From: Chloroflexota bacterium
GTDB taxonomy: Bacteria; Chloroflexota; UBA6077; FW602-bin22; JAMCVK01
DNA: 64,000 nt
Direction: 5' to 3'
Assembly: GCA_023475225.1 (NCBI GenBank)
Contig: JAMCVK010000024.1
Coordinates: 62,001-126,000 of the forward strand
Shown: in pieces, positions 1 to 64,000 of the stretch
Layout: each line of letters starts with the position of its first letter
Position numbering within the stretch: the first letter of the stretch is position 1
Notes under the pieces: generated by a model
Seen by the model: only the letters and a program-made list of their open reading frames with translations
What the model was told of the DNA's origin: nothing
The model's database searches: none
Made by a program: the position numbers and the translations under genes

Positions 1-662
1 TGAGGCATGCCCTCAGCTATCTTCTTCCCATAGTCGAGCACGAGGACCCGATCGGAGATAGGCATAATTACTTCCATAACGTGCTCAACCAGAAAGAGGG
101 TAATACCCCGGTCGCGCAACCTATAGATCAGCTCTACCGCCTCTTGTTGCTCCTTCGGATTTAAGCCGGCCATGGCCTCATCAAGCATCAACAGTTTTGG
201 CCTGGTCGCTAAAGCGCGGGCCACCTCTAAGCGCTTCTTATCAGCGGTAGTCAGGTTGGCTCCCAGAATGGACTGCTTATCGGCTAGCCCAACGAATTCC
301 AGTACCTCCAAAGCCGTCTTACGTGTCTGCTTGGCGTCCGCTGTGTGGCAGAAGCCGCCCACCATCACATTCTCCAGGACAGTCATATCCTTGAAGATGC
401 GCATAATCTGGAAGGTGCGGGCCAGTCCAAGCTGGCAGATTCGCTCCGGCGTATATCCGGTGATCATCTGCCTGTCAAACCTGACGGAGCCTTCATCCGG
501 CCGGTAGAACCCAGCGATGCAATTGAAAAGGGTAGTCTTGCCTGCCCCATTGGGACCGATCATACCCACGATCTCTCCCTGGTTGACCTCCACATTTATG
601 CGGTCGTTAGCCACCAGGCCGCCAAACCTCTTCGTCAGATTGTTCACTTCGAGAAGAGCCAT
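1..662 (-). CDS. livG: Branched-chain amino acid-type ABC transporter ATP-binding protein LivG (partial)
   Basis: This is a cytoplasmic ATPase of a Liv-type (HAAT) ABC importer that would power uptake through the adjacent LivH/LivM permeases. The C-terminus runs off the left edge. Translating the minus strand from ATG 662 gives MALLEVNNLTKRFGG, a Walker A GPNGAGKTT near residue 39, the Q-loop region, an unusual ADKKRLEVARAL signature region and Walker B LLMLDEAMAGLNP. The LivG-specific GLARTFQ stretch is present. It starts 6 nt after the livM stop, so it is the distal part of the same operon; a LivF partner is expected beyond the edge. The transported compound is not known. The signature region (ATRPKL after ADKKRLE) follows the LivG pattern rather than the canonical LSGGQ. 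Confidence 0.93.
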   Translation of the reverse strand, partial: MALLEVNNLTKRFGGLVANDRINVEVNQGEIVGMIGPNGAGKTTLFNCIAGFYRPDEGSVRFDRQMITGYTPERICQLGLARTFQIMRIFKDMTVLENVMVGGFCHTADAKQTRKTALEVLEFVGLADKQSILGANLTTADKKRLEVARALATRPKLLMLDEAMAGLNPKEQQEAVELIYRLRDRGITLFLVEHVMEVIMPISDRVLVLDYGKKIAEGMP

Positions 663-668
663 CTCAAT

Positions 669-1688
669 TCAACCCTGCCGTCTGAATCGCTGAAGGAGTC
701 CAATCAATCCCTTAGGCTGAAAAACAGCCACAATCGTAATCATGGCCCCATAGGTGATCAGGTGCACGGCCGTCGTGCTGCCCAGGTAAACGCGGGTGAA
801 CTCGGACAAAGGTATCAACATGAGTGCTCCCAGAATAGGTCCCCAGAGCGTTCCCGCCCCTCCGACGACGGCAATAAGGCAGATGATCACCGAAAGTATG
901 AAGTGGAATACCGTCTCCGGATCAATGAACATTAGATACTGGGCATAGAAGGATCCTCCGAAGGCAGTGAAGAGAGCACTGAAGGACATCGCAATCAACT
1001 TATATTTGGTGGGGTCTATGCCCAGGCTGCGTGCCGCATCCAGGTCCTGTTTGATGGCCCGGAAGTAGAAGCCCATTCGCGAGCGCTCAATCCAGTAGGT
1101 CAGAACCATTATGGCTGTAAGCATGGCCAGGCTGATGTAGTAAAAAGGGGCCCGACTCTTAAACTGAAAGTTGATAAATGACTCTTTTAGGAAGGGAACG
1201 TACAATCCTACGGCACCACCAACATCCTGCCAGTTAATAAAGCTGGTTTGGATTACTGAGGCAACGGCGATAGTAGCAATGACAAAATAGTGCCCTTTAA
1301 GTCTGAAGCATGGATAGCCAATGATCAAGGAAACCAGCACAGCCACAAGTCCACCGGCGAGCATCCCTATCCAGGGGCTGATGTTCCAGCGTAATAAGAG
1401 TACAGTTGAAGTGTAGGCGCCAATGCCAAGATAGGCGGCGTGTCCCAATGATACCTGACCGGCATAGCCACCGATGATATTCCAGGCCTGCCCCAACATA
1501 GCGTATAGGAAGATCATAATCATCACGTGCTGTGGGAAGAGCCCGCTGAAGATAAAGGGATAGACCAGGATGAAAACACCTAAACCAATCACTACAGCCA
1601 TCCTGACCAGGCCAAAGGTTGTGAGCGTTTCAACCAGGGGAGCCCGTCTGACCTCAGTTGCACCCTCTACAAGATTCGGCGTTCCCAT
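669..1688 (-). CDS. livM: Branched-chain amino acid-type ABC transporter permease LivM
   Basis: This is the second membrane subunit of the Liv-type importer. About 339 residues contain eight to nine hydrophobic segments and the family motifs GYAGQVSLGHAAYLGIGAY and GGAGTLWGPILGALM. ATG 1688 was chosen because it has GGTGA 7 nt upstream and starts just after the livH stop (1696-1698). A TTG in frame at 1709 would overlap livH by 14 nt and is the alternative. LivM works with LivH as a heterodimeric pore, energised by LivG. Position between livH and livG is the usual order. The substrate is unknown; the linked methyltransferase genes suggest a methylated amine or amide rather than leucine, which is inference. 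Confidence 0.93.
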   Translation of the reverse strand: MGTPNLVEGATEVRRAPLVETLTTFGLVRMAVVIGLGVFILVYPFIFSGLFPQHVMIMIFLYAMLGQAWNIIGGYAGQVSLGHAAYLGIGAYTSTVLLLRWNISPWIGMLAGGLVAVLVSLIIGYPCFRLKGHYFVIATIAVASVIQTSFINWQDVGGAVGLYVPFLKESFINFQFKSRAPFYYISLAMLTAIMVLTYWIERSRMGFYFRAIKQDLDAARSLGIDPTKYKLIAMSFSALFTAFGGSFYAQYLMFIDPETVFHFILSVIICLIAVVGGAGTLWGPILGALMLIPLSEFTRVYLGSTTAVHLITYGAMITIVAVFQPKGLIGLLQRFRRQG

Positions 1689-1695
1689 TTGCTCA

Positions 1696-2562
1696 TCACC
1701 ACTTCCCAAATAGCCCTTGTGGCCGTATCAGCACAACAGTCAGATAGACCAATAAAACGATCGCGTACTTGAAAGCCGGCAGAAAAAGTCCGGCCCAATT
1801 CTCCACCAGGCCGATCAGTATGCCAGCGACGAAGGCCCCGCTGATGCTGCCAAATCCGCCCAGGGCTACCGTCACAAAGGCGGTGAGGGCAAAGATGGAG
1901 CCAACGTTGGGGAAGATGTAATAATAGGTGGCTAACAGCGCGCCGGCGATGCCCACACAGGCGGCACCTATCCCCCAGGCGATGGCGAACACACGATCGG
2001 TATTTATGCCCATCAGGGCGGCTGCCTCTTTGTCCTCAGCCGTCGCTTCGAGGGCCCGTCCCGTCTCTGTTCTAGCGATTAACCAGTAGATGAAGGCTGT
2101 GGCCACGATGGCTCCCACCGAGGCTAGCAGTTGGGGTGTACCGACGAATACGCCCTTAAATACCTCAAGGCGCCCACTGGCCAGAGACACTTGAATCAGC
2201 CTATAGTTGGCTGTCCAGAGAAATTGGGCTGTGGCTTGCAGGAAGACCATCAGACCGAACGTGGCGAAGATTTGAGCTGACATAGGGGCGGCCAGAACGC
2301 GACTGATGATCAGCTTGTGCGTGAGCACGCCGATCATGAATAAAAGCAAGGCGCAGATGGGCAGGGAAACCAGCGGATCCATGGCGAAAAGCACATATAA
2401 CCAGTACGCGGTATACATGCTTATCATCAAGAACTCCCCATGGGCGAAGTTCACGATATCCATAACGCCGTAGATCAGGGTAAGGCCAAGGGCGATCAGG
2501 GAATAAACTAACCCCATCAACAGACCGTTGAGCATTGCTTGGGCCAATGCCTCAGGCTGCAT
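1696..2562 (-). CDS. livH: Branched-chain amino acid-type ABC transporter permease LivH
   Basis: This is the first permease of the Liv-type importer, 288 residues and the normal family length. LivH hallmarks are visible: GLVYSLIALGLTLIYGVMDI with NFAHGEF following near the N-terminus, EDKEAAALMGIN in the cytoplasmic loop that contacts the ATPase, and a GGFGSISGAFVAG segment near the C-terminus. It has about eight transmembrane helices. The ATG at 2562 is preceded by TGGAGT. It is separated from the binding-protein gene by a 75-nt spacer holding a strong hairpin, and is followed by livM after a few nucleotides. Confidence 0.93.
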   Translation of the reverse strand: MQPEALAQAMLNGLLMGLVYSLIALGLTLIYGVMDIVNFAHGEFLMISMYTAYWLYVLFAMDPLVSLPICALLLFMIGVLTHKLIISRVLAAPMSAQIFATFGLMVFLQATAQFLWTANYRLIQVSLASGRLEVFKGVFVGTPQLLASVGAIVATAFIYWLIARTETGRALEATAEDKEAAALMGINTDRVFAIAWGIGAACVGIAGALLATYYYIFPNVGSIFALTAFVTVALGGFGSISGAFVAGILIGLVENWAGLFLPAFKYAIVLLVYLTVVLIRPQGLFGKW

Positions 2563-2581
2563 CTATAGTACTCCATTCTAG

Positions 2582-2615
2582 GAGCAGGTGGCTTCTACGA
2601 AGAAGCCGCCTGCTC
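2582..2615 (-). promoter_or_regulatory. Intercistronic hairpin between livK-like and livH
   Basis: Arms 2582-2595 and 2602-2615 form a continuous 14-bp stem (one G-U pair) around a six-base TACGAA loop. No T-run follows on the transcribed minus strand, so it is unlikely to be a plain intrinsic terminator. Hairpins in this place commonly protect the binding-protein mRNA or attenuate readthrough, giving more binding protein than permease. That role is inference. Confidence 0.7.
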
Positions 2616-2637
2616 GACCTCAGGAATGCTGTATCAC

Positions 2638-3999
2638 CTATTTTCGCTCGCTCCACTTCGGGATGGGCCAGATCACGTCCTTTGCGGCCAACTCGAAGGG
2701 CCAAACGGTGTAGTATACCTCGCCCTGTGCTTGAACCACGATTCCCCGTCCAAGGATGTTCTGTCCGGTATTCGGATCGAACTTCACGCCGTCCCAGGGC
2801 ATGATCAGCTGGTCGCCGGGGATATTAGTCTCAAGCAAAGCCTTGCGGATAGCCTCCGGGCTGGTGGAACCAGCGCGGTTAATAGCATCCAACATCGTTA
2901 ACGTTCCGGTGAAGTTACGTGAAGATACGCCAGTCATATTAGCCCCATAGCGCTGCTTGTAGAGATCATTAACGGCCTTCACCAGAGGCTTCTTCCCGGC
3001 CAGGTCCAGAGCGAACACCTCGCGACTTAATATGTAGTTGCCATCCTTTCCTACCGTCTTCAGAAAATCTGACTCGATGAAGCCGGCATCCTGGGCGATC
3101 ACGGCCAGCGGATTGTAGTCCAGCTGCTTGAAGGTCCTTACCATCAGGATAGCGTCGGAGATGTAGGAGGTAGGCATCGCGATATCGGCCCCGGAACCCT
3201 TCAGTTTCTCGACCTCGCTACTGAGAGAGGCGGTATTGGCTGGATAGGGTATGGTCGTCACTACATCATTGCCGTACTCCTTGGCATATTGAGCCTCAAA
3301 CTTGGCCGAGTCGGTGCCGAAAAGGGTATTCTCGTGGATGAGGGCGATCTTCTTGACTGCAATGCCCTTTTTCTTCTTCAAATCCTCCAGGAACTGGAAG
3401 AAGTTCTGAGCGAACGTTTGATCGTGTGGGGTGGTGCGGAAGAACCACTTCAGGCCCTGTTGGGTTAACATTGGGGAGGTGGAGATGGGAGTCAGGAGTG
3501 GCACTCCCAACGATTCGGCCGCCCTGCTGGCCACAGCGGTGACTGAACTGGCGTAGGTACCGACGATGGCCACCACCTTCTCACTAGTGATCAACCGTTC
3601 TACCTCAGCCTTGCCCTTCTCCGGGCTGCCCCCATCATCTGCGAAGACGAGCTTGACTTTTGCTCCACCAAGATTAGGTAGTCCCTCTGTCTTAGCCAGG
3701 GGCATGTTCAAGTCATACTTGCCATTAACAATTTCGGCCAGCAGTTCAGAGCCGTTTTTCATCTCCAACCCAGCCGGACCCTGAGGGCCTGTCAAAGGAG
3801 CGAGGACGCCTACTTTTATCTCCTTCACGACCACGGGGGTGGGACTAGGTGCCGCAGCTGGCTTAGTTGCTTCCGCTGCCGGCTTAGCGGCAGTAGGGGT
3901 GGGTGTCGGCGCGGCGGCCTTCTCAACACAAGCAGACAGCAAGACACCGATTAACAGAAATACCAACGACATCCCCAGAACTTGCCCTATCTTCTTCAT
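2638..3999 (-). CDS. Liv-type ABC transporter substrate-binding lipoprotein
   Basis: This is a periplasmic-binding-fold receptor (LivK/Peripla_BP_6 family) for the adjacent Liv importer, about 453 residues. MKKIGQVLGMSLVFLLIGV followed by LLSAC is a lipoprotein signal peptide. After the cysteine comes a low-complexity Pro/Thr/Ala linker typical of Chloroflexota, then the family start IKVGVLAPLTGPQGP. The longer reading frame begins at 4128, but ATG 3999 has GGAGG 8-9 nt upstream and begins the signal peptide, so it is taken as the start. The ligand cannot be read from the sequence. Being downstream of a corrinoid methyltransferase operon, it may bind that pathway's substrate. Confidence 0.92.
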   Translation of the reverse strand: MKKIGQVLGMSLVFLLIGVLLSACVEKAAAPTPTPTAAKPAAEATKPAAAPSPTPVVVKEIKVGVLAPLTGPQGPAGLEMKNGSELLAEIVNGKYDLNMPLAKTEGLPNLGGAKVKLVFADDGGSPEKGKAEVERLITSEKVVAIVGTYASSVTAVASRAAESLGVPLLTPISTSPMLTQQGLKWFFRTTPHDQTFAQNFFQFLEDLKKKKGIAVKKIALIHENTLFGTDSAKFEAQYAKEYGNDVVTTIPYPANTASLSSEVEKLKGSGADIAMPTSYISDAILMVRTFKQLDYNPLAVIAQDAGFIESDFLKTVGKDGNYILSREVFALDLAGKKPLVKAVNDLYKQRYGANMTGVSSRNFTGTLTMLDAINRAGSTSPEAIRKALLETNIPGDQLIMPWDGVKFDPNTGQNILGRGIVVQAQGEVYYTVWPFELAAKDVIWPIPKWSERK

Positions 4000-4102
4000 A
4001 TCAATTTCCCCTCCTTCAGTGAATGCATCGAATGGGGGGTGTTCGAAAGCGCTTCTCAATTTGAACCCCACCATTTTGAGGGATTTTAGAAAGAAAGCCA
4101 CT

Positions 4103-4129
4103 GTTGGGGTACACCCCCAGACCCCCAAC
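4103..4129 (-). terminator. Hairpin in the 220-nt gap between DUF6282 gene and livK
   Basis: GTTGGGG (4103-4109) pairs with CCCCAAC (4123-4129). On the minus strand the stem is followed by a pyrimidine-rich CTTTCTTTCT, so a weak terminator or attenuator between the methyltransferase genes and the importer is possible. A second perfect 7-bp hairpin (AGGCGTT/AACGCCT, 4181-4198) lies closer to the upstream gene and has no T-run. The intact reading order suggests partial rather than full termination. Confidence 0.4.
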
Positions 4130-4219
4130 GTTGAAATTCCCTGCTCCGTTCTAAATTACTATCTCACCTCCATTCCTGTAAGGCGTTTGGGAACGCCTCT
4201 CGACTCCAAAAAAAGCCCT

Positions 4220-5092
4220 CTATAGGTTTAGCAACCATCGTGGTATTTCTACCATCATGGTGTGCAGGTCCACTTCGCTGATGCCTTTCTCATAGAGACA
4301 CTGAGCCAGAATGCGCAGGGCCTCGGGAGGCATTGGATTGTGTCGTTGTCCTGTGTCCGTGACAAGAATGCAATTACCGGCTCCCAGGATGCTTATGGCT
4401 TCACGGACCCGGTCCAGATTGTTGCCTGGCCAGGCCCACATGGGGGAGAGCCCACAGTAGTCGATCTCCACCTTTGCTCCCAGGTTCACCAGCTCTTTTA
4501 GCGGCCCCAGGTCAAGGTTCGGTATTTTGAAGAAGGGGTGATTGATTATCATCCGACGAACGCCATGCTCCCTGGCACCACGTAGCAAGGCCAGGATCTC
4601 CTCGGGGGAAAGGTGTCCTGTTCCCAGAGCGACATCGTATTGGGCGATTAAGGCAAGTACGTTCTGTGTGTCATCGGTCAGTCGTCCATTACTTAATATG
4701 GTGATGCCTTCCTGGGTGCGCTGCCCCCCGGCCTGGACGTCGTATCCACCGGTGAAGCCGAATATCCGGGCATGATTGGCGGCGTCGATAGTGGGCATCC
4801 AAATGATCTTGCCTCCTAGCTTAAGCGTGGCTTCTACAGCCGCTGGGTTGAGGCCACCGACATAGCGGTTCAGGACTATACCACCAAAAACCTTAATCTC
4901 TGGAAACTCTTGTCCTACCAGATAGGCCCGGCTAACGGTAGCCTCGTGATGGCATTTGAGGACGATGGCCTGCATCCCGGTCTCTTGTGCAGCCCTGGCC
5001 ATCGCCCGATCATCAGCCAGGCGGTGGAACAGGCAGGGGTGAGAATGGATATGGATATCAATGGCTCCCTGCACTGATACCATATCGGTCAT
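4220..5092 (-). CDS. DUF6282-like amidohydrolase-fold protein
   Basis: This 290-residue protein looks like a metal-dependent hydrolase of the amidohydrolase/PHP type, closest in my recognition to the DUF6282 family. An N-terminal DIHIHSHP (near residue 11) is a metal-binding HxHxH pattern. Further candidate ligands are CHHE near residue 47, GTGHLSPEE, INHPFF and a C-terminal TDTGQRHNPMP. The substrate is unknown. Its ATG overlaps the stop of the mtmB-like gene by 4 nt (ATGA), implying translational coupling and a shared job. A possible role is hydrolysis of an amide or ring in the methylated substrate or its product, which is inference. Confidence 0.75.
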   Translation of the reverse strand: MTDMVSVQGAIDIHIHSHPCLFHRLADDRAMARAAQETGMQAIVLKCHHEATVSRAYLVGQEFPEIKVFGGIVLNRYVGGLNPAAVEATLKLGGKIIWMPTIDAANHARIFGFTGGYDVQAGGQRTQEGITILSNGRLTDDTQNVLALIAQYDVALGTGHLSPEEILALLRGAREHGVRRMIINHPFFKIPNLDLGPLKELVNLGAKVEIDYCGLSPMWAWPGNNLDRVREAISILGAGNCILVTDTGQRHNPMPPEALRILAQCLYEKGISEVDLHTMMVEIPRWLLNL

Positions 5093-6480
5093 AACGCTCT
5101 ACCCTGAAGGATAGTTTTCCATCTGAGCCCCATAGATTCGAGTTCCTCTCTAACCCGATGATATAGTTCAAGGTATTCCGGTTTGGGAATGCCCCGGGCG
5201 ACATCGAAACAGTCCTGGTATCGTTGGCCGATGGGGGCATGCGGTATCGAATCCTCGTACCGATCCAGAAGGGACTTAACAACCTCGTTAGCCTCTTTCC
5301 GGGTCATCCCGGTGGTGGCGTGGGCCACCTCGGTCGCGAATTGCGGTTCTAGCGGAGTCATATAGTCGACGTGTGTGGCCTTGGCCGTTCCTTCGGCCTC
5401 GATCGACCCGCCGGAAACGACGGCGGCGATCACCCAGGCAGCCGTCTCGTAGAGACACATTTCTGTCACGGGCCCAGCAGCGACATACCCCAAGTCCAGG
5501 AGTGGGAAATGGCTGTTGCGACTGATGGCCTGGGAGCTGACGCTCAAGGCCCATAAGGTATTCCGACAGGTAGTGCAGCCATAAGCAAAATGAGTGGGGA
5601 ACGGATGATGGAACGTAGCGCGCTTCACCAGGATGCCCTCCAGATTGTAGGCCACCGTCACCACAGCCGTACCTTCTGGCCCACCGGCGTAGCCACCAAG
5701 AAGCGTTCCTGTTTCGGAGAGCCAGTTGAGCCCTGTATTCAATAAATAGGCAATCTTATTCAACAGGTCGAAGTTGATCTTCAGTTCAGCTAAGGAAGCG
5801 ATCTCCCAGGCATCCCCGGCCCCCAGGCCGAACTGGCTGCCAGCCAGTGTAGCCATGCCAGATACAGCTGTGGCTATGCCATTGATAATGGGTAGACCAG
5901 GCCGTCCAGCGCGGCGAATGGCCTCTTTAGAAAGGACTACAGTTCTGATCGCTCCCTCGATCTCCAACGGCGTCCCAGCTACAACTTCCTGTCCATTGAT
6001 AGTGGCTAGGCTGGGCGTAGTGATGGAGTCAGCCAGAGGGATGGCGGCATACCACTGCACCAGGCTGGCCAAAATCTCCTCATTGGAGGCACCCCCGCCG
6101 GCCGCACCTACCGAACACCACGGTGGTTCGCTGCTTTCAGGGCGCCTGGCGATCAGCCTCTTGGCCTCCTTCCCCGTACCTAAAATGGGTCCAATGGGGG
6201 CAGAGGCGATAGCCTCGTTGAGCTCCTCCGCGCTGAACTTGATGATCCGTTCACTATCGACACAGTATGTCCCTACATCTCGATAAAATTCCATTCCAGC
6301 CATAAACAGCCGGTCGGCTAACCCATCGTCGGCCGGTATCGGGTTCTCTGGATCATACCTGATATCGTATTTGCGGATTACCTCCCGTAGTTTGGGTACG
6401 AAAACTCGCAGGTTAAAATCGTTCTCTGAACAGACTGGGCCGCTAAGGGCCCTATTAACCACCTCAGCGAAACTGACCAT
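5089..6480 (-). CDS. MtmB-like methylamine:corrinoid methyltransferase without pyrrolysine
   Basis: This 463-residue protein resembles monomethylamine methyltransferase MtmB over its whole length (MtmB is about 458). Recalled MtmB landmarks have clear counterparts: GRPG at 192-195, ELKI near 232, GGYAGGPEG at 262-270 and GPVTEMCLYE at 336-345. In Methanosarcina MtmB the catalytic pyrrolysine (UAG) lies four residues after GRPG. Here that codon is ATC, Ile199 (5884-5886), and the frame has no amber codon at all. The family transfers a methyl group from a methylamine to a cognate corrinoid protein, and such a protein is encoded 5 nt upstream. Without Pyl the substrate is probably not monomethylamine; non-Pyl MttB relatives use quaternary amines such as glycine betaine. 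Family certain, substrate unknown. Confidence 0.88.
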   Translation of the reverse strand: MVSFAEVVNRALSGPVCSENDFNLRVFVPKLREVIRKYDIRYDPENPIPADDGLADRLFMAGMEFYRDVGTYCVDSERIIKFSAEELNEAIASAPIGPILGTGKEAKRLIARRPESSEPPWCSVGAAGGGASNEEILASLVQWYAAIPLADSITTPSLATINGQEVVAGTPLEIEGAIRTVVLSKEAIRRAGRPGLPIINGIATAVSGMATLAGSQFGLGAGDAWEIASLAELKINFDLLNKIAYLLNTGLNWLSETGTLLGGYAGGPEGTAVVTVAYNLEGILVKRATFHHPFPTHFAYGCTTCRNTLWALSVSSQAISRNSHFPLLDLGYVAAGPVTEMCLYETAAWVIAAVVSGGSIEAEGTAKATHVDYMTPLEPQFATEVAHATTGMTRKEANEVVKSLLDRYEDSIPHAPIGQRYQDCFDVARGIPKPEYLELYHRVREELESMGLRWKTILQGRAL

Positions 6481-6485
6481 GCCCT

Positions 6486-7148
6486 TTAGCCTCTCTTTCT
6501 CTCAGACATCAGTTGCAGAGCGACCTTGACTGCATCATCGGCCGTCGCCCCATAGCCGTCTGCTCCTATCTTGTTAGCCCACAGTTGATCGACTGGAGCA
6601 CCGCCCACCATCACCTGATATTTTTCCCTGAGTCCTTGCCCTTTGAGGTGCTCAATGACATCCTTCTGGTTAGGCATCGTCGTTGTCATCAGGGCAGAAC
6701 AGGCTATGATATCGGCCTTCGTCCTTTCAGCAGCCTCGACAAAGGCTGAGGCAGCGATATCGCTGCCCAAATCATACACTTCGAATCCCGCTGCTTTCAA
6801 CAAGGTGGCGACAATATTTTTACCGATCTCGTGAATATCACCTTTAACCGTGCCGATGACGACCGTACCAGCCCTCAACGTCTCCTTGTTGTCCCTGGTC
6901 ATCCTTGGCTCCAGCACGGCCATCGCTGCTTTCCAGGCCTCAACGGCCAACATAACCTCTGGCAACCAGATTTCGAAGGCACGCCACTTGTCGCCCACAG
7001 TCCGCATGCCAATCAGGAGCCCCTTTTCTACCGCTTCGACGGGTGGAATGCCCTCCTGTAGAGCCTGTTCTGCGGCAGCTGTTGCCGCGGTGACATCGCC
7101 AGCGACGATGGCCCTGGCCAGCGCCTGTAAAGTCGCTTCGTCTGACAA
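6486..7148 (-). CDS. Corrinoid protein of the methyltransferase system (MtmC/MttC-type)
   Basis: This 220-residue cobalamin carrier receives the methyl group from the MtmB-like enzyme. Residues 1-90 form the methionine-synthase-type helical cap. Residues 93-215 form the B12-binding Rossmann domain with DIHEIG at 104-109; His106 is the expected lower cobalt ligand. SAL at 151-153 and MVGGAPV at 180-186 complete the DxHxxG-SxL-GG signature. It starts at TTG 7148 behind AAGGAGG. Size and signature match MtmC, MtbC and MttC. The methylcorrinoid:acceptor methyltransferase (MtbA, or a tetrahydrofolate-dependent MtgA-type protein) and a RamA-type activator are not in this window. Confidence 0.94.
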   Translation of the reverse strand: MSDEATLQALARAIVAGDVTAATAAAEQALQEGIPPVEAVEKGLLIGMRTVGDKWRAFEIWLPEVMLAVEAWKAAMAVLEPRMTRDNKETLRAGTVVIGTVKGDIHEIGKNIVATLLKAAGFEVYDLGSDIAASAFVEAAERTKADIIACSALMTTTMPNQKDVIEHLKGQGLREKYQVMVGGAPVDQLWANKIGADGYGATADDAVKVALQLMSERKRG

Positions 7149-7167
7149 TGAAGAATACCTCCTTGTG

Positions 7168-7875
7168 TTATTGTAAGCTGCTCAATATGTCAAGGTCAGC
7201 TTTCACCTGCAGTCGCTTGAGGGCTGCCCACAGTGAGGCCTGGTTGCTCGTCACCACTGGCTTGCCCAGCACCTTAGAGAGAGGCACAATTATCTCGAAG
7301 GTGCGAAAGTTGGTGCAGCTGATAAAGAGGACATCCGAGTCCTTATCGTTGAATTCATAGGCTAGTTTGAAAGCTTCGGCTGGATGTTGCCGGCCTATCT
7401 CGGTGTTATCCACAATCCCTAATCCCCGTACCTGCGTTACCTTAAATCCGTTGTCCTCAAAGAAGATCCGTTCCCGCTCGTTGATCTCAGTGATATAGGG
7501 AGTGAAAATCTCCACGCGTTTGGCCTTAAGGTGAGTCAGGGCGTCCAAAACGGCGTGGGAGGTCGTCAGTGTCGGTATCCCGGTAGCCCCTTCCATCTGT
7601 TCTTCAAGTCGCCTATCATAACCCTTTCCTTCGATGAAGCTGCCACTGGTACAGCCATAAAGGATCAGATCAGGTCGACAATCAGCCAGGAGTTGTGCCC
7701 CTTGGACACAGGTAGAGGCCATCGCCCGAAGCACCTCTGGCGTCACATCAACGCAGGGCATCCGTGCCGTGTGTAGTGACACAGAAGGAGGCAAATAGTG
7801 GCCGAATTCGAATTCCATTGTGGTGTTCGATGAGGGAATAAGTAGCCCGAGTCTCTTCCTGGGCTCGCCTAACAT
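7168..7875 (-). CDS. Maleate isomerase/Asp-Glu racemase superfamily enzyme
   Basis: This cofactor-independent enzyme belongs to the maleate cis-trans isomerase/arylmalonate decarboxylase branch of the Asp/Glu racemase superfamily, about 235 residues. Two catalytic cysteines are visible, Cys75 in YGCTSGSF and Cys187 in ISCTNFRT, the pair used by maleate isomerases. The N-terminal LGLLIPSSNTTME is typical of that family. ATG 7875 was chosen because GGAGG lies 8 nt upstream; GTG 7884 would overlap the ribosome binding site. It is the first gene of the group racemase-corrinoid-mtmB-DUF6282. It may isomerise or racemise a carbon skeleton made from, or feeding into, demethylation. The real substrate is unknown. 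Confidence 0.85.
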   Translation of the reverse strand: MLGEPRKRLGLLIPSSNTTMEFEFGHYLPPSVSLHTARMPCVDVTPEVLRAMASTCVQGAQLLADCRPDLILYGCTSGSFIEGKGYDRRLEEQMEGATGIPTLTTSHAVLDALTHLKAKRVEIFTPYITEINERERIFFEDNGFKVTQVRGLGIVDNTEIGRQHPAEAFKLAYEFNDKDSDVLFISCTNFRTFEIIVPLSKVLGKPVVTSNQASLWAALKRLQVKADLDILSSLQ

Positions 7876-7970
7876 ACTAACCACCTCCTCACTCGCCTTA
7901 GGTCATTATGGGGTTGTAATCAACATTGTGATGTCCCGAAAACTGAAATTCTGCTCGATTTACGGTATAG

Positions 7971-8300
7971 CTAATCGAAGGCCACGGCCAGGTCCCTGAT
8001 CAATGACTCCTTCTCCAGAGGCCCGACCATCACCCGCTCCCCCGGCCGGACAATCGTGTGGCAGGCCTTGACCGCTTTGCCTCCCAAGCGGAGGCGACAG
8101 CTCCCACAGATGGCCCGCCCGCAGTGATAGTCACGGAAGGCTAGGGTTGGGTCCAAATCCTCATAGATATGCCTGAGCAAGGCCAGGAGGGTCGTTTCCC
8201 GGTCAGATAGGATGCGATATGTTTGGAGAGTGGGTTCACCTTCCGCCTGGGGGTCATAACGCAAAATGTCAACGATAATCTCCTTGGCAGGTTCCTTCAT
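7971..8300 (-). CDS. 2Fe-2S subunit, SdhB/FrdB N-terminal domain only
   Basis: This small iron-sulfur protein of 109 residues matches only the N-terminal plant-ferredoxin-like domain of succinate dehydrogenase/fumarate reductase subunit B. Cys60, Cys65, Cys68 and Cys80 give the CxxxxCxxC...C pattern for one 2Fe-2S cluster. The C-terminal dicluster domain of normal SdhB (about 240 residues) is absent; the frame stops at TAG and the following 95 nt do not encode it. Its start lies 3 nt after the flavoprotein stop, so the two form an electron-transfer pair. The partner that gives or takes electrons is not seen. Confidence 0.85.
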   Translation of the reverse strand: MKEPAKEIIVDILRYDPQAEGEPTLQTYRILSDRETTLLALLRHIYEDLDPTLAFRDYHCGRAICGSCRLRLGGKAVKACHTIVRPGERVMVGPLEKESLIRDLAVAFD

Positions 8301-8303
8301 TGT

Positions 8304-10013
8304 CTACGATGCCTCCTCATCTAGCCGGATGGTGGGCACAAGTGTGCTGATGATTCTGTTGTTGTTGCGCCGCAGCAGGGTATGCTGTGGCCAGCCATCG
8401 GCCATCTCGGGGTAATCGGTTCGAAAATGGTGACCACGGCTCTCCTTGCGCAACATGGCTGCTGTGGCCACCGCCTCAGCCAGATCAATCATTCCAGGCA
8501 GTTCTAGCGCCTCTCGCCAATCATTATTGAAATGAGTCGTCCCCATGACACGGAGATGTGGTAGATCCTCCTCGCGCAATTGTCCCAAGTCTGCTAGAGC
8601 CTTCTGTAAGCTAATCTCATCTCGCTTATGTCCCAGATATGTCTGCACGATAGCCTGTAGATGGCGCTTCACCTGGCGAGGTCGCAGGTTACCATCTTTT
8701 CGCTCCAGCACTGAATAGGCTGCGGCCGCTGCCTGCTCTACCTCTTCAGGCTCTATTTCTACCCGCTTCCCCAAAGCCTTCGCTGCTTCGGCGGCAAAGT
8801 GGCCTGCCCGTGTGCCAAACACTTGGGTCTCGGCCAGGGCGTTACCAGACAAACGGTTTGCTCCGTGCACGTTACCGGCCACCTCTCCGGCTGCGTAAAG
8901 CCCGCTGATATTTGTCTCTGTCCTCTCATTGATGCGGATGCCTCCGAGGGTGTAATGGGTGGCGGGGGCTACTTCGATGGGCTGACGCCGAATATCAATA
9001 CCGACATCCCGCAAGTTATCGTAGGGCAGAGACATTAGTCGATTCAGGATCTCCTCTACCTCTTCTGCACCCCTTGGTGACTTGGCAATATCGATATACA
9101 GACCGCCGTGCACCGTCCCTCGGCCCTGCTCTATTTCGTCGAACATAAGGCGCATAAACACGTCGCGTACCGGCAAGGGGCCAGATGGTAAGAACTCTTC
9201 GCCCTTTGCGTTTAGCATCTTGCCGCCGACATGCTCCTCATATAGCAGCCCCTCATATTGCACTACAGTGCCACGAAGATGAGGAGGATAGACCAGCACA
9301 GTGGGGTAAAAGAGCATCATTTCCATATCGACCAATTCTGCTCCGATGGTGTAGGCCAGCGTGGCCCCATCACCGGTGCTGTCCGGAGACGCATCGGTTT
9401 TCTCCCAGAGCGCCTCGTAGCCCCCCGTTGCTAGCACCACCGCCTTAGCGGAGAAGGCGTAGAGGGCACCACAGCGGAGATCAAGAGCGGTTGCCCCCAC
9501 GACCCTACCGTTCTTAGTCAGTAGCCTGGTCACCATATGGTCCTCAAGCACCTTGATCTCGGGATGCCGGCGCAGCTCCTTTTTGAGGCCAGCTATCAAT
9601 CCGTAGCCACCGCCCTGAATGACCAGGTTTCGAGGATAGGTCTGGCCAGGGTGCCAGACCTGCAAGAAGCGTTCACCATCCTTGCGGAACTTAACGCCAT
9701 ACCTTTCCAGTTCGAGCATTCGCGGTATGGCCTCGGTGGCCAACGCCTTGGCCAGGTTCTGATCGCTGAGATATCTTCCTTCACGTACCGTATCCTGGAA
9801 GTGTATTTCCGGGTTATCACGGGAATCGCGGTGGCCGAGGGCTGCTTCAAAGGAGGGATAAGCCATGGGAGTCAAGCCGCTCCGGCTCAGAGCGCCCTTA
9901 CAGAGTAGGGTACAGCGAACGCCTTGGGTGCTGGCCTCTATGGCTGCTCTTGCCCCTGCTCCACCGCCCCCAATGACTAGGACATCAGTTTCAACAGTCT
10001 GATAGGAGACCAT
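8304..10013 (-). CDS. Fumarate reductase/succinate dehydrogenase-type flavoprotein
   Basis: This 569-residue FAD protein belongs to the FrdA/SdhA/L-aspartate oxidase family. It has the dinucleotide fold VLVIGGGGAGARAA near residue 12, the active-site stretch ATHYTLGGIRI, and GANRLSGNALAE carrying the catalytic-type Arg. Odd points: the RSHTxAAxGG motif that carries covalent FAD reads RSGLTPMAYPS, so FAD should be non-covalent, and the usual QFHPT reads LFYPT. Fumarate or succinate as substrate is therefore unproven. ATG 10013 is preceded by GGGAGG at 4 nt; TTG 10025 is the alternative. It pairs with the 2Fe-2S protein and follows the XRE/cupin regulator in the same direction. Confidence 0.85.
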   Translation of the reverse strand: MVSYQTVETDVLVIGGGGAGARAAIEASTQGVRCTLLCKGALSRSGLTPMAYPSFEAALGHRDSRDNPEIHFQDTVREGRYLSDQNLAKALATEAIPRMLELERYGVKFRKDGERFLQVWHPGQTYPRNLVIQGGGYGLIAGLKKELRRHPEIKVLEDHMVTRLLTKNGRVVGATALDLRCGALYAFSAKAVVLATGGYEALWEKTDASPDSTGDGATLAYTIGAELVDMEMMLFYPTVLVYPPHLRGTVVQYEGLLYEEHVGGKMLNAKGEEFLPSGPLPVRDVFMRLMFDEIEQGRGTVHGGLYIDIAKSPRGAEEVEEILNRLMSLPYDNLRDVGIDIRRQPIEVAPATHYTLGGIRINERTETNISGLYAAGEVAGNVHGANRLSGNALAETQVFGTRAGHFAAEAAKALGKRVEIEPEEVEQAAAAAYSVLERKDGNLRPRQVKRHLQAIVQTYLGHKRDEISLQKALADLGQLREEDLPHLRVMGTTHFNNDWREALELPGMIDLAEAVATAAMLRKESRGHHFRTDYPEMADGWPQHTLLRRNNNRIISTLVPTIRLDEEAS

Positions 10014-10058
10014 AAAACCTCCCAAGGTTAGGATCGACGCAGCGGCGTCGCTATATGG

Positions 10059-10625
10059 CTAGAAAGTGGGTGGCGTTATAACCCAGATTAGTTCTAGGTC
10101 CTCGGTTCCGATATTGCGCCAGCGGTGTGGGCTTGTACTTTTGAAGTAGATGGAATCCCCTGCCTCGAGAGTATACGTATTGTCATTGATCTCGATCTGC
10201 ATCGTCCCTCTTTGCACGAAGCCGCACTCTTCGCCCTCATGGCGGTAATAGCTCTCGCTACCAACCCCAGCCGCCGCTCTGATGTAAAGGAATTCCATCC
10301 TGCCTTGTAGATTAGGAGAAAGCAGCTCGTAATGAATGTTTGAACCGGGATAGACGAGACTCTTTCGGCTGTGCTTCCGAACGACAACCTCGTCGCTACT
10401 CTCTATCTTACCCTCCCTTGGGGGAGGCTTGACCTTCTCAAAAAAGGAGGCGATGGGCACGCCGAGGGCTTCAGAGATGGCCTTGAGGGCAGACACGGAT
10501 GGGGTAGCCAGATTGCGTTCGACCTGGCTGATAAAGCTAGGGGAGAAGCCGGTCATCTGAGCAACCTGGCGAATCTTGAGATTCTTCGCCATTCTGGCTA
10601 GTCGCAGCTGGGCGCCAAGGTCCAT
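10059..10625 (-). CDS. XRE-family transcriptional regulator with cupin sensor domain
   Basis: This 188-residue regulator has an N-terminal helix-turn-helix (residues about 5-60, including TGFSPSFISQVERN) and a C-terminal cupin_2 domain (about 110-186, including GEECGFVQRG and DSIYFKSTSPHRW). Such proteins (PuuR/SutR type) usually sense a small metabolite and repress or activate the adjacent catabolic operon. It is the first gene of the minus-strand cluster and sits 45 nt before the flavoprotein gene, so it is the likely regulator of the cluster. The inducer is unknown. Confidence 0.92.
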   Translation of the reverse strand: MDLGAQLRLARMAKNLKIRQVAQMTGFSPSFISQVERNLATPSVSALKAISEALGVPIASFFEKVKPPPREGKIESSDEVVVRKHSRKSLVYPGSNIHYELLSPNLQGRMEFLYIRAAAGVGSESYYRHEGEECGFVQRGTMQIEINDNTYTLEAGDSIYFKSTSPHRWRNIGTEDLELIWVITPPTF

Positions 10626-11037
10626 CAGGCCCTCTTTGTGCAGTGGTGCTTACTAAATCACTATCATTTAATTTTATTAATCACAATTTAACATACATAT
10701 GGATTTTGTCAAACCTTCTAATGGGCTATAATTGAGAGAGAAAGCGAGAAAAGAGGAGCTAACGAGAGATAAATGACCTCTTACGTGCCTAGGTCGCTCC
10801 GCACTCATTTGACCCTCGGTGGGACTTAGGTGAGGATAGCTGAGGAAAATTATTCAAGGTCACACGTCTATTGATCGGCTAGATGTTGGCTGGGAGAAGG
10901 TGAGGTTTGCTGGAGAGGGATGCGATTCAAGTCACTGGCCGTATCCCTACTCGTGGCACAGGGCTGGCGTTGTCTGAGCCTCTACACGGCCGAAATTTTA
11001 GCTCCTGCACAAACTCTATTCAGCGAGGAGGAGCCGC
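10626..11037. other. Divergent intergenic region, no gene
   Basis: This 412-nt stretch separates the regulator (minus) from the 590-residue protein gene (plus). An AT-rich block at about 10650-10700 is a likely site for operators of the XRE regulator. The plus-strand part is a roughly 290-nt leader with one modest stem, GGGAT...ATCCC starting near 10918. I could not match it to a known riboswitch and no convincing open frame is present. Confidence 0.6.
10706..10732 (+). promoter_or_regulatory. Possible sigma-70 promoter upstream of the 590-residue gene
   Basis: TTGTCA (10706-10711) and a perfect TATAAT (10727-10732) are separated by 15 nt, shorter than optimal. The upstream DNA is AT-rich. 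It points to the plus-strand gene 305 nt away. Confidence 0.45.
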
Positions 11038-12810
11038 ATGCCCAATGCACCATCCCCGTCCTGTGTGCGCCCCAGTACCGGTAACCGCACCCTCCTGATT
11101 TTAGCTGACAGCTCCCAGGCCGAGGCCTTGCACCTGCCAGGAGCTCTTTATGCCGCGCTAGGCCACTGGGGCATGCCCTACCAGGTCTTGGACCTGGCCC
11201 GCAGTCGTTTTGATGCCCAAGGGCTGGCCTCTCACGCTGCCGTGGTCATCGCCCAGGAGCACCTGGGGGCCCGCCTGACCTCAGGCGAGGTGGCGGCCCT
11301 GCTGAGTGCCGTGGATGATGGACTGGGCCTGGTCAATTTCGATCATGACCTGGATCTCTACGGTGCAGCCTACCGAGAAGCCGTAGGGTTGATGGGGACC
11401 GGCCTGGGAGGCCGACCGGCAGTAGAGGGTGTGGAGAAGATAGTGGTGGCTGACGATGGCCACTACATCAGCTACACGCGGGAAGTGGGCACAGCCGTAT
11501 CCCTGCGCCAGCCAGTGCCGGCCCTTATAGTCCGGGTCGAGGGCACCAGGAGGAGGGTGTTGGCTGAATCCCAGGATGGCGCCCCCATGTTGGTGGCGGC
11601 AACCCTTGGCCAAGGCAAAGTGGTCCAGTGGCTACTGTCGCCGAGGGTCTGGACCCGTTCCTATCTTGGCCACACTCGGGGGATGGATGACCTCTTTTGG
11701 AAGGGCATCACCTGGGCGGCCCGAAAGCCCTTCGTCATGAAGGCTATGCCGCCCTTCGTCCGCCTCCGCTTCGACGACTGCAACGGCTATTGGCGAGATG
11801 GGTCGGACTTCTACTTCGTGGACGTCCTGAATGCCTATGGCCATATCCCAAGCCTGGCCCTGTGCATGCGGGCGGTCACAGCCGATGGAGCGGCCCGGAT
11901 CCGCGCGCTGGCTGATGCCGGACGAGCGGAGTTCGCTCCCCACATCCTTGAACCATCAAAAGGCATCTTCTATGGTGATGAAGCTGGGGAGTACAGCGAG
12001 GAGCAGTTTCACGCTATCATCGCCGAAGTGAAGGAGCTGTTCCAGAAGTGGGGGGTGAGGATTTCCCCCATTCTTTCAGATCATGACCACACCTGGAGCT
12101 GGGGGGTGGTGCCGCTGCTGAGGGAACTGGGGATCGAGTTCAAAATGAACATTACCTTGCCTGGCGAGCGCTGGGAAGACGTACACGTGGACTGGCGGCC
12201 GGCGCCATACGGCGTCATGGACTACGCCCTGGACTACCTGCCTGACCCGCTTAGTCACCTTTTCGTTGTCTTCAATCACTACCCAGCCTTTGAGCATGCT
12301 CGGGCCTATCTACCGGACGGCCGCTTTACCTATAACCGGGCCGGGGGCTTCGGATCCTACAAATGGGACTTTCTCAACGGGTTGACCACCTACCGGGGAC
12401 AGCAAGCGACTAATCAGGTGGAAGTAGCAGCGCGGCGCCTGGCTGAGCACACTCGTCTGGGCCTGGATAGCCTCTTCTTCGGCGGCTCCATCAGCCACTC
12501 GCACTTCATCCGCGATCTTTCGGCGGGGGAATGGCGAGCCCTGATGGATCGCTATGAGGAGCTGACGGCTCGTTACCAGAAGCTCAACGTGGGCTATGAT
12601 CAAGTGGCCCACTACGCCAGAAGCAAGGTGGATAGCCACCTGGCCTATGTTGAAGCCGAGTCCTCTGGGACCTTCCACTGCCGCCTTGAGGGCCGCACCA
12701 CTGTCCCCCTCCAGCTCTACGTCTTCCGCGACGTGGACGATGGCACCGAGCATCGTTTCCAGGAGGTACCGGTCTTTGAAGGGAGGCAAGAGGTATCTTT
12801 CCGGGCCTGA
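11038..12810 (+). CDS. Unrecognised two-domain protein: amidotransferase-like plus deacetylase-like barrel
   Basis: I do not recognise a named family for this 590-residue protein. Residues 15-225 look like a class I glutamine-amidotransferase-like fold of the ThuA/beta-galactosidase-trimerisation type (LLILADSSQAEALHLPGALY, GQGKVVQWLLS). From residue 240 a NodB/polysaccharide-deacetylase-like barrel follows: FVRLRFDDCNGYW (Asp246, Asp247), HILEPSKG, then SDHDHTWSW near 347-355. No signal peptide is visible. The ATG has GAGGAGG upstream. It precedes a binding lipoprotein and a ThDP enzyme in the same direction with gaps of 260 and 91 nt. A carbohydrate- or amide-acting hydrolase is possible but not established. 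Confidence 0.6.
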   Translation: MPNAPSPSCVRPSTGNRTLLILADSSQAEALHLPGALYAALGHWGMPYQVLDLARSRFDAQGLASHAAVVIAQEHLGARLTSGEVAALLSAVDDGLGLVNFDHDLDLYGAAYREAVGLMGTGLGGRPAVEGVEKIVVADDGHYISYTREVGTAVSLRQPVPALIVRVEGTRRRVLAESQDGAPMLVAATLGQGKVVQWLLSPRVWTRSYLGHTRGMDDLFWKGITWAARKPFVMKAMPPFVRLRFDDCNGYWRDGSDFYFVDVLNAYGHIPSLALCMRAVTADGAARIRALADAGRAEFAPHILEPSKGIFYGDEAGEYSEEQFHAIIAEVKELFQKWGVRISPILSDHDHTWSWGVVPLLRELGIEFKMNITLPGERWEDVHVDWRPAPYGVMDYALDYLPDPLSHLFVVFNHYPAFEHARAYLPDGRFTYNRAGGFGSYKWDFLNGLTTYRGQQATNQVEVAARRLAEHTRLGLDSLFFGGSISHSHFIRDLSAGEWRALMDRYEELTARYQKLNVGYDQVAHYARSKVDSHLAYVEAESSGTFHCRLEGRTTVPLQLYVFRDVDDGTEHRFQEVPVFEGRQEVSFRA

Positions 12811-13070
12811 CCACGGGCGCAGGGAAAATCCCAGCTGTGCTCCAGCCACCAAGCAAGACACTTTATGAGCATCACTCAGGAGGTGTCCACTTGCCCTAGC
12901 TGCCTGGGGCGGCGCTTAGGGGCAAAGATGGATGGGCACTGGAAAGCAGAAATAGCCCTTGTTGGAGAAGGAGGTGAGGGACAAAAACATCAATGCCGAT
13001 GGTTGATCGTATCCCAGTTGGGAAGTACAGCGTCTAGTTTTATGTCTGGTGATGTAAAAGGAGGCTTTCG

Positions 13071-14177
13071 ATGAAAAGGCAGTTTTTGATGCCGATCATT
13101 ATTGTGGTACTGCTTGGTGTCCTAGCCAGTGCCTGTGCCCCAGCAGCTGCCCCGACTCCTACGCCAACCAAGCCACCTGCCCCACCAACGGCGGCACCAA
13201 CCCCTGTAGCTGTAGCCACCCCCACACCAATGCCACCGACGCCAACCAAGCCAGCGGCACTACAGAAGATCACCTTCACCACCGATTTCGGCTTCTTCGG
13301 TCGCCACGCACCCTACTACACGGTTCTGGATAAGGGCTTCTGGAAAGAGGCTGGGTTCGATGTGACTATCGTGCGCGGGGCAGGTTCCCTCGATGCCATC
13401 AAGATGGTCGCAGCGGGCAAGGCCGACTTTGGCTTCGCTGATAGCGGGGCACTGATCATCACGCGGGCCAATGAGAACGTCCCTGTCAAAGAGCTGGCCA
13501 TCATCTACCAGAAGGCCCCGCAGGCCATCTACTGCCTGGAAGAGTCCGGGATCAAGAAGCCTAAGGACCTGGAGGGTAAGGTTCTCTCTGATTCAGCGGC
13601 CAGCGCTGTCCCTAAGCTCTTCCCGGCGTACGCCAAGCTGGCCGGCATCGATGCCAGCAAGGTCACCTGGAAGTTTGTCGACCCTGCTACACTACCAGCC
13701 CTTCTAGCTGCTAAGCAGGTCGATGGTATCTCTCAGTTCATGCCGGGTGAGCCGATGCTAGAAAAGGCGGTGGCTCCCAAGAAACTGGTCCGCCTGGCCT
13801 ACGCTGATGCTGGTATGGAGATGTATAGCAACGGTATCATCGCCACTGATGAGACCATCCAGAAGCAACCGGACATGGTACGGCGCTTCGTTTTGGCGAC
13901 CCTGAAGGGAGTCCAGTATGCGCTGGATCATCCGGATGAGGCTGGCGCTATAATGAAAAAGTACCATCCAGAAGGGGACGCAGCCATTTATGCGGCTGAG
14001 GTGAGGATAGTGCGCCAGCTGGCCATTACCGACGACACTAACAAGTACGGCCTCGGCTACATCGACCCGAAGCGTATGGAGAAGACTCGCGATTTGCTGA
14101 GCGAACCCTTGGGAGCCAAGCGGATCGTGGCGGTTGAGGAACTTTACGCGCCGGGCTTCCACCTGCCGAAGCCTTAG
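13071..14177 (+). CDS. NMT1/THI5-like ABC substrate-binding lipoprotein
   Basis: This is an extracytoplasmic solute receptor of the SsuA/NMT1/THI5 family, 368 residues. The N-terminus has a basic start, a hydrophobic stretch and lipobox VLASAC, then a Pro/Thr/Ala linker to about residue 65. The binding fold begins with KITFTTDFGFFGRHAPYYTV and contains KGFWKEAGFDVTIVRGAGS, characteristic of pyrimidine-, sulfonate- or taurine-type receptors. An AAAGGAGG site precedes the ATG. No permease or ATPase gene is nearby, so it is an orphan receptor here. The neighbour downstream is a ThDP enzyme, and pyrimidine or thiamine precursors are one possible ligand, but this is a guess. Confidence 0.88.
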   Translation: MKRQFLMPIIIVVLLGVLASACAPAAAPTPTPTKPPAPPTAAPTPVAVATPTPMPPTPTKPAALQKITFTTDFGFFGRHAPYYTVLDKGFWKEAGFDVTIVRGAGSLDAIKMVAAGKADFGFADSGALIITRANENVPVKELAIIYQKAPQAIYCLEESGIKKPKDLEGKVLSDSAASAVPKLFPAYAKLAGIDASKVTWKFVDPATLPALLAAKQVDGISQFMPGEPMLEKAVAPKKLVRLAYADAGMEMYSNGIIATDETIQKQPDMVRRFVLATLKGVQYALDHPDEAGAIMKKYHPEGDAAIYAAEVRIVRQLAITDDTNKYGLGYIDPKRMEKTRDLLSEPLGAKRIVAVEELYAPGFHLPKP

Positions 14178-14268
14178 GGGCTGGTTTCCTGGCGACCTGA
14201 TATTTAAAGGGCTGGTGGGCGCTGGATAACTGCTAGCTCCTGACCGATGTAACGGAGAGGTAAGGACC

Positions 14269-16020
14269 TTGGGACAGCGCGAGTCCACCTGGGTCGAACT
14301 GCCAGCAGAAGAGGTAGGTGATGTGCTCGTTGAGGCGATGGCCCTTGGTGGAGTCGAATACCTATTTTTCACCTCCGGGTCTGATATCATCTTCTACCAG
14401 GAGGCGGTGGCCAAGGCCCATGCGTTAGGTCGTCCTGCACCGAAGCTCATCACCGTGTTGCATGAGAACGTGACCCTCAACGCAGCCATGGGGTATACCA
14501 TGGTCACTGGACGCCCCTCTGCTACTGCTGTCCATGCGGACTTGGGCACGCTCAACTACGGAGCTGCCATCCACACCGCTGCCCGGGGCGGCTACCCTGT
14601 CCTGATGACGGCCGGGGCTGGCCCTCGAGCCTATAGCGGGACCATGCGGGGCGACCGCGACCATGTGGTCTACTGGCTTCAGGAGGTTCGCGATCAGGGC
14701 GAGCTGGTCCGACAGTACACCAAGTGGGATTACCGCCTGGAGGCCCAAGATAATCCTGGATTGGTAGTCAGTAGAGCATTGCAGGTCGCGCTGAGCGAGC
14801 CGCCCGGGCCGGTCTACCTGAGCATTCCCCGGGAGATTGGCATGCTGCCAGTCCAGGGGGCACATTTCCCTACCCCTCAGCAACTGGGGCTCCCGGAGCG
14901 GCTCGCGCCCGACCCCGAGGCCATCACCAGGCTCGCACGCTGGCTAGTTGAGGCTAACAATCCAGTTATCATTGATGGGCGCAGTGGTCGCCACCCCGAG
15001 GCGGTAGGTGCGCTGGTCCGGCTGGCCGAGCTATTGTCCATCCCCGTGCGGGGGACTGGCTGGCGGGACCGTCTCAACTTCCCTACTAATCACCCGCTCT
15101 TTGGGGCTGATCCCCCGCTCTATCAAGCCGATGTGGTGCTGGTAGTTGAGAGTGCTGTACCCTGGGTGCCCGGCCCCGAGGCGCCCGGACGCCAGGCTAA
15201 GATCGCCTTCCTCGACGTTGATCCCATAACCCAGGCTATCCCGACCATGGAGTTCACCGCAGACTTGCGCCTCCAGGCTGATAGCGCCCGGACGCTGATT
15301 GACCTGTACGAGGCGGCCACAAAGCTCTTATCCTCCTCCGGCCGTTGCCGCTGTGTTGATCGCCTTGAGCGACTGCAGGTGGTCAAGCTCGAGCGAGAGC
15401 GGCAGGCTGAGTGCCTAGCCATGGAGGCGGCCAGAGAGCGGCCTATCAACCCACGCTGGCTGGCCTATCAGGTTGGCCAACTAGTTGGGGAAGAGGCTAT
15501 CCTACTAGATGATGCTCTGAGCAATTCCCATCTGGTCCAGACCTACTGGCGCAGCAGCCGGCCTGGCTCTCTATTCCGGACGGGAAGCAGTGCCGGGGGC
15601 TGGGGTCCGGGGGCAGCCTTTGGAGCCAAGCTGGCCGCCCCTGACCGGGATGTGGTGCTAGCCGTGGGGGATGGCTATTACATATTTGGAGTACCCCTTG
15701 CAGCTCTCTGGTCAGCAGTACACTACAAGGCTCCCTACCTAACTGTGGTCTTCCAGAACAGCAGCTACAGCACTGGTACCTGGGAGGTTCATAACTTCTA
15801 CCCAGACGGCTACGCGGCAAGGGATGCATTCGAAGGTGGTATCTTCGATCCGCCGCCAGATTTTGCTAAGGAGGCCGAGTCCGTGGGTGCCTACGGTGAG
15901 AACGTGTACGAGCCGGAAGAGGTGGCGCCGGCTCTGCGGCGGGGGCTGGAGAAAGTGCAACAGGGGACTCCCGCGGTCATCGCTGTGTGGCTACCTAAAC
16001 TAGGGCGAAGAATAACATAG
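14269..16020 (+). CDS. Thiamine diphosphate-dependent enzyme, acetolactate synthase/decarboxylase family
   Basis: This 583-residue protein has the three-domain layout of the POX/ALS/benzoylformate-decarboxylase group. The N-terminal Pyr domain carries the catalytic Glu in VLHENVTLNAAMG. A central Rossmann domain spans roughly residues 210-350. The C-terminal PP domain has the Mg/ThDP motif GDGYYIFG...FQNSS, ending in NS rather than the common NN. Start is TTG 14269 with GGAGAGG 8 nt upstream. No ilvN-type regulatory subunit follows and the match to true acetolactate synthases is partial, so a 2-oxo-acid decarboxylase or ligase with an unusual substrate is more likely. The convergent aldehyde dehydrogenase could oxidise its product. 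Confidence 0.82.
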   Translation: MGQRESTWVELPAEEVGDVLVEAMALGGVEYLFFTSGSDIIFYQEAVAKAHALGRPAPKLITVLHENVTLNAAMGYTMVTGRPSATAVHADLGTLNYGAAIHTAARGGYPVLMTAGAGPRAYSGTMRGDRDHVVYWLQEVRDQGELVRQYTKWDYRLEAQDNPGLVVSRALQVALSEPPGPVYLSIPREIGMLPVQGAHFPTPQQLGLPERLAPDPEAITRLARWLVEANNPVIIDGRSGRHPEAVGALVRLAELLSIPVRGTGWRDRLNFPTNHPLFGADPPLYQADVVLVVESAVPWVPGPEAPGRQAKIAFLDVDPITQAIPTMEFTADLRLQADSARTLIDLYEAATKLLSSSGRCRCVDRLERLQVVKLERERQAECLAMEAARERPINPRWLAYQVGQLVGEEAILLDDALSNSHLVQTYWRSSRPGSLFRTGSSAGGWGPGAAFGAKLAAPDRDVVLAVGDGYYIFGVPLAALWSAVHYKAPYLTVVFQNSSYSTGTWEVHNFYPDGYAARDAFEGGIFDPPPDFAKEAESVGAYGENVYEPEEVAPALRRGLEKVQQGTPAVIAVWLPKLGRRIT

Positions 16021-16112
16021 CTCCCGTCAGGGAAGATCGGATACAGTCCAATGGCAATGATGCCTTGGGCCAGTGCAGGGGGGACGTCCGCGCGGCGTAA
16101 AAACGTCCGGTC

Positions 16113-17603
16113 TCACGCCCCATAGGGGTTTATAGGGGCATCGCTCAGGTTGACGGCGATGGTTTTCACCTCAGTGAAATAGTGAAGGGCTTCCATACCC
16201 ATCTCCCGGCCGATGCCACTCATCTTGTAGCCTCCGAAGGGTGCCTCGGAGAAAGCTAAGGTGATGTGGTTGAGGCTCACGATGCCGACACGCAGCCGGT
16301 GGGCGACACGCAACCCACGGGCCGAGTCCCGCGTCCAGATCGTGCCTGCTAGCCCGTACTGGCTGTCGTTCGCCATGCGGACTGCCTCCTCCTCGTCTTT
16401 GAAAGATACGATATGTATTACGGGGCCGAAGACCTCCTCTCGTGCCAGGCGGATATCGTCCGTGACACCGGTAAAGACAGTGGGCAAGAGGAAGTTACCA
16501 GCGGCCAGGTTTGGGTCAGCGGGCGCTGCGCCGCCGCACAACAGGCGGGCCCCTTTGCCCTTTGCGTCCTCAATGTAGCTGAGGATACGGTTCAGGTGCC
16601 GCCTCGAGGTGATGGCCCCGATCTGAGTGGTGGGGTCCAGGGGGTCTCCAACTCGCAGCCGCTGCGTCCGTTCCACGAAGGCGGCGGTAAACTCGTCCAC
16701 GACAGACTTCTCCACTAGCAGCCGTGTCCGCGCAATGCAGTTCTGCCCCGCGTTGTAGTAGATAGCTGCCAGAGAGCCATTGATGGCCGAATCAAGGTTG
16801 GCATCGGCAAAGACAATATTGGGGGACTTGCCACCGAGCTCCAGGGAGACGCGGGTGATATTACGGGCGGCCGCGGCCATGATCATCTTGCCTGTTTCGG
16901 TTTCGCCGGTAAAGGAGAGTTTGTCGATGCTGGGGTGCCCAGCCAGGGACATGCCCACCGATGGCCCGGGCCCGGTCAGCACATTAACTACTCCAGCAGG
17001 AACACCACACTCCAGAGCAATCCGGCCCAAAAGCAGGGTCGTCAAGGGGGTGTCGCTGGCTGGTTTGAGGATGATGGTACAGCCAGCGGCCAGGGCTGGT
17101 GCTAGTTTGACACTGGCCAGTAGTAGCGGGAAGTTCCAGGGCGTGATAGCACCAACCACTCCCACGGGCTCACGTCGGGTATAGCACAGGAGATCGCCCA
17201 GTACCGGGATAGTCTCTCCGAAGATCTTGGTTGCTGCTCCAGCGTAGAACTCGTAGAGGTCTGCTGTCCGGGTTGCATCGTCGCGGGCGGTGGTGATAGG
17301 CTTGCCGTTGTCCATGGTCTCTAGGAGAACGATCTCCTCCAGCCTGTCCCGGAGAGCCTGGGCGATCCGGTACAGAACCCTCCCCCGCTCTGCTGCGGAG
17401 AAGCGTGGCCATGGGCCTTCCTCGAAGGCCCGTCTTGCGCTCGCTACTGCTAAGTCCACGTCTTCGGGCCCAGCCTGTGGCACTTCTGCCAGAAGCTGGC
17501 CTGTGGCCGGGTTGAAGACGGGGAAAGTCTGGCCTGATGCGCTCTCCACGGGCCGGCCTTCAATTATCATCTGATAGCGCTGTGGTGCTTTAGTGTTGCT
17601 CAC
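16113..17603 (-). CDS. NAD(P)-dependent aldehyde dehydrogenase
   Basis: This 496-residue protein is a full-length ALDH-superfamily enzyme that oxidises an aldehyde to a carboxylate. It has the Rossmann region ITPWNFPLLLASVKLAPALA, the general base in SLELGGKSPNIV, the nucleophilic Cys in YYNAGQNCIARTR and the C-terminal PFGGYKMSGIGRE. Overall it resembles betaine-aldehyde/phenylacetaldehyde-type dehydrogenases. It is convergent with the ThDP enzyme (92 nt between stops), so it is a separate transcript. Substrate choice cannot be fixed from motifs. Confidence 0.93.
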   Translation of the reverse strand: MSNTKAPQRYQMIIEGRPVESASGQTFPVFNPATGQLLAEVPQAGPEDVDLAVASARRAFEEGPWPRFSAAERGRVLYRIAQALRDRLEEIVLLETMDNGKPITTARDDATRTADLYEFYAGAATKIFGETIPVLGDLLCYTRREPVGVVGAITPWNFPLLLASVKLAPALAAGCTIILKPASDTPLTTLLLGRIALECGVPAGVVNVLTGPGPSVGMSLAGHPSIDKLSFTGETETGKMIMAAAARNITRVSLELGGKSPNIVFADANLDSAINGSLAAIYYNAGQNCIARTRLLVEKSVVDEFTAAFVERTQRLRVGDPLDPTTQIGAITSRRHLNRILSYIEDAKGKGARLLCGGAAPADPNLAAGNFLLPTVFTGVTDDIRLAREEVFGPVIHIVSFKDEEEAVRMANDSQYGLAGTIWTRDSARGLRVAHRLRVGIVSLNHITLAFSEAPFGGYKMSGIGREMGMEALHYFTEVKTIAVNLSDAPINPYGA

Positions 17604-17934
17604 CCTTGGCTACCTCCCCTCGCTGGATTAAAAGCGAAGTGCCCCCTACATAACAGTGGGTTTTATTCGTGCTAAGACTCTTTTGGCTCCAGGATGTTTT
17701 CGAGAATTTGCACTTGGAATAGGGAAAGAAAAGCGATAGGTTGACCTACAAGAGTCGAAAGATCAAAGACTTGCAAAAGAAGGCCCCTACTGACGATCGA
17801 GGTGACCGCTACTGTAAGTATAGTACTCGAATGACCTCCTCTCGTCAAATGTTGTTGTCCTCTCAATAGCAGTTGGGTTGCATCAGTGCGTTGTTTGTGC
17901 TAAGATAATGGGCGTTACGAGAGGAGTCTAACGA
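17604..17934. other. Intergenic region, no gene
   Basis: This 331-nt region lies between the aldehyde dehydrogenase start (minus) and the tRNA gene (plus). It holds the tRNA promoter at its right end. A short minus-strand frame in it (17672-17866) has no ribosome binding site and no family resemblance. Confidence 0.6.
17878..17906 (+). promoter_or_regulatory. Sigma-70 promoter of tRNA-Ala
   Basis: TTGCAT (17878-17883), a 17-nt spacer and TAAGAT (17901-17906). The predicted transcription start lies about 20 nt before the mature tRNA. Confidence 0.65.
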
Positions 17935-18009
17935 GGGCCTGTGGCGCAGCGGGAGCGCGTTTGACTGGCAGTCAAAAGGTCAGGGGTTCAAGTCCCCTCA
18001 GGTCCACCA
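17935..18009 (+). tRNA. tRNA-Ala (anticodon GGC)
   Basis: The sequence folds into a complete cloverleaf. The acceptor stem pairs GGGCCTG (17935-17941) with CAGGTCC. The anticodon stem TTTGA/TCAAA encloses loop CTGGCAG with anticodon GGC, reading GCC. The T arm is GGGG-TTCAAGT-CCCC. The G3-U70 pair that defines alanine tRNAs is present, and the discriminator A and 3' CCA are encoded. No integrase or duplicated 3' end was seen nearby, so it does not look like a used attachment site. Confidence 0.96.
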
Positions 18010-18031
18010 AATAACGTTGATAGTAGCTGTC

Positions 18032-18991
18032 CTAGCAGAGGGCCTTGTGGATCACTGCCTGCGCCTGATGCACATCCATACGTTCCTGTGCCCGCTGGAG
18101 GGATTCTGCGTCGATCTTCCTGGCCAGGCACCAAAGGGCCTCGATGTTTTCGATGGCTATGCTGGTCGCCTCAACGATATCCTCGTGGTGAGGGGAAAGG
18201 CTTAAACCGAACCAGCCATCGTAATCGATCATTCGACAATAATACAAGAATTCCAGGACTTCCCAGAAATGGATGGTCGCTGGGATTATTTCATGATCCC
18301 ATTCGCTATCTATATCACTAAAGTAGATGTGACAGAGCTTGCCGCTCCGCGCAATGTGAGTCAACGACTCTGTGGGGTTCTCCCGACTTGTCAGGGCGTA
18401 AGTGAAGTCAATTGTCACCCCGAGGTTAGCTAGCCCCAGTTCCTGACAGATGGCCAGGGTCTTACCCACCTGCCCAATAGCCATATGTTTGCGTGGCTCC
18501 TGCGAGCGATATTTGAGCCCGATCCTGACGTCTGGGGCAGCATACATGGCTACCTGTTTGATGCCATCAAGTCCCAGTTCCCATTGTTTATGATAGTCGA
18601 CCTGAAAAGGATGGTCGCAGCCATCATAGGCCAGCCATAGACCAACGATGGGTGTTCCAATCTGACGGGCGATGTCTACAGAACGCTTGGCCTCTTCGAT
18701 GGCATCCCGACGTAATTGGGCATCGCGGCTGGTGAAAGTACCGTATTGCCAGCGGGGATCACCCCAAAGGTCGGTGTCGACGACAGATACCGCCAGGCCG
18801 TTCTCATCTAACAGCCTTTTGAAATCGGTCAATCTGATCTGATCAAAGTCGGTCTGATAGCATTCGACAGCTTGTAGTCCCCTGACCTGACCAGCGATGG
18901 CTATGGATTCCTCTAAAGGGATGATTTTGCCGTTGCCATCGGGCCGATGGTGAAAGGTTCGCAGCCCAGCAGAGAACTTCAGATTGTTCAT
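18032..18991 (-). CDS. Sugar phosphate isomerase/epimerase family protein (xylose isomerase-like TIM barrel)
   Basis: This 319-residue protein belongs to the AP-endonuclease-2/xylose-isomerase-like TIM-barrel family, which includes sugar epimerases and inosose dehydratases. Visible pieces are an IAGQVRGLQAVECYQ strand, ARQIGTPIVGLWLAYDG, VRIGLKYRSQEPRKH, NLGVTIDFTYAL, HIYFSDIDSEWDHE and a C-terminal YDGWFGLSLSPHHED, matching the usual Glu/Asp/His metal-site spacing only loosely. ATG 18991 was chosen with GGGGGTGAG upstream; ATG 19006 in the same frame is the alternative. It is convergent with the tRNA gene. The substrate is unknown. Confidence 0.8.
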   Translation of the reverse strand: MNNLKFSAGLRTFHHRPDGNGKIIPLEESIAIAGQVRGLQAVECYQTDFDQIRLTDFKRLLDENGLAVSVVDTDLWGDPRWQYGTFTSRDAQLRRDAIEEAKRSVDIARQIGTPIVGLWLAYDGCDHPFQVDYHKQWELGLDGIKQVAMYAAPDVRIGLKYRSQEPRKHMAIGQVGKTLAICQELGLANLGVTIDFTYALTSRENPTESLTHIARSGKLCHIYFSDIDSEWDHEIIPATIHFWEVLEFLYYCRMIDYDGWFGLSLSPHHEDIVEATSIAIENIEALWCLARKIDAESLQRAQERMDVHQAQAVIHKALC

Positions 18992-19056
18992 CGTGCTCAC
19001 CCCCATACCATTCGGTTGTCAACGTGGGCAAGTGTAGGACAAGGCGAGCTATTTTG

Positions 19057-19989
19057 TCAATGGCCCATTTTGGCCCGGATTTCCTCTCTGGAGATAGTCC
19101 TTGTAAGAAATACAGTGGTTTCAGGGAGGTTCAGCAGGCGCTCGTAGATGGTGTTAGCCACTGATTTAGAAGCACAAAGGGCGTATAAGGTTGGGCCGCT
19201 ACCGGAGAGTCCTATTACTTCAACCCCAGGTAGGCGCAATTTGGAGTGCAGGTCTTCGATAAGCCTGTATTTCTTTCTAAGGATGGGCTCGAATGTGTTC
19301 CTGAACAGCGTAGATGGTATCGGCTGGCCCTCTCTTAAGGCCAGGCTAAGGGCAAGCGTCGTTGACCCATCAGTGTGATTTGCGGGAGTGAGACACGAAT
19401 ACAGGAACCTGGTTTTATCCGGGAGAGAGATATGAGGGGTAAGAAGCACAACCCAGGTGGTCGGGAAGGCGGGCAAAGGAGACAGACGTTCCCCTCGTCC
19501 TTCGGCGAGAGCCGCCCCCCCTTGAAGGAAAAAGGCTACATCTGAACCCAACTCAGCACTCAAGTCTTGTAGTTTCTCCAGCGGATAATCTAAATGCCAA
19601 AGCCGATTTAAGACGATCAGCGTACAGGCAGCATCGCTGCTGCCACCACCAAGCCCGCCAGCCACTGGGATGCGCTTGACCAGTTCTATCTCAACACCGT
19701 TTCGTATGTCAGCGCAACGAGCTAACAGCCTGGCTGCCTTAAAGACGAGGTTATCCTCGTCGTTTAAGGAGGGCAGGTTACATCTCAGGATGATCTCCTT
19801 CGCTGGCCGAAAGCTTAATTCATCGTGTAGCTCAACCGTTTGCATTACAGACATTATTTCATGGTAACCATCAGGGCGTTTGCCCAGAACTTCTAAAGAC
19901 AGGTTTATCTTGGCGAAGGCAGGTAGGATAAGCTTCCCTCCTTCAGCAGCCATTGGCTTTTGAGCAGGGTGAGATGACTCGCCAGTCAT
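19057..19989 (-). CDS. ispE: 4-diphosphocytidyl-2-C-methyl-D-erythritol kinase
   Basis: This GHMP-family kinase phosphorylates CDP-ME in the MEP isoprenoid pathway. The N-terminal PAFAKINLSLEVLGKRPDGYHE carries the catalytic Lys and the substrate site, and PVAGGLGGGSSDAA is the GHMP ATP-binding loop. A C-terminal VIGLSGSGPTLYAL completes the fold. ATG 19989 overlaps the rsmA stop by 4 nt, so the two genes are translationally coupled; an ATG 12 codons further in is possible. About 310 residues, normal for the family. rsmA-ispE is a common bacterial pairing. Confidence 0.96.
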   Translation of the reverse strand: MTGESSHPAQKPMAAEGGKLILPAFAKINLSLEVLGKRPDGYHEIMSVMQTVELHDELSFRPAKEIILRCNLPSLNDEDNLVFKAARLLARCADIRNGVEIELVKRIPVAGGLGGGSSDAACTLIVLNRLWHLDYPLEKLQDLSAELGSDVAFFLQGGAALAEGRGERLSPLPAFPTTWVVLLTPHISLPDKTRFLYSCLTPANHTDGSTTLALSLALREGQPIPSTLFRNTFEPILRKKYRLIEDLHSKLRLPGVEVIGLSGSGPTLYALCASKSVANTIYERLLNLPETTVFLTRTISREEIRAKMGH

Positions 19990-20882
19990 ACGTATCCTCT
20001 CTTCTCCAGGACCTGGCAGAGTTTTGCCCATTCTTCCAGAGTCAATGTCTGAGCTCGTCGTGTTTCGTCTATGTTGGCCTCACGGAGGAGATGTGTGGCC
20101 ATCTCTGGTGGTAGGCTGATATGCCGGGCGAGGATATTGCGCAGCTGTTTGCGGGGTTGGGAGAAGCCGATGTGGGCAACCTGGAAGAATTTTTGGGGAT
20201 TGATATCGATAAGAGGGTGATCATACACTTCGATATACACGATTGCCGAATCTACCTTGGGCGGCGGATAAAAGGCAGCGGCTGGTATGACTCTGACTAA
20301 GCGGGGTTCGCCGTAAAACTGAATGCTCAGGGAGAGCAGGCTCATAGCACCTGGTCGGGCGGTGATCCGTTCGCCAACCTCCTTTTGCACCATAAGCACC
20401 AGCACCTTTGGCTTAAGAGAGGACTCCAGGAGATGGCGAAGGACAAGAGAGGTGATGTAATAAGGAAGGTTGGCCACTACTTTATATGGTTGCGCCGCAA
20501 TAAGTTCGGCTGGGTCAAACTCCAGGATGTTCTTATTCACGATCTCAACATTCTTGAAGGAGGAGAGGAGGCTGTGGAGGGCTTTGGCCAGGGCGGGATC
20601 GAGCTCTACAGCTATCACTCGGCCGGCCCTACGGGCCAACTGTCGGGTCACATTCCCCAGCCCAGGCCCGATCTCAAGCACGATATCGCTCTTTTGAAGA
20701 TCAGCGATTTCGACGATCTGCTGAAGCACTCCTTCATCCACGAGAAAGTTCTGCCCCAATCTTTTGCGGGGGCGCAGCCCTAGTTGGCGGAGTAGACGCC
20801 GTATGCCTGAGAGAGAACTGGCGTCGGCGCGTGGTTGAAGATAGGCCCAGCCCTTATCCTGTTCCCTTTCTCTCTTGGCCAT
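19986..20882 (-). CDS. rsmA: 16S rRNA dimethyladenosine methyltransferase RsmA (KsgA)
   Basis: This enzyme dimethylates the two adjacent adenines near the 3' end of 16S rRNA during small-subunit assembly. It has RKRLGQNFLVD at the start of the catalytic domain, SAM motif VLEIGPGLGNVTRQLA, acidic VIAVELDPAL, and motif IV NLPYYITS. The C-terminal helical domain includes FFQVAHIGFSQPRKQLRN. It is 298 residues, slightly longer than E. coli KsgA, owing to a basic N-terminal extension of about 30 residues. It is coupled to ispE downstream. Confidence 0.96.
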   Translation of the reverse strand: MAKREREQDKGWAYLQPRADASSLSGIRRLLRQLGLRPRKRLGQNFLVDEGVLQQIVEIADLQKSDIVLEIGPGLGNVTRQLARRAGRVIAVELDPALAKALHSLLSSFKNVEIVNKNILEFDPAELIAAQPYKVVANLPYYITSLVLRHLLESSLKPKVLVLMVQKEVGERITARPGAMSLLSLSIQFYGEPRLVRVIPAAAFYPPPKVDSAIVYIEVYDHPLIDINPQKFFQVAHIGFSQPRKQLRNILARHISLPPEMATHLLREANIDETRRAQTLTLEEWAKLCQVLEKRGYV

Positions 20883-20964
20883 ATTTGCCCATCACTGTCG
20901 ATCTGATACTAATGCTTCATCCTGATCACGCACCCTGCGTTTTCAACAAAGATGCTCACTCGGC

Positions 20965-20996
20965 AAGTAAAAGGGAAGGCAGTCGATCGCCTTCCC
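20965..20996 (-). terminator. Intrinsic terminator of the SRP RNA gene
   Basis: On the minus strand GGGAAGGC and GCCTTCCC pair perfectly (20989-20996 with 20973-20980) around an 8-nt loop, followed by TTTTACTT. It lies 40 nt past the SRP RNA 3' end and before rsmA, separating the two transcripts. Confidence 0.85.
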
Positions 20997-21035
20997 TGCA
21001 AAGTGGTATCCTGCTGTGCAGAGCGCATAAATATG

Positions 21036-21300
21036 GCCGTGCACCCACTGTCGATTCCAACCGTCCGGCTTGCGGACAACAGCCAGCTCCAATCAGGCGA
21101 CCCTGCGGCACCCAGAAGGGACTACTTACCGCTGCTTTCTTCCGAACCTGACGGGGTTCGTAGGCTTCTGCCGCGCAGGACCCAATCTTCAACGCCACTT
21201 TTTGTCAGCAGTCCCGAAAAGCGAAACCTCGAGTGGGGATTCGACCCCGCTATAGCGGGTTGCGGGTACAGGGCACCGCTAGCTCCCCATCTAGCACGAC
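21036..21300 (-). ncRNA. ffs: Signal recognition particle RNA, long Bacillus-type form
   Basis: This roughly 265-nt RNA is the RNA scaffold of SRP for co-translational membrane targeting. The 5' end GTCGTGC (21300-21294) pairs with 3' GCACGGC (21042-21036). The Alu-domain stretch includes GGTGCCCTGTA and CCGCTATAGCGGGGTCGA, very close to B. subtilis scRNA as I recall it. The universally conserved helix-8 core, GTCAGGTTCGGAAGAAAGCA, is present and would bind Ffh; the loop GGAA and internal-loop AGCA are intact. Small frames called across this stretch are not genes. Precise ends are inferred from pairing. Confidence 0.95.
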
Positions 21301-21307
21301 CAAACCC

Positions 21308-21337
21308 ATTATATTAGGAGTTGATGTTTCCTGTCAA
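21308..21337 (-). promoter_or_regulatory. Consensus sigma-70 promoter of SRP RNA
   Basis: On the minus strand a perfect TTGACA (21337-21332) and perfect TATAAT (21313-21308) are separated by 18 nt. The start would fall at about 21301, right at the mapped RNA 5' end, so promoter and RNA support one another. Confidence 0.9.
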
Positions 21338-21547
21338 ATCAGGCAGCTCAAGATAATATTGCAGTGCTGGCCGTTTGCTTCTATAATTGGATTACATAGT
21401 TGTCCTTTGGGAATTAAGAAGCAGGAAATGTTTTCGAAGCGCTGTCCTCAACACTATACGCAGGATCCTGCTGGAGGCTCCTCCACCGCCTCATTATTTC
21501 TTTGCATTCATTTCAGTCCCCTTGAGAGAGCCTACCATTAGGAAGGA

Positions 21548-21838
21548 ATGAATATTTTGGGAGTTGAGCTCGTCCATATCGGCTTTGGTAACGTCGTAGC
21601 CATCAACCGTATTCTGGCCATCGTCAATCCTGATTCTGCTCCGGTCAAGCGGATGATACAGGAAGCCCGCGAACAAAATATCCTTGTTGATGTCACTTAT
21701 GGACGCAAGACTAAGTCGGTGATCGTCTTCGATAGTGGGCATATTCTGCTGGCAGCGATCCAGCCCGAAACGATCACGGGCCGCCTGAATCAACAGCGGA
21801 CGAGCGAGGGGGATAAATGGCAAGAACGGACACGATGA
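21548..21838 (+). CDS. remA: RemA/DUF370 family DNA-binding regulator
   Basis: This 96-residue protein belongs to the RemA (DUF370) family, which in Bacillus activates matrix and osmoprotection genes as an oligomeric DNA-binding ring. The conserved N-terminal [19 protein letters not shown], the middle [13 protein letters not shown] and a [15 protein letters not shown] segment are all present. It overlaps the gmk start by 22 nt. remA-gmk adjacency is typical of Firmicutes and related lineages. Here it may control surface or regulatory genes; the targets are unknown. Confidence 0.92.
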
Positions 21839-22509
21839 GCGAAGCAAATTCAGTCATTTTGACTCAACCGATAGCCATTGGTGAGGCTGATAGGGTATCA
21901 GGTGCTTGGACAAAGCGGCGTTCGGGTCTTCTTTTTGTCCTCTCTGGGCCTTCGGGGGTAGGCAAGGATGCCGTTATTAACAGTCTCAAGGAGCAGAAAA
22001 CCCCCATTCATTTCGCCGTCACCGTAACGACCCGACCACGTCGTCCCGGGGAGATGGAGGGCATCAATTACTACTTCGTCACTGTGGAACAATTCCATCA
22101 AATGCGAGAGCACGGTGAGCTCCTGGAATGGGCCGAAATCTATGGCCACTTTTATGGGACACCGCTTCAGCAGGTGAGAGAGACCTTGAACAGCAGTAAG
22201 GATGTCCTTCTGAAGATAGATGTGCAGGGGGCAGCTAAGGTCAAGAAACATGTGCCGCAGGCGGTATTCATCTTTCTGGCGCCTGAGACCATGGATGACC
22301 TGGTCGAACGGCTCAAGCAGCGGGCCACAGAGATGGCGGGTGAATTGGAGGCAAGGATAAAGACGGCTTATGAGGAGATAAAGCATTTGCGTTATTATGA
22401 TTACGTTGTAGTCAACCATAAGCAAAGGCTGGAGCAAGCTGTGGAGGAGATTAAGTCTATTATCACGGCTGAGAAATGTCGCGTCAGACCAAGACAGATA
22501 AAGCTATAA
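21817..22509 (+). CDS. gmk: Guanylate kinase
   Basis: This enzyme phosphorylates GMP to GDP. The P-loop [14 protein letters not shown] lies near residue 42, followed by [19 protein letters not shown] for GMP binding and [14 protein letters not shown]. It is about 230 residues with a 35-residue N-terminal extension relative to E. coli. ATG 21817 is preceded by GAGGGGG; the next in-frame ATG at 21835 is possible. The gene normally found next, rpoZ (omega), is not present between gmk and priA; only 49 nt separate them. Confidence 0.95.
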
Positions 22510-22558
22510 TCGGCTGTTCAAGTTTAGGACCGAATAGCAATAGCATGGGGAGCCGCCG

Positions 22559-25069
22559 ATGACCTATGCTGAAGTGGTAGTGAACTCGCCGGCGTCGCGT
22601 GTAGGTACAACCTTTCACTATGCTGTGCCGAGCGGTTTAGATATTCGAGTGGGACAACTAGTCCTGGTACCCTTTGGGTCCTATCGCTTACAGGGTATAG
22701 TGCTGGCGATCACCCCTACCAGCCCGGTTGAGATAGTCAAGGAGATTCTGGGGGTTTTGGACCCCAGTCCGGTGCTTACGGAAGCCCAAATTGCCCTGGC
22801 TCGCTGGATAGTAGATTACTATTGCTGTTCTCCCCTGGACGCTGTCTCCCTAATGCTCCCCCCAGGGATCAAGCGGAAGATTATCACAACTATAGCTCTT
22901 AACGAGCAAGCAGTGATCCCCAATGATCTGAGTGAGAAGCAACGCATGCTCCTGACCCTTTTGCACAATAAGGGCAGATTGCGTCTGGAAAAAGTGCGCT
23001 CTGCCTCACATTGGAAAGACTTCAACTCCGTCTTACGGCCGCTAATCCGACGAGGGCTGATTATCCGTGATTGGGAGCTGGAAAAGCCGAAGGTACACGT
23101 GAAGCGACAAAAAGTGGTTCGATTGATTGTCGCTGATGAGTATCTTGATGAGATTCTGACTCAGCTCAAACGTGCTCCCCGCATGGTAGAGGCCCTTTGC
23201 TTCCTGCAAGATAAACGGTCGAGTGTGGTCCAGCGGAAGGATATGGACGAAAAAGACAGGATGACCTTCATTCCAGTATCCGAACTCTATAGCGAGACGG
23301 GTTGTGATGGAAGAGTGCTAGGTGCTCTTTTACAGAGAGGACTGGTGGAGGTCCAGGAGCAAGTGGTGCGGCGTGACCCATTGGCACAGCGGTCTTTTCG
23401 TCTGGCGCCAGCGCCATCCCTGACAGCGGCCCAGGCACAGGTTTGGCAGGAGATAGAGAGGGGGATGCTCAGGAGAGAGTCAACCGTGTATTTGCTACAC
23501 GGGGTGACAGGGGCGGGGAAGACAGAGCTTTATCTGCGTGCCTTGGAGGCGACATTGCAGCAAGGCAAACAGGCGATCGTACTTGTGCCCGAAATTGCCC
23601 TAACACCTCAGACCATTCATCGCTTCGCGACCCGTTTCCCGGGCGCCTTAGCTGTCCTTCACAGCAAGCTCTCTTTGGGGGAACATTACGATGAATGGCA
23701 ACGGATTCGGGATGGCCTGGTCTCAGTTGTTATCGGTTCGCGGTCGGCTGTTTTTGCTCCCTTACCAGATTTAGGGCTGATCATTCTCGACGAGGAGCAT
23801 GAATGGTCCTATAAACAAGATAGGATGCCTCGTTACCATGCTCGTGATGTAGCTATCAAGCTTGGCCAATTAACAGGGACAAAAGTGATCCTGGGCAGCG
23901 CTACACCGGACGTGGTTTCCTATTATCGAGCCGAGCAGGGTTTCTACCATTTATTGCGCTTGCCGGAACGTGTAGGGGTGATGAGTGCGACTGCTGTTCC
24001 TGAAGGTGATAAGGTTGGGGTTGTGATTGACCCCCATGCTTACTTGCCACCTGTCCATGTGATTGATATGAGACAGGAACTGCGGGCAGGCAACCGGGGC
24101 ATTTTCAGCCGGGCCCTTTTGGAGGCACTATCTTCTGCTCTGGAGGCGGGGGAGCAGGCGATTCTGTTCTTAAATCGTCGTGGCTCGGCAACTTTCATTA
24201 TGTGTCGTGATTGTGGGCACGTCCTTAAGTGTAAGCGCTGCGACACCTCCCTGGTATATCATGCGGTTGGTGAGGCTCTCGTATGTCATCAATGTAACTA
24301 TCACACCGCTGTGCCGAATACTTGCCCCCAGTGTCGGAGCAGTCGCATCAAGTTTTTCGGTATTGGCACACAAAGGGTAGAGGAGGAGGTGAGACGGCTC
24401 TTCCCGCAATCCCGCCTCCTCCGCTGGGATAGGGATGTGACCCGGGGCAAGCTGGCTCACGAGCAAATTCTTTATCGGTTCGTACGTCATGAGGCTGATA
24501 TTCTGATTGGTACACAGATGATCGCCAAGGGGCTGGACTTACCCCTGGTAACGCTGGTGGGTGTGATTAATGCTGATACGGCCTTGCATTTGCCGGACTT
24601 TAAAGCAGCTGAACGAACCTTCCAGATTTTGACGCAGGTTGCTGGGCGGGCTGGACGAGGCGCTCTGGGTGGCAGGGTTATCATCCAGACGTACACACCG
24701 AATCATTATAGTATTCAGGCGGCGAGCAGGCATGCCTATGAGGCCTTCTATCAACAGGAGATGCATTTTCGGCAAAAGCAACACTATCCACCTTATAGCC
24801 AGTTAGCGCGACTTATTTATGCCAGTAGCAGTCATAATCGCGCTCAGGAGCAGTCGGAGCGTTTTCGTGAAGTGCTGTTGCAGCAGATTAATTGTCTAGG
24901 GCTATCTGGGATAGAGGTGATAGGTCCGGCTCCAGCCTATAGACGCAAGCTGCGGGGTAAGCACCGTTGGCAGTTGGTTCTATGTGGTCCGGTGATCCAG
25001 TCGTTATTGCGGAGTGTAACGATTCCCCTAGGATGGATGGTTGACATCGATCCAGTAACAATGCTTTAG
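22559..25069 (+). CDS. priA: Primosomal replication helicase PriA
   Basis: This 836-residue DNA helicase restarts stalled replication forks. It has an N-terminal 3'-DNA-binding domain (residues 1-105), Walker A GVTGAGKTELY at about 315, DEEHEWSYKQD as the Walker B/DEAH box, and the zinc-binding insertion with CRDC, CKRC, CHQC and CPQC pairs. Helicase motifs V and VI are IGTQMIAKGLDLP and QVAGRAGRG. All eight zinc cysteines are intact. An internal stretch before the helicase domain is somewhat longer than in E. coli PriA (732 residues). Confidence 0.96.
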   Translation: MTYAEVVVNSPASRVGTTFHYAVPSGLDIRVGQLVLVPFGSYRLQGIVLAITPTSPVEIVKEILGVLDPSPVLTEAQIALARWIVDYYCCSPLDAVSLMLPPGIKRKIITTIALNEQAVIPNDLSEKQRMLLTLLHNKGRLRLEKVRSASHWKDFNSVLRPLIRRGLIIRDWELEKPKVHVKRQKVVRLIVADEYLDEILTQLKRAPRMVEALCFLQDKRSSVVQRKDMDEKDRMTFIPVSELYSETGCDGRVLGALLQRGLVEVQEQVVRRDPLAQRSFRLAPAPSLTAAQAQVWQEIERGMLRRESTVYLLHGVTGAGKTELYLRALEATLQQGKQAIVLVPEIALTPQTIHRFATRFPGALAVLHSKLSLGEHYDEWQRIRDGLVSVVIGSRSAVFAPLPDLGLIILDEEHEWSYKQDRMPRYHARDVAIKLGQLTGTKVILGSATPDVVSYYRAEQGFYHLLRLPERVGVMSATAVPEGDKVGVVIDPHAYLPPVHVIDMRQELRAGNRGIFSRALLEALSSALEAGEQAILFLNRRGSATFIMCRDCGHVLKCKRCDTSLVYHAVGEALVCHQCNYHTAVPNTCPQCRSSRIKFFGIGTQRVEEEVRRLFPQSRLLRWDRDVTRGKLAHEQILYRFVRHEADILIGTQMIAKGLDLPLVTLVGVINADTALHLPDFKAAERTFQILTQVAGRAGRGALGGRVIIQTYTPNHYSIQAASRHAYEAFYQQEMHFRQKQHYPPYSQLARLIYASSSHNRAQEQSERFREVLLQQINCLGLSGIEVIGPAPAYRRKLRGKHRWQLVLCGPVIQSLLRSVTIPLGWMVDIDPVTML

Positions 25070-25171
25070 TTCGGCGAGCGGAGACTCCCCTCTCGGCGTA
25101 ACGCATCGGGTGGGAAGATCTAGTCTTTACATAATTACTTTGGGGCACCTCCAGGAGGTACATAAGGCGGA

Positions 25172-25690
25172 GTGGCTGTTTTGCCTGTTTTGTCAGCCGA
25201 TGATCCTATTTTGCGGCTGAAATCTAAAAAAGTACGGCATCTTGATAGTACGCTGCAGAAGCTCATTGATGATATGGTTGAGACGATGCATAGTGCTAAA
25301 GGGCTTGGGCTGGCTGCCCCTCAGGTGGGCACACCATTGCGTATCATCGTCCTCGAGCTGCCAAAGGAGTCCGATGACCCGCTGGCAGGGAGGCTTATCG
25401 TGCTTTGCAATCCTGAAATTGTGAAGGCCAGTGGAGAGTGGGAGCCTGAGGAAGGCTGTCTCTGCTTGCCTGGCTATGTGGCCAATGTGAAGAGGGCGCG
25501 GAGCGTCGTTGTGAGAGGGCGTGATCGACAAGGGAAAGAGGTGAAGATCAAAGCTAAGGATACGTTAGCGCAAGCCTTGCAGCACGAGATCGATCATTTG
25601 AATGGTACTCTCTTCTTCGATCATCTTCAGAGCTTAAATCAGCTACGCCGTGTGGAACCTAAGGACAAGGGTAAAACAACCTTGGAATAG
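25172..25690 (+). CDS. def: Peptide deformylase
   Basis: This metalloenzyme removes the formyl group from nascent protein N-termini. The three motifs are GLGLAAPQVG, EEGCLCLPG and LQHEIDHLNG. The second is EGCLC where most deformylases have EGCLS; the metal-binding Cys is the one before Leu and is kept. At 172 residues it is typical. Start GTG 25172 follows CCAGGAGGTAC at a slightly long spacing; no better in-frame start is seen nearby. It lies about 100 nt after priA, a common neighbourhood. Confidence 0.95.
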   Translation: MAVLPVLSADDPILRLKSKKVRHLDSTLQKLIDDMVETMHSAKGLGLAAPQVGTPLRIIVLELPKESDDPLAGRLIVLCNPEIVKASGEWEPEEGCLCLPGYVANVKRARSVVVRGRDRQGKEVKIKAKDTLAQALQHEIDHLNGTLFFDHLQSLNQLRRVEPKDKGKTTLE

Positions 25691-25756
25691 CTAAGAGATC
25701 GTTTGGCGATGGAGGTTCCGAGAGAGCGAAGCACTTCTGGAAGTGAGGAGCAGTTT

Positions 25757-27010
25757 ATGGGAAAGACCTTGGCTGAAAAGATTCTCAGCGAGAAATCGAA
25801 CAGTGATGCCCGGGCCGGTGACATCGTCATCGCCAGGGTAGATGTGGCCTTGGCTCAGGATGGAACAGGTCCCCTGACAGTGCAGCAGCTACGGACGATG
25901 GGGCTTGAACGGGTGGCCAATCCTAAACGTACTGTCTTTTTTCTTGACCACGCCGCACCGAGTCCACGCTGGGAGCTATCCAACGATCATATAATTCTGC
26001 GTTCTTTCGCCAAACAGATGGGTATTCAACTTTCTGAGATTGGGGAAGGGGTATGTCATCAGATAATCGCTGAATCGTATGCTAGTCCAGGCGAAGTAAT
26101 CATCGGAGCCGATTCCCATACCGTTACGGCGGGGGGGCTATGTGCCTTCGCTACAGGAATGGGCTCTACTGATGTGGCGGTAGGGCTGGCCCTGGGCAAG
26201 ACCTGGTTCAGGGTGCCGGAGACCTTTAAGGTTGTTGTCAGTGGTGCCTTTCAAAAGGGTGTATATCCTAAGGATCTGATTCTCCATCTCATAGGTATGA
26301 TCGGGGCCGATGGGGCTACCTATAAATCGCTAGAGTTCTGCGGCGAGACCATCGAGGGCATGAGCATGTCTGGACGCTTTACTCTGGCCAACATGGCTGT
26401 GGAGGCTGGGGCTAAGGTAGGGTTGATCGCCTCCGATGAGGTGACTCGCGCCTATCTTGAATGGCGTGGGCGGGGTGATGCCTATCACCCTATGCGCCCA
26501 GACCCAGACGCCATCTACGAACATGTGATCACTATAGATGCCTCCATCCTTGAACCGGCCATCGCTAAACCACACACAGTGGATAACACATCTTTAGTTA
26601 AAGATCTCCAGGGAATGAAGGTTGAACAGGTCTTTCTTGGCAGTTGTACCAACGGGCGATTGGAAGACTTGGCTGTTGCTGCAGAAATATGGAAAGGGAA
26701 GAAGCGTCATCTAGAGACGAGGGTCATCGTCGCTCCAGCCTCCAAGGAGGTATTCCTGCAAGCCCTGGCGGCCGGTTACATAGCGACCTTCGTTGAGTTT
26801 GGGGCCGTGATCGTTCCGCCCGGTTGTGCTGCTTGTGTTGGCGTTCATCAAGGGGTTTTAGGGGATGGTGAATCTTGCCTGAGTACATCAAACCGCAACT
26901 TCCAGGGCCGCATGGGGAATCCAGCAAGCTTCATTTACCTGGCCAGCCCAGCTACGGCAGCGGCTAGCGCCTTGCGGAGTGAGATCACCGACCCAAGGGA
27001 GGTATTATAA
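25757..27010 (+). CDS. Aconitase/3-isopropylmalate dehydratase family large subunit, probably aconitase
   Basis: This LeuC-type iron-sulfur hydro-lyase subunit is about 417 residues. The three 4Fe-4S ligands are visible: Cys297 in LGSCTNGR, and Cys357 and Cys360 in PPGCAACVG. FLDHAAPSP and ADSHTVTAGG are family motifs. ATG 25757 has AGGAG 6 nt upstream; an upstream TTG (25703) is less likely. Motifs alone would allow isopropylmalate isomerase or homoaconitase. The operon (isocitrate dehydrogenase, succinyl-CoA synthetase, 2-oxoglutarate oxidoreductase) and absence of leuA/leuB argue for citrate-isocitrate conversion. The stop overlaps the small-subunit start (TAATG). Confidence 0.85.
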   Translation: MGKTLAEKILSEKSNSDARAGDIVIARVDVALAQDGTGPLTVQQLRTMGLERVANPKRTVFFLDHAAPSPRWELSNDHIILRSFAKQMGIQLSEIGEGVCHQIIAESYASPGEVIIGADSHTVTAGGLCAFATGMGSTDVAVGLALGKTWFRVPETFKVVVSGAFQKGVYPKDLILHLIGMIGADGATYKSLEFCGETIEGMSMSGRFTLANMAVEAGAKVGLIASDEVTRAYLEWRGRGDAYHPMRPDPDAIYEHVITIDASILEPAIAKPHTVDNTSLVKDLQGMKVEQVFLGSCTNGRLEDLAVAAEIWKGKKRHLETRVIVAPASKEVFLQALAAGYIATFVEFGAVIVPPGCAACVGVHQGVLGDGESCLSTSNRNFQGRMGNPASFIYLASPATAAASALRSEITDPREVL

Positions 27011-27564
27011 TGATAGAACCAGGTCTGTCCGGCCAAGAGTTCGCCCGCATGGGCGCTTCGCTAAGCGGCAGGTTGAGAGGTAAGGCTTTTAAGTTTGGTG
27101 ATAATATCTCGACTGACCACATCGCCCCGGGGAGATACTTCCACCTGCGCAGCGATCTTCCTGAACTGGCCAAGCATGTCCTGGAAGATGCTGATCCCAC
27201 TTTTGCCAGGCGGGTACAGCCAGGGGATTTTGTGGTGGCTGGACGTAATTTCGGGTTGGGCTCAAGTCGTGAACATGCCCCTACCATCATCAAATCGGCT
27301 GGTGTGAGCGCTGTTTTGGTGAAGTCGGCCGCTCGTATCTTTTTCCGGAATGCTATCAATGTTGGTCTTCCTATCCTCATCTGCGATACGGATAGAATCG
27401 ACGCCGGGGATGAGTTGGAGGTGGACTTAGCGGCGGGCACGATCGACGATCTCACGCAGAGCATTCGTTTGACCTTCGGGAAGATCCCTGAACAGATGAT
27501 AGATATCCTTAGCGAGGGTGGGCTTGTTGCCTACATTCGTAAATACGGTGATTTTAGGGTTTAG
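27010..27564 (+). CDS. Aconitase/isopropylmalate dehydratase family small subunit
   Basis: This LeuD-type swivel subunit of 184 residues completes the active site of the preceding protein. It has STDHIAPGRYF, where the TDHI-P pattern recalls the aconitase TDHISPAG motif, then RNFGLGSSREHAP and ARIFFRNAINVGLP. Its ATG shares one nucleotide with the large-subunit stop (TAATG), ensuring equal production. Substrate specificity in this family depends on the loop after the Arg-Tyr pair, which here reads FHLRSD and does not match a loop I can assign with certainty. Confidence 0.87.
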   Translation: MIEPGLSGQEFARMGASLSGRLRGKAFKFGDNISTDHIAPGRYFHLRSDLPELAKHVLEDADPTFARRVQPGDFVVAGRNFGLGSSREHAPTIIKSAGVSAVLVKSAARIFFRNAINVGLPILICDTDRIDAGDELEVDLAAGTIDDLTQSIRLTFGKIPEQMIDILSEGGLVAYIRKYGDFRV

Positions 27565-27587
27565 GTAGCAGTAAGGTTTAGGGTACC

Positions 27588-27679
27588 GATAGGGCCTTAA
27601 TTGTTGCGTAGGGATGAGAGCGGACAGAGGGGCCGTACGCCGTCGAGTACAAGGTGATTGATAGGGCCTTAATTGTTGC
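27588..27679 (+). repeat. 20-nt direct repeat ahead of the isocitrate dehydrogenase gene
   Basis: The 20-mer GATAGGGCCTTAATTGTTGC occurs at 27588-27607 and again at 27660-27679, 72 nt apart, each followed by similar purine-rich text ending in GAGAG. The second copy leads straight into the ribosome binding region of the dehydrogenase. It may be a remnant duplication of a translation start region or a regulator site. Confidence 0.8.
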
Positions 27680-27693
27680 ATGGGAGTGAGAGA

Positions 27694-28704
27694 GTGGTTT
27701 ATCGTGTAACCTTAATCCCTGGAGATGGAACTGGGCCGGAGCTGGTTGGGGCGGCTAAAAGGGTATTAGAGGCAAGCGGTGTGTCCTTTGATTGGGATAT
27801 TCAAGAAGCCGGTGGGGCCGTGTTGGCAGAATACGGGACTCCTCTGCCGGAACACGTGCTGGACTCGATCCGGCGTAACAAGGTTGCTTTGAAGGGACCG
27901 ATCACTACACCGGTCGGCAAGGGATTTCGCAGTGTGAACGTCACCCTTCGACAGGATCTCCAGCTCTATGCTAACGTGCGTCCGGCCAAGACCATACCTG
28001 GTGTAAAGACCCCTTTCGATAACATTGATTTAGTCGTCGTCAGAGAAAATACGGAAGACCTTTATGCTGGCATCGAGCACATGGTCGGCGATGATGCGGC
28101 TGAAAGTATAAAGATCATCACGCGCAAGGCCTCCACACGCATCGCTCGTTTCGCCTTTGAATATGCGTTAAAGAATGGACGGCGCAAGGTCACTGCTGTT
28201 CATAAGGCCAATATCATGAAGCTCACCGATGGACTCTTTCTGGAATCTTGCCAACAGGTGGCTTCTGCCTATCCCCAGATCGCCTTTGAGGATCGTATCG
28301 TTGACAACATGTGCATGCAACTGGTGCAGAAGCCTGAATTATACGATGTACTTGTCTTGCCGAATCTTTACGGAGATATAATATCCGATCTCTGTGCGGG
28401 GTTGGTGGGTGGCTTGGGGGTAGCGCCGGGAGCGAATATTGGTGAAGAGATAGCTGTTTTTGAGCCGGTGCATGGTAGCATGCCTAAATATGCAGGACAA
28501 AATAAGGCTAATCCGACAGCCCTTATCCTTTCTGGTGTGTTGCTGTTAGAATATCTCGGCGAGCAGACGGCCGCTCAGATAGTGCGATTGGCCCTGGAAT
28601 CCATCATTGCCGAGGGTAAGGATGTGACTTACGATCTGGGCGGATCAGCTGGAACATCTGAGATGGCCGAGGCCATCGTTGCTAGAATGGAAATATCGTC
28701 GTAG
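27694..28704 (+). CDS. icd: Isocitrate dehydrogenase (beta-decarboxylating family, possible NADP preference)
   Basis: This 336-residue enzyme oxidises isocitrate to 2-oxoglutarate and CO2, or runs in reverse. The substrate site shows [18 protein letters not shown] (Ser80) and [15 protein letters not shown], as in isocitrate dehydrogenases rather than isopropylmalate dehydrogenases. [15 protein letters not shown] and [15 protein letters not shown] carry the Lys and Asp residues. Overall it resembles mitochondrial NAD-IDH, yet the cofactor loop reads [10 protein letters not shown], with Lys265-Tyr266 as in NADP-dependent E. coli IDH. GTG 27694 was chosen behind GGGAGTGAGA; a TTG at 27673 is upstream. 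It sits between aconitase and succinyl-CoA synthetase genes. Confidence 0.9.
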
Positions 28705-28726
28705 CTCACATGCCAAGGGGTAGCCG

Positions 28727-29860
28727 GTGAAGATTCAAGAATATCAGGCACGGCAGATTCTGGAGCGATATGGCATTCCCATCCCAAGGGGTGAGGTAGC
28801 CACGACGCCTGACGAGGCCGAGGCGATCGCTGAGCACCTCGCTGTTCCGGTAGTGGTGAAGGCGCAGGTACTTGTGGGAGGGCGGGGTAAGGCCGGAGGG
28901 GTAAAGTTGGCTCAATCACCCTCCGAAGCTGGTCTGGTGGCCAGCAAGGTCCTTGGTATGAATATAAAGGGGACCACTGTTCGAAAGGTGCTGGTTGCGG
29001 AAGCCACTGATATCACCAAGGAGCTGTACCTTGGGGTAGTGATCAACCGCACCAGTAAAGTTGTAACCGTAATGGCCAGTGGTGAGGGGGGCATAGATAT
29101 CGAGGAGGTGGCCAGGGTTGCCCCGCAGAAGATCGTCAAAGTCGACGTTGATCCCCTTCTCGGTCTGAGGGACTATCAGTCCCGCGAGTTGAGTTTTGGC
29201 ATAGGTTTGGAGGGACGATTGGCGTGTGACTTCGCCAGAATCGCACTTGACCTTCAGCGGGCATTCGTCGAATGCGATGCCTCCCTGGCTGAAATCAATC
29301 CCCTGGCCATTGATGGACAGGGGACATTGAAGGCCATCGATGCTAAGATAATCTTAGATGAGAATGCCCTTTTCAGACATAAGGAGTTAGAGTCGTTACG
29401 TGATTCGAGTGAGGAAGATCCTCACGAGTGGTCGGCACGCGAACAGGGCTTAAGTTATGTAAAACTCGAGGGTAACATAGGTTGTATGGTCAATGGGGCC
29501 GGTCTGGCGATGGCGACGATGGACCTGATCAAATTATATGGGGGAGCGCCGGCCAACTTTCTTGATATCGGGGGTGGTGCCAGGGCAGATCAGGTGGCCG
29601 CTGCCTTGAAGATATTGCTCTCCGATAGAGATGTTCGGGCTATCTTGCTTAATATTTTTGGCGGCATTACCCGCTGCGATGAGGTGGCGTACGGCATCGT
29701 AGCTGCCCTTCGTGAGTCTCAATGCCGATTGCCGGTCGTCGCTCGGCTAGTGGGCACCAATGAGGAGGAGGGACAAGGAATTCTGTCCCAAGCGAACCTG
29801 ATTACGGCCCAGACTATGGAGGAGGCAGCTAAACGGGTCGTGCACTTGCTGGAGATGTAG
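28727..29860 (+). CDS. sucC: Succinyl-CoA synthetase beta subunit (ADP/GDP-forming)
   Basis: This 377-residue ATP-grasp subunit binds nucleotide and succinate. It has the start [21 protein letters not shown], the glycine-rich [28 protein letters not shown], and the C-terminal ligase domain [18 protein letters not shown] with [13 protein letters not shown]. The start is GTG 28727. With sucD it interconverts succinyl-CoA and succinate with substrate-level phosphorylation, linking to the 2-oxoglutarate oxidoreductase downstream. Length is normal. Confidence 0.96.
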
Positions 29861-29861
29861 G

Positions 29862-30734
29862 TTGAGCATACTAGTCGATAAAACGACGCGCTTGTTAGTA
29901 CAGGGGATCACCGGTAGGGAGGGTGAGTTTCATACGCGGCAAATGCTTGAATATGGCACCAATATCGTGGCCGGCGTGACGCCTGGCCGTGGGGGTGAGA
30001 GTGTAGCCGGTATTCCTGTCTTCGATACGGTTAAGGAGGCTGTGCGAGCCTGTTCTCCGAACACATCTATCATCTACGTCCCAGCTATTGCTGCCCCTGA
30101 TGCTATCATTGAGGCTGTCGCGGCGGGCATCCCACTGGTTGTCTGCATTTCAGAAGGTATACCGACTCTCGATATGATTCAGGTCTATCATTATGTGCGG
30201 CGGGTGGGCAGTCGTCTGGTGGGGCCGAACTGCCCTGGACTCACCTCACCGGGCGAAGCGAAGGTAGGTATCATGCCGGGCCATATTCATTGTCCTGGTC
30301 CAGTGGGTGTCGTTTCCCGTAGTGGCACGTTGACTTATGAGGTCGTGCAAGGATTGACCCGACGTGGCTACGGACAATCAACTTGCATTGGTATTGGCGG
30401 TGATCCTATCGTGGGGACATCGTTCATTGATGTCCTAGAGTTGTTTGAGAAAGACTCAGATACCAGGATCATCGTGCTTATCGGTGAGATAGGGGGCGCG
30501 GATGAGGAGCTGGCGGCTGAATTTATCAGTCAGAGAGTAAGTAAGCCAGTTGTTGGATTTGTGGCCGGTCTTAGTGCCCCGCCAGGGAAACGAATGGGTC
30601 ACGCTGGGGCGATCATCTCCGGGGGAACGGGGACGGCGGCCGAGAAGATCGCTGCCCTTCGAGCAGTGGGTGTAAGGATGGCCCGTAGTCCGGCCGAGAT
30701 CGGTGACCTCGTTGGGGAGGTACTTAAAAGCTAA
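29862..30734 (+). CDS. sucD: Succinyl-CoA synthetase alpha subunit
   Basis: This 290-residue CoA-binding subunit carries the phosphohistidine, His247 in [13 protein letters not shown]. The CoA-binding Rossmann part includes [18 protein letters not shown] and [29 protein letters not shown] precedes the ligase domain. TTG 29862 begins 1 nt after the sucC stop codon. Length and motifs are standard. Confidence 0.96.
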
Positions 30735-31088
30735 ATGAATAGAGAAAACAAGATGAGCGAAGAGCAAACGGCTGAACAGGCCAATGTGGGGACGGCGGTA
30801 GCGGCTACAGTCGAGGCAGCCATCGAATCTGTATCTAAGGAGGCGGGTAAGGCGCCGGTCGTCGTTTACCACCCCTGGTGTAAGGGATGCGGTATTTGTG
30901 TGGCCTTCTGTCCAAAGCATGTACTTGAGTTGGGCGAGGATGGACTGGTGAGCATAGCTCGCCCGGAGGATTGCGTGAATTGTGACCTGTGCGATGTCCT
31001 TTGTCCAGACCTGGCCATTTTTAGCCCAGGTTGGCCGGAGAGAGGACGCCGGCGGTTTGGAAGGGGGAGAAGTGAAGGGCAGGAATGA
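30735..31088 (+). CDS. korD: Ferredoxin-type delta subunit of 2-oxoglutarate:ferredoxin oxidoreductase
   Basis: This 117-residue electron-transfer subunit has two 4Fe-4S motifs: CKGCGICVAFCP and CVNCDLCDVLCP. A weakly conserved Ala/Glu-rich N-terminal extension of about 45 residues precedes the ferredoxin fold, and an Arg/Gly-rich tail follows. The ATG directly follows the sucD stop; ATG 30753 is an alternative start. Its 3' end overlaps korA by 17 nt. Order korD-A-B-C is a common KGOR operon form. It passes electrons from 2-oxoglutarate oxidation to free ferredoxin. Confidence 0.92.
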   Translation: MNRENKMSEEQTAEQANVGTAVAATVEAAIESVSKEAGKAPVVVYHPWCKGCGICVAFCPKHVLELGEDGLVSIARPEDCVNCDLCDVLCPDLAIFSPGWPERGRRRFGRGRSEGQE

Positions 31089-32202
31089 GTTAAGGTTCAT
31101 GCAGGGGAACGAGGCCTGCGCCGAAGGGGCCTTGGCTGCTGGACTGCGGTTCTACGCTGGGTATCCTATCACACCCTCAACGGAGATAGCTGAGATCCTC
31201 TCGTGGCGGCTGCCGCAGGTCGGCGGTAAATTTATTCAAATGGAAGATGAACTTGGGAGCCTCGCCGCCGTTCTGGGGGCCTCCATTGGCGGACTGAAGT
31301 CGACTACGGCCACCAGCGGCCCAGGTTTCTCTTTGATGCAGGAGAACATCGGGTTCGCTGCCGCGGCGGAGATACCCTGTGTTATTGTCAACGTTCAGCG
31401 GGCTGGTCCTAGTACCGGTCAACCAACTAGCCCTGCGCAAGGCGATGTGATGCAGGCCCGCTGGGGAACGCACGGCGATCACCCCATCATTGCCCTTGCT
31501 CCTAGCTCGGTGCGTGAGACTTTTGATTTAACTATTCGGGCCTTTAACCTTTCGGAGAAGTACCGTACTCCGGTAATTCTTCTGATGGACGAGGTAGTGG
31601 CCCATATGCGGGAATCGATCATTTTACCACAGCCTGGCGAGATCGAGGTAGTGGAGCGCCCCAGTCCGACCATCGACCCATCGGCCTACCTTGCCTTTGA
31701 CAATAGCATAGATGTGCCACCCTTGGCCAGTTTTGGAGAAGGCTACCGCTATCATATCACTGGGCTCTTTCACGATGAGGCCGGCTTTCCCACTCAGCGT
31801 TTGGACGAGATCAATCCCTGGTTCGAACGGCTCTTCCATAAGATAGAAAGGAACCGAGCAGATATCATTCGGGTGCAGGAAGAGCTGACATCAGATGCCG
31901 ACATCGTCCTAGTATCATATGGTGCTAGCGCGCGGTCTGCCCGTCACGCCATGAGGATAGCCAGAGAACAAGGGCAACAGGTAGGATTGCTCAAGTTATT
32001 GACCTTGTGGCCATTTCCGGAGGAGAGTGTAGATCGTCTGGCTGGACGAGTGAAGAAATTTATTGTGCCGGAAATGAACCGTGGCCAGATAGTGCTGGAG
32101 GTTGAGAGGGTCGTGAGGGGACGAGCGGAGGTACGGGGGGTCAGTCGGGTTGATGGTGAGCTGATCCTTCCGGCGCAGATTGAGAAAGCCCTGGAGGATT
32201 GA
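31072..32202 (+). CDS. korA: 2-oxoglutarate:ferredoxin oxidoreductase alpha subunit
   Basis: This 376-residue subunit includes the Pyr domain I and domain II of KGOR. The signature YPITPSTEIAE follows GNEACAEGALAAGLRF. TTATSGPGFSLMQENIGFAAAAEIP and GPSTGQPTSP are strongly conserved in KorA. The frame is open from 30982, but GTG 31072 (behind AAGGGGG) begins the family-homologous part, so it is taken as start. It catalyses oxidative decarboxylation of 2-oxoglutarate to succinyl-CoA with KorB, or the reverse carboxylation. Confidence 0.95.
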   Translation: MKGRNELRFMQGNEACAEGALAAGLRFYAGYPITPSTEIAEILSWRLPQVGGKFIQMEDELGSLAAVLGASIGGLKSTTATSGPGFSLMQENIGFAAAAEIPCVIVNVQRAGPSTGQPTSPAQGDVMQARWGTHGDHPIIALAPSSVRETFDLTIRAFNLSEKYRTPVILLMDEVVAHMRESIILPQPGEIEVVERPSPTIDPSAYLAFDNSIDVPPLASFGEGYRYHITGLFHDEAGFPTQRLDEINPWFERLFHKIERNRADIIRVQEELTSDADIVLVSYGASARSARHAMRIAREQGQQVGLLKLLTLWPFPEESVDRLAGRVKKFIVPEMNRGQIVLEVERVVRGRAEVRGVSRVDGELILPAQIEKALED

Positions 32203-32205
32203 CCG

Positions 32206-33045
32206 ATGATGGAAGAACGTATCCCGGTCACGTACAAGTATTTAAGGCTACACAAGAAGTTTCCCAGTGTTTGGTGCCCGGGCTGTGGTATAGGCATTGT
32301 TTTCAATGCCCTTATCAGGGCGATCGATCGTAGTGGGCTGAAAAAGGATGAGGTGGCCTTTGTCTCAGGTATAGGATGTTCTGGACGTATGCCCGTTTAT
32401 GGTGACTTTGATAGCCTGCATGTTACCCATGGGCGGGCGCTGGCCTTCGCTACTGGGCTAAAGTTAGCCAAACCAGATATAGAAGTGATCACTGTGATGG
32501 GTGATGGCGATGCATTGGCTATTGGAGGCAATCATTTTATCCACGCAGCTAGACGGAACATGGACATCACGGCAATCATTGTTAACAATAGTATTTACGG
32601 GATGACGGGTGGACAATATTCGCCGACTACACCGACCGGGGCTAAGGCAACTACAGCGATGTATGGCGATGTCGAACAGCCATTCGACGTCGCCAATTTG
32701 GCAGTGGTAGCTGGGGCGGCCTTCGTGGCTCGTGGTGCGGTTTATTACGCTTTTGAGCTGGAAAGATTGATCGAGCAGGCCATCAGGAAGAAGGGCTTTG
32801 CCCTTGTTGAGGTTATCAGCCATTGTCATATCCACTATGGCAAGATGAATGGGATGCCTGAGGCGATCGACATGTTGAAGTGGCAGAAGGAGAACACGAT
32901 ATCTAGGTCGCAAGCGGAGAAGGAGGGTGGAGCTGGGGGTAAAATCATCAGGGGCGTATTAGTTGACCGCTCATTGCCCGGCTATGTTGAGCAATACGAT
33001 AAGATTATAGCCCAGGCTCAGCAACGATTGGGGCGTGCCCGATGA
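32206..33045 (+). CDS. korB: 2-oxoglutarate:ferredoxin oxidoreductase beta subunit
   Basis: This 279-residue subunit binds thiamine diphosphate. It has VWCPGCGIGIV, GIGCSGRMPVY, and the ThDP/Mg motif MGDGDALAIGGNH...VNNSIYGMTGGQYSPTTPTG. Conserved cysteines of the 4Fe-4S site (WCPGCG and CSGR) are present. It follows korA by 3 nt and overlaps korC by 4 nt. Confidence 0.96.
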   Translation: MMEERIPVTYKYLRLHKKFPSVWCPGCGIGIVFNALIRAIDRSGLKKDEVAFVSGIGCSGRMPVYGDFDSLHVTHGRALAFATGLKLAKPDIEVITVMGDGDALAIGGNHFIHAARRNMDITAIIVNNSIYGMTGGQYSPTTPTGAKATTAMYGDVEQPFDVANLAVVAGAAFVARGAVYYAFELERLIEQAIRKKGFALVEVISHCHIHYGKMNGMPEAIDMLKWQKENTISRSQAEKEGGAGGKIIRGVLVDRSLPGYVEQYDKIIAQAQQRLGRAR

Positions 33046-33593
33046 GGGGGCGTTACGAGATTCGCTTGGCTGGTGTGGGTGGCCAGGGTATAGTGTTGGC
33101 TGGCCTTATCTTGGCTGAAGCAGCGGCTATTTATGACGGTAAAAATGCTATTCAAACACAATCCTACGGGGCTCAGACGAGAGGTGGCCCGAGCATGTCT
33201 GGCATCGTCATCAGCGATGAGGAGATAGACTATCCGAAGGTGCTCCACGAAGATCTGTTGCTGGCCATGAGTCAGGATGCTTGTGACAAGTATTACCCCA
33301 ATATGAAAAAGGATGGGCTTCTCATCGCTGATTCTTTCTTTGTGCATCGGGTGCCAACAGAAAGGGCCTATCATCTTCCGATAACAAGCGTAGCTAGAGA
33401 AATGACCGGTCACTCGGTTACAGCCAGCATGGTGGCCCTTGGGATTATCGTAGGGTTGACCGGCATCGTCTCTGCGGAAGCGATCGTTTCTGCTGTGAAA
33501 GATCGTTCGCCCCGAGGGACAGAAGGACTAAACCTGAGAGCGCTCGAGGCTGGGTTCCAGGTGGCGCGCCAGATCAAGGCCGGCAAAATCTAA
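33042..33593 (+). CDS. korC: 2-oxoglutarate:ferredoxin oxidoreductase gamma subunit
   Basis: This 183-residue subunit has the gamma-domain start IRLAGVGGQGIVLAGLILAE, then NAIQTQSYGAQTRGGPSMSG, both classic for KorC/PorC-type proteins. The ATG overlaps the korB stop by 4 nt (ATGA). It completes the KorDABC set and ends the TCA-branch operon; the next plus-strand gene lies 345 nt on, across a repeat with a terminator-like hairpin. Confidence 0.95.
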   Translation: MRGRYEIRLAGVGGQGIVLAGLILAEAAAIYDGKNAIQTQSYGAQTRGGPSMSGIVISDEEIDYPKVLHEDLLLAMSQDACDKYYPNMKKDGLLIADSFFVHRVPTERAYHLPITSVAREMTGHSVTASMVALGIIVGLTGIVSAEAIVSAVKDRSPRGTEGLNLRALEAGFQVARQIKAGKI

Positions 33594-33671
33594 TCAGGCA
33601 GTTCCTTGCAAATATTCAATCCTTAGCAGGCATCTCTAAAAGAGCCCTCACAATTCGAGTTTGGAATAGTG

Positions 33672-33831
33672 TGAGAGCATTGAATATCTCTCCCAAATCC
33701 GCCTTTGGCGGATTCAAGGTAGTCCTTTGGGCCTTTTGTCCTTCCTGCGGAAGGAGGGCATATCCCCAGATCCACCGTCCGCCGAAGGTCCACCTTCGGC
33801 GGACGCACCCTTGGACCCCCGTTGTTTAGAG
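33672..33831 (+). repeat. Intergenic repeat, copy A
   Basis: This is one of three related blocks (others at 39954-40096 and 50216-50345), all in the same orientation. Shared landmarks in order are TTGAATATCTC, CCAAATCC, ATTCAAGGTAG, a GC hairpin before a T-run (degenerate here), ATCCCCAGATCC, inverted GTCCGCCGAAGG/CCTTCGGCGGAC (33777-33804) and CTTGGACCCCCGTTGTTTA. No coding sense is evident. It lies after korC and before secD; the rest of the 345-nt gap holds only the secD leader. Confidence 0.85.
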
Positions 33832-33938
33832 AAGCATAGGTGAGCGAGGCACGGCCAATTTGACAGGGGGTGGGGCCTCGCCTATAATCAGTGCCTGATA
33901 CAGGCGGTCTTAGCGAAGATTTGTTGGGAGGATGGGCT

Positions 33939-35474
33939 GTGCGACAAGCCACAATGAGGATTTTCATCGCCATCATTATTCTAGCTATAAGCGCGGCTTG
34001 GATAGATTTACCAAATAATCCAGGTATACACCTTGAATTCGGTGGCTTCAAGCTCGACCGTGAGCTGCGGATCCACGAAGGACTGGATTTACAGGGGGGC
34101 ATGCAGGTGATGTTGGAGGCCAATGTGCCCCCAGGTAAATCCGTCACGCGAGACGCGATGATTGCGGCTAAGGACATCGTCGAGAACCGGGTGAACGGCT
34201 TGGGTGTTTCGGAACCGTTAATTCAGCTGGTCGGGGATAAACGAATAATTGTGGAACTCCCAGGTATAAAGGACCCAGAACGGGCCATTAGAGTCTTCGG
34301 GGAAACGGGCTTACTGGAGTTCATCGACGCAGGTGACACATTCCTTTCTGATGGGACAGTTGTTACAACGACTCTGGGTGGTCCTGGCATGGTGGGGATT
34401 AGTCCTGAGGCGGCGGCCACCCCTGCTGCCCCAGCACCCACACCTACACCGCCAGCTAGCCCGGTACCAGCCACACCTACGGCGGCAGCTCCCATCACGA
34501 GTACAACACCGCTGACGGGGACAGTTGGGACAACTCCAGAGACGCCCAAAACAGAGAAGGTCTACAAGACGATCCTAACCGGTGATCAACTGCAAAGTGC
34601 TAAAGTCGGTTTTGATGAACTTGGCCGTCCAGAGATAGACTTCACCTTTAAAGATCAGGGGGCTAAGATATTCGCTGACTACACGACGGCCAACGTTGGC
34701 AAGTTCCTGGCGATCACCATGGATAAGCGGGTCATCTCCAGTGCGGTGATCAGAACACCTATTACAGGTGGGTCGGGGCGCATCACCAGCGAGCGCGGCT
34801 TTCCGTTGGCCGAGGCACAGAGCATCGTCATTCAGCTAAAATATGGTGCTTTGCCCATCCCTCTCAAAGTGGTACAAAGCATATCCGTTGGCCCCACTTT
34901 GGGACAGGATTCCATTCACAGAAGCATGATTGCTGGTGCCATTGGGTTGGCCATAGTTATCGCCTTTATGATCATCCATTATCGCCTGCCCGGGCTGTTA
35001 GCTAGCCTGGCCCTTTTCATCTATGCCTTGCTTGCCTTCGCTCTGTTCAAGCTCATACCGGTAGTGCTCACCCTGGCCGGTATTGCTGGTTTCATTCTTT
35101 CCATTGGGATGGCTGTAGACGCCAATATCTTAATATTTGAGCGTATGCGCGAAGAGTTGCGTTGGGGCAGGACCTTAGGGGCAGCTATCGAGGCCGGCTT
35201 CGCCCGCGCCTGGACCTCTATTCGTGATTCTAACGTTTCGACGATAATCACGTGTATCATTCTGTTCTGGTTTGGCGAGCATTACGGGGCAAGCATCATC
35301 AAGGGATTCGCTTTGACCCTGGCCATCGGTGTGCTAGTCAGCATGTTTACGGCTATCATCGTCACACGTACCTTCCTCCGTGTAGCCCAGCGGATGTTGG
35401 GCATGGGAGAGGAAAGTGCTCAACAACCCCATCTGCGGCGTCTACTTGGGCTGCCGGGGGGAATGACGAAGTGA
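33939..35474 (+). CDS. secD: Protein translocase subunit SecD
   Basis: This 511-residue membrane protein, with SecF, uses the proton gradient to pull exported proteins across the membrane. One N-terminal helix is followed by a large extracytoplasmic domain starting GLDLQGGMQVMLEANV, then five C-terminal helices with the SecDF motif LSIGMAVDANILIFERMREEL. A Pro/Ala/Thr-rich low-complexity insert (about 34411-34550) splits the extracytoplasmic domain. GTG 33939 was chosen with GGGAGG upstream; ATG 33954 is the alternative. secF follows, but with a methyltransferase gene between. Confidence 0.95.
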   Translation: MRQATMRIFIAIIILAISAAWIDLPNNPGIHLEFGGFKLDRELRIHEGLDLQGGMQVMLEANVPPGKSVTRDAMIAAKDIVENRVNGLGVSEPLIQLVGDKRIIVELPGIKDPERAIRVFGETGLLEFIDAGDTFLSDGTVVTTTLGGPGMVGISPEAAATPAAPAPTPTPPASPVPATPTAAAPITSTTPLTGTVGTTPETPKTEKVYKTILTGDQLQSAKVGFDELGRPEIDFTFKDQGAKIFADYTTANVGKFLAITMDKRVISSAVIRTPITGGSGRITSERGFPLAEAQSIVIQLKYGALPIPLKVVQSISVGPTLGQDSIHRSMIAGAIGLAIVIAFMIIHYRLPGLLASLALFIYALLAFALFKLIPVVLTLAGIAGFILSIGMAVDANILIFERMREELRWGRTLGAAIEAGFARAWTSIRDSNVSTIITCIILFWFGEHYGASIIKGFALTLAIGVLVSMFTAIIVTRTFLRVAQRMLGMGEESAQQPHLRRLLGLPGGMTK

Positions 35475-35489
35475 AAACAGGAGGGCAAG

Positions 35490-36371
35490 TTGTCGAATCG
35501 TTTTAACGAAGCGCTGGAGAAGAAGAGGGTTCTCATTTGTGATGGGGCCATGGGGACGATGTTAATGAGCAGTGGGGCGCACTACGACCTCTGCCCTGAA
35601 GAGCTCAACCTGACTACACCGGAGGTGGTGCGCGCTGTACACAGAGCCTATGTTGAGGCTGGAGCGGATATCATTGAGACAAACAGCTTCGGCGGGAACA
35701 GTGTTAAACTGGCTGTGGCCAGGATGTTTGAGAAACGGCGAGAGGTAAATCTGGCGGCAGCGTGTCTGGCCAAGGAGGTGGCCGGCGATTCTGTCCTGGT
35801 GGCCGGCTCCATCGGTCCGCTAGGAAAGTTCCTCCAACCTTTGGGCCAGGTCAGTTATGGACAGGCCGTGGAGGCATTTCGGGAACAGGCCGAGGCGTTG
35901 ATGAAGGGGGGAGTGGATCTCTTCATCATTGAGACGATGGCTGATCTCAAGGAGATCAAGGCGGCTTATCAAGCGGTCACAGAGGGGACGGGATTACCGG
36001 CTATTTGTACGATGACCTTTGATACTGGGCATCGCACTATGATGGGGGTGAGTCCAGCCCAGGCGGCGCAGGAGCTCTGCGCCCTGGGTGTGCCAGTCAT
36101 CGGCGCTAACTGTGGTCGTGGGCCGGAAGAGTTTGAAGCTGTCCTCCAGGAGATGAAGGAAGCTTGCCCGCAGGCTATTCTGGCCGTTCAGCCAAACGCC
36201 GGGCTGCCAAAACTGGTAGGGGACAAGGTTATCTATGATGCCAGTCCAGAGGAGATGGCCGAATACGCTCGTCGCTTCGTCGCCCTAGGGGTGCGGGTGA
36301 TCGGAGCCTGTTGCGGGAGCACACCCGAACATATTCGAGCCATCATTGAGGCTGTCAGAGCATCATCCTAG
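35490..36371 (+). CDS. Homocysteine S-methyltransferase (BHMT/MetH-N-like)
   Basis: This 293-residue protein has the betaine-homocysteine methyltransferase/MetH N-terminal TIM barrel that transfers a methyl group to homocysteine. Start LICDGAMGTMLMSSG and YVEAGADIIETNSFGGN are canonical. The zinc cysteines are present in VIGANCGRGPE and VIGACCGSTPEHI. TTG 35490 follows AGGAGGGCAAG. The corrinoid and folate domains of full MetH are absent, so it could use another methyl donor or meet partners in trans. Its place between secD and secF is unusual, with gaps of only 15 and 10 nt, so it is co-transcribed with them. Confidence 0.92.
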   Translation: MSNRFNEALEKKRVLICDGAMGTMLMSSGAHYDLCPEELNLTTPEVVRAVHRAYVEAGADIIETNSFGGNSVKLAVARMFEKRREVNLAAACLAKEVAGDSVLVAGSIGPLGKFLQPLGQVSYGQAVEAFREQAEALMKGGVDLFIIETMADLKEIKAAYQAVTEGTGLPAICTMTFDTGHRTMMGVSPAQAAQELCALGVPVIGANCGRGPEEFEAVLQEMKEACPQAILAVQPNAGLPKLVGDKVIYDASPEEMAEYARRFVALGVRVIGACCGSTPEHIRAIIEAVRASS

Positions 36372-36381
36372 GAGGTTTCTG

Positions 36382-37293
36382 TTGAACATTATTGGCAAAC
36401 GATATCTCTATTTTGTCATTTCTGCCCTAATTATAGTTCCCGGCCTTGTTTCTCTCCTGATACCACCCGGTCTAAGGCTGGGCATCGACTTCACTGGTGG
36501 TACCCTTTGGGAGATCGCCTTTGAACATCCGGTGCAGCCTGCTCAGGTGAAGGGAATTTTTGCTAACCACGACCTGACCGATACGATGGTGCAGACGACC
36601 GGTCAAAATACCGTTCTGATACGAAGTAAGGAGATACCTGATGGTTCTGATCTGAAACGGGCCCTCGAAGCAGATCTGCGGACAAATCTGGGCCAGTTTC
36701 AGGAGCTTCGCTTCGACTCTGTTGGTCCCACGATAGGAGCTGAGGTGGCCCAGCGGGCCATCATCGCTGTGGCTGCGGCGTCTGTAGGCATTTTACTTTA
36801 CATAACCTTTGCCTTCTACAGGGTAGCTTCGCCTTTTCGCTATGGCGTTTGTGCCATTGCAGCCCTCTTGCATGATGCCTTTGTCGTTTTAGGCATCTTC
36901 TCCATTCTGGGTAGGTTCTTCAATGTTGAGGTCGACTCCCTCTTTGTCACCGCTCTACTGACGGTGATCGGCTTCTCGGTGCACGATACGATCGTTGTCT
37001 TTGACCGCATACGGGAGAACATGGGCAAGCGCAGTGGAGAGGCGTTTGAAGCGGTGGTTAATCACAGCATGGTCCAGACCTTGGGGCGTTCTATCAGTAC
37101 CTCGTTGACCGTTGTATTCACCCTGACAGCACTGGTGCTTTTTGGTGGGGTGACAACTAAGACTTTTACTCTTGCTCTGCTAATTGGTATCATCAGTGGC
37201 ACCTACTCATCGATATTCAATGCCAGTCCTCTCTTGGTCGTCTGGGAGAATAGGGAGGTTGGACGGTTCTTCATACGGCTTCGCTCGGCCTGA
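36382..37293 (+). CDS. secF: Protein translocase subunit SecF
   Basis: This 303-residue partner of SecD has an N-terminal helix, the SecF start GLRLGIDFTGGTLWEI, a short extracytoplasmic domain and five helices bearing VIGFSVHDTIVVFDRIREN. TTG 36382 is preceded by AGGAGG at 6 nt; the open frame extends to 36346 inside the previous gene. Length is normal. Confidence 0.95.
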   Translation: MNIIGKRYLYFVISALIIVPGLVSLLIPPGLRLGIDFTGGTLWEIAFEHPVQPAQVKGIFANHDLTDTMVQTTGQNTVLIRSKEIPDGSDLKRALEADLRTNLGQFQELRFDSVGPTIGAEVAQRAIIAVAAASVGILLYITFAFYRVASPFRYGVCAIAALLHDAFVVLGIFSILGRFFNVEVDSLFVTALLTVIGFSVHDTIVVFDRIRENMGKRSGEAFEAVVNHSMVQTLGRSISTSLTVVFTLTALVLFGGVTTKTFTLALLIGIISGTYSSIFNASPLLVVWENREVGRFFIRLRSA

Positions 37294-37385
37294 GAGAACC
37301 ACCCCTGTTTTGCAGACGCGCCTAATCCCGGCCAGACCTCTGCCAGTGTTTTTCTCCGTTTCTAGTCATTTATGGGGGGTCAGCG

Positions 37386-37892
37386 ATGCGAGAGCCCATC
37401 TTCATCACCAAAAGTACCTCAATTGGGGAAGCTGATAAGTTCTTAAGTCTAGCACCCATTGTTGTGGAAGAGGATCTGCCCATCTATCAGATTGCCCAAA
37501 GGGTAGCCGAGCATCCTGGGACGCGCCTCATAGCAGTTGTAGACCAGGATCAGAAGCTGGTTGGTGTAATTTCTGTAACCGCTCTTTGCGAGCTTGTATT
37601 CTTTCATGTCCTTCCGGAGGATTTTTTCGCTGATGTCACCGATTATGAGAAATTGGAGGAGTTTGCTAAACGAGCGAGAGTTCACGTAGCCAAGGATCTT
37701 ATGCATCGCCCGGTATGGGTAACCAGAGATGATCTGGTCAAGGATGCTTTCGAGCGGATGCATGTAGCCAGGCTTGAGGGTTTACCCATCGTTGATGAGG
37801 GGAAACGGGTAATCGGCTACATCGATATGCTTGAGTTACTTCTCGTTTGGTTACGGGCGGAGAAGGCATATCGAGATGTCGATGACTCTTAA
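37386..37892 (+). CDS. CBS-domain pair protein
   Basis: This 168-residue protein consists of two CBS motifs: residues about 25-70 (IAQRVAEHPGTRLIAVVDQDQKL) and about 103-158 (DLMHRPVWVTRDDLVKDAFE...GLPIVDEGKRVIGYID). CBS pairs bind adenosyl ligands and regulate linked enzymes or transporters. It ends 16 nt before the transporter gene, so it is probably that transporter's regulatory module encoded separately. Confidence 0.9.
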   Translation: MREPIFITKSTSIGEADKFLSLAPIVVEEDLPIYQIAQRVAEHPGTRLIAVVDQDQKLVGVISVTALCELVFFHVLPEDFFADVTDYEKLEEFAKRARVHVAKDLMHRPVWVTRDDLVKDAFERMHVARLEGLPIVDEGKRVIGYIDMLELLLVWLRAEKAYRDVDDS

Positions 37893-37908
37893 AGGGGGAT
37901 TATGATCG

Positions 37909-39174
37909 TTGAATAACGCACTGGTGGCAGGGGCGATCTTCGCTGTAACGTACCTGATTATTACTACGGATAAGGTACATCGGACCGTCGTAGCTATGGC
38001 CGGGGCGGTAGGGATGATCCTCTTGCGTGTCATAGGTCAGGACAAGGCCTTCCTGGCTATAGACTTTAACGTTATCTTTCTTCTGGCCGGGATGATGATA
38101 ATCGCCAATATAATGCGGACAACCGGTGTCTTTCAATGGGTGGCCATCCGCTCTGTGAAGATAGCGGGGGGCGACCCCTTTCGTATTCTGGTGGTCCTAG
38201 CATTATTGACAGCGGTTTTCTCTGCCTTCTTGGATAATGTTACAACGGTAGTTTTGATAGCACCGATAACCCTTTACATCGCTTCAGGTCTGGGAATTAA
38301 CCCTTTACCATTTCTCATCGCTGAGATCCTCGCTTCGAACATTGGAGGGACGGCTACACTTATCGGTGATCCGCCTAACATCCTTATTGGTAGCGCGGCG
38401 CGCCTCGACTTCGTTACCTTCGCGGCTAACCTCACTCCGGTTGCCATTATCATCCTGGTAGTTTTCCTTATCACGGCTCGCTTCCTATTATTCAATAGCC
38501 TGAAATCCGACGCGCATTCGGTGGCGGCCATCTTCGAGATAGATGAGGCCAAGGTGATCACTGATCATCGCCTTTTGCGCAAATCGCTCTTGGTGCTTTG
38601 TCTGACTATCATTGGGTTTCTAGTACATGGCTTGCTACATTACCAACCAGCTACAGTCGCCCTTTTTGGGGCCGTCGTTCTCCTGCTTCTAAGCGGGCAT
38701 GATCCGCATGATGCCTTACGTGAGGTAGAGTGGACGACGCTATTTTTCTTTATAGGCCTGTTCATCCTTGTCGGGGGTATTGTAGAGGCTGGTTTGATTG
38801 GAGCGCTGGCCCGTGGTGCCCTGGCACTGACCCATGGCGACCTTACCTCGACGGTGTTTCTTCTCCTATGGCTGAGTGCCATTCTTTCAGCTATCGTAGA
38901 TAACATTCCCTATACGGCCACAATGATTCCATTAGTGCAGGATTTAGGACAATATATGCAGATAGCTCCCCTGTGGTGGGCCTTAGCCCTGGGCGCTTGT
39001 CTGGGCGGTAATGCAACGATAATCGGGGCCTCAGCGAACGTGATCATGGCCAGCATCGCCGACCGAGCCGGTTATCCCATTCGCTTCTGGGAATTTGTGC
39101 GCTACGGTGGGCTGGTCACGCTGGAGTCGTTATTGATTTCTACGGCTTACATCTGGTTCTTCTACCTGCGCTGA
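37909..39174 (+). CDS. ArsB/NhaD-type ion transporter
   Basis: This 421-residue integral membrane protein has 10-12 hydrophobic segments and belongs to the ion-transporter (IT) superfamily with ArsB, NhaD and CitT-like members. Typical motifs are DNVTTVVLIAPITL, GGTATLIGDPPNILIG and its inverted counterpart ALGACLGGNATIIGASANV in the second half. It probably exchanges Na+/H+ or transports an anion. Start TTG 37909 follows AAAGGGGG at a long spacing. The CBS protein upstream likely controls it. Confidence 0.9.
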   Translation: MNNALVAGAIFAVTYLIITTDKVHRTVVAMAGAVGMILLRVIGQDKAFLAIDFNVIFLLAGMMIIANIMRTTGVFQWVAIRSVKIAGGDPFRILVVLALLTAVFSAFLDNVTTVVLIAPITLYIASGLGINPLPFLIAEILASNIGGTATLIGDPPNILIGSAARLDFVTFAANLTPVAIIILVVFLITARFLLFNSLKSDAHSVAAIFEIDEAKVITDHRLLRKSLLVLCLTIIGFLVHGLLHYQPATVALFGAVVLLLLSGHDPHDALREVEWTTLFFFIGLFILVGGIVEAGLIGALARGALALTHGDLTSTVFLLLWLSAILSAIVDNIPYTATMIPLVQDLGQYMQIAPLWWALALGACLGGNATIIGASANVIMASIADRAGYPIRFWEFVRYGGLVTLESLLISTAYIWFFYLR

Positions 39175-39195
39175 TGGAACCAAACCCTGGCCGGC

Positions 39196-39215
39196 TCCAG
39201 CGATAATTCGCTGGA
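39196..39215. terminator. Hairpin between convergent genes
   Basis: TCCAGCGA and TCGCTGGA pair over 8 bp around TAAT in the 83-nt space between the transporter and the PRC-barrel gene. No clear T-run follows on either strand, so it could slow or terminate both transcripts only weakly. Confidence 0.4.
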
Positions 39216-39257
39216 ACGAAGAATCGAAGGCTAACCGCTCCCGCCGATCAGGTGCGG

Positions 39258-39884
39258 CTATCCTCTAGCCATCCCTGGCTTTTTGATTCGCCAGGCGTTG
39301 ATGGTTTTGTAATTGGAATACAGTTCGATCTGATCCCTGTTGCAATCAAGAATGATGCGGTCTGCATCGGCTTTTAGAATCCACTCGACCGGTATGACAG
39401 CGTCCCGAGTTAAATGGGGCCCCTTGCGAACAACAAACGAGGTTACCCTGTCTGAAAGGGGATCAGCGATCACCTCATCCACAGTACCAATCTGGCCATC
39501 GCTGCACTCGACGATGGCCCCTTCGATTATCTCGATCTTTCCTACACCAGCGTGTTCCACTCGCCTTGCCGGGAAAAGGACCTGTGATCGGGGGTAGGGA
39601 GGCGGTGGTGTCCAATCCGTCTCCGGGGTAACATAATCGGCATCTATATAGTCGGGCAGTTGGTCCAGATCGAGGATGGAGATAGGCAGCACAACGCGGT
39701 CATCCTCTAAGCGATCGATCAAGCTGATCGGAACAACGATATCGCGGGTGATGCTTTCCCCCTGGCGGAGAACAAAAGCGATGGCCTCCTTCGTGCGTGG
39801 ATCTATAACGATGCGATCGACTGTACCGACCTCCTCTGTGCGACACATAACAGTGCTCCCCACGTTGATGTTCATCGTTGCCAC
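39258..39884 (-). CDS. PRC-barrel domain protein
   Basis: This 208-residue soluble protein holds two PRC-barrel-like repeats. The first runs about residues 8-70 (VMCRTEEVGTVDRIVIDPRT, FVLRQGE); the second about 115-185 (IVECSDGQIGTVDEVIADPLS, FVVRKGPHLTRDAVIPVEWI). The duplicated pattern of a small barrel followed by 'R-D-x-V-P' is clear. PRC barrels serve in photosynthetic reaction-centre subunit H, RimM and stress proteins; here the role is unknown. It stands alone in its transcript. Confidence 0.88.
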   Translation of the reverse strand: MATMNINVGSTVMCRTEEVGTVDRIVIDPRTKEAIAFVLRQGESITRDIVVPISLIDRLEDDRVVLPISILDLDQLPDYIDADYVTPETDWTPPPPYPRSQVLFPARRVEHAGVGKIEIIEGAIVECSDGQIGTVDEVIADPLSDRVTSFVVRKGPHLTRDAVIPVEWILKADADRIILDCNRDQIELYSNYKTINAWRIKKPGMARG

Positions 39885-39953
39885 CTCGCTCTCTTGAGAA
39901 GCCTCTTCACCCTAAGTATACAGTATAGTTGTATCGCTTATCTATAAGATAAG

Positions 39954-40096
39954 AGGGCATTGAATATCTCCTCCAAATCCCCGCAGGGGTTCGAGGTAGC
40001 CCTGCAGGCTTTTTTGTGCTCTGGGGCGCATCCCCAGATCCGCTGTCCGCCGAAGGTCCGCATTCGACGGACGCCCCCTTGGGACCCCTGTTGTTC
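39954..40096 (+). repeat. Intergenic repeat, copy B
   Basis: This is the same element as 33672-33831 and 50216-50345, in the same orientation. It contains GGTAGCCCTGCAGGCTTTTTTG, whose AGCC/GGCT stem and six Ts resemble an intrinsic terminator on the plus strand, ATCCCCAGATCCG, an imperfect GTCCGCCGAAGG/CATTCGACGGAC inverted pair and CCTTGGGACCCCTGTTGTT. It occupies most of the 230-nt gap between two minus-strand genes, at the 3' end of the acetolactate synthase-like gene. Confidence 0.85.
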
Positions 40097-40114
40097 ACCC
40101 ATTTAATCTAAGGC

Positions 40115-41740
40115 TCAGGCGTTGGGCAGGGAGAAGTCGGCTGGTACTTCCACAACTACCGGGCTTTCGATTTGTAAGACGTCGCGCAAGGTTCTTTCGA
40201 GGTCAGTGAGGTCTGAAACCCTAACGCCATATGCCCCAAATGCCTCGGCCAGCTTGACGAAATCTGGGTTATGTAATTGGGCATCCACTATGCGATTGTC
40301 CCCATAGCGTCGCCTCTGTATTTGCTCGATGGCGCTATAAGAGCTGCTATTGAAGACGATTACCGGCACGTTAAGTCCGTATTGAACGGCCGTGGCCAAC
40401 TCCTGTCCAGTGAAGAGGAAGCCGCCATCGCCGCAAAGGGCTATTACCTGTCTCTTAGGAAAAGCGACCTTAGCACCAAGTGCCGCTGGAAAACTGAATC
40501 CTAAGGCGCCGAAGGCCCTGGGGTAGAGAAAGGTGCGCGGCTCGTAAACCGTGAAGTAACGGGCAGCCCAGTAGCAGATGACCGTAGGGTCGTTAACGAC
40601 TATGGCGTCTCGGGGCAGAGCCGACCTAATCTGTTCCAACACCCCGATCTCTTTTGGATTCTTGCTCCGCGTCGTTTCATAGGCTACTTTCTTGATGGCG
40701 GCGATCTCAGACTGGCGGGGAGTGCGCGGCGTAAGGCCGGTGCCATGGAGACGGTGCAGTATCTGCTGCAATACCTCCTTGGCATCACCCAGTATACCCA
40801 CCTGCATGGGATAGTTCTTCCCAATCTCTGCTTCATCAATGTCTACCTGCATCAGGCGCGATGGTAGGGGTAGAGTCCAGTTGGCGGTGGACATTTCACT
40901 GAACCTTGTCCCTACGGCCAGCACCACATCGGCCTGCCTGAGGAGTTCGGCTACTGGGCCCTCCCTTGTCCAGGTATTGCCCAGCATCAAGGGATGATCC
41001 TCCGGTACTATCCCTTTACCCTTACAGGTGGTTAATATTGGTGCCTGGAAAAATTCAGCCAGAGTCAGGAGCTCTGTGCCGGCTCCAGCGCTGATAGCGC
41101 CTCCTCCAGCGTAAAGGAGAGGGTGAATTGCTTGGGCCAGTATGTCAGCCGCAGCCTGGACCTGTTGAGGGTTCCCGGTTTTTCGTTGGGCAGCGATAAT
41201 TACATTGGGAAAGTCTAGTTCATCCTTAGTGAGTAGAGCATCGGTAGTGATCTCCAGCTGGACGGCTCGTCGTCTTCCCGTTTGCAGTCGTTCCATCGCC
41301 TCGTGGATGGCTGAGGGGATATCGGGTGGTCTGGTTACGCATCTATTCCAATCGACGACGGCCTGGAAGAGTTCCCCTTGATCCTTTAATTCGTGTAATG
41401 TTCCCTGCCGCCAATTAGGTTTATTTTTGTCCACAACGGTTGTAAGGAGTAATACAGGCGAGGAATCGGAATAAGCCTGAGCCAAAGCGGTAAGGGCGTT
41501 TGTGGCCCCTGGTCCGGTTATGGTAATAGCCACACCAACCTTTCCAGTGGCCCGGGCATAGCCGTCGGCCATAAATCCGGCGCCCTGCTCGTGGCGAGTC
41601 ACAATGTGGCGTATCTCTGGACAGTCGAGCAAGGCATCAAAAATGGGGAGGTTGTGCACACCGGGAATACCGAAAACCACCTCGACGCCCTCAGCCTTGA
41701 GTGCCTGGACTACAGCCTGTCCACCGCTCATCTCGGACAT
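40115..41740 (-). CDS. Acetolactate synthase large subunit-like ThDP enzyme
   Basis: This 541-residue ThDP enzyme resembles acetolactate synthase catalytic subunits. The catalytic Glu is in HIVTRHEQGAGFMADGYARA, GVAITITGPGATNALTALAQA follows, and the Mg/ThDP motif is CGDGGFLFTGQELATA...VFNSSSY. It is about 30 residues shorter than E. coli IlvB/IlvI, and no ilvN or ilvC is nearby, so branched-chain synthesis is not assured. It is transcribed with the phosphoribosyltransferase upstream (33-nt gap). Confidence 0.87.
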   Translation of the reverse strand: MSEMSGGQAVVQALKAEGVEVVFGIPGVHNLPIFDALLDCPEIRHIVTRHEQGAGFMADGYARATGKVGVAITITGPGATNALTALAQAYSDSSPVLLLTTVVDKNKPNWRQGTLHELKDQGELFQAVVDWNRCVTRPPDIPSAIHEAMERLQTGRRRAVQLEITTDALLTKDELDFPNVIIAAQRKTGNPQQVQAAADILAQAIHPLLYAGGGAISAGAGTELLTLAEFFQAPILTTCKGKGIVPEDHPLMLGNTWTREGPVAELLRQADVVLAVGTRFSEMSTANWTLPLPSRLMQVDIDEAEIGKNYPMQVGILGDAKEVLQQILHRLHGTGLTPRTPRQSEIAAIKKVAYETTRSKNPKEIGVLEQIRSALPRDAIVVNDPTVICYWAARYFTVYEPRTFLYPRAFGALGFSFPAALGAKVAFPKRQVIALCGDGGFLFTGQELATAVQYGLNVPVIVFNSSSYSAIEQIQRRRYGDNRIVDAQLHNPDFVKLAEAFGAYGVRVSDLTDLERTLRDVLQIESPVVVEVPADFSLPNA

Positions 41741-41772
41741 ATTCTACTCCCCGTCAAGAATTAAGGCAGGAA

Positions 41773-42405
41773 CTATCCCTGATCGGATAGGTATCTTTTC
41801 ACCTCATCATCACTGATTTGTTCGAAGTTCAGATAAAAACGGCCGACTGCCCAGAAGGGCTCCGGTGTGGCTAAACAGACGATTCTATCCACCTGTTGTT
41901 CCAATTCGCTAACTACGACAGGAGGAGCGACCGGTATAGCCAGAACGAGCCTTTCGGCTCCGGCCGCCTTGATCGCCCTTATCGTAGTCAGCATAGTAAA
42001 GCCAGTAGCGATGCCGTCATCAACCAGGATGACAGTTTTATCTCTTGGGTTGGGTGGTGGGCGTCCGCCGCGGTAAAGAGCTATACGTTGCGCAATTTCT
42101 TCCTTTTGTCTCTCTATCTCCAGTTCTATATATTGATGAGGGATGCCGTAGGCGGTGATCTCCTCTTCGTTGAGCTGCACTTCGCCGTTCTCGGCGATGG
42201 CCCCGATAGCATACTCCGGGTTGCCTGGAGCGCCGATCTTTCTGGTGATGAACACATCGAGGGGCAAACCGAGGGACTTAGCTACTTCGTGTCCGACGAC
42301 GACTCCGCCACGGGGCAGGGCGAGAATGATAGCATCCATCCCTTGATATTCTTGAAGCTCCTGAGACAGTCTTTGGCCAGCCTCGTGTCGATCGGCGAAC
42401 AACAT
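41773..42405 (-). CDS. Phosphoribosyltransferase domain protein
   Basis: This 210-residue protein has a type I phosphoribosyltransferase fold. The PRPP loop is TVILVDDGIATGFTM (near residue 120), with an N-terminal ALPRGGVVVGHEVAK. It matches the uncharacterised PRT family often found beside dienelactone hydrolase or stress genes rather than a known purine or pyrimidine enzyme. The nucleobase substrate is unknown. It lies between mutM and the ThDP enzyme, both in the same direction. Confidence 0.88.
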   Translation of the reverse strand: MLFADRHEAGQRLSQELQEYQGMDAIILALPRGGVVVGHEVAKSLGLPLDVFITRKIGAPGNPEYAIGAIAENGEVQLNEEEITAYGIPHQYIELEIERQKEEIAQRIALYRGGRPPPNPRDKTVILVDDGIATGFTMLTTIRAIKAAGAERLVLAIPVAPPVVVSELEQQVDRIVCLATPEPFWAVGRFYLNFEQISDDEVKRYLSDQG

Positions 42406-42445
42406 TTTTGGCGTCCTTTCGCCGCATATCTGATGGCATCAGCCA

Positions 42446-43234
42446 TTAAACCTGGCAATTGGAACAGTAATAACCTCTACGTCCGTGAAACGTGGCTTGA
42501 ACCACGGGCGAACAGCAATGGGGGCAGTGTTCTTGGCGGTGAATCTGCATAATGTAGCGGCCTTTATTTCCCAGGGCATCTTGATATTGTGCCTCGCCCC
42601 CCAGCTCGATGGCCTCGGTGAGCACAGATTTAATAGCCTCGTGCAATCTCGCTATTTCCAAAGGTGTCAGACTGACCGCTTTGCGATCAGGGCGGATGCC
42701 AGCCCTGTACAAGATCTCATCAGAGTATATATTTCCAATCCCGGCGATGAGCGATTGATCCATCAGGATAGCCTTCGTGTCCATCCCTGGCTTTGACTTC
42801 AGGATTTCCCGGAACCGTTCCACGGTGAATGTCGGATCAAGAGGCTCGATGCCCAGTTCAGCCCATCTCGAGTCGAACTCCTCGGGGGCGACAAAATGGG
42901 TATGTCCCATAAAGCTCTTGTAAATAGCCAGCTGGGATTGATCATCGAGGCGGAACCAGGCGGTCGCCTCCGATAGATCCTGGCCCGTCTGCGCGTAGAT
43001 TGGTTGGCCGGTCAGTCCGAGATGTAGCCAGATACTGCCATTCTCCAGTATCAGAATAACCGATTTACCGCGTCGCCGCACAGCCCCGATTCTCCCTTTC
43101 ACCAGACGGGCGAACTCTTGAGGGGGCAGATTGAGCGCCCTGGGCTGCTTGAAGTGAGCATCCACGATCGACTTGCCCACTATGCACTGCCCAAGGTTGC
43201 GGCTGAAGGTCTCTACTTCTGGTAACTCTGGCAT
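42446..43234 (-). CDS. mutM: Formamidopyrimidine-DNA glycosylase
   Basis: This base-excision repair enzyme removes oxidised purines such as 8-oxoguanine and cleaves the abasic site. Correct start MPELPEVETFSRNL supplies the catalytic Pro2 and Glu3; the open frame runs to 43285 but only ATG 43234 gives Pro at position 2. The helix-two-turn-helix part (DQSLIAGIGNIYSDEILYRAGI) and C-terminal zinc finger CPHC...CSNC are intact. About 262 residues. Confidence 0.96.
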   Translation of the reverse strand: MPELPEVETFSRNLGQCIVGKSIVDAHFKQPRALNLPPQEFARLVKGRIGAVRRRGKSVILILENGSIWLHLGLTGQPIYAQTGQDLSEATAWFRLDDQSQLAIYKSFMGHTHFVAPEEFDSRWAELGIEPLDPTFTVERFREILKSKPGMDTKAILMDQSLIAGIGNIYSDEILYRAGIRPDRKAVSLTPLEIARLHEAIKSVLTEAIELGGEAQYQDALGNKGRYIMQIHRQEHCPHCCSPVVQATFHGRRGYYCSNCQV

Positions 43235-43283
43235 GGCGAAACCCTTAAGGTTGCTTTTCAACGCTGAATGACTGGCTGGTATC

Positions 43284-43289
43284 ATTATA
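43284..43289 (-). promoter_or_regulatory. -10 element of the mutM promoter
   Basis: A perfect TATAAT on the minus strand lies 50 nt before the mutM ATG; the -35 (TAGACC, 17-nt spacer) is weak. It lies within the open-frame extension, which supports the shorter start. Confidence 0.55.
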
Positions 43290-43336
43290 CCCTTTTAGCA
43301 TATGTGGGTCTAGATTTTATTTTGGCGCTTTATACG

Positions 43337-43365
43337 TTTACATAGGCGGGGGAACATGGTAGTAT
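43337..43365 (+). promoter_or_regulatory. Promoter for the DUF2007-like/DRTGG gene pair
   Basis: TTTACA (43337-43342), a 17-nt spacer and TAGTAT (43360-43365) give a good sigma-70 promoter 37 nt before the ATG at 43403. Confidence 0.6.
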
Positions 43366-43402
43366 TGGCTGGCAATTAAGCGGCGATAACCAGGGGATAG
43401 GT

Positions 43403-43705
43403 ATGTGGACAGTACTGCGGATAGCCCCAAATCGGCCGATAGCGAGGGCGTGGCAAGAGTTCCTGGAGGAGGAGGGGATTCCGTGTGAGTTGTGGTGGAG
43501 CGACCAGACTCGCCGGGATGACCTTGCTGCTCCTTGTGAAATCCTCGTTCCCAGTGATAGGGTGCACGTGGTGCGAACTCTGATCCTTTCAGGGTTGTTG
43601 ACCGGCTTGCTTCCCGGTTCGACCGAAGCAATATCTCTCTCGGCAAAGCATTCTGCCCCTGAGCAAACGAGCTCAATTTCCCTGGATGAGGGAGGCAGTG
43701 GTTGA
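43403..43705 (+). CDS. Small protein, possibly DUF2007-like
   Basis: This 100-residue protein begins MWTVLRIAPNRPIARAWQEFL and has LEEEGIPCELWW followed by CEILVPSDRVHVVRTLI, which faintly resembles the DUF2007 'putative signal transducing' proteins (ligand-binding ACT-like fold). The last 35 residues are Ser/Thr-rich and probably disordered. It overlaps the DRTGG-protein start by 4 nt, so the two are coupled. Function unknown. Confidence 0.7.
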   Translation: MWTVLRIAPNRPIARAWQEFLEEEGIPCELWWSDQTRRDDLAAPCEILVPSDRVHVVRTLILSGLLTGLLPGSTEAISLSAKHSAPEQTSSISLDEGGSG

Positions 43706-44757
43706 AGGCGCTATATGTCTGTTCTGTAGAGGCGGCAGCTGGTAAAACGGCCTATGCCATCATCCTGGCGCGATGCTGGCAGCGACGGGGTCTTGTCGTT
43801 GGCTATATGAAGCCTATAAGCGTGCTCTCTCTGAAACAGCCGGAGGTCGACTCTGGGGATGCCTTTTTCGCCAAAAGTATTCTTCATCTCCAGGAGCCCA
43901 TAGAGGACATCGCTCCGGTGGAGTTGGCTCCGCACGTCGAGTCCTCCCCTCCAACCTTGAGGGAGAAGATCATAGGAGCCTACACGAGGATCGGGCAGGA
44001 TAAGGATATCATCCTACTTGAGGCCCCCCCAGGACTGGCCGATGGTGCAGCACTAGGGCTAGACCTTCCCTATCTGACTGAGCTCTTTCAGGCAAGGGTT
44101 TTGCTAATCCTCCATTACACTCACGATTATAGTGATCTAGTCGCAGCAGCTGGGATGGCCAGGACAATGCTTGGGGATAACCTGATTGGTGTAGTGATTA
44201 ATGCTATCCCTGAGCGGCAGGTTGCCGCAGTGAGAGGGGCGCTTGCACCTTCCTTAGAACGAGAGGGAATAAGGATATTAGGGACTGTCAAGCAGGACAA
44301 TACGCTGTTCGCTCCAAGTGTGGCTGATCTGGTCAGGCAGGTCAATGGAGAGGTGCTCTGTGGGGCAGATAGGCTGGACAGGCTAGCCGAGCATATTATG
44401 ATTGGGGCTATGAGTCCGGACGGTGCCCTCGCTTACTTCCAGCGTCTTCCCAACAAGGCGGTGATTGTGCCCGGCGATCGCCCCGATATCCAGTTGGCAG
44501 CCTTGCGGACCCCCACCTGTTGTTTGATTCTCACGGGCGACTTTGTGGTAAATCGGGCCGTCCTGATTTTGGCTGAAGAGTCAGATATACCTCTGGTCAG
44601 GGTCAAGGAGGATATCATCACTACGCTTGAGAATCTTGAGGGGGCCTACCTAAGGACCAGATTCCGACAGGAAAGTAAAATCCAGCGCTTAGAGACGTTG
44701 CTTGCTGAAGAGTTCGATTTGACTACCCTGGGGCTGGCCATTGGTTTGGGCCAGTAG
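43702..44757 (+). CDS. P-loop NTPase with DRTGG domain (Pta-N-like)
   Basis: This 351-residue protein has an N-terminal deethiobiotin-synthetase-like P-loop domain (ALYVCSVEAAAGKTAYAIIL, residues 3-22; switch region LLEAPPGLADG) and a C-terminal DRTGG domain (about 210-310), the arrangement seen in the regulatory part of long phosphotransacetylases. The Walker A is the unusual VEAAAGKTA. DRTGG proteins are often encoded beside HndABCD-type hydrogenases and related redox enzymes, as here, 78 nt before the NuoE-like gene. It may sense a nucleotide or redox state. Start TTG 43702 is set by GGGAGG. Confidence 0.85.
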   Translation: MKALYVCSVEAAAGKTAYAIILARCWQRRGLVVGYMKPISVLSLKQPEVDSGDAFFAKSILHLQEPIEDIAPVELAPHVESSPPTLREKIIGAYTRIGQDKDIILLEAPPGLADGAALGLDLPYLTELFQARVLLILHYTHDYSDLVAAAGMARTMLGDNLIGVVINAIPERQVAAVRGALAPSLEREGIRILGTVKQDNTLFAPSVADLVRQVNGEVLCGADRLDRLAEHIMIGAMSPDGALAYFQRLPNKAVIVPGDRPDIQLAALRTPTCCLILTGDFVVNRAVLILAEESDIPLVRVKEDIITTLENLEGAYLRTRFRQESKIQRLETLLAEEFDLTTLGLAIGLGQ

Positions 44758-44835
44758 GGGACAGGAAAGTTTGGGGGTCCTAGAGGACAACCCCGCCATC
44801 CTTTAGGAAGGAGACCATCAAGAGGGAGGTTGATT

Positions 44836-45351
44836 GTGTCGAATGAGGGGCATGTGGAGATCTCATTAGAGGAGATAGAGTCGCTTTTAGCTGGCTATAC
44901 AGATGTAGATGGAGCGTTATTACCTATCCTCCATGAGGTACAGGAACGGTATGGTTATATTTCTGATGTAGCGGTCGAGACTATCGCTAAGCATCTGCGC
45001 ATTTCTCCCGCTCAGATCTACGGTATGTTCACCTATTACACTGATTTTAGGTCCAAACCGCCGGCTAAAAGGGTAGTAACTGTGTGTCAGGGTTTGGCCT
45101 GTCGCATACAGGGCGGCTTGGCTCTGTGCCAACAGATAAAGGATGATTTAGGACTTGAACCTGGAGGCATTACGGCGGATGGTGAGTTGGAACTAGAGCT
45201 ATCTCCTTGTTTAGGAATTTGCACTCACGCGCCGGTGATCGGCCTCAATCGTACGCTGGTAGGAAGAGTAACGAAAGAGAGGTTGGCTCAGTTTATTTTT
45301 ATTAAGGAAGAAGGGGCGATACCCGAAGGGACGCAGGGAAGCGCTCTTTAG
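44836..45351 (+). CDS. NuoE-like 2Fe-2S subunit of NAD-linked formate dehydrogenase
   Basis: This 171-residue thioredoxin-like ferredoxin subunit (NuoE/HndA/24-kDa family) holds one 2Fe-2S cluster. Cysteines are CQGLAC and CLGIC; ALLPILHEVQERYGYIS and SPAQIYGMFTYYTDFR are the N-terminal helical signature. GTG 44836 was chosen behind GGGAGG at 6 nt; TTG 44830 is the other option. It is followed by NuoF-like and FdhA-like genes, forming a three-subunit soluble complex that couples NAD(H) to formate/CO2. Confidence 0.93.
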   Translation: MSNEGHVEISLEEIESLLAGYTDVDGALLPILHEVQERYGYISDVAVETIAKHLRISPAQIYGMFTYYTDFRSKPPAKRVVTVCQGLACRIQGGLALCQQIKDDLGLEPGGITADGELELELSPCLGICTHAPVIGLNRTLVGRVTKERLAQFIFIKEEGAIPEGTQGSAL

Positions 45352-45364
45352 GGGAGGTACGAGG

Positions 45365-47140
45365 GTGAGAGGGGATTTTGAGGTGATTAAGGCGCGGGCT
45401 ATGGCCCATTGGGAACGACTATCGCGTCCTACAGTACCACGGATCATCGTCGGTACGGGTGCTTGTGGCCTCAGTGTGGGGGCCGAGGAGGTTTTCAACG
45501 CTATCCAACAGGAGCTCCAGCGACATAACATTGAGGCTATCGTCAGCCAGACTGGCTGCAACGGCATGTGTTACGCTGAGGTATTGGTTGACATAATGAA
45601 GCCAGGTGGGCCGTGTGTAACTTATGGGCATGTCACCCCTGAGCTTGTTCCCTTGCTTATTGGGGACTGTCTGCTAAGAGATGAGCTTCGTCCAGACCTG
45701 GCTGTTGCGACCACAGCCAATACGGCTGTTAATGGCATCCCGGCCTACGATGACATCCCCTTCTTCAAATACCAGCAACGGATCATTACCCGCAACTGTG
45801 GCCGGATCGATCCAGAGAGTATCGATGAATATATCGCTAATGGGGGTTATACTGCTCTGGTCAAGGCCCTTTTCGATATGAAGCCGGAAGAGGTGATCGC
45901 CGAGGTCAAGGAATCTGGTCTTATGGGTAGGGGTGGTGCTGCCTTCCCAACGGGGAGGAAATGGGAATCATCACGAGCGGTCAAAGGGCATCCCAAATAC
46001 GTTATTTGTAACGCTGAGGAGGGAGAACCGGCTGTCTATAAGGACCGGCGCCTGATGGAGAGCGATCCCCAGCGCATTATTGAGGGGATGCTCATCGGCG
46101 CCTACGCTGTCGGTTCTGATTGTGGCTACATCTACATAGGTGGTGAGCATGACCTGGCGGCGAGGCGCATGGCCGTTGCCTTGGAGCAGGCTCACCACTA
46201 TGGACTGCTTGGGCACAACATCTTAGGTAGTGGCTTCTCCTATGATATCCTCCTCCGTCGGGGAGCTGGCTCCTATGCAGCTGGAGAGTCCTCGGCTCAA
46301 ATGTCATCGTTGGAGGCTAAGCGGGGTATGCCCCGCCCCAAGCTGGTTCGCTCTGTTGAACGGGGGCTCTGGGCCAAGCCGACTCTTATGAACAACGTAG
46401 AAACCTTTGCCAACATACCAGACATTATTGAGAAGGGTGGTGTTTGGTATGCTAGCATCGGTACAGCGGAGAGCAAGGGAACCAAGCTGTTCGCCTTATC
46501 CGGACATATCCGTCACCCAGGTCTGGTTGAGGTACCCTTCGGCGTCTCATTGCGACGGTTAGTATTCGATATTGGTGGGGGTATCCCAGGGGGGAAGCCC
46601 TTTAAGGCCGCTCAACCTGGTGGACCTTCGGGTGGTTGCTTGCCAGCATCCCTTCTAGATATTCCGTTATCCTTTGAGTCCCTCGAAGAGGCCGGCTCGG
46701 CCATTGGTTCAGGTGGCTTGGTAATAATGGATGAAAGTGTGTGTATGGTTGATATGTCCAGGTATTTCATCGGTTTCAGCGCCGCTGAATCGTGTGGGCG
46801 CTGTACCACCTGTCGTATAGGCTGTCAGCGGCTGCAAGACATTGTTACTTATATCGCGGAGGGCTTAGGGCGACTGGAGGAGTTGGATCTCCTGGAAGCT
46901 ATGGCCACAACTATGAAAGAGACAGCTCTCTGTGGTTTAGGACAAACGGCTGCTGTACCTCTCCTCTGTTCCATCCGTCACTTTCGGGCGGAGTATGAGG
47001 CGCATATTCTGGAGAAGAGATGTCCAGCGAATTTTTGCCGTATGCGCGGTGAGGGTGGTTTGGGATGGGGTCCGGGAGAAATGAACTATGCTGACACGAC
47101 GGATATGCCAGGGCAGCTGCTCAGCGTACCCATCAGATAG
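45365..47140 (+). CDS. NuoF-like NAD/FMN/4Fe-4S subunit
   Basis: This 591-residue diaphorase subunit has an extra N-terminal thioredoxin-like 2Fe-2S domain (residues 1-110; IIVGTGACGLSVGAEEVF, SQTGCNGMCYAEVLVDI). The FMN/NAD domain follows, with SGLMGRGGAAFPTGRKWES and CNAEEGEPAVYKDRRLMESD. The SLBB domain and C-terminal 4Fe-4S site ESCGRCTTCRIGCQRL plus a distant Cys in LCGLGQ follow. It belongs to the HndC/HydB class found in bifurcating hydrogenases and formate dehydrogenases. Start is GTG 45365, 13 nt after the NuoE-like gene. Confidence 0.94.
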   Translation: MRGDFEVIKARAMAHWERLSRPTVPRIIVGTGACGLSVGAEEVFNAIQQELQRHNIEAIVSQTGCNGMCYAEVLVDIMKPGGPCVTYGHVTPELVPLLIGDCLLRDELRPDLAVATTANTAVNGIPAYDDIPFFKYQQRIITRNCGRIDPESIDEYIANGGYTALVKALFDMKPEEVIAEVKESGLMGRGGAAFPTGRKWESSRAVKGHPKYVICNAEEGEPAVYKDRRLMESDPQRIIEGMLIGAYAVGSDCGYIYIGGEHDLAARRMAVALEQAHHYGLLGHNILGSGFSYDILLRRGAGSYAAGESSAQMSSLEAKRGMPRPKLVRSVERGLWAKPTLMNNVETFANIPDIIEKGGVWYASIGTAESKGTKLFALSGHIRHPGLVEVPFGVSLRRLVFDIGGGIPGGKPFKAAQPGGPSGGCLPASLLDIPLSFESLEEAGSAIGSGGLVIMDESVCMVDMSRYFIGFSAAESCGRCTTCRIGCQRLQDIVTYIAEGLGRLEELDLLEAMATTMKETALCGLGQTAAVPLLCSIRHFRAEYEAHILEKRCPANFCRMRGEGGLGWGPGEMNYADTTDMPGQLLSVPIR

Positions 47141-47254
47141 ACATTCAGCGCAGTCCTTTCAGGAGTAAGGCTTTAGCGGAAGGGGCTTTCGTCGACCAGG
47201 AAGTTTCCCCTGAAGTCTGGTTTTGTGATGAGCTCCGTATGGGGGAGGTAGGAA

Positions 47255-50158
47255 TTGACGATAGCGGAAAAGGCAGTTGGCGAAAGACGCCCAAGTGTAG
47301 TTAATCTGGTTATCGATGACCGTGAGGTTGAGGCGGAGAAGGGCATGACTGTACTTCAGTCTGCCTTACTGGCTGGGATTTACATTCCACATCTTTGTTG
47401 GCATCCGGCTATCAAGCCATATGCCGGTTGTCGCCTATGTTTGGTGGAGATCGAGAAACGCAGGGGGATGGATACGGCATGCACCATACCTGTTTCTGAA
47501 GGAATGGTGGTGCGTACCAATACACCTAGCGTCATTAAGATGCGTCAGAACGTGTTGGAGATGTTACTCAGCGATCATCCTGATCGCTGCCTCAATTGTC
47601 CGCGTATTCCTCGCTGCCATCCGTTTGGTGTTTGTATCAGGGACCAGGAAGTAAATGACCGCTGCGTCTTCTGTGCCAAAAATGAACGCTGCGAGCTGCA
47701 ACGCGTCGTGGATTTTGTAGGGATCCGCTGGCAGCGCTACCGTGCTCCGCGCCATATCTCTCCAGTGGAACGTTCCAATCCCTTCATCGACTTCGATCCC
47801 AGCTACTGCATCAACTGCACACGCTGCACGCGAGTTTGTGATGAGGTGCAAGGGGTGGCTGCAATCGAGAGCACCTATCGGGCGGGAAATCTCCATATAG
47901 CCAGCGCCTTTGAGGTAACTAGGGATCTATCAAACTGTGAGTTCTGTGGCCAGTGCGTTCAGGTCTGCCCGACAGCGGCCCTTACGGATCACCAGAGCAA
48001 ATATGATGGCCTTCCTGATGTGGCTGTACCTACGACATGCTCTTTCTGTGGCTGCGGTTGCCAGCTTCTTTTGAATATCAAAGGAGGACAGATCAGCAGC
48101 TCTTACCCGACTGAGAGAGGGATTAATGGTATGTCCCTTTGTGTCAAGGGGCGCTATGGCTATGACTATGTCCAAAGCCAGCACAGGCTAAGCAGACCGC
48201 TGAAACGTGCTGCTGATGGATCCCAGCTGACGGTCACCTGGGAGGAGGCCATTGGCTTTGTGGCCAGTAAGATGACGGAGGTCCTGGAAAGGTATGGTCC
48301 CGAGGCCATTGGTGTCATCGCCTCTGATAAGTGTACTAACGAGGAGAATTATCTCCTCCAGAGGTTTGCCCGGGGTGTATTGGGAACAAATAATATTGGG
48401 CATATGGGGGAGCTTTGTCATAAGCCCACCCTTGAGGGGCTGAGTGCAGCCTGGGGCAGCGCAGCCATGACAGGTCCACTTCAAGACATTGCGAAGGCTG
48501 GGTGTATCCTTGTGGTTGGGTCTAATACTACCGAGACCCATCCTATTGTGGCCCTACAAATCAAGCGGGCTGTACGTCGTAGTGCGAAGCTGATTCTCAT
48601 TGATCCACGCCAGATAACGTTGAGTCGCTTCGCCTATCTGCAGCTCAGGCCACGTCCGGGAACAGATCTGGCACTTCTCATTGGCCTAGCACGGGCGATC
48701 CAGGATGAGGGTTTGGTCAATGAGGCGTTCGTCTCCGAACGTTGCGAAGGATTCGAAGAGTTCAAGGAGGCCCTGCGTGATTGTGATTTGACCGCGGTCT
48801 CAGAGATAACCGGTGTAAAGGTGGAGGATATCCTGACCGCGGCGAGAATCTATGCCACAGGTGGCGCCGATTCTCGCTATGAGATACCGCTGAGTTGGTA
48901 TGGCCACTTTGTAGAACCAGACAGTCGGCCGGCCACAAACTCATCCTGGATAATTTATGGTGCGGGTGTGACGCTCGGTGCGGCCCCGCGGGAAACTGTT
49001 CAGACGCTGGCCAATCTGGCAATGTTGACCGGTCATCTTGGCCAGGAAGGAGCTGGTCTGGCACCCCTGGCTGGCCCGAATAATCTGCAGGGAGCGAGTG
49101 ACATGGGCGCTATGGCTGAATATCTACCGGGATATCGGCCGATCAACGACGTTGGAGCATGCCAGGAATTCGCTTCGGCCTGGGGTTGTGAGATGCCGAT
49201 TGTTTCAGGGTTGGATATCCTGCAGATGTTTGAGGCGGCACGTCTGGGTAAGCTGAAGGCACTCTATATCGTCGGAGCTAATCCACTCCTGTCCTTAGCC
49301 AATAGAAGCTGTGTGGAAGAGGGACTTCGATCATTGGAATTGCTCGTTGTGCAGGATGTTTTCCCCACGGAGACAGCCGCTCTGGCTCACGTTGTGCTCC
49401 CGGCGTGTTCTTTTGCAGAGAAGGAAGGAACGTTCACCAATACTGAAAGACGGGTGCAGTTTGTGCGTCAAGCCTTGGCGCCTCTCGGTGATAGTCGGCC
49501 GGATTGGTGGATAATTTCTGATCTGGCCAATAAAGTACTTGCCCTAGGGGATGGTGGAAAGCAATCACAATGGTTGAGCTTCGACTACCTGCATCCTAAG
49601 GATGTCATGGAGGAGATACGCGCTCTGGTGCCGTCGTATAGGGGTATAATCTATGAACGATTGCAAGTTGGGGGGCTTCAGTGGCCTTGCCCCAGTACTA
49701 CCGATCCGGGTACGGCTACCCTTTATCAGGAGACGTTTGATCGAGGAAAAGGGAGGTTCATTCCTCTTAGATACAATCTGGGGCCAAAGGAAACCAATCA
49801 GTGCTATCCATTCACCCTGCTTAGCGGCCGTACCCTCTACCATTACAACACAGGTGCTATGACACGGAATGCCCCTGGGCTGAAGGAGTTTCGCCTTGAA
49901 TCTTGTTTACATATTCATCCGGATGATGCAGCGCTGTTGTTCCTGAAAAGCGGTGATAAGATCCGGGTCATCTCTGAGCAAGGTGAGATATCAACGACGG
50001 CCGTGATCAGCGATTCGGTAGCCAAAGGGCTGGTCTTTATGCTCATACACTATGGTGATACTCCGGTCAATGTCTTGACCGGACGCTCACGTTCACTGTT
50101 GCGTCATAGTTTGGAGATGCGCACTGTCCTGGTGCGGATCGAAAAGATGATGGGATAG
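47255..50158 (+). CDS. fdhA: Formate dehydrogenase alpha subunit, Mo/W-bis-PGD, cysteine type
   Basis: This 967-residue protein oxidises formate or reduces CO2. The N-terminus is a NuoG-like module: 2Fe-2S (CWHPAIKPYAGCRLCLVEIE), a His-Cys cluster site (DHPDRCLNCP), then two 4Fe-4S sites (CINCTRCTRVC and CEFCGQCVQVC). The catalytic part starts with CSFCGCGCQ. The active-site ligand is Cys388 (codon TGT 48416-48418) in ELCHKPTLEGL, followed by His389; there is no in-frame UGA, so it is a cysteine not selenocysteine enzyme. The C-terminal molydopterin-dinucleotide domain has TLLSGRTLYHYNTGAMTRN. TTG 47255 follows GGGGGAGG. It completes a NuoE/NuoF/FdhA complex. Confidence 0.93.
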   Translation: MTIAEKAVGERRPSVVNLVIDDREVEAEKGMTVLQSALLAGIYIPHLCWHPAIKPYAGCRLCLVEIEKRRGMDTACTIPVSEGMVVRTNTPSVIKMRQNVLEMLLSDHPDRCLNCPRIPRCHPFGVCIRDQEVNDRCVFCAKNERCELQRVVDFVGIRWQRYRAPRHISPVERSNPFIDFDPSYCINCTRCTRVCDEVQGVAAIESTYRAGNLHIASAFEVTRDLSNCEFCGQCVQVCPTAALTDHQSKYDGLPDVAVPTTCSFCGCGCQLLLNIKGGQISSSYPTERGINGMSLCVKGRYGYDYVQSQHRLSRPLKRAADGSQLTVTWEEAIGFVASKMTEVLERYGPEAIGVIASDKCTNEENYLLQRFARGVLGTNNIGHMGELCHKPTLEGLSAAWGSAAMTGPLQDIAKAGCILVVGSNTTETHPIVALQIKRAVRRSAKLILIDPRQITLSRFAYLQLRPRPGTDLALLIGLARAIQDEGLVNEAFVSERCEGFEEFKEALRDCDLTAVSEITGVKVEDILTAARIYATGGADSRYEIPLSWYGHFVEPDSRPATNSSWIIYGAGVTLGAAPRETVQTLANLAMLTGHLGQEGAGLAPLAGPNNLQGASDMGAMAEYLPGYRPINDVGACQEFASAWGCEMPIVSGLDILQMFEAARLGKLKALYIVGANPLLSLANRSCVEEGLRSLELLVVQDVFPTETAALAHVVLPACSFAEKEGTFTNTERRVQFVRQALAPLGDSRPDWWIISDLANKVLALGDGGKQSQWLSFDYLHPKDVMEEIRALVPSYRGIIYERLQVGGLQWPCPSTTDPGTATLYQETFDRGKGRFIPLRYNLGPKETNQCYPFTLLSGRTLYHYNTGAMTRNAPGLKEFRLESCLHIHPDDAALLFLKSGDKIRVISEQGEISTTAVISDSVAKGLVFMLIHYGDTPVNVLTGRSRSLLRHSLEMRTVLVRIEKMMG

Positions 50159-50215
50159 AGGGCTCCTCGCTGTTGCTGATCTGATCCCTTCTTTTGGATG
50201 TTCCTATGAGCTCTG

Positions 50216-50345
50216 TAGAGAGTGAATATCACCCCCAAATCCGCCGAAGATGGATTCAAGGTAGCCCTGCGGGCTTTTTTGTACTCTGGTGGGGCACATC
50301 CCCAGATCCGCCGCAGGCGGGCTGTGTCCCCTTGGAACCCCCGTT
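50216..50345 (+). repeat. Intergenic repeat, copy C
   Basis: This third copy of the element lies between the convergent fdhA and spoVS genes. It has AGCCC-TGC-GGGCT followed by TTTTTT (50262-50280), a good plus-strand intrinsic terminator for fdhA, then ATCCCCAGATCCG, a CCGCCGCAGGCGG palindrome and CCTTGGAACCCCCGTTTA. Its right end overlaps the spoVS stop codon. Confidence 0.87.
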
Positions 50346-50641
50346 TAGCGTGGTTCCACGATTAACTTGACTGCTGTTCTCTCCTCGTTATCGATCATCA
50401 CATCTGTGAAAGCCGGAATGCAGATAGCATCTAATCCACTGGAGGCTAGGTAGCCTCTAGCGATAGCTATAGCCTTCACCGCTTGATTGACTGCTCCAGC
50501 ACCTATGGCCTGGATCTCCGCTCTCCCCTTTTCCCGCATTACCCCGGCAATGGCGCCAGCTACAGCACTTGGCTTCGATTGGGATGATACCTTCAGGATT
50601 TCCACCTGCTCTTGAGGTTCTTGCTCAGATTGTACCTTCAC
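50345..50641 (-). CDS. spoVS: SpoVS family protein
   Basis: This 98-residue protein has the conserved SpoVS core VEILKVSSQSKPSAVAGAIAG, GRAEIQAIGAGAVNQAVKAIAIAR and a C-terminal KLIVEP. SpoVS proteins are small Alba-like nucleic-acid-binding regulators of sporulation in Bacillus, but occur in many non-sporulating lineages, including Chloroflexota. No other sporulation genes are in view. It follows ymdB and rny, its usual company. Confidence 0.94.
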   Translation of the reverse strand: MKVQSEQEPQEQVEILKVSSQSKPSAVAGAIAGVMREKGRAEIQAIGAGAVNQAVKAIAIARGYLASSGLDAICIPAFTDVMIDNEERTAVKLIVEPR

Positions 50642-50712
50642 TTGGTTGCCTCCTTGTAGTGATAAGCAGGCAGCTGGTTCGATGCTTAGCTGAGCTGATG
50701 AATGACCAGCCG

Positions 50713-51483
50713 CTATCCGTCAATGATTTTGTCCAGGCGAAAGATCTGGGTAGTCTTGCCGGATTCGGGATCGATATCCACGATTACGGAGTTGAAAGCT
50801 ACAGGTCCTTTGGCCACCTCAAGTGAGTCAGGCAGCTGGGTGATGAAACGAGAGATAACTGTTTCCACCTGCATTCCAATGACCGAGTTCCAAGGGCCTA
50901 CCATCCCAACGTCGGTGATATGGGCCGTACCTTTGGGTAGAATGCGTTGATCGGCCGTAGGGACGTGTGTATGTGTTCCAAATACAGCGCTGACACGTCC
51001 ATCAAGATACCAGCCCATAACTACCTTCTCTGACGTCGCTTCAGCGTGGAAATCAACAATCCTTATCTTCGGGGAAGGGCCGATTCGGCTTAGAAGCTCA
51101 TCGATGGCCCGAAATGGGCAGTCAAGGTTAGCTATAAATAGTCGGCCGGACAAGTTGATGATTAGGGTGTCTTTCATCTCAAGATGGCCCCGACCGGGCG
51201 CCCCAGGTGGATAGTTTAGAGGACGCAATATCGGAACGTCACGTTCAAGGTAGGCACGTATCCCTGTCTGTTCCCAGATATGGTTTCCTGAGGTAATGAC
51301 ATCCACACCGGCTTCAAATAGCTCCTCAGCCGTGGTCTGAGTCAACCCGCGACCACCAGCGGCGTTCTCTCCGTTGGCGATGATCAGTTCGAGCTCGTAT
51401 TGTTGCTGTAAGGTGGGGAGGAGCTGTCTTACAGCACGCCGCCCGGGTCGGCCGACAATATCACCTATCATCAGGATACGCAA
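50713..51483 (-). CDS. ymdB: YmdB-type cyclic-nucleotide phosphodiesterase
   Basis: This 256-residue metallophosphoesterase (TIGR00282) is related to B. subtilis YmdB, which hydrolyses 2',3'-cyclic nucleotides and influences biofilm versus motility. Metal motifs are MIGDIVGRPGRRA, NGENAAGGRG, TSGNHIWEQ, VDFHAEATSEK and FGTHTHVPTADQRIL. RNase Y is encoded upstream; the pair is conserved in many genomes and links RNA turnover with cyclic nucleotide signalling. Confidence 0.95.
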   Translation of the reverse strand: MRILMIGDIVGRPGRRAVRQLLPTLQQQYELELIIANGENAAGGRGLTQTTAEELFEAGVDVITSGNHIWEQTGIRAYLERDVPILRPLNYPPGAPGRGHLEMKDTLIINLSGRLFIANLDCPFRAIDELLSRIGPSPKIRIVDFHAEATSEKVVMGWYLDGRVSAVFGTHTHVPTADQRILPKGTAHITDVGMVGPWNSVIGMQVETVISRFITQLPDSLEVAKGPVAFNSVIVDIDPESGKTTQIFRLDKIIDG

Positions 51484-51651
51484 GGATCTCTCCCAGAGTG
51501 TTAAGGATTCGCGTGGCTGGAGTCAATATTATTCCCGCTTCATGGCTGCCCGCAAAGTTGGGCTGCGGCCAACTCGGGATCTCCCGAATAGTATCTGAGC
51601 CGAAAGCAGATGCTGACGGGGGACGTTATCCCCTGTCGTTCCTGGTGAGAG

Positions 51652-53202
51652 CTACTTGGCATAGTCCACGGCGCGGGTTTCGCGAACGACTGTCACCTTT
51701 ATCTGCCCTGGATATTCCAGGGTTTCCTCTATCTGCTTGACGATATCTCTAGCCAAACGCACCGCGGCTAAGTCGTCGATTTCGTCGGGCTTGACTATGA
51801 TCCTTACCTCACGGCCGGCCTGGATGGCGAAAGACTTTTCCACCCCGGAGAATGAATTGGCTATGTTCTCCAGGGACTCTAATCGTTTGATGTAGCTTTC
51901 CAGTGTTTCCCGTCGAGCGCCCGGGCGAGCTCCAGAAATGGCATCGGCGGCTTGAATAAGGATAGCCTCGATCGTTTGTTGATCCTGGTCCTGGTGATGG
52001 CCAGCTATAGCTTGGACTACCTTTGGGGGCAGACCGTAACGCTTAGCGATATCAGCACCGATGAGAGCGTGTGGCCCCTCCACCTCGTGGTCAACGGCTT
52101 TGCCGATGTCATGCAACAACCCAGCCCGTCGGGTCACATTGATGTCAGCCCCTAATTCGGTAGCCATCATTGTGGCTAGATGGGCAACCTCTACGGAGTG
52201 CATCAGCACATTTTGGCCGTAGCTGGTGCGGAACTTCAAACGTCCAAGGGTTTTGAGTAGCTCTGAGGGCAACCCATGGACACCTGCTTGATAGGCTGCC
52301 TGTTCCCCTTCTTCGCGGATGATCGAATCCACCTCCTGTCTTGCCTTTTGCACCATTTCTTCGATGCGCGCCGGATGGATTCGGCCGTCAACAATGAGTT
52401 TGTTCAGAGCTAGGCGAGCGACTTCGCGGCGAACAGGATCAAAGCCGGAAAGGGTTACTGCATCGGGTGTATCATCAATAATGAGATCAACACCGGTGGC
52501 GCTTTCCAGCGCTCGAATATTGCGCCCCTCCCGTCCGATGATGCGGCCCTTCATCTCATCGCTGGGGAGGGGAACAGCTGAAACGGTTGTTTCGGCCACT
52601 TGATCTGCAGCACAGCGTTGGATGGCCAGGGTGATAATCTGGCGAGCTTTCCGATCAGCCTCCTCCTTAAGCTGGGCTTCTATCTCCCGAATACGACGGG
52701 CAGCGTCCTGTTTTACCTCTGATTCGATCTCCTTCAGCAATAGTTCCCTGGCTTCAGCCAGGGTTAAACCGGATATGCGTTCCAGTTCTTTGAGGTGCTT
52801 CCGCTTAATCTCCTCGATTTCGTTGCGTTGGTTTTCGATCTCCTTTTCCTTCTGGGCAGTGCTCCGTTCCCGTCGCTCCAATGCTTCTAATCTACGATCA
52901 AGGGTTTCCTCTTTCTGAAGGAGCCGTCGCTCTTGACGCTGTAAATCGATGCGCCTTTCGCGAAGCTCGGTCTCGATGGCCCCCCGTATTTTGAGCGCCT
53001 CATCTTTAGCTTCAAGGATGATCTCCCGTTGTTTTGTCTTGGCTTCGCTAAGAATTTTTTCAGCGTTGGCTTCGGCGGACTTTATTTGAGCACTGGCTTG
53101 GTATTGCCTGAAGAAGTAGCCAAAGGCAAAAGAGATACCGCTGACGATGAGGCTAACCACAATGATCGTCGGTATCATCTCTACCAGGTCTCTCAGCAAC
53201 AT
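51652..53202 (-). CDS. rny: Ribonuclease Y
   Basis: This membrane-anchored endoribonuclease starts mRNA decay. The 516 residues comprise an N-terminal transmembrane helix (about 10-30), a long coiled coil rich in Glu/Arg/Lys (about 35-190), a KH domain ([22 protein letters not shown]), and an HD domain with [17 protein letters not shown] and [18 protein letters not shown] 53202 follows AGGTGAGG. Length matches B. subtilis RNase Y. It is in the typical recA-recX-rny-ymdB-spoVS order. Confidence 0.97.
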
Positions 53203-53294
53203 ATTACCCTCACCTTTCTATCGACCAGTTTAAGTCTGACTGTTCAGCATAGCTATCTAGTCTAGTGCAATGATAATTACCACCTTAGTTACTG

Positions 53295-53945
53295 TCAAGC
53301 AGGCGACCCTCTGTCGCTGCTTACTGATTCACGTTGTAGGCGATTGATGACAAGGCTGATGACATCGTAGCTGAAGCCGCGTCGACTCAGATGATGGCCA
53401 ATCTTTTGCCAGGCAACTTTATCATCCATCGTCTTTAACTTGCGCAGCCGCTTTTGGGCTGCAGCATAGGCCAGCGACTCTTCGCCATGGGCATCGGCCA
53501 GGGTCTCCTCAACGATCTCTCTGGCTATTCCTTTCTGGCGTAGCTCCATCCTCAACGCTCTTGTAGATCGAGGGTTGAATGTTTCACGGTTCTCCACCCA
53601 GAACCTGGCGAAAGCGCTGTCGTCGATGAGACCCATCTCTTTCAATCGATCGATGATCCGACCTATAGTCTCCGCCTCTAGTCCCTTGCGAAGCAGGTTA
53701 TGCCTGACCTCACTCTCGCTACGGGGACGATAAGACAGGAAGTGAAGGGCGCTATCCAAGCCTCTTTGGAAAGAATCCTTACTGAGCAGATGGGCGATCT
53801 CCTCGTTGCTAAGGAATTGCCCACATCCTATCTGTGCTGCCTCCGCGACCAAGGCAGTCAAGCTGAAGGCAAATCTATCATCGAGGTAAATATTTACGCG
53901 GTCACGGCTCTCTTGAGGTCTTATGGCGGTGATGATTCCAGACAC
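53295..53945 (-). CDS. recX: Regulatory protein RecX
   Basis: This 216-residue three-helix-repeat protein modulates RecA filaments. RecX features are ALHFLSYRPRSESEVRHNLLRKG, MGLIDDSAFARFWVENRE and the C-terminal LSRRGFSYDVISLVINRL. The N-terminal 55-residue extension (GIITAIRPQESRDRVNIYLDD) is the usual Gram-positive-type domain. Start is GTG 53945. The gene lies 21 nt after recA, a standard pair. Confidence 0.94.
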   Translation of the reverse strand: MSGIITAIRPQESRDRVNIYLDDRFAFSLTALVAEAAQIGCGQFLSNEEIAHLLSKDSFQRGLDSALHFLSYRPRSESEVRHNLLRKGLEAETIGRIIDRLKEMGLIDDSAFARFWVENRETFNPRSTRALRMELRQKGIAREIVEETLADAHGEESLAYAAAQKRLRKLKTMDDKVAWQKIGHHLSRRGFSYDVISLVINRLQRESVSSDRGSPA

Positions 53946-53966
53946 GCTTCCACCGGTCGATAGCTA

Positions 53967-55043
53967 CTAAGCAGGGATGTCTGAGTTGGTCGACTCCTGG
54001 GTTGAGGAAGCGGGATTTATGGCCGTCAACGGGCTGATTTCAACACCCTTATAGGCACTCGTATTAGCTCGAATCTGGCGTTCGATCTCCTGAGCGATCT
54101 GCGGATTCTGCTTCAAAAATTCTCTGGCGTTCTCTCTCCCTTGGCCAAGCCGAACATCCCCGAAACTGAAGAAGGCTCCGCTTTTCCTGACCAGGCCCAT
54201 TTCCAAACCAACGTCCAAGAGCCCACCCTCATAGGAGATGCCCTCATTGTAGAGGATGTCAAATTCCGCGGTTCGGAAAGGAGGAGCAACCTTATTCTTG
54301 ACGACCTTAACTCTAGTACGGTTGCCAATTGTCTCATTACCTTGTTTAATTGCTTCCACACGTCTGATCTCCAGACGAACCGAGGCGTAAAATTTGAGGG
54401 CGCGGCCACCTGGTGTTACCTCGGGGTTACCGAACATAACCCCAATCTTCTCTCGCAGTTGATTAGTGAAGATGACAGCGGTTTTGGATTTGCTGATCGC
54501 TCCGGTCAATTTCCGGAGGGCCTGAGACATAAGTCTGGCTTGGAGACCTACGTGGGCATCGCCCATCTCGCCTTCGATCTCAGCTCGTGGTACGAGGGCA
54601 GCTACAGAGTCGATGGCTACGATGTCCACAGCGTTGCTACGCACCAGGGCCTCGGCAATCTCTAAGGCTTGCTCACCGGTATCCGGTTGGGAGACATAGA
54701 GATCGTCGATATTGACACCGCACTTCTTGGCGTATTCCGGATCAAGGACGTGTTCAACGTCGATGAAAGCGGTGATCCCGCCTAGGCGTTGGGCTTGGGC
54801 GATAATGTGTTGAACCAGGGTAGTCTTGCCGGCAGATTCAGGACCAAATATCTCTGTGACACGGCCGCGGGGAACACCCCCAACCCCTATGGCCAAATCT
54901 AGAGCGATCGAGCCAGTGGGTATCGCCTCCACAGTCATCCGTGGCGTTGCCTCTCCCAAGCGCATTATCGATCCCTTTCCGAATTGTTTGTCGATATGGC
55001 TGATAGCCATTTCCAGCGCCCGTTCCCTTTCTTTGTCCACCAT
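53967..55043 (-). CDS. recA: Recombinase RecA
   Basis: This 358-residue recombinase has Walker [38 protein letters not shown], the L2 region [21 protein letters not shown] and the C-terminal domain. ATG 55043 has AGAGGTG upstream; GTG 55052 extends the frame by three codons. No LexA-type operator was recognised in the short upstream region. The length and motifs are standard. Confidence 0.98.
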
Positions 55044-55136
55044 CTTTTTCACCTCTTGTTATCTGCTACTCAAGGCCTGTCGAATAATACTACCTGTAAC
55101 GATGTTATAGCGCTACTTGGGGTTTCCATGTTTTTG

Positions 55137-55634
55137 TCAAAACTCTTCTCGGCTTATACTCATGTCTATGTAGGTATCACCATTGCTATCGAGGTGTCGG
55201 CCAATGATGTTGAATCCGCACTTCTCGTAGCAACGCCTGGCTCGTTTATTGCTCTCAACCACATCCAGATTGATCCGTTTCAAATTCATCTGTTCGAAGG
55301 CGATGTGCAGAAGGGTGATAATGGCCTCAGTGCCGTAGCCCTTATTCACTTCGTTGGCAGCGAGCTGGATGCCTAATGTAGCCTGGCCAGGGAGGAGGTT
55401 GATATGACGTAATCCAAGTATGCCAATTAGACAACCCTCCTGGTTAAGAATAGCGAAGCGGCAGCGGGTAAGGTCACTTCTCCCTATTTCGAACCAAAGG
55501 TCTCGCTCTGCCGTGCTTCGCTCATCGAAGTTAGCCCATTGGAGCTCCGCTTCTGTATATCTGGGCCACTTGGCCATTTCGTCGACGTCTGATCTTACAA
55601 TCTCCCGCAGGACTACACGTGTTGCTTGAAGCAT
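55137..55634 (-). CDS. GNAT-family N-acetyltransferase
   Basis: This about 165-residue protein is a RimJ/RimL-type GNAT acetyltransferase acting on protein N-termini or small amines. Pieces are VVLREIVRSDVDEMAKW, GILGLRHINLLPGQATLGIQL and the acetyl-CoA loop NEVNKGYGTEAI, with ESNKRARRCYEKCGF near the end. The open frame starts at 55688, but ATG 55634 is preferred because an extended -10 (TGC TATAAT, 55660-55668) lies inside the longer form. It is divergent from lon. Confidence 0.88.
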   Translation of the reverse strand: MLQATRVVLREIVRSDVDEMAKWPRYTEAELQWANFDERSTAERDLWFEIGRSDLTRCRFAILNQEGCLIGILGLRHINLLPGQATLGIQLAANEVNKGYGTEAIITLLHIAFEQMNLKRINLDVVESNKRARRCYEKCGFNIIGRHLDSNGDTYIDMSISREEF

Positions 55635-55659
55635 CTCTTTGTCCACCGTATTCGCAGGT

Positions 55660-55668
55660 ATTATAGCA
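55660..55668 (-). promoter_or_regulatory. Extended -10 promoter for the GNAT gene
   Basis: TGC directly precedes TATAAT on the minus strand, 26 nt before ATG 55634. No clear -35 hexamer is present, as is usual for extended -10 promoters. Confidence 0.55.
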
Positions 55669-55689
55669 TAGCCACGCGGTGCACGCACC

Positions 55690-55718
55690 TTTATTAAGGC
55701 GAGTAAATGTGCTATAAA
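55690..55718 (+). promoter_or_regulatory. Possible lon promoter
   Basis: TATAAA (55713-55718) with TGC just upstream forms an extended -10 facing lon; TTTATT at 55690 with a 17-nt spacer is a weak -35. No HAIR or CIRCE heat-shock operator was seen. Confidence 0.5.
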
Positions 55719-55765
55719 AGAGATGGATAGTAGTAGAATTCTTTTGGGGAGTGGAGGATAGAAGG

Positions 55766-58159
55766 TTGGCGCGAAAGAGAAGCAAGAATGATGAAAATGA
55801 GCTATTAATGATCGCTGAGCTACCAGTTTTGCCTATTCGCGATACAGTATTATTCCCACGTATGATCACCCCCTTAGTCGTTGGACGTGAGCGATCGGTG
55901 CGGGCCATCGAGGACGCGATGCTTAAAGAGCGTACTATAGTGGTCGTAGCCCAGCGTCAGCCGGAGTTGTACGATATCACCTTCGATGATGTATATACAG
56001 TTGGGACCGAGGCTACCATTGGTCGGATGCTTAAAATGCCTGACGGAACGATCAGCGTGCTGGTTCAGGGGCAGCGTCGGGTAAAATTACTCAGTTTTAC
56101 GCAGTCTGATCCTTATATAAAGTCTAGGGTGTCACCACTCAGCGAATATGCGGAAAAAACGATCTCAGTTGAAGCCTTAATGCGCGCTGTCCTGGCCCTA
56201 TTTGAGAAGTGTGTCAAGCTGAGTGGCCATCTCTCCGATGAGACCTACGTGGCGGCGATGAACATAGATGAACCCGGCTGGCTGGCCGATCTGGTTGCTT
56301 CTAGTCTGAGCCTATCTGTGCAGCAACGTCAGGAGATATTAGAGACGCTTAACCCTGTAGAACGTTTACAGAAGGCAAACGTCCTGCTGGCTAAAGAGCT
56401 GGATGTCCTTGAGCTTGAGAGCAGGATCCAGAGCCAGGTTCAACAAGAAGTTGATAAATCGCACCGTGAATACGTTCTGCGGGAGCAGTTAAAGGCCATT
56501 CAGAGAGAGCTGGGCGAGGTAGATGCCCAGGCTCGGGAGATAAATGAATTACGAGAGAAGATCAAGGGCGTGGGGATGCCGGATAATGTAGCCAGGAAGG
56601 CAGAGGACGAGCTGACTCGGTTATCGACTATGCCGGCGGCGGCTCCAGAAGTAGCTGTAATCCGTACCTATCTGGATTGGCTGGTTAACCTTCCTTGGAG
56701 CAATGAGACGGCGGATAATCTTGACATCAAGCAGGCAGCTAAGGTCTTAGAGGAAAATCACTATGGATTGATGAAGGTTAAGGAACGTATCCTAGAGTAT
56801 ATGGCCGTGCGCCGCTTAGCAGGCGAGCGAATGCGTAGTCCGATCCTCTGCTTTGTGGGACCGCCTGGGGTGGGTAAGACCAGTCTGGGTCGGTCAATAG
56901 CACAGTCCCTGGGTAGGAAATTCGTTCGGATAAGTCTAGGTGGCATACGGGATGAGGCTGAAATCCGGGGACACCGGCGAACCTATGTCGGGGCTTTACC
57001 TGGCCGTATCATTCAGACGATGCGCACGGCGGGGACGATCAACCCGGTATTCATGATGGATGAAATAGATAAGGTGGGGATCGACTTTCGCGGTGACCCC
57101 TCTGCGGCACTGCTGGAGGTGCTGGATCCAGAGCAGAACTACGCCTTCAGCGATCATTACCTGGATGTGCCCTATAATCTCTCCAAGGTGATGTTTATTA
57201 CAACAGCTAATATCCTTGATCCCGTGCCGCCGGCTTTGCGTGATCGGATGGAGGTCATCGAGCTACCGGGGTATATCGAAGAGGAGAAGCTCCAGATTGC
57301 CAAGCGGTTCCTCGTACCTAAACAACTCAGTCAGCATGGGCTGAATGTGGGGCAGTTGCACTTCTCGGAGGGGGCACTGCGGCAGATGATTCGTGAGTAT
57401 ACGCATGAGGCGGGGCTACGCAATCTGGAACGTGAGATTGGATCAATCTGTCGTAAGGTGGCCAAGGTAATAGCGGAGGGGGAGAAAGCCCCCACCACGA
57501 TCGTAACGCAGTCTCTTCCCAAGTACCTTGGCCCGCCACGGTTCTTCTGGGGGGTGGCCGAAGAACGAGATGAAGTAGGGGTGGCCACTGGTGTTTACTG
57601 GACTGAGGCTGGAGGGGATCTGGCTACTATAGAGGTGACCCTTATGGACGGTAAGGGCAGCCTCATTTTGACCGGCCAGCTGGGTGAGATCATGAAGGAA
57701 TCAGCCACGGCAGCGATGAGTTATACAAGATCTAAGGCGAAGGATCTTCATATTTGGGATGGGTTCTATGAGAAGATGGATATTCATATTCATCTTCCGG
57801 CTGGTGCTATTCCTAAGGATGGGCCCTCGGCCGGAATCGCTATGGCTACGGCTCTCATCTCGGCCCTGACCCGTCGTCCTGTGCGGCGGGAGGTGGCTAT
57901 GACTGGGGAAATCACCCTGCGGGGGCGCGTGTTACCGGTTGGCGGTCTGAAAGAGAAGGTCCTAGCCGCCCATCGAGCAGGAATAACGACTTTCATCTTG
58001 CCCAAGAGAAACCAGAAAGATATGGTGGAGATACCAGCCGATGTCAAACGTCAGTTGAATTTCGTCTTTGTAGAGAAGATGGAAGAGGTCTTGCAGGTTG
58101 CTCTCCAGAAGGAGGCGATGCCTCCTAAAATTGTGGAGGAACGGAGGAGCGTTGTTTGA
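55766..58159 (+). CDS. lon: ATP-dependent protease Lon
   Basis: This 797-residue AAA+ serine protease degrades damaged and regulatory proteins. Its N-terminal LAN domain starts [20 protein letters not shown]; a coiled-coil region follows ([20 protein letters not shown]). Walker A is [11 protein letters not shown], and the catalytic dyad is Ser688 in [11 protein letters not shown] and Lys731 in [13 protein letters not shown], 43 residues apart as in E. coli Lon. TTG 55766 sits 8 nt behind GGAGG; GTG 55751 in frame would overlap that site. The stop overlaps the next start by 4 nt. Confidence 0.97.
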
Positions 58160-59355
58160 AAGGGAAATTCTATCTCTATGTGGTGCTGATAGGGGTGTTC
58201 CTTGCTGCACTATTTTTGTCGATGGCCGGCTGTTTTTCGGGTTCTCTGCTCTCAGATGTGCGCATAACGCCCTCGCAAATTTCGCCCAACGGTGATGGCA
58301 TAGATGATATAGCTACGATCACTTATAAGATTTCAACCAGAGCGAACGTATCAATCACCATCCTGGCTGCTGAGGGGAAGACTTATACTTTCAGGGAGAG
58401 AGCACTACGCCCGCCTGACACCTATGAGGCGAGATTTGATGGGGCGATCAGCTTCGGCAATTCTTTGAACCGACGAGTCCTACCTGATGGCCGATATACA
58501 TTTGTTGTCGAGGCTGAGGATGCCGATGGCCGGCGTGCCGAAAGAAGGGTAAACTTAGTTATCGAGGGGGCTGATACTACACCGCCGGAGATAAGTAATA
58601 TTGTTTGCCAGCCGGAAACGATCTCTCCTAATGGTGATGGTGTGGATGACGAAGCGTTCCTCAGTTACGCTCTATCCAAGAGAGCGAAGGTCACCATCTT
58701 TGCCACTGGACCGACAACCGAATATGCCCTTCTTGATCCCCCGACCAAGCGAGAGGCAGCCTTACATTCTTTTACCTGGGATGGACGGGAGAATGGGGGC
58801 AATCTGCTTCCGGATGGTCTCTATACCTATCATATCGTAGCTGAGGATGAGTCTGGGAACGTGACTGAGGCCACGGGTCAGGTCACGATCGCCAATGGTG
58901 GTATCCCCAGACTGGAAATCGTCAAGGCGAAATTCAGCCCTACAGCGATTGCCCTCGGGGGCACCGTGAACGTGGAGATCAAGGTGAAAAATACCGGTAC
59001 AACGACAATCAAATGGGATCCATCTCCCGAGGCGCGGATGGGACCGCCTCCTGGGACGGCTTACACCACAGATATGACCTACGCCTGGTGGCGTACTGGG
59101 GAAGAGGCTACCTACTTCGAGCGAGGTGGTGTGTGGAGAGTTTGCGTGGACTGGACCAATTCACCTCAACCCTACCCCGTCCGTTGGGGCATCGGCAAGA
59201 CACTCGCCCCGGGCGAAGAGGCGACGATTACAGGCACGATCAAAGTCTTGCAACGTGGGGTGCGGGAAATGTACTTCTGGGCGGCTGTCGAACAGGGCGG
59301 TGTGGGTTTCCCTGGTGGACGTGTAGGACAGACGAAAATCGTCGTGAGCTATTAG
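58156..59355 (+). CDS. Lipoprotein with two FlgD-type Ig domains and an NBR1-like Ig domain
   Basis: This 399-residue surface protein starts with a lipoprotein signal peptide ([19 protein letters not shown], lipobox SMAGC at residues 23-27). Two FlgD-like Ig repeats follow, each opening with SPNGDGIDD or SPNGDGVDD (about residues 40 and 155). The C-terminal third (about 250-399; [34 protein letters not shown]) resembles the NBR1-type Ig-like domain. It is coupled to lon by a TTGA overlap and followed 9 nt later by glycosyltransferase genes, so it may belong to the cell-surface group. Binding partner unknown. Confidence 0.87.
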
Positions 59356-59364
59356 ATTAACCCA

Positions 59365-60282
59365 GTGATCGACCTTTCGATTGTGATCGTCAGCTATAAT
59401 ACGTGTGGCCTCCTTAGATACTGCCTGCATTCGGTATTTGCTAGCATTGCGGTCAAGCCATTTGCGGCTGAGGTATGGGTTGTAGATAACGCCTCGGTTG
59501 ATGGTAGTCCTCAGATGGTATGTGCCGAATTCCCTTCCGTTCATCTTATCATCAATAAATACAACCGAGGCTTTGCGACGGCTTGCAACCAGGCTATAGA
59601 GCAAACGACAGGTCGCTATGTGCTTCTGCTTAACCCTGATACGGTTGTTCTTGGTGAGACACTCGGTCGGATGGTCGAGATGATGGACTCCTATCCGGAA
59701 GCTGGCGCAGCCGGTTGCCGTTTACTTAACCCTAATGGTACCATTCAACACTCGTGTTTCCGTTTCCCTGGACTCTGGATGAGCTTCCTGGATTTCTTTC
59801 CCATCAATTATCGCCTCCTGAACTCGCGCTTGAACGGTCGCTATCCCTGGCGATGCTATGAACAACTCTTTCCCATCGATCATCCGCTGGGGGCGTGCTT
59901 GGTGGTCAGACGAGAGACCATTCAACAGGTTGGGTTACTGGATGAGCAGTTCTTCATGTATTGCGAAGAGATCGATTGGTGTATGCGAATTAAGCGGGGT
60001 GGGTGGCAGATTTATTATCTACCAGGAACAGACATCATCCATTATGGGGCCCAAAGCACCCTTCAATTTCGCTCTCAAATGTTCGTCGAGCTGCACAAAA
60101 GCAGATACCGCCTCTTTGCGAAGCATTATGACCGTTTCTTTCGATGGGCGGTTAGGGGCATAGTGCGATTGGGTGTTGCCAAAGAGGCGCTGGTAGCCTG
60201 GTGGAAAGCACACCGCGGACAGCTCAGCGAGCTTGAACTGAGAGATAGGCTCGCTGCTTATGGCCAGGTCTTTCGGATGTAA
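59365..60282 (+). CDS. Family 2 glycosyltransferase
   Basis: This 305-residue GT-A fold enzyme transfers a sugar, probably rhamnose or similar, to a growing surface glycan. It has LSIVIVSYNTCGLLRYCLHS, VVDNASVDGSPQMV, RYVLLLNPDTVV (DxD-like NPD) and the acceptor region LLDEQFFMYCEEIDWCMRIK. It starts at GTG 59365. Its C-terminal end abuts the next glycosyltransferase start (4-nt gap). It is similar in plan to the GT at 62685 but not a duplicate. Confidence 0.93.
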   Translation: MIDLSIVIVSYNTCGLLRYCLHSVFASIAVKPFAAEVWVVDNASVDGSPQMVCAEFPSVHLIINKYNRGFATACNQAIEQTTGRYVLLLNPDTVVLGETLGRMVEMMDSYPEAGAAGCRLLNPNGTIQHSCFRFPGLWMSFLDFFPINYRLLNSRLNGRYPWRCYEQLFPIDHPLGACLVVRRETIQQVGLLDEQFFMYCEEIDWCMRIKRGGWQIYYLPGTDIIHYGAQSTLQFRSQMFVELHKSRYRLFAKHYDRFFRWAVRGIVRLGVAKEALVAWWKAHRGQLSELELRDRLAAYGQVFRM

Positions 60283-60286
60283 GAGA

Positions 60287-61096
60287 ATGGGCAAGGTTTC
60301 GGCGCTTGTTATAACTAAGAACGAAGAGAGGCATATCGGTCCGTGTCTGGAGAGTCTAGTCTGGGCGGACGAAATCGTGGTGTTAGATGCCTTCAGCACG
60401 GATCAGACGGTCGAGATTGCTCGCCGGTACACGATCAGGGTCCTTCAACGCCATTTCGTGTCCTTCCCTGAGCAGCGCAACGCGGCTATGTCGTTAGCTG
60501 CTCATCAGTGGGTGCTTTTCGTTGACGCTGATGAGCGCATAACGCCTGAGCTTGCCTCGGAGATACGTATGGTGCTGGACGACGAAGATGGAGCGGGTAT
60601 CACCGCGGGCCAGTGTGCCGAGATAACTACTGGCCAGGGGGAAAGGATCGCAGGATACTGGATACCGCGAGAGAACATTATTTGGGGGAAATGGATTCGC
60701 TATGGGGGTTGGTACCCAGATTATCAACTACGCCTCTTGCGCCGGGGGTGGGCCAAATATGATGAATCCCGCGAGGTGCACGAGTTGGTACAGTTGACTG
60801 GGGGAGCGGGTAGGCTGAGTAATAGACTGATCCATTATAACTACGAATATTTGGCGCAATTTCTATGCAAACAGGATTTGTACGCTCAATATGAGGCCAG
60901 AACTATGTTTCGGAGGGGTATCAAGCCCAGGTGGCGCTCCTTCGTTCTACAGCCGCTACGGGAGTTCAAAAGGCACTATATCGACCTCCGTGGCTATTTA
61001 GATGGATTCCATGGCTTGCTCTTAGCTGTCCTTCTTGCCTATTATAACCTTGTCACTTACTTCAGGCTACAGCGAATGTGGCAGGGCAATCTTTAA
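60287..61096 (+). CDS. Family 2 glycosyltransferase of WaaE/KdtX type
   Basis: This 269-residue GT-A enzyme has KVSALVITKNEERHIGPCLES, EIVVLDAFSTDQTVEIARRY, LFVDADERITPELASEI and YQLRLLRRGWAKYDESREVHE, as in the WaaE/KdtX group that adds glucose to polysaccharide or LPS core. A hydrophobic C-terminal segment (LLLAVLLAYYNLVTYF) may attach it to the membrane. ATG 60287 is preferred over the longer frame from 60260 that overlaps the preceding gene. It is in the same operon as the previous one. Confidence 0.92.
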   Translation: MGKVSALVITKNEERHIGPCLESLVWADEIVVLDAFSTDQTVEIARRYTIRVLQRHFVSFPEQRNAAMSLAAHQWVLFVDADERITPELASEIRMVLDDEDGAGITAGQCAEITTGQGERIAGYWIPRENIIWGKWIRYGGWYPDYQLRLLRRGWAKYDESREVHELVQLTGGAGRLSNRLIHYNYEYLAQFLCKQDLYAQYEARTMFRRGIKPRWRSFVLQPLREFKRHYIDLRGYLDGFHGLLLAVLLAYYNLVTYFRLQRMWQGNL

Positions 61097-61166
61097 GCAT
61101 GGTCTTATGGTCAAAAGCTATAAAGCAGACCGCGATAGATGTCCTTTTGAGGCTGTCCCGCCTATC

Positions 61167-62462
61167 CTAGTGTTCTTTGGTCTTCGCTGCTATCGCGGGT
61201 AGGGGACTTACAGGCTCTTCCAGTAGTTCGACCAGCTCCCGCAGGAAACTGGCCACATCCATCACTAATCCCACCGTCTGAAAGCTACCACGGTCGACCA
61301 TTTTGGTCAGTGCGGCTGGGTTGATATCGACACAGACGGTGTAAATGGTAGCCGGTAACAGGTTACCGACGGCAATGGAATGTAACATTGTAGAGAGCAT
61401 TAAAGCCAGCTGCACCCCATCGTGGATCCGCTTTCGCATTTCACTCTGGGCTTGGATGACATCCGTCACCACCTCGGGTAGTGGTCCATCATCTCTGATG
61501 GATCCAGCGAGGACATAATCAATACCGTACTTTACACAGGTGTACATTATGCCCTCTTGTAAGATCCCTGCCTCTACTGCCTGCTTGATACCACCAACGG
61601 ACCGGATGCGATTGATGGCGCGGAGGTGGTGTTCGTGTCCCTGCTCAAGCGGTTGGCTCCCATCAAGGGGCACACCAAGCGAGGTTCGGTAGAAAGCGTA
61701 TTCGATATCGTGAGCAGCCAAGGCGTTGCCCGCAAATAGGTAATCGATCTGTCTTCGCTCAATCAAGCGACAGAGGTAATCACGGGATCCAGTGTGAATG
61801 ATAGCTGGTCCGGCTACAACAAGGATCTTCCCACCCCTTGCTCTCACCTCACGCATCTTATCGGCGATGTCCTTGATCAGGGCCGATTTTGGTTTTTCGC
61901 TTGATACCGGACTACCCATGAAGCCAAATATGGGCGAGGGTACTCGGGGACGTTCCAGGGGCAGGACGCGAATACCCTTGTCCCCAACAGCCACCAGATC
62001 CCCCTTCTTCACCTCGCAAACTGGGACGCATCGGGCATGCCCATTCTGGATGACGATACCACAATCCATCTCGGGGTGCTCCACGGCTATCCATTCCCCC
62101 TCCCACCTGATCAACGTGGGTATATTGGTAGAAGAGTAGAAGTTCTCTGGAAATACACCATCTTTGGGGGCGGGAGTACAGGTGGCGTTTTCTACACGGA
62201 GGGGGGTAGCACCCAGGCGTTGAACCGCGCTAACGATGGTATGTAGCATCTCCTCGCTGGGTGCTATGACCTCCAGTCGCGCATAGCTGGGATCTGTTCG
62301 TCCCCTACCTACATCCAGCCGCAATATCTTGAACTCGGCGCCCAGATCAATCAGTTCGTCCAGTATGCGGGGGAAGATCAGGGAGTCGATGATGTGACCC
62401 TTGACTTCAACAACCTGGCTATATTGATGCCTCTGCCTTGTCTTTGTTTGTTCCTTTGTCAT
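61167..62462 (-). CDS. TIGR00300 LOR/SDH-domain protein, archaeal-type ornithine cyclodeaminase-like
   Basis: This 431-residue protein matches the TIGR00300 family with an N-terminal LOR/SDH bifunctional-enzyme conserved region (VVEVKGHIIDSLIFPRILDEL, FKILRLDVGR) and a C-terminal NAD-binding part (ILVVAGPAIIHTGS, YLFAGNALAAHDIEYAFYRTSLG). Relatives include the methanogen ornithine cyclodeaminase and the C-terminal domain of the cyanobacterial arginine dihydrolase ArgZ/AgrE. The Cys in MYTCVKYGIDYVLAGSIRDDGPLP is conserved. It could turn ornithine into proline with ammonia release. It is alone on the minus strand among glycosyltransferases. Confidence 0.87.
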   Translation of the reverse strand: MTKEQTKTRQRHQYSQVVEVKGHIIDSLIFPRILDELIDLGAEFKILRLDVGRGRTDPSYARLEVIAPSEEMLHTIVSAVQRLGATPLRVENATCTPAPKDGVFPENFYSSTNIPTLIRWEGEWIAVEHPEMDCGIVIQNGHARCVPVCEVKKGDLVAVGDKGIRVLPLERPRVPSPIFGFMGSPVSSEKPKSALIKDIADKMREVRARGGKILVVAGPAIIHTGSRDYLCRLIERRQIDYLFAGNALAAHDIEYAFYRTSLGVPLDGSQPLEQGHEHHLRAINRIRSVGGIKQAVEAGILQEGIMYTCVKYGIDYVLAGSIRDDGPLPEVVTDVIQAQSEMRKRIHDGVQLALMLSTMLHSIAVGNLLPATIYTVCVDINPAALTKMVDRGSFQTVGLVMDVASFLRELVELLEEPVSPLPAIAAKTKEH

Positions 62463-62623
62463 CGCTGTTTAAACCGCTCTATTTGAGAAGGAAAAAACCT
62501 TCCAGTCATGATGGTCATTCTATCCTTGAAAGATTTGGTTGTCAAGTTCAGTGAGCGCCCCGGCTATGCCATTAGGTGTGCAGCTGTGGAACGGTTAATC
62601 TTACAGGGGGGAGATAGGGCTTG

Positions 62624-62632
62624 TGTTATAAT
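62624..62632 (+). promoter_or_regulatory. Extended -10 promoter before glycosyltransferase
   Basis: TGT followed by a perfect TATAAT (62627-62632); the predicted start at about 62639 lies upstream of the preferred TTG 62685 but within the longer open frame, supporting the shorter protein. The 222-nt gap before 62685 holds no other feature. Confidence 0.6.
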
Positions 62633-62684
62633 ACGGACATTAGTCGAGGCAACGGTAGAGTTTCAGGATTTAGAGGATCTGATT

Positions 62685-63644
62685 TTGCTCCTTTCCATCG
62701 TCATTGTCAGCTGGAATGTGAAGGACCTGCTAAGGGCATGTTTGCGCTCGGTGGAGACCGAAGTGCGCCGCTCTGGGCTCTCCGTAGAGGTCCTCGTCGT
62801 AGACAACGCCTCCTCAGACGGCAGCGTGGCCATGGTTATGGCAGAGTTCCCCTGGGTGAAGCTCATCGTTAATGATACTAACGTAGGTTTCACCCGGGCC
62901 AACAATCAGGCATCATCCCAAGCGCAGGGCGATTATCTGCTCCTGTTGAATCCCGATACAGAGCTACGGGTTGGTTCCTTATCTTCCATGACAGAGTTTA
63001 TGGAGAAGCACCGCGATGTAGGAGTTCTGGGTCCACAACTGTTGTATGGCGATGGTATCATACAGTCATCGCGTCGACGTTTCCCCACTTTGGCTACAGC
63101 CCTTGTAGAGAGCACTATTCTACAGCGCTATATGCCCAACATCGGGTTACTGCGGCGGTACTATATGACTGATACGCCGGATAATGAGATTCAGGAAGTT
63201 GACTGGGTGGTTGGGGCGTGCTTTATGGTGCGTCGAGAGGCTCTATCCCAGGTGGGGATGCTAGACGAACGTTACTATATGTATTCCGAGGAACTGGATT
63301 GGTGCTATCGTATCAAGCAGGCAGGCTGGCATGTAGTTTATTTCCCTCTGGCTAAGGTCATCCATCACGAGGCGAAAAGCAGCGAGCAGGATATAACCCT
63401 GCGCAACATTTATTTCCACGAGAGCAAATGCAGGTTCTTCGGCAAACATTATGGGCGCTGGCAAGAGGTCACCCTGCGGACTTTTATTTTCTTGACGTTT
63501 CTGTTTCAATTGTTTGAGGAGAGTTTGAAATTTGTACTCGTGTCGCGCAACCGAGGAATGCGGGTGCAACGCTTATTGATGTTATTGAGGGTGTCCCGTT
63601 GGCAGATCAGCCGGCTGCCACTCACTCTGCTAGGGCGATCGTGA
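62685..63644 (+). CDS. Family 2 glycosyltransferase
   Basis: This 319-residue GT2 enzyme has the canonical start LLSIVIVSWNVKDLLRACLRS, VVDNASSDGSVAMV, DYLLLLNPDTEL and MLDERYYMYSEELDWCYRIK. It resembles rhamnosyltransferases of cell-wall glycan clusters. The open frame runs back to 62508, but TTG 62685 begins the family-homologous part and has GAGG 8 nt upstream. A hydrophobic segment near the C-terminus (FIFLTFLFQLFEESLKFVLV) suggests membrane association. It is followed after 21 nt by a second glycosyltransferase. Confidence 0.92.
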   Translation: MLLSIVIVSWNVKDLLRACLRSVETEVRRSGLSVEVLVVDNASSDGSVAMVMAEFPWVKLIVNDTNVGFTRANNQASSQAQGDYLLLLNPDTELRVGSLSSMTEFMEKHRDVGVLGPQLLYGDGIIQSSRRRFPTLATALVESTILQRYMPNIGLLRRYYMTDTPDNEIQEVDWVVGACFMVRREALSQVGMLDERYYMYSEELDWCYRIKQAGWHVVYFPLAKVIHHEAKSSEQDITLRNIYFHESKCRFFGKHYGRWQEVTLRTFIFLTFLFQLFEESLKFVLVSRNRGMRVQRLLMLLRVSRWQISRLPLTLLGRS

Positions 63645-63665
63645 TAGGCGGGGAGCGATCTTAAG

Positions 63666-64000
63666 GTGAGGGTCTGTCTTATCAGTGGCGAGTTTCCCCC
63701 GATGAAGGGAGGAGTCGGGGATTACAGTGCTTGTTTGGCCGCCGCCTTGACCGACCAGGGCGCAGGGGTGACTGTAGTTACCTATGCTGAAGCGGCTGTT
63801 GAGGGGGAGCGCAGGCTGCCATATACAGTTTTGCCCCGGCTGAAGAGTTGGGGATACGACAGCTGGGGGCGCCTATCGTCCATAATAGAGGCGCAACATC
63901 CTGACGTTGTCCATATTCAGTATCAGACAGGGGCATATGGAATGCACCCGGCTATCAACCTATGGCCATTATTTATGCGCTGGGCAAGAGCGCAGCCCCA
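63666..64000 (+). CDS. Family 4 (GT-B) glycosyltransferase, N-terminal part
   Basis: Only the first 111 residues are in the window; the gene runs off the right edge. Translating from GTG 63666 gives VRVCLISGEFPPMKGGVGDYSACL, the glycine-rich acceptor loop of GT4 enzymes, and DVVHIQYQTGAYGMHP. GGGGAG precedes the start. It belongs to the surface polysaccharide gene group. Confidence 0.88.
   Translation, partial: MRVCLISGEFPPMKGGVGDYSACLAAALTDQGAGVTVVTYAEAAVEGERRLPYTVLPRLKSWGYDSWGRLSSIIEAQHPDVVHIQYQTGAYGMHPAINLWPLFMRWARAQP

Follow-up and report, generated by a model that had tools for sequence, protein, structure and literature searches.

Relatives of MtmB that lack pyrrolysine (Pyl) already have described functions (PMC13044021, PMC7448270). 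MtqB of Methanococcoides methylutens, which acts on tetramethylammonium/choline, was reported in March 2026 as a characterised non-Pyl MtmB homologue, and in a published MtmB tree of 1,061 sequences most non-Pyl members are without function and only MtqB is characterised biochemically (PMC13044021). EmtA, from the estrogen methyltransferase EmtABCD, was described in 2020 as MtmB-related and non-Pyl, and methylation of estrogens was proposed as its role (PMC7448270). In a dichloromethane proteome, the protein with the largest fold change was another non-Pyl member of the MtmB superfamily (PMC9768040). The statement in an earlier, sequence-only reading of the present DNA that no non-Pyl member of the MtmB family was known is therefore out of date. 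What is new here is a strongly supported clade in which no characterised member was found, together with the 15-gene cluster that surrounds one of its genes in the window, the whole 64,000-nucleotide stretch of Chloroflexota DNA analysed. The locus gives one non-Pyl MtmB clade a concrete, testable substrate class.

An MtmB fold without pyrrolysine

The gene was first read as a full-length MtmB homologue of 463 residues, and this was borne out. Its 463 codons are unbroken, with a terminal TGA and no in-frame TAG, and the product matches the Pfam MtmB profile (PF05369) at 328.7 bits against a curated cut-off of 25, over 448 residues and profile positions 4-450 of 450; a Pfam scan of the protein gave no match to PF06253 (MTTB). 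The AlphaFold model (pLDDT 93.1) superposes on the crystal structure of Methanosarcina barkeri MtmB (1L2Q), a protein of the same length and ~31% identity that also has an adjacent corrinoid protein, with a TM-score of 0.94/0.95 and an rmsd of 1.5. The protein is thus a member of the MtmB superfamily by profile and fold, and the length and score of the match are not due to chance. Structural comparison with both MtmB and MtgB had been suggested; the first likeness held, but the second did not (TM ~0.5 to MttB/MtgB structures). MtgB and the non-Pyl MttB enzymes (PDB 9YCE) share with the window protein a TIM-barrel-type fold, the lack of Pyl and a similar system logic built on a corrinoid-dependent first methyltransferase (MT1), but belong to a different family.

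Opposite Pyl202 of MtmB, two MAFFT L-INS-i alignments place Ile199 (ATC), while the HMMER alignment and another MAFFT run place Asn200 (AAT), an ambiguity that arises because the window clade has one extra residue. The original assignment of Ile199, with no UAG, stands with this refinement. A canonical Pyl-dependent MtmB has UAG at position 202 and groups with Pyl-containing MtmBs, whereas the window gene lacks that codon and falls in a separate, strongly supported clade. Glu226, Glu256 and Tyr332 are the equivalents of MtmB Glu229, Glu259 and Tyr335, but Gln333 is replaced by Leu330. The clade motif GRPGLPI[MI]N is conserved among the orthologues. An active site with two MtmB glutamates but no Pyl is relevant to the question of what makes Pyl necessary.

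The gene cluster around mtmB

Fifteen colinear genes on one strand, with intergenic gaps of at most 91 nt, make up the cluster, which runs past the window edge on contig C24 (Table 1). The gene of the corrinoid partner ends 5 nt upstream of the mtmB start, at the distance that had been read, and its product scores 226.4 bits against TIGR02370, above the cut-off of 215.3; mtmB and the DUF6282 gene overlap by 4 nt. The maleate-isomerase-like enzyme and DUF6282 protein previously assigned to the operon were likewise recovered. The former has Cys78 and Cys190 at about the places of the maleate isomerase cysteines. The DUF6282 protein has an amidohydrolase-like metal-ligand pattern (DIHIH, H160, H185, D246); its AlphaFold model is too poor for interpretation (pLDDT 58), and a literature search on DUF6282 found no paper. 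HyuA has N-methylhydantoinase 7HK5 as its best match (497.6 bits), and the scores of HyuA, HyuB and the creatininase-family protein all lie under the curated NCBIfam equivalog cut-offs. No acceptor methyltransferase gene was found in the mtmB cluster of the window.

Table 1. Genes of the mtmB cluster, in window positions unless contig C24 is named
Product	Position	Strand	Basis or motif
XRE-family regulator with cupin domain (PuuR-like), first gene of cluster	10059..10625	-	
Fumarate reductase/succinate dehydrogenase-like flavoprotein	8304..10025	-	
Small [2Fe-2S] ferredoxin-like protein (Fer2_3)	7971..8300	-	
Amdase/maleate-isomerase-like enzyme, Asp/Glu-racemase superfamily	7168..7884	-	
Cognate corrinoid protein, 220 aa	6486..7148	-	TIGR02370, DxHxxG at residue 104
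Non-Pyl MtmB-family methyltransferase, 463 aa	5089..6480	-	Pfam, alignments, AlphaFold model
DUF6282 protein	4220..5092	-	DIHIH, H160, H185, D246
LivK-like amino-acid/amide substrate-binding lipoprotein	2638..4128	-	
LivH-like permease	1696..2562	-	
LivM-like permease	669..1709	-	
LivG-like ATPase, cut by window edge	1..662	-	Gene order and sequence
LivF	C24, beyond window edge		
Creatininase-family hydrolase	C24:60423-61229, beyond window edge		
HyuA-like (N-methylhydantoinase-like pair)	C24:58356-60371, beyond window edge		
HyuB-like (N-methylhydantoinase-like pair)	C24:56774-58405, beyond window edge		

Genomic partners and relatives

In the host genome, which is 96.9% complete, the best matches to PylS and PylD reach 20.3 bits (cut-off 178) and 22.6 bits (cut-off 150). 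Six MtmB-family genes are present, the window gene and five paralogues, none with in-frame stops. In-frame TAG/TGA in G006 paralogues were considered as pyrrolysine codons and rejected, being their terminal stops. A search of the genome for an acceptor methyltransferase and a reactivase, also proposed from the sequence, found three MeTr-type (methyl-tetrahydrofolate-type) methyltransferases and two RACo homologues (corrinoid reactivases), all outside the mtmB cluster. One MeTr-type gene immediately precedes a paralogous pair of corrinoid and MtmB genes, and one RACo gene shares its locus with the CODH/ACS gamma and delta subunits and AcsE; CODH/ACS genes are present in the genome. As in a three-component corrinoid system, a DxHxxG corrinoid protein stands beside MT1, and a second methyltransferase and a reductive activase are encoded in the genome.

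Relatives were gathered with alignment A3; a single-protein search of genome contigs gave none, and A2 was too diverse. None were found on the plasmids searched. The window protein falls in a clade of 26 sampled rows from several bacterial and archaeal phyla (support 100/100), separate from Pyl-MtmB, from probable MtqB and from the five paralogues of its own genome, and its orthologues (42-57% identity, several phyla) are also without Pyl. Unlike M. barkeri MtmB, from which it is far removed in the tree, it has a bacterial host with no pyl genes over cut-off. Two Methanococcoides proteins, L190 and L194, are probable MtqBs by gene context and a CMCP motif and served as stand-ins for published MtqB; in both, a corrinoid gene lies directly upstream and the Pyl position is occupied by Ile or Val. 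L144-L148 have no corrinoid gene beside them and were rejected as MtqB, L190/L194 fitting better.

Comparison of the neighbourhoods of close homologues, as the sequence-only reading had advised, showed that the mtmB-adjacent corrinoid gene is kept in nearly all loci. At three loci (L052, L053 and L060) MtrH follows mtmB directly and RACo is also present. Asp/Glu-racemase-superfamily genes are nearby in all three nearest-subclade members with enough flank (the window, L050 and L065), with aminotransferases also at L050 and L065 and, at L065, a 2-oxoacid oxidoreductase and CoA ligases; Thorarchaeota loci carry peptide-type ABC transporters. No HyuA, HyuB or creatininase-family hydrolases were seen beside the closest orthologues, so these hydrolases may be incidental, or members of the clade may differ in substrate.

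Proposed function and alternatives

The window protein, a non-Pyl MtmB homologue in an intact corrinoid cluster of a genome with pylS and pylD under cut-off, probably acts on something other than monomethylamine, as had been suggested. We infer a direction of methyl transfer, an acceptor and a substrate class: the chances are about even that the cluster removes, by way of a corrinoid protein, the methyl group of an N-methylated compound that resembles an amino acid or a hydantoin. LivKHMGF would import an N-methyl compound resembling an amino acid, with N-methylhydantoin, creatinine and N-methyl amino acids as the most plausible types, and HyuAB, the creatininase-family protein and the DUF6282 protein may hydrolyse it. 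The MtmB-family protein would be the substrate-specific, pyrrolysine-independent MT1, holding the N-methylated substrate at the C-terminal end of the barrel strands, in the place of Pyl, through the retained acidic and aromatic residues. The neighbouring corrinoid protein would accept the methyl group on its cob(I)alamin, and a methyl-THF-type methyltransferase would then carry it into the Wood-Ljungdahl pathway, with the RACo-type reactivases encoded elsewhere presumably resetting the cofactor.

It is rather unlikely that the substrate is instead another activated methyl donor (an amino-acid betaine, sulfonium, methoxy compound or halomethane), the hydrolases acting on the demethylated product or on a different compound. 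In the sister family MttB, non-Pyl enzymes act on betaines, which are also compatible with the amino-acid-like neighbour genes, and the protein most strongly induced on dichloromethane belonged to the MtmB superfamily and lacked Pyl (PMC9768040); however, no gene of the cluster is specific for betaines, sulfonium compounds or halides, and HyuAB and the creatininase-family protein indicate cyclic amides. An MtqB-like demethylase of quaternary amines (choline, tetramethylammonium) is improbable. Among non-Pyl MtmB homologues, MtqB has the fullest characterisation (PMC13044021). It lies, like the window gene, beside a corrinoid gene, and its probable representatives resemble the window protein with its Ile199 in having Ile or Val opposite Pyl, but those proteins cluster with Pyl-MtmB (14 rows, 99/97) and carry, in CMCP, the Met-Cys pair reported as conserved in MtqB where the window protein has SETGT, and the amino-acid-type transporter and amide hydrolases of the window cluster take the place of choline functions.

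The reverse reaction, in which methylcobalamin methylates the substrate to start its breakdown, is very improbable. EmtA, known here by published description only, is MtmB-related, without Pyl and proposed to methylate estrogens (PMC7448270), yet relatives of the window protein are partnered by MtrH and RACo, an arrangement typical of methyl catabolism, and neither steroid genes nor genes for SAM regeneration were seen here. That the gene is a decayed or misassembled MtmB without function is scarcely credible: the Pyl codon is absent, but the reading frame and corrinoid partner are intact, confidence in the model is very high, and the orthologues are likewise Pyl-free with their motif conserved.

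Returning to demethylation of N-methyl compounds, the clade could, tentatively, make up a novel functional class among Pyl-free MtmB enzymes, spread over bacteria and archaea, whose members transfer the methyl group of N-methyl amides or amino acids (e.g. N-methylhydantoin, creatinine) to cobalamin. Literature searches found no published corrinoid enzyme for such a transfer and no paper on corrinoid demethylation of methylxanthines. The locus bears on the entry of methyl groups from dissolved organic nitrogen into anaerobic carbon metabolism.

An activated methyl (quaternary, sulfonium or with a good leaving group) should be needed without Pyl, and simple N-methyl amino acids offer no obvious activated methyl, a point against the favoured explanation. 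DUF6282, one of the neighbours first taken as a clue to the substrate, is a weak one, occurring in 20 of 61 related genomes versus MtmB matches in 3 of 101, and was rejected as a specific marker; stronger clues, absent from the sequence-only reading, are the Liv transporter, the creatininase-family protein, HyuA/HyuB and the racemase-fold enzymes of relatives.

Identity and placement of the MtmB-family protein

The intact 463-residue ORF, which ends in TGA, matches the Pfam MtmB family at 328.7 bits, and its sequence retrieved only MtmB chains from solved structures. Codons 199 and 200 are ATC (Ile) and AAT (Asn) and no in-frame TAG occurs in the ORF, bearing out the sequence-only reading of a full-length homologue without pyrrolysine (Pyl). 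The AlphaFold model, with the protein's relatives as input alignment, has a mean pLDDT of 93.1 and matches the MtmB structure 1L2Q at TM 0.94 (rmsd 1.5), versus only ~0.5 for structures of the sister family, MttB and MtgB. The proposed corrinoid partner indeed lies 5 nt upstream of mtmB and has the DxHxxG motif. We are confident of the MtmB identity, the fold, the absence of Pyl, an intact system and a distinct clade.

Ile199 had been placed opposite Pyl202, and two alignments agree; in two others Pyl202 faces Asn200, an ambiguity that arises because the window clade has one more residue. This stretch reads mostly GRPGLPI[M/I]N in the 26-row clade, and Asn200 is found in all inspected members. 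The MtmB active-site residues Glu229, Glu259 and Tyr335, to which a catalytic role is ascribed, correspond to Glu226, Glu256 and Tyr332 (1L2Q numbering checked on sequence), while Leu330 replaces Gln333. Among aligned relatives outside the Pyl-MtmBs, the window protein is the sole one with Glu at the 229 position; several members of its clade have Glu at the 259 position, and the five paralogues from its own genome have neither.

Orthologues in the scanned GTDB genomes share 57% (Spirochaetes MAG), 55% (Aerophobetes), 53% (Dehalococcoidia), 49-53% (Bathyarchaeota) and 44-46% identity (Thorarchaeota, Anaerolineales, Desulfosarcina, Phycisphaerae), with others lower. In the trees, the clade that holds the protein comprises 26 sampled rows and has support of 100/98 to 100/100; within it, the protein belongs to a subclade with L048, L049, L050 and L065 (98-99/91-92). 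Another clade unites Pyl-MtmBs, other methanogen non-Pyl homologues and two probable MtqBs, L190 and L194, so named because of a corrinoid gene directly upstream and a Met-Cys pair (CMCP); the genome's own paralogues form a third group. The notion that no non-Pyl MtmB relative was known is contradicted by MtqB, a characterised tetramethylammonium/choline methyltransferase (PMC13044021), by EmtA, an estrogen methyltransferase subunit described as Pyl-free and related to MtmB (PMC7448270), and by a non-Pyl MtmB-superfamily protein reported with the top fold change on dichloromethane (PMC9768040). The window protein is therefore not the first such enzyme; what is new is a member of a distinct uncharacterised clade among them.

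Gene cluster, partners and substrate

The gene belongs to a cluster of 15 same-strand genes (~15.9 kb, gaps <=91 nt), the last five of which (LivG, LivF, the creatininase-family protein, HyuA and HyuB) are cut by the window edge or fall outside it.

Coordinates and gene order of the cluster and other features
Feature	Position	Strand
Cluster genes 1-7: XRE-cupin regulator, Frd-like flavoprotein, [2Fe-2S] protein, Amdase-like enzyme, corrinoid protein, MtmB, DUF6282	from 10625	-
Corrinoid protein	6486-7148	-
MtmB-family ORF	5089-6480	-
Cluster genes 8-15: LivK, LivH, LivM, LivG, LivF, creatininase family, HyuA, HyuB	to HyuB on contig C24	
SsuA/NMT1-like (by eye) substrate-binding lipoprotein, then thiamine-diphosphate-enzyme-like protein (ORF list)	13071-16020	opposite
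Formylmethanofuran:H4MPT formyltransferase (FTR) homologue locus, L011	L011, 1-1911 (contig C38)	

HyuA is closest among solved structures to N-methylhydantoinase (497.6 bits; 5-oxoprolinase 383.4), and the creatininase-family, HyuA and HyuB scores fall under curated equivalog cut-offs, so family matches do not fix their exact reactions. Maleate isomerase, as had been proposed, is the closest match of the Amdase-like protein, which carries Cys78 and Cys190. DUF6282 is a weak clue to substrate, not being specific to such clusters.

The genome (2.74 Mb, 96.9% complete) yielded no PylS or PylD over cut-off, in keeping with a Pyl-free protein, and holds six MtmB-family genes, all without internal stops, and three MttB homologues. 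The acceptor methyltransferase and RamA-like reactivase sought there have counterparts in three pterin-binding MeTr-type methyltransferases and two RACo reactivases; one RACo shares its locus on contig C41 with AcsE and the delta and gamma subunits of CODH/ACS, and on contig C38 a MeTr-type gene is directly upstream of a paralogous corrinoid-MtmB pair. The FTR homologue on C38, in a bacterial genome, adjoins a corrinoid-protein-like gene and an MttB homologue.

A corrinoid gene accompanies mtmB in nearly all window-clade members, and in L052, L053 and L060 MtrH directly follows mtmB, with RACo. Neighbours at L050 (diaminopentanoate-dehydrogenase-like gene, aminotransferase, HpcH-type aldolase, Asp/Glu racemase), L065 (peptide-binding protein, Amdase, aminotransferase, 2-oxoacid oxidoreductase, CoA ligases and an Asp/Glu-racemase-like protein just under the Pfam cut-off) and Thorarchaeota loci (peptide-type ABC ATPases) are read as indicating an amino-acid-type substrate; the L048 and L049 contigs are too short for this comparison. 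No HyuA, HyuB or creatininase-family hydrolases were seen beside the closest orthologues, so the hydrolase argument is drawn from the single window cluster. Catabolic methyl transfer to the corrinoid protein and then to methyl-THF is predicted as moderately likely, and we tentatively infer an N-methyl amide, hydantoin or amino acid as substrate.

Other non-Pyl MtmB-family loci

Further non-Pyl MtmBs with Met at the Pyl position occur in Methanococcoides and Methanolobus (L144-L148, L189, L191); the Methanococcoides copy adjoins ATPase-like and HyuA-like genes, with no corrinoid gene beside it. G006, a genome of the same order as the window genome (2.9 Mb, estimated 74% complete), has an unusual expansion of 15 MtmB-family matches on its contigs C112, C14, C16, C22, C171 and others, which fall into two or more sequence groups.

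Outside the window clade, 10 of 19 non-Pyl MtmB loci (L073, L074, L079-L082, L084, L086, L089, L090) have BmpA/NupO-type nucleoside ABC transporter genes beside mtmB, against none of 22 window-clade loci (at least 40% identity). Non-Pyl MtmBs of this kind (L007-L010, on own contigs C42, C8 and C14, and L072-L090) may demethylate N-methylated nucleosides or nucleobases; the literature search turned up no paper on this. Some non-Pyl MtmBs outside the window clade adjoin xanthine-dehydrogenase-like and deaminase-like amidohydrolase genes.
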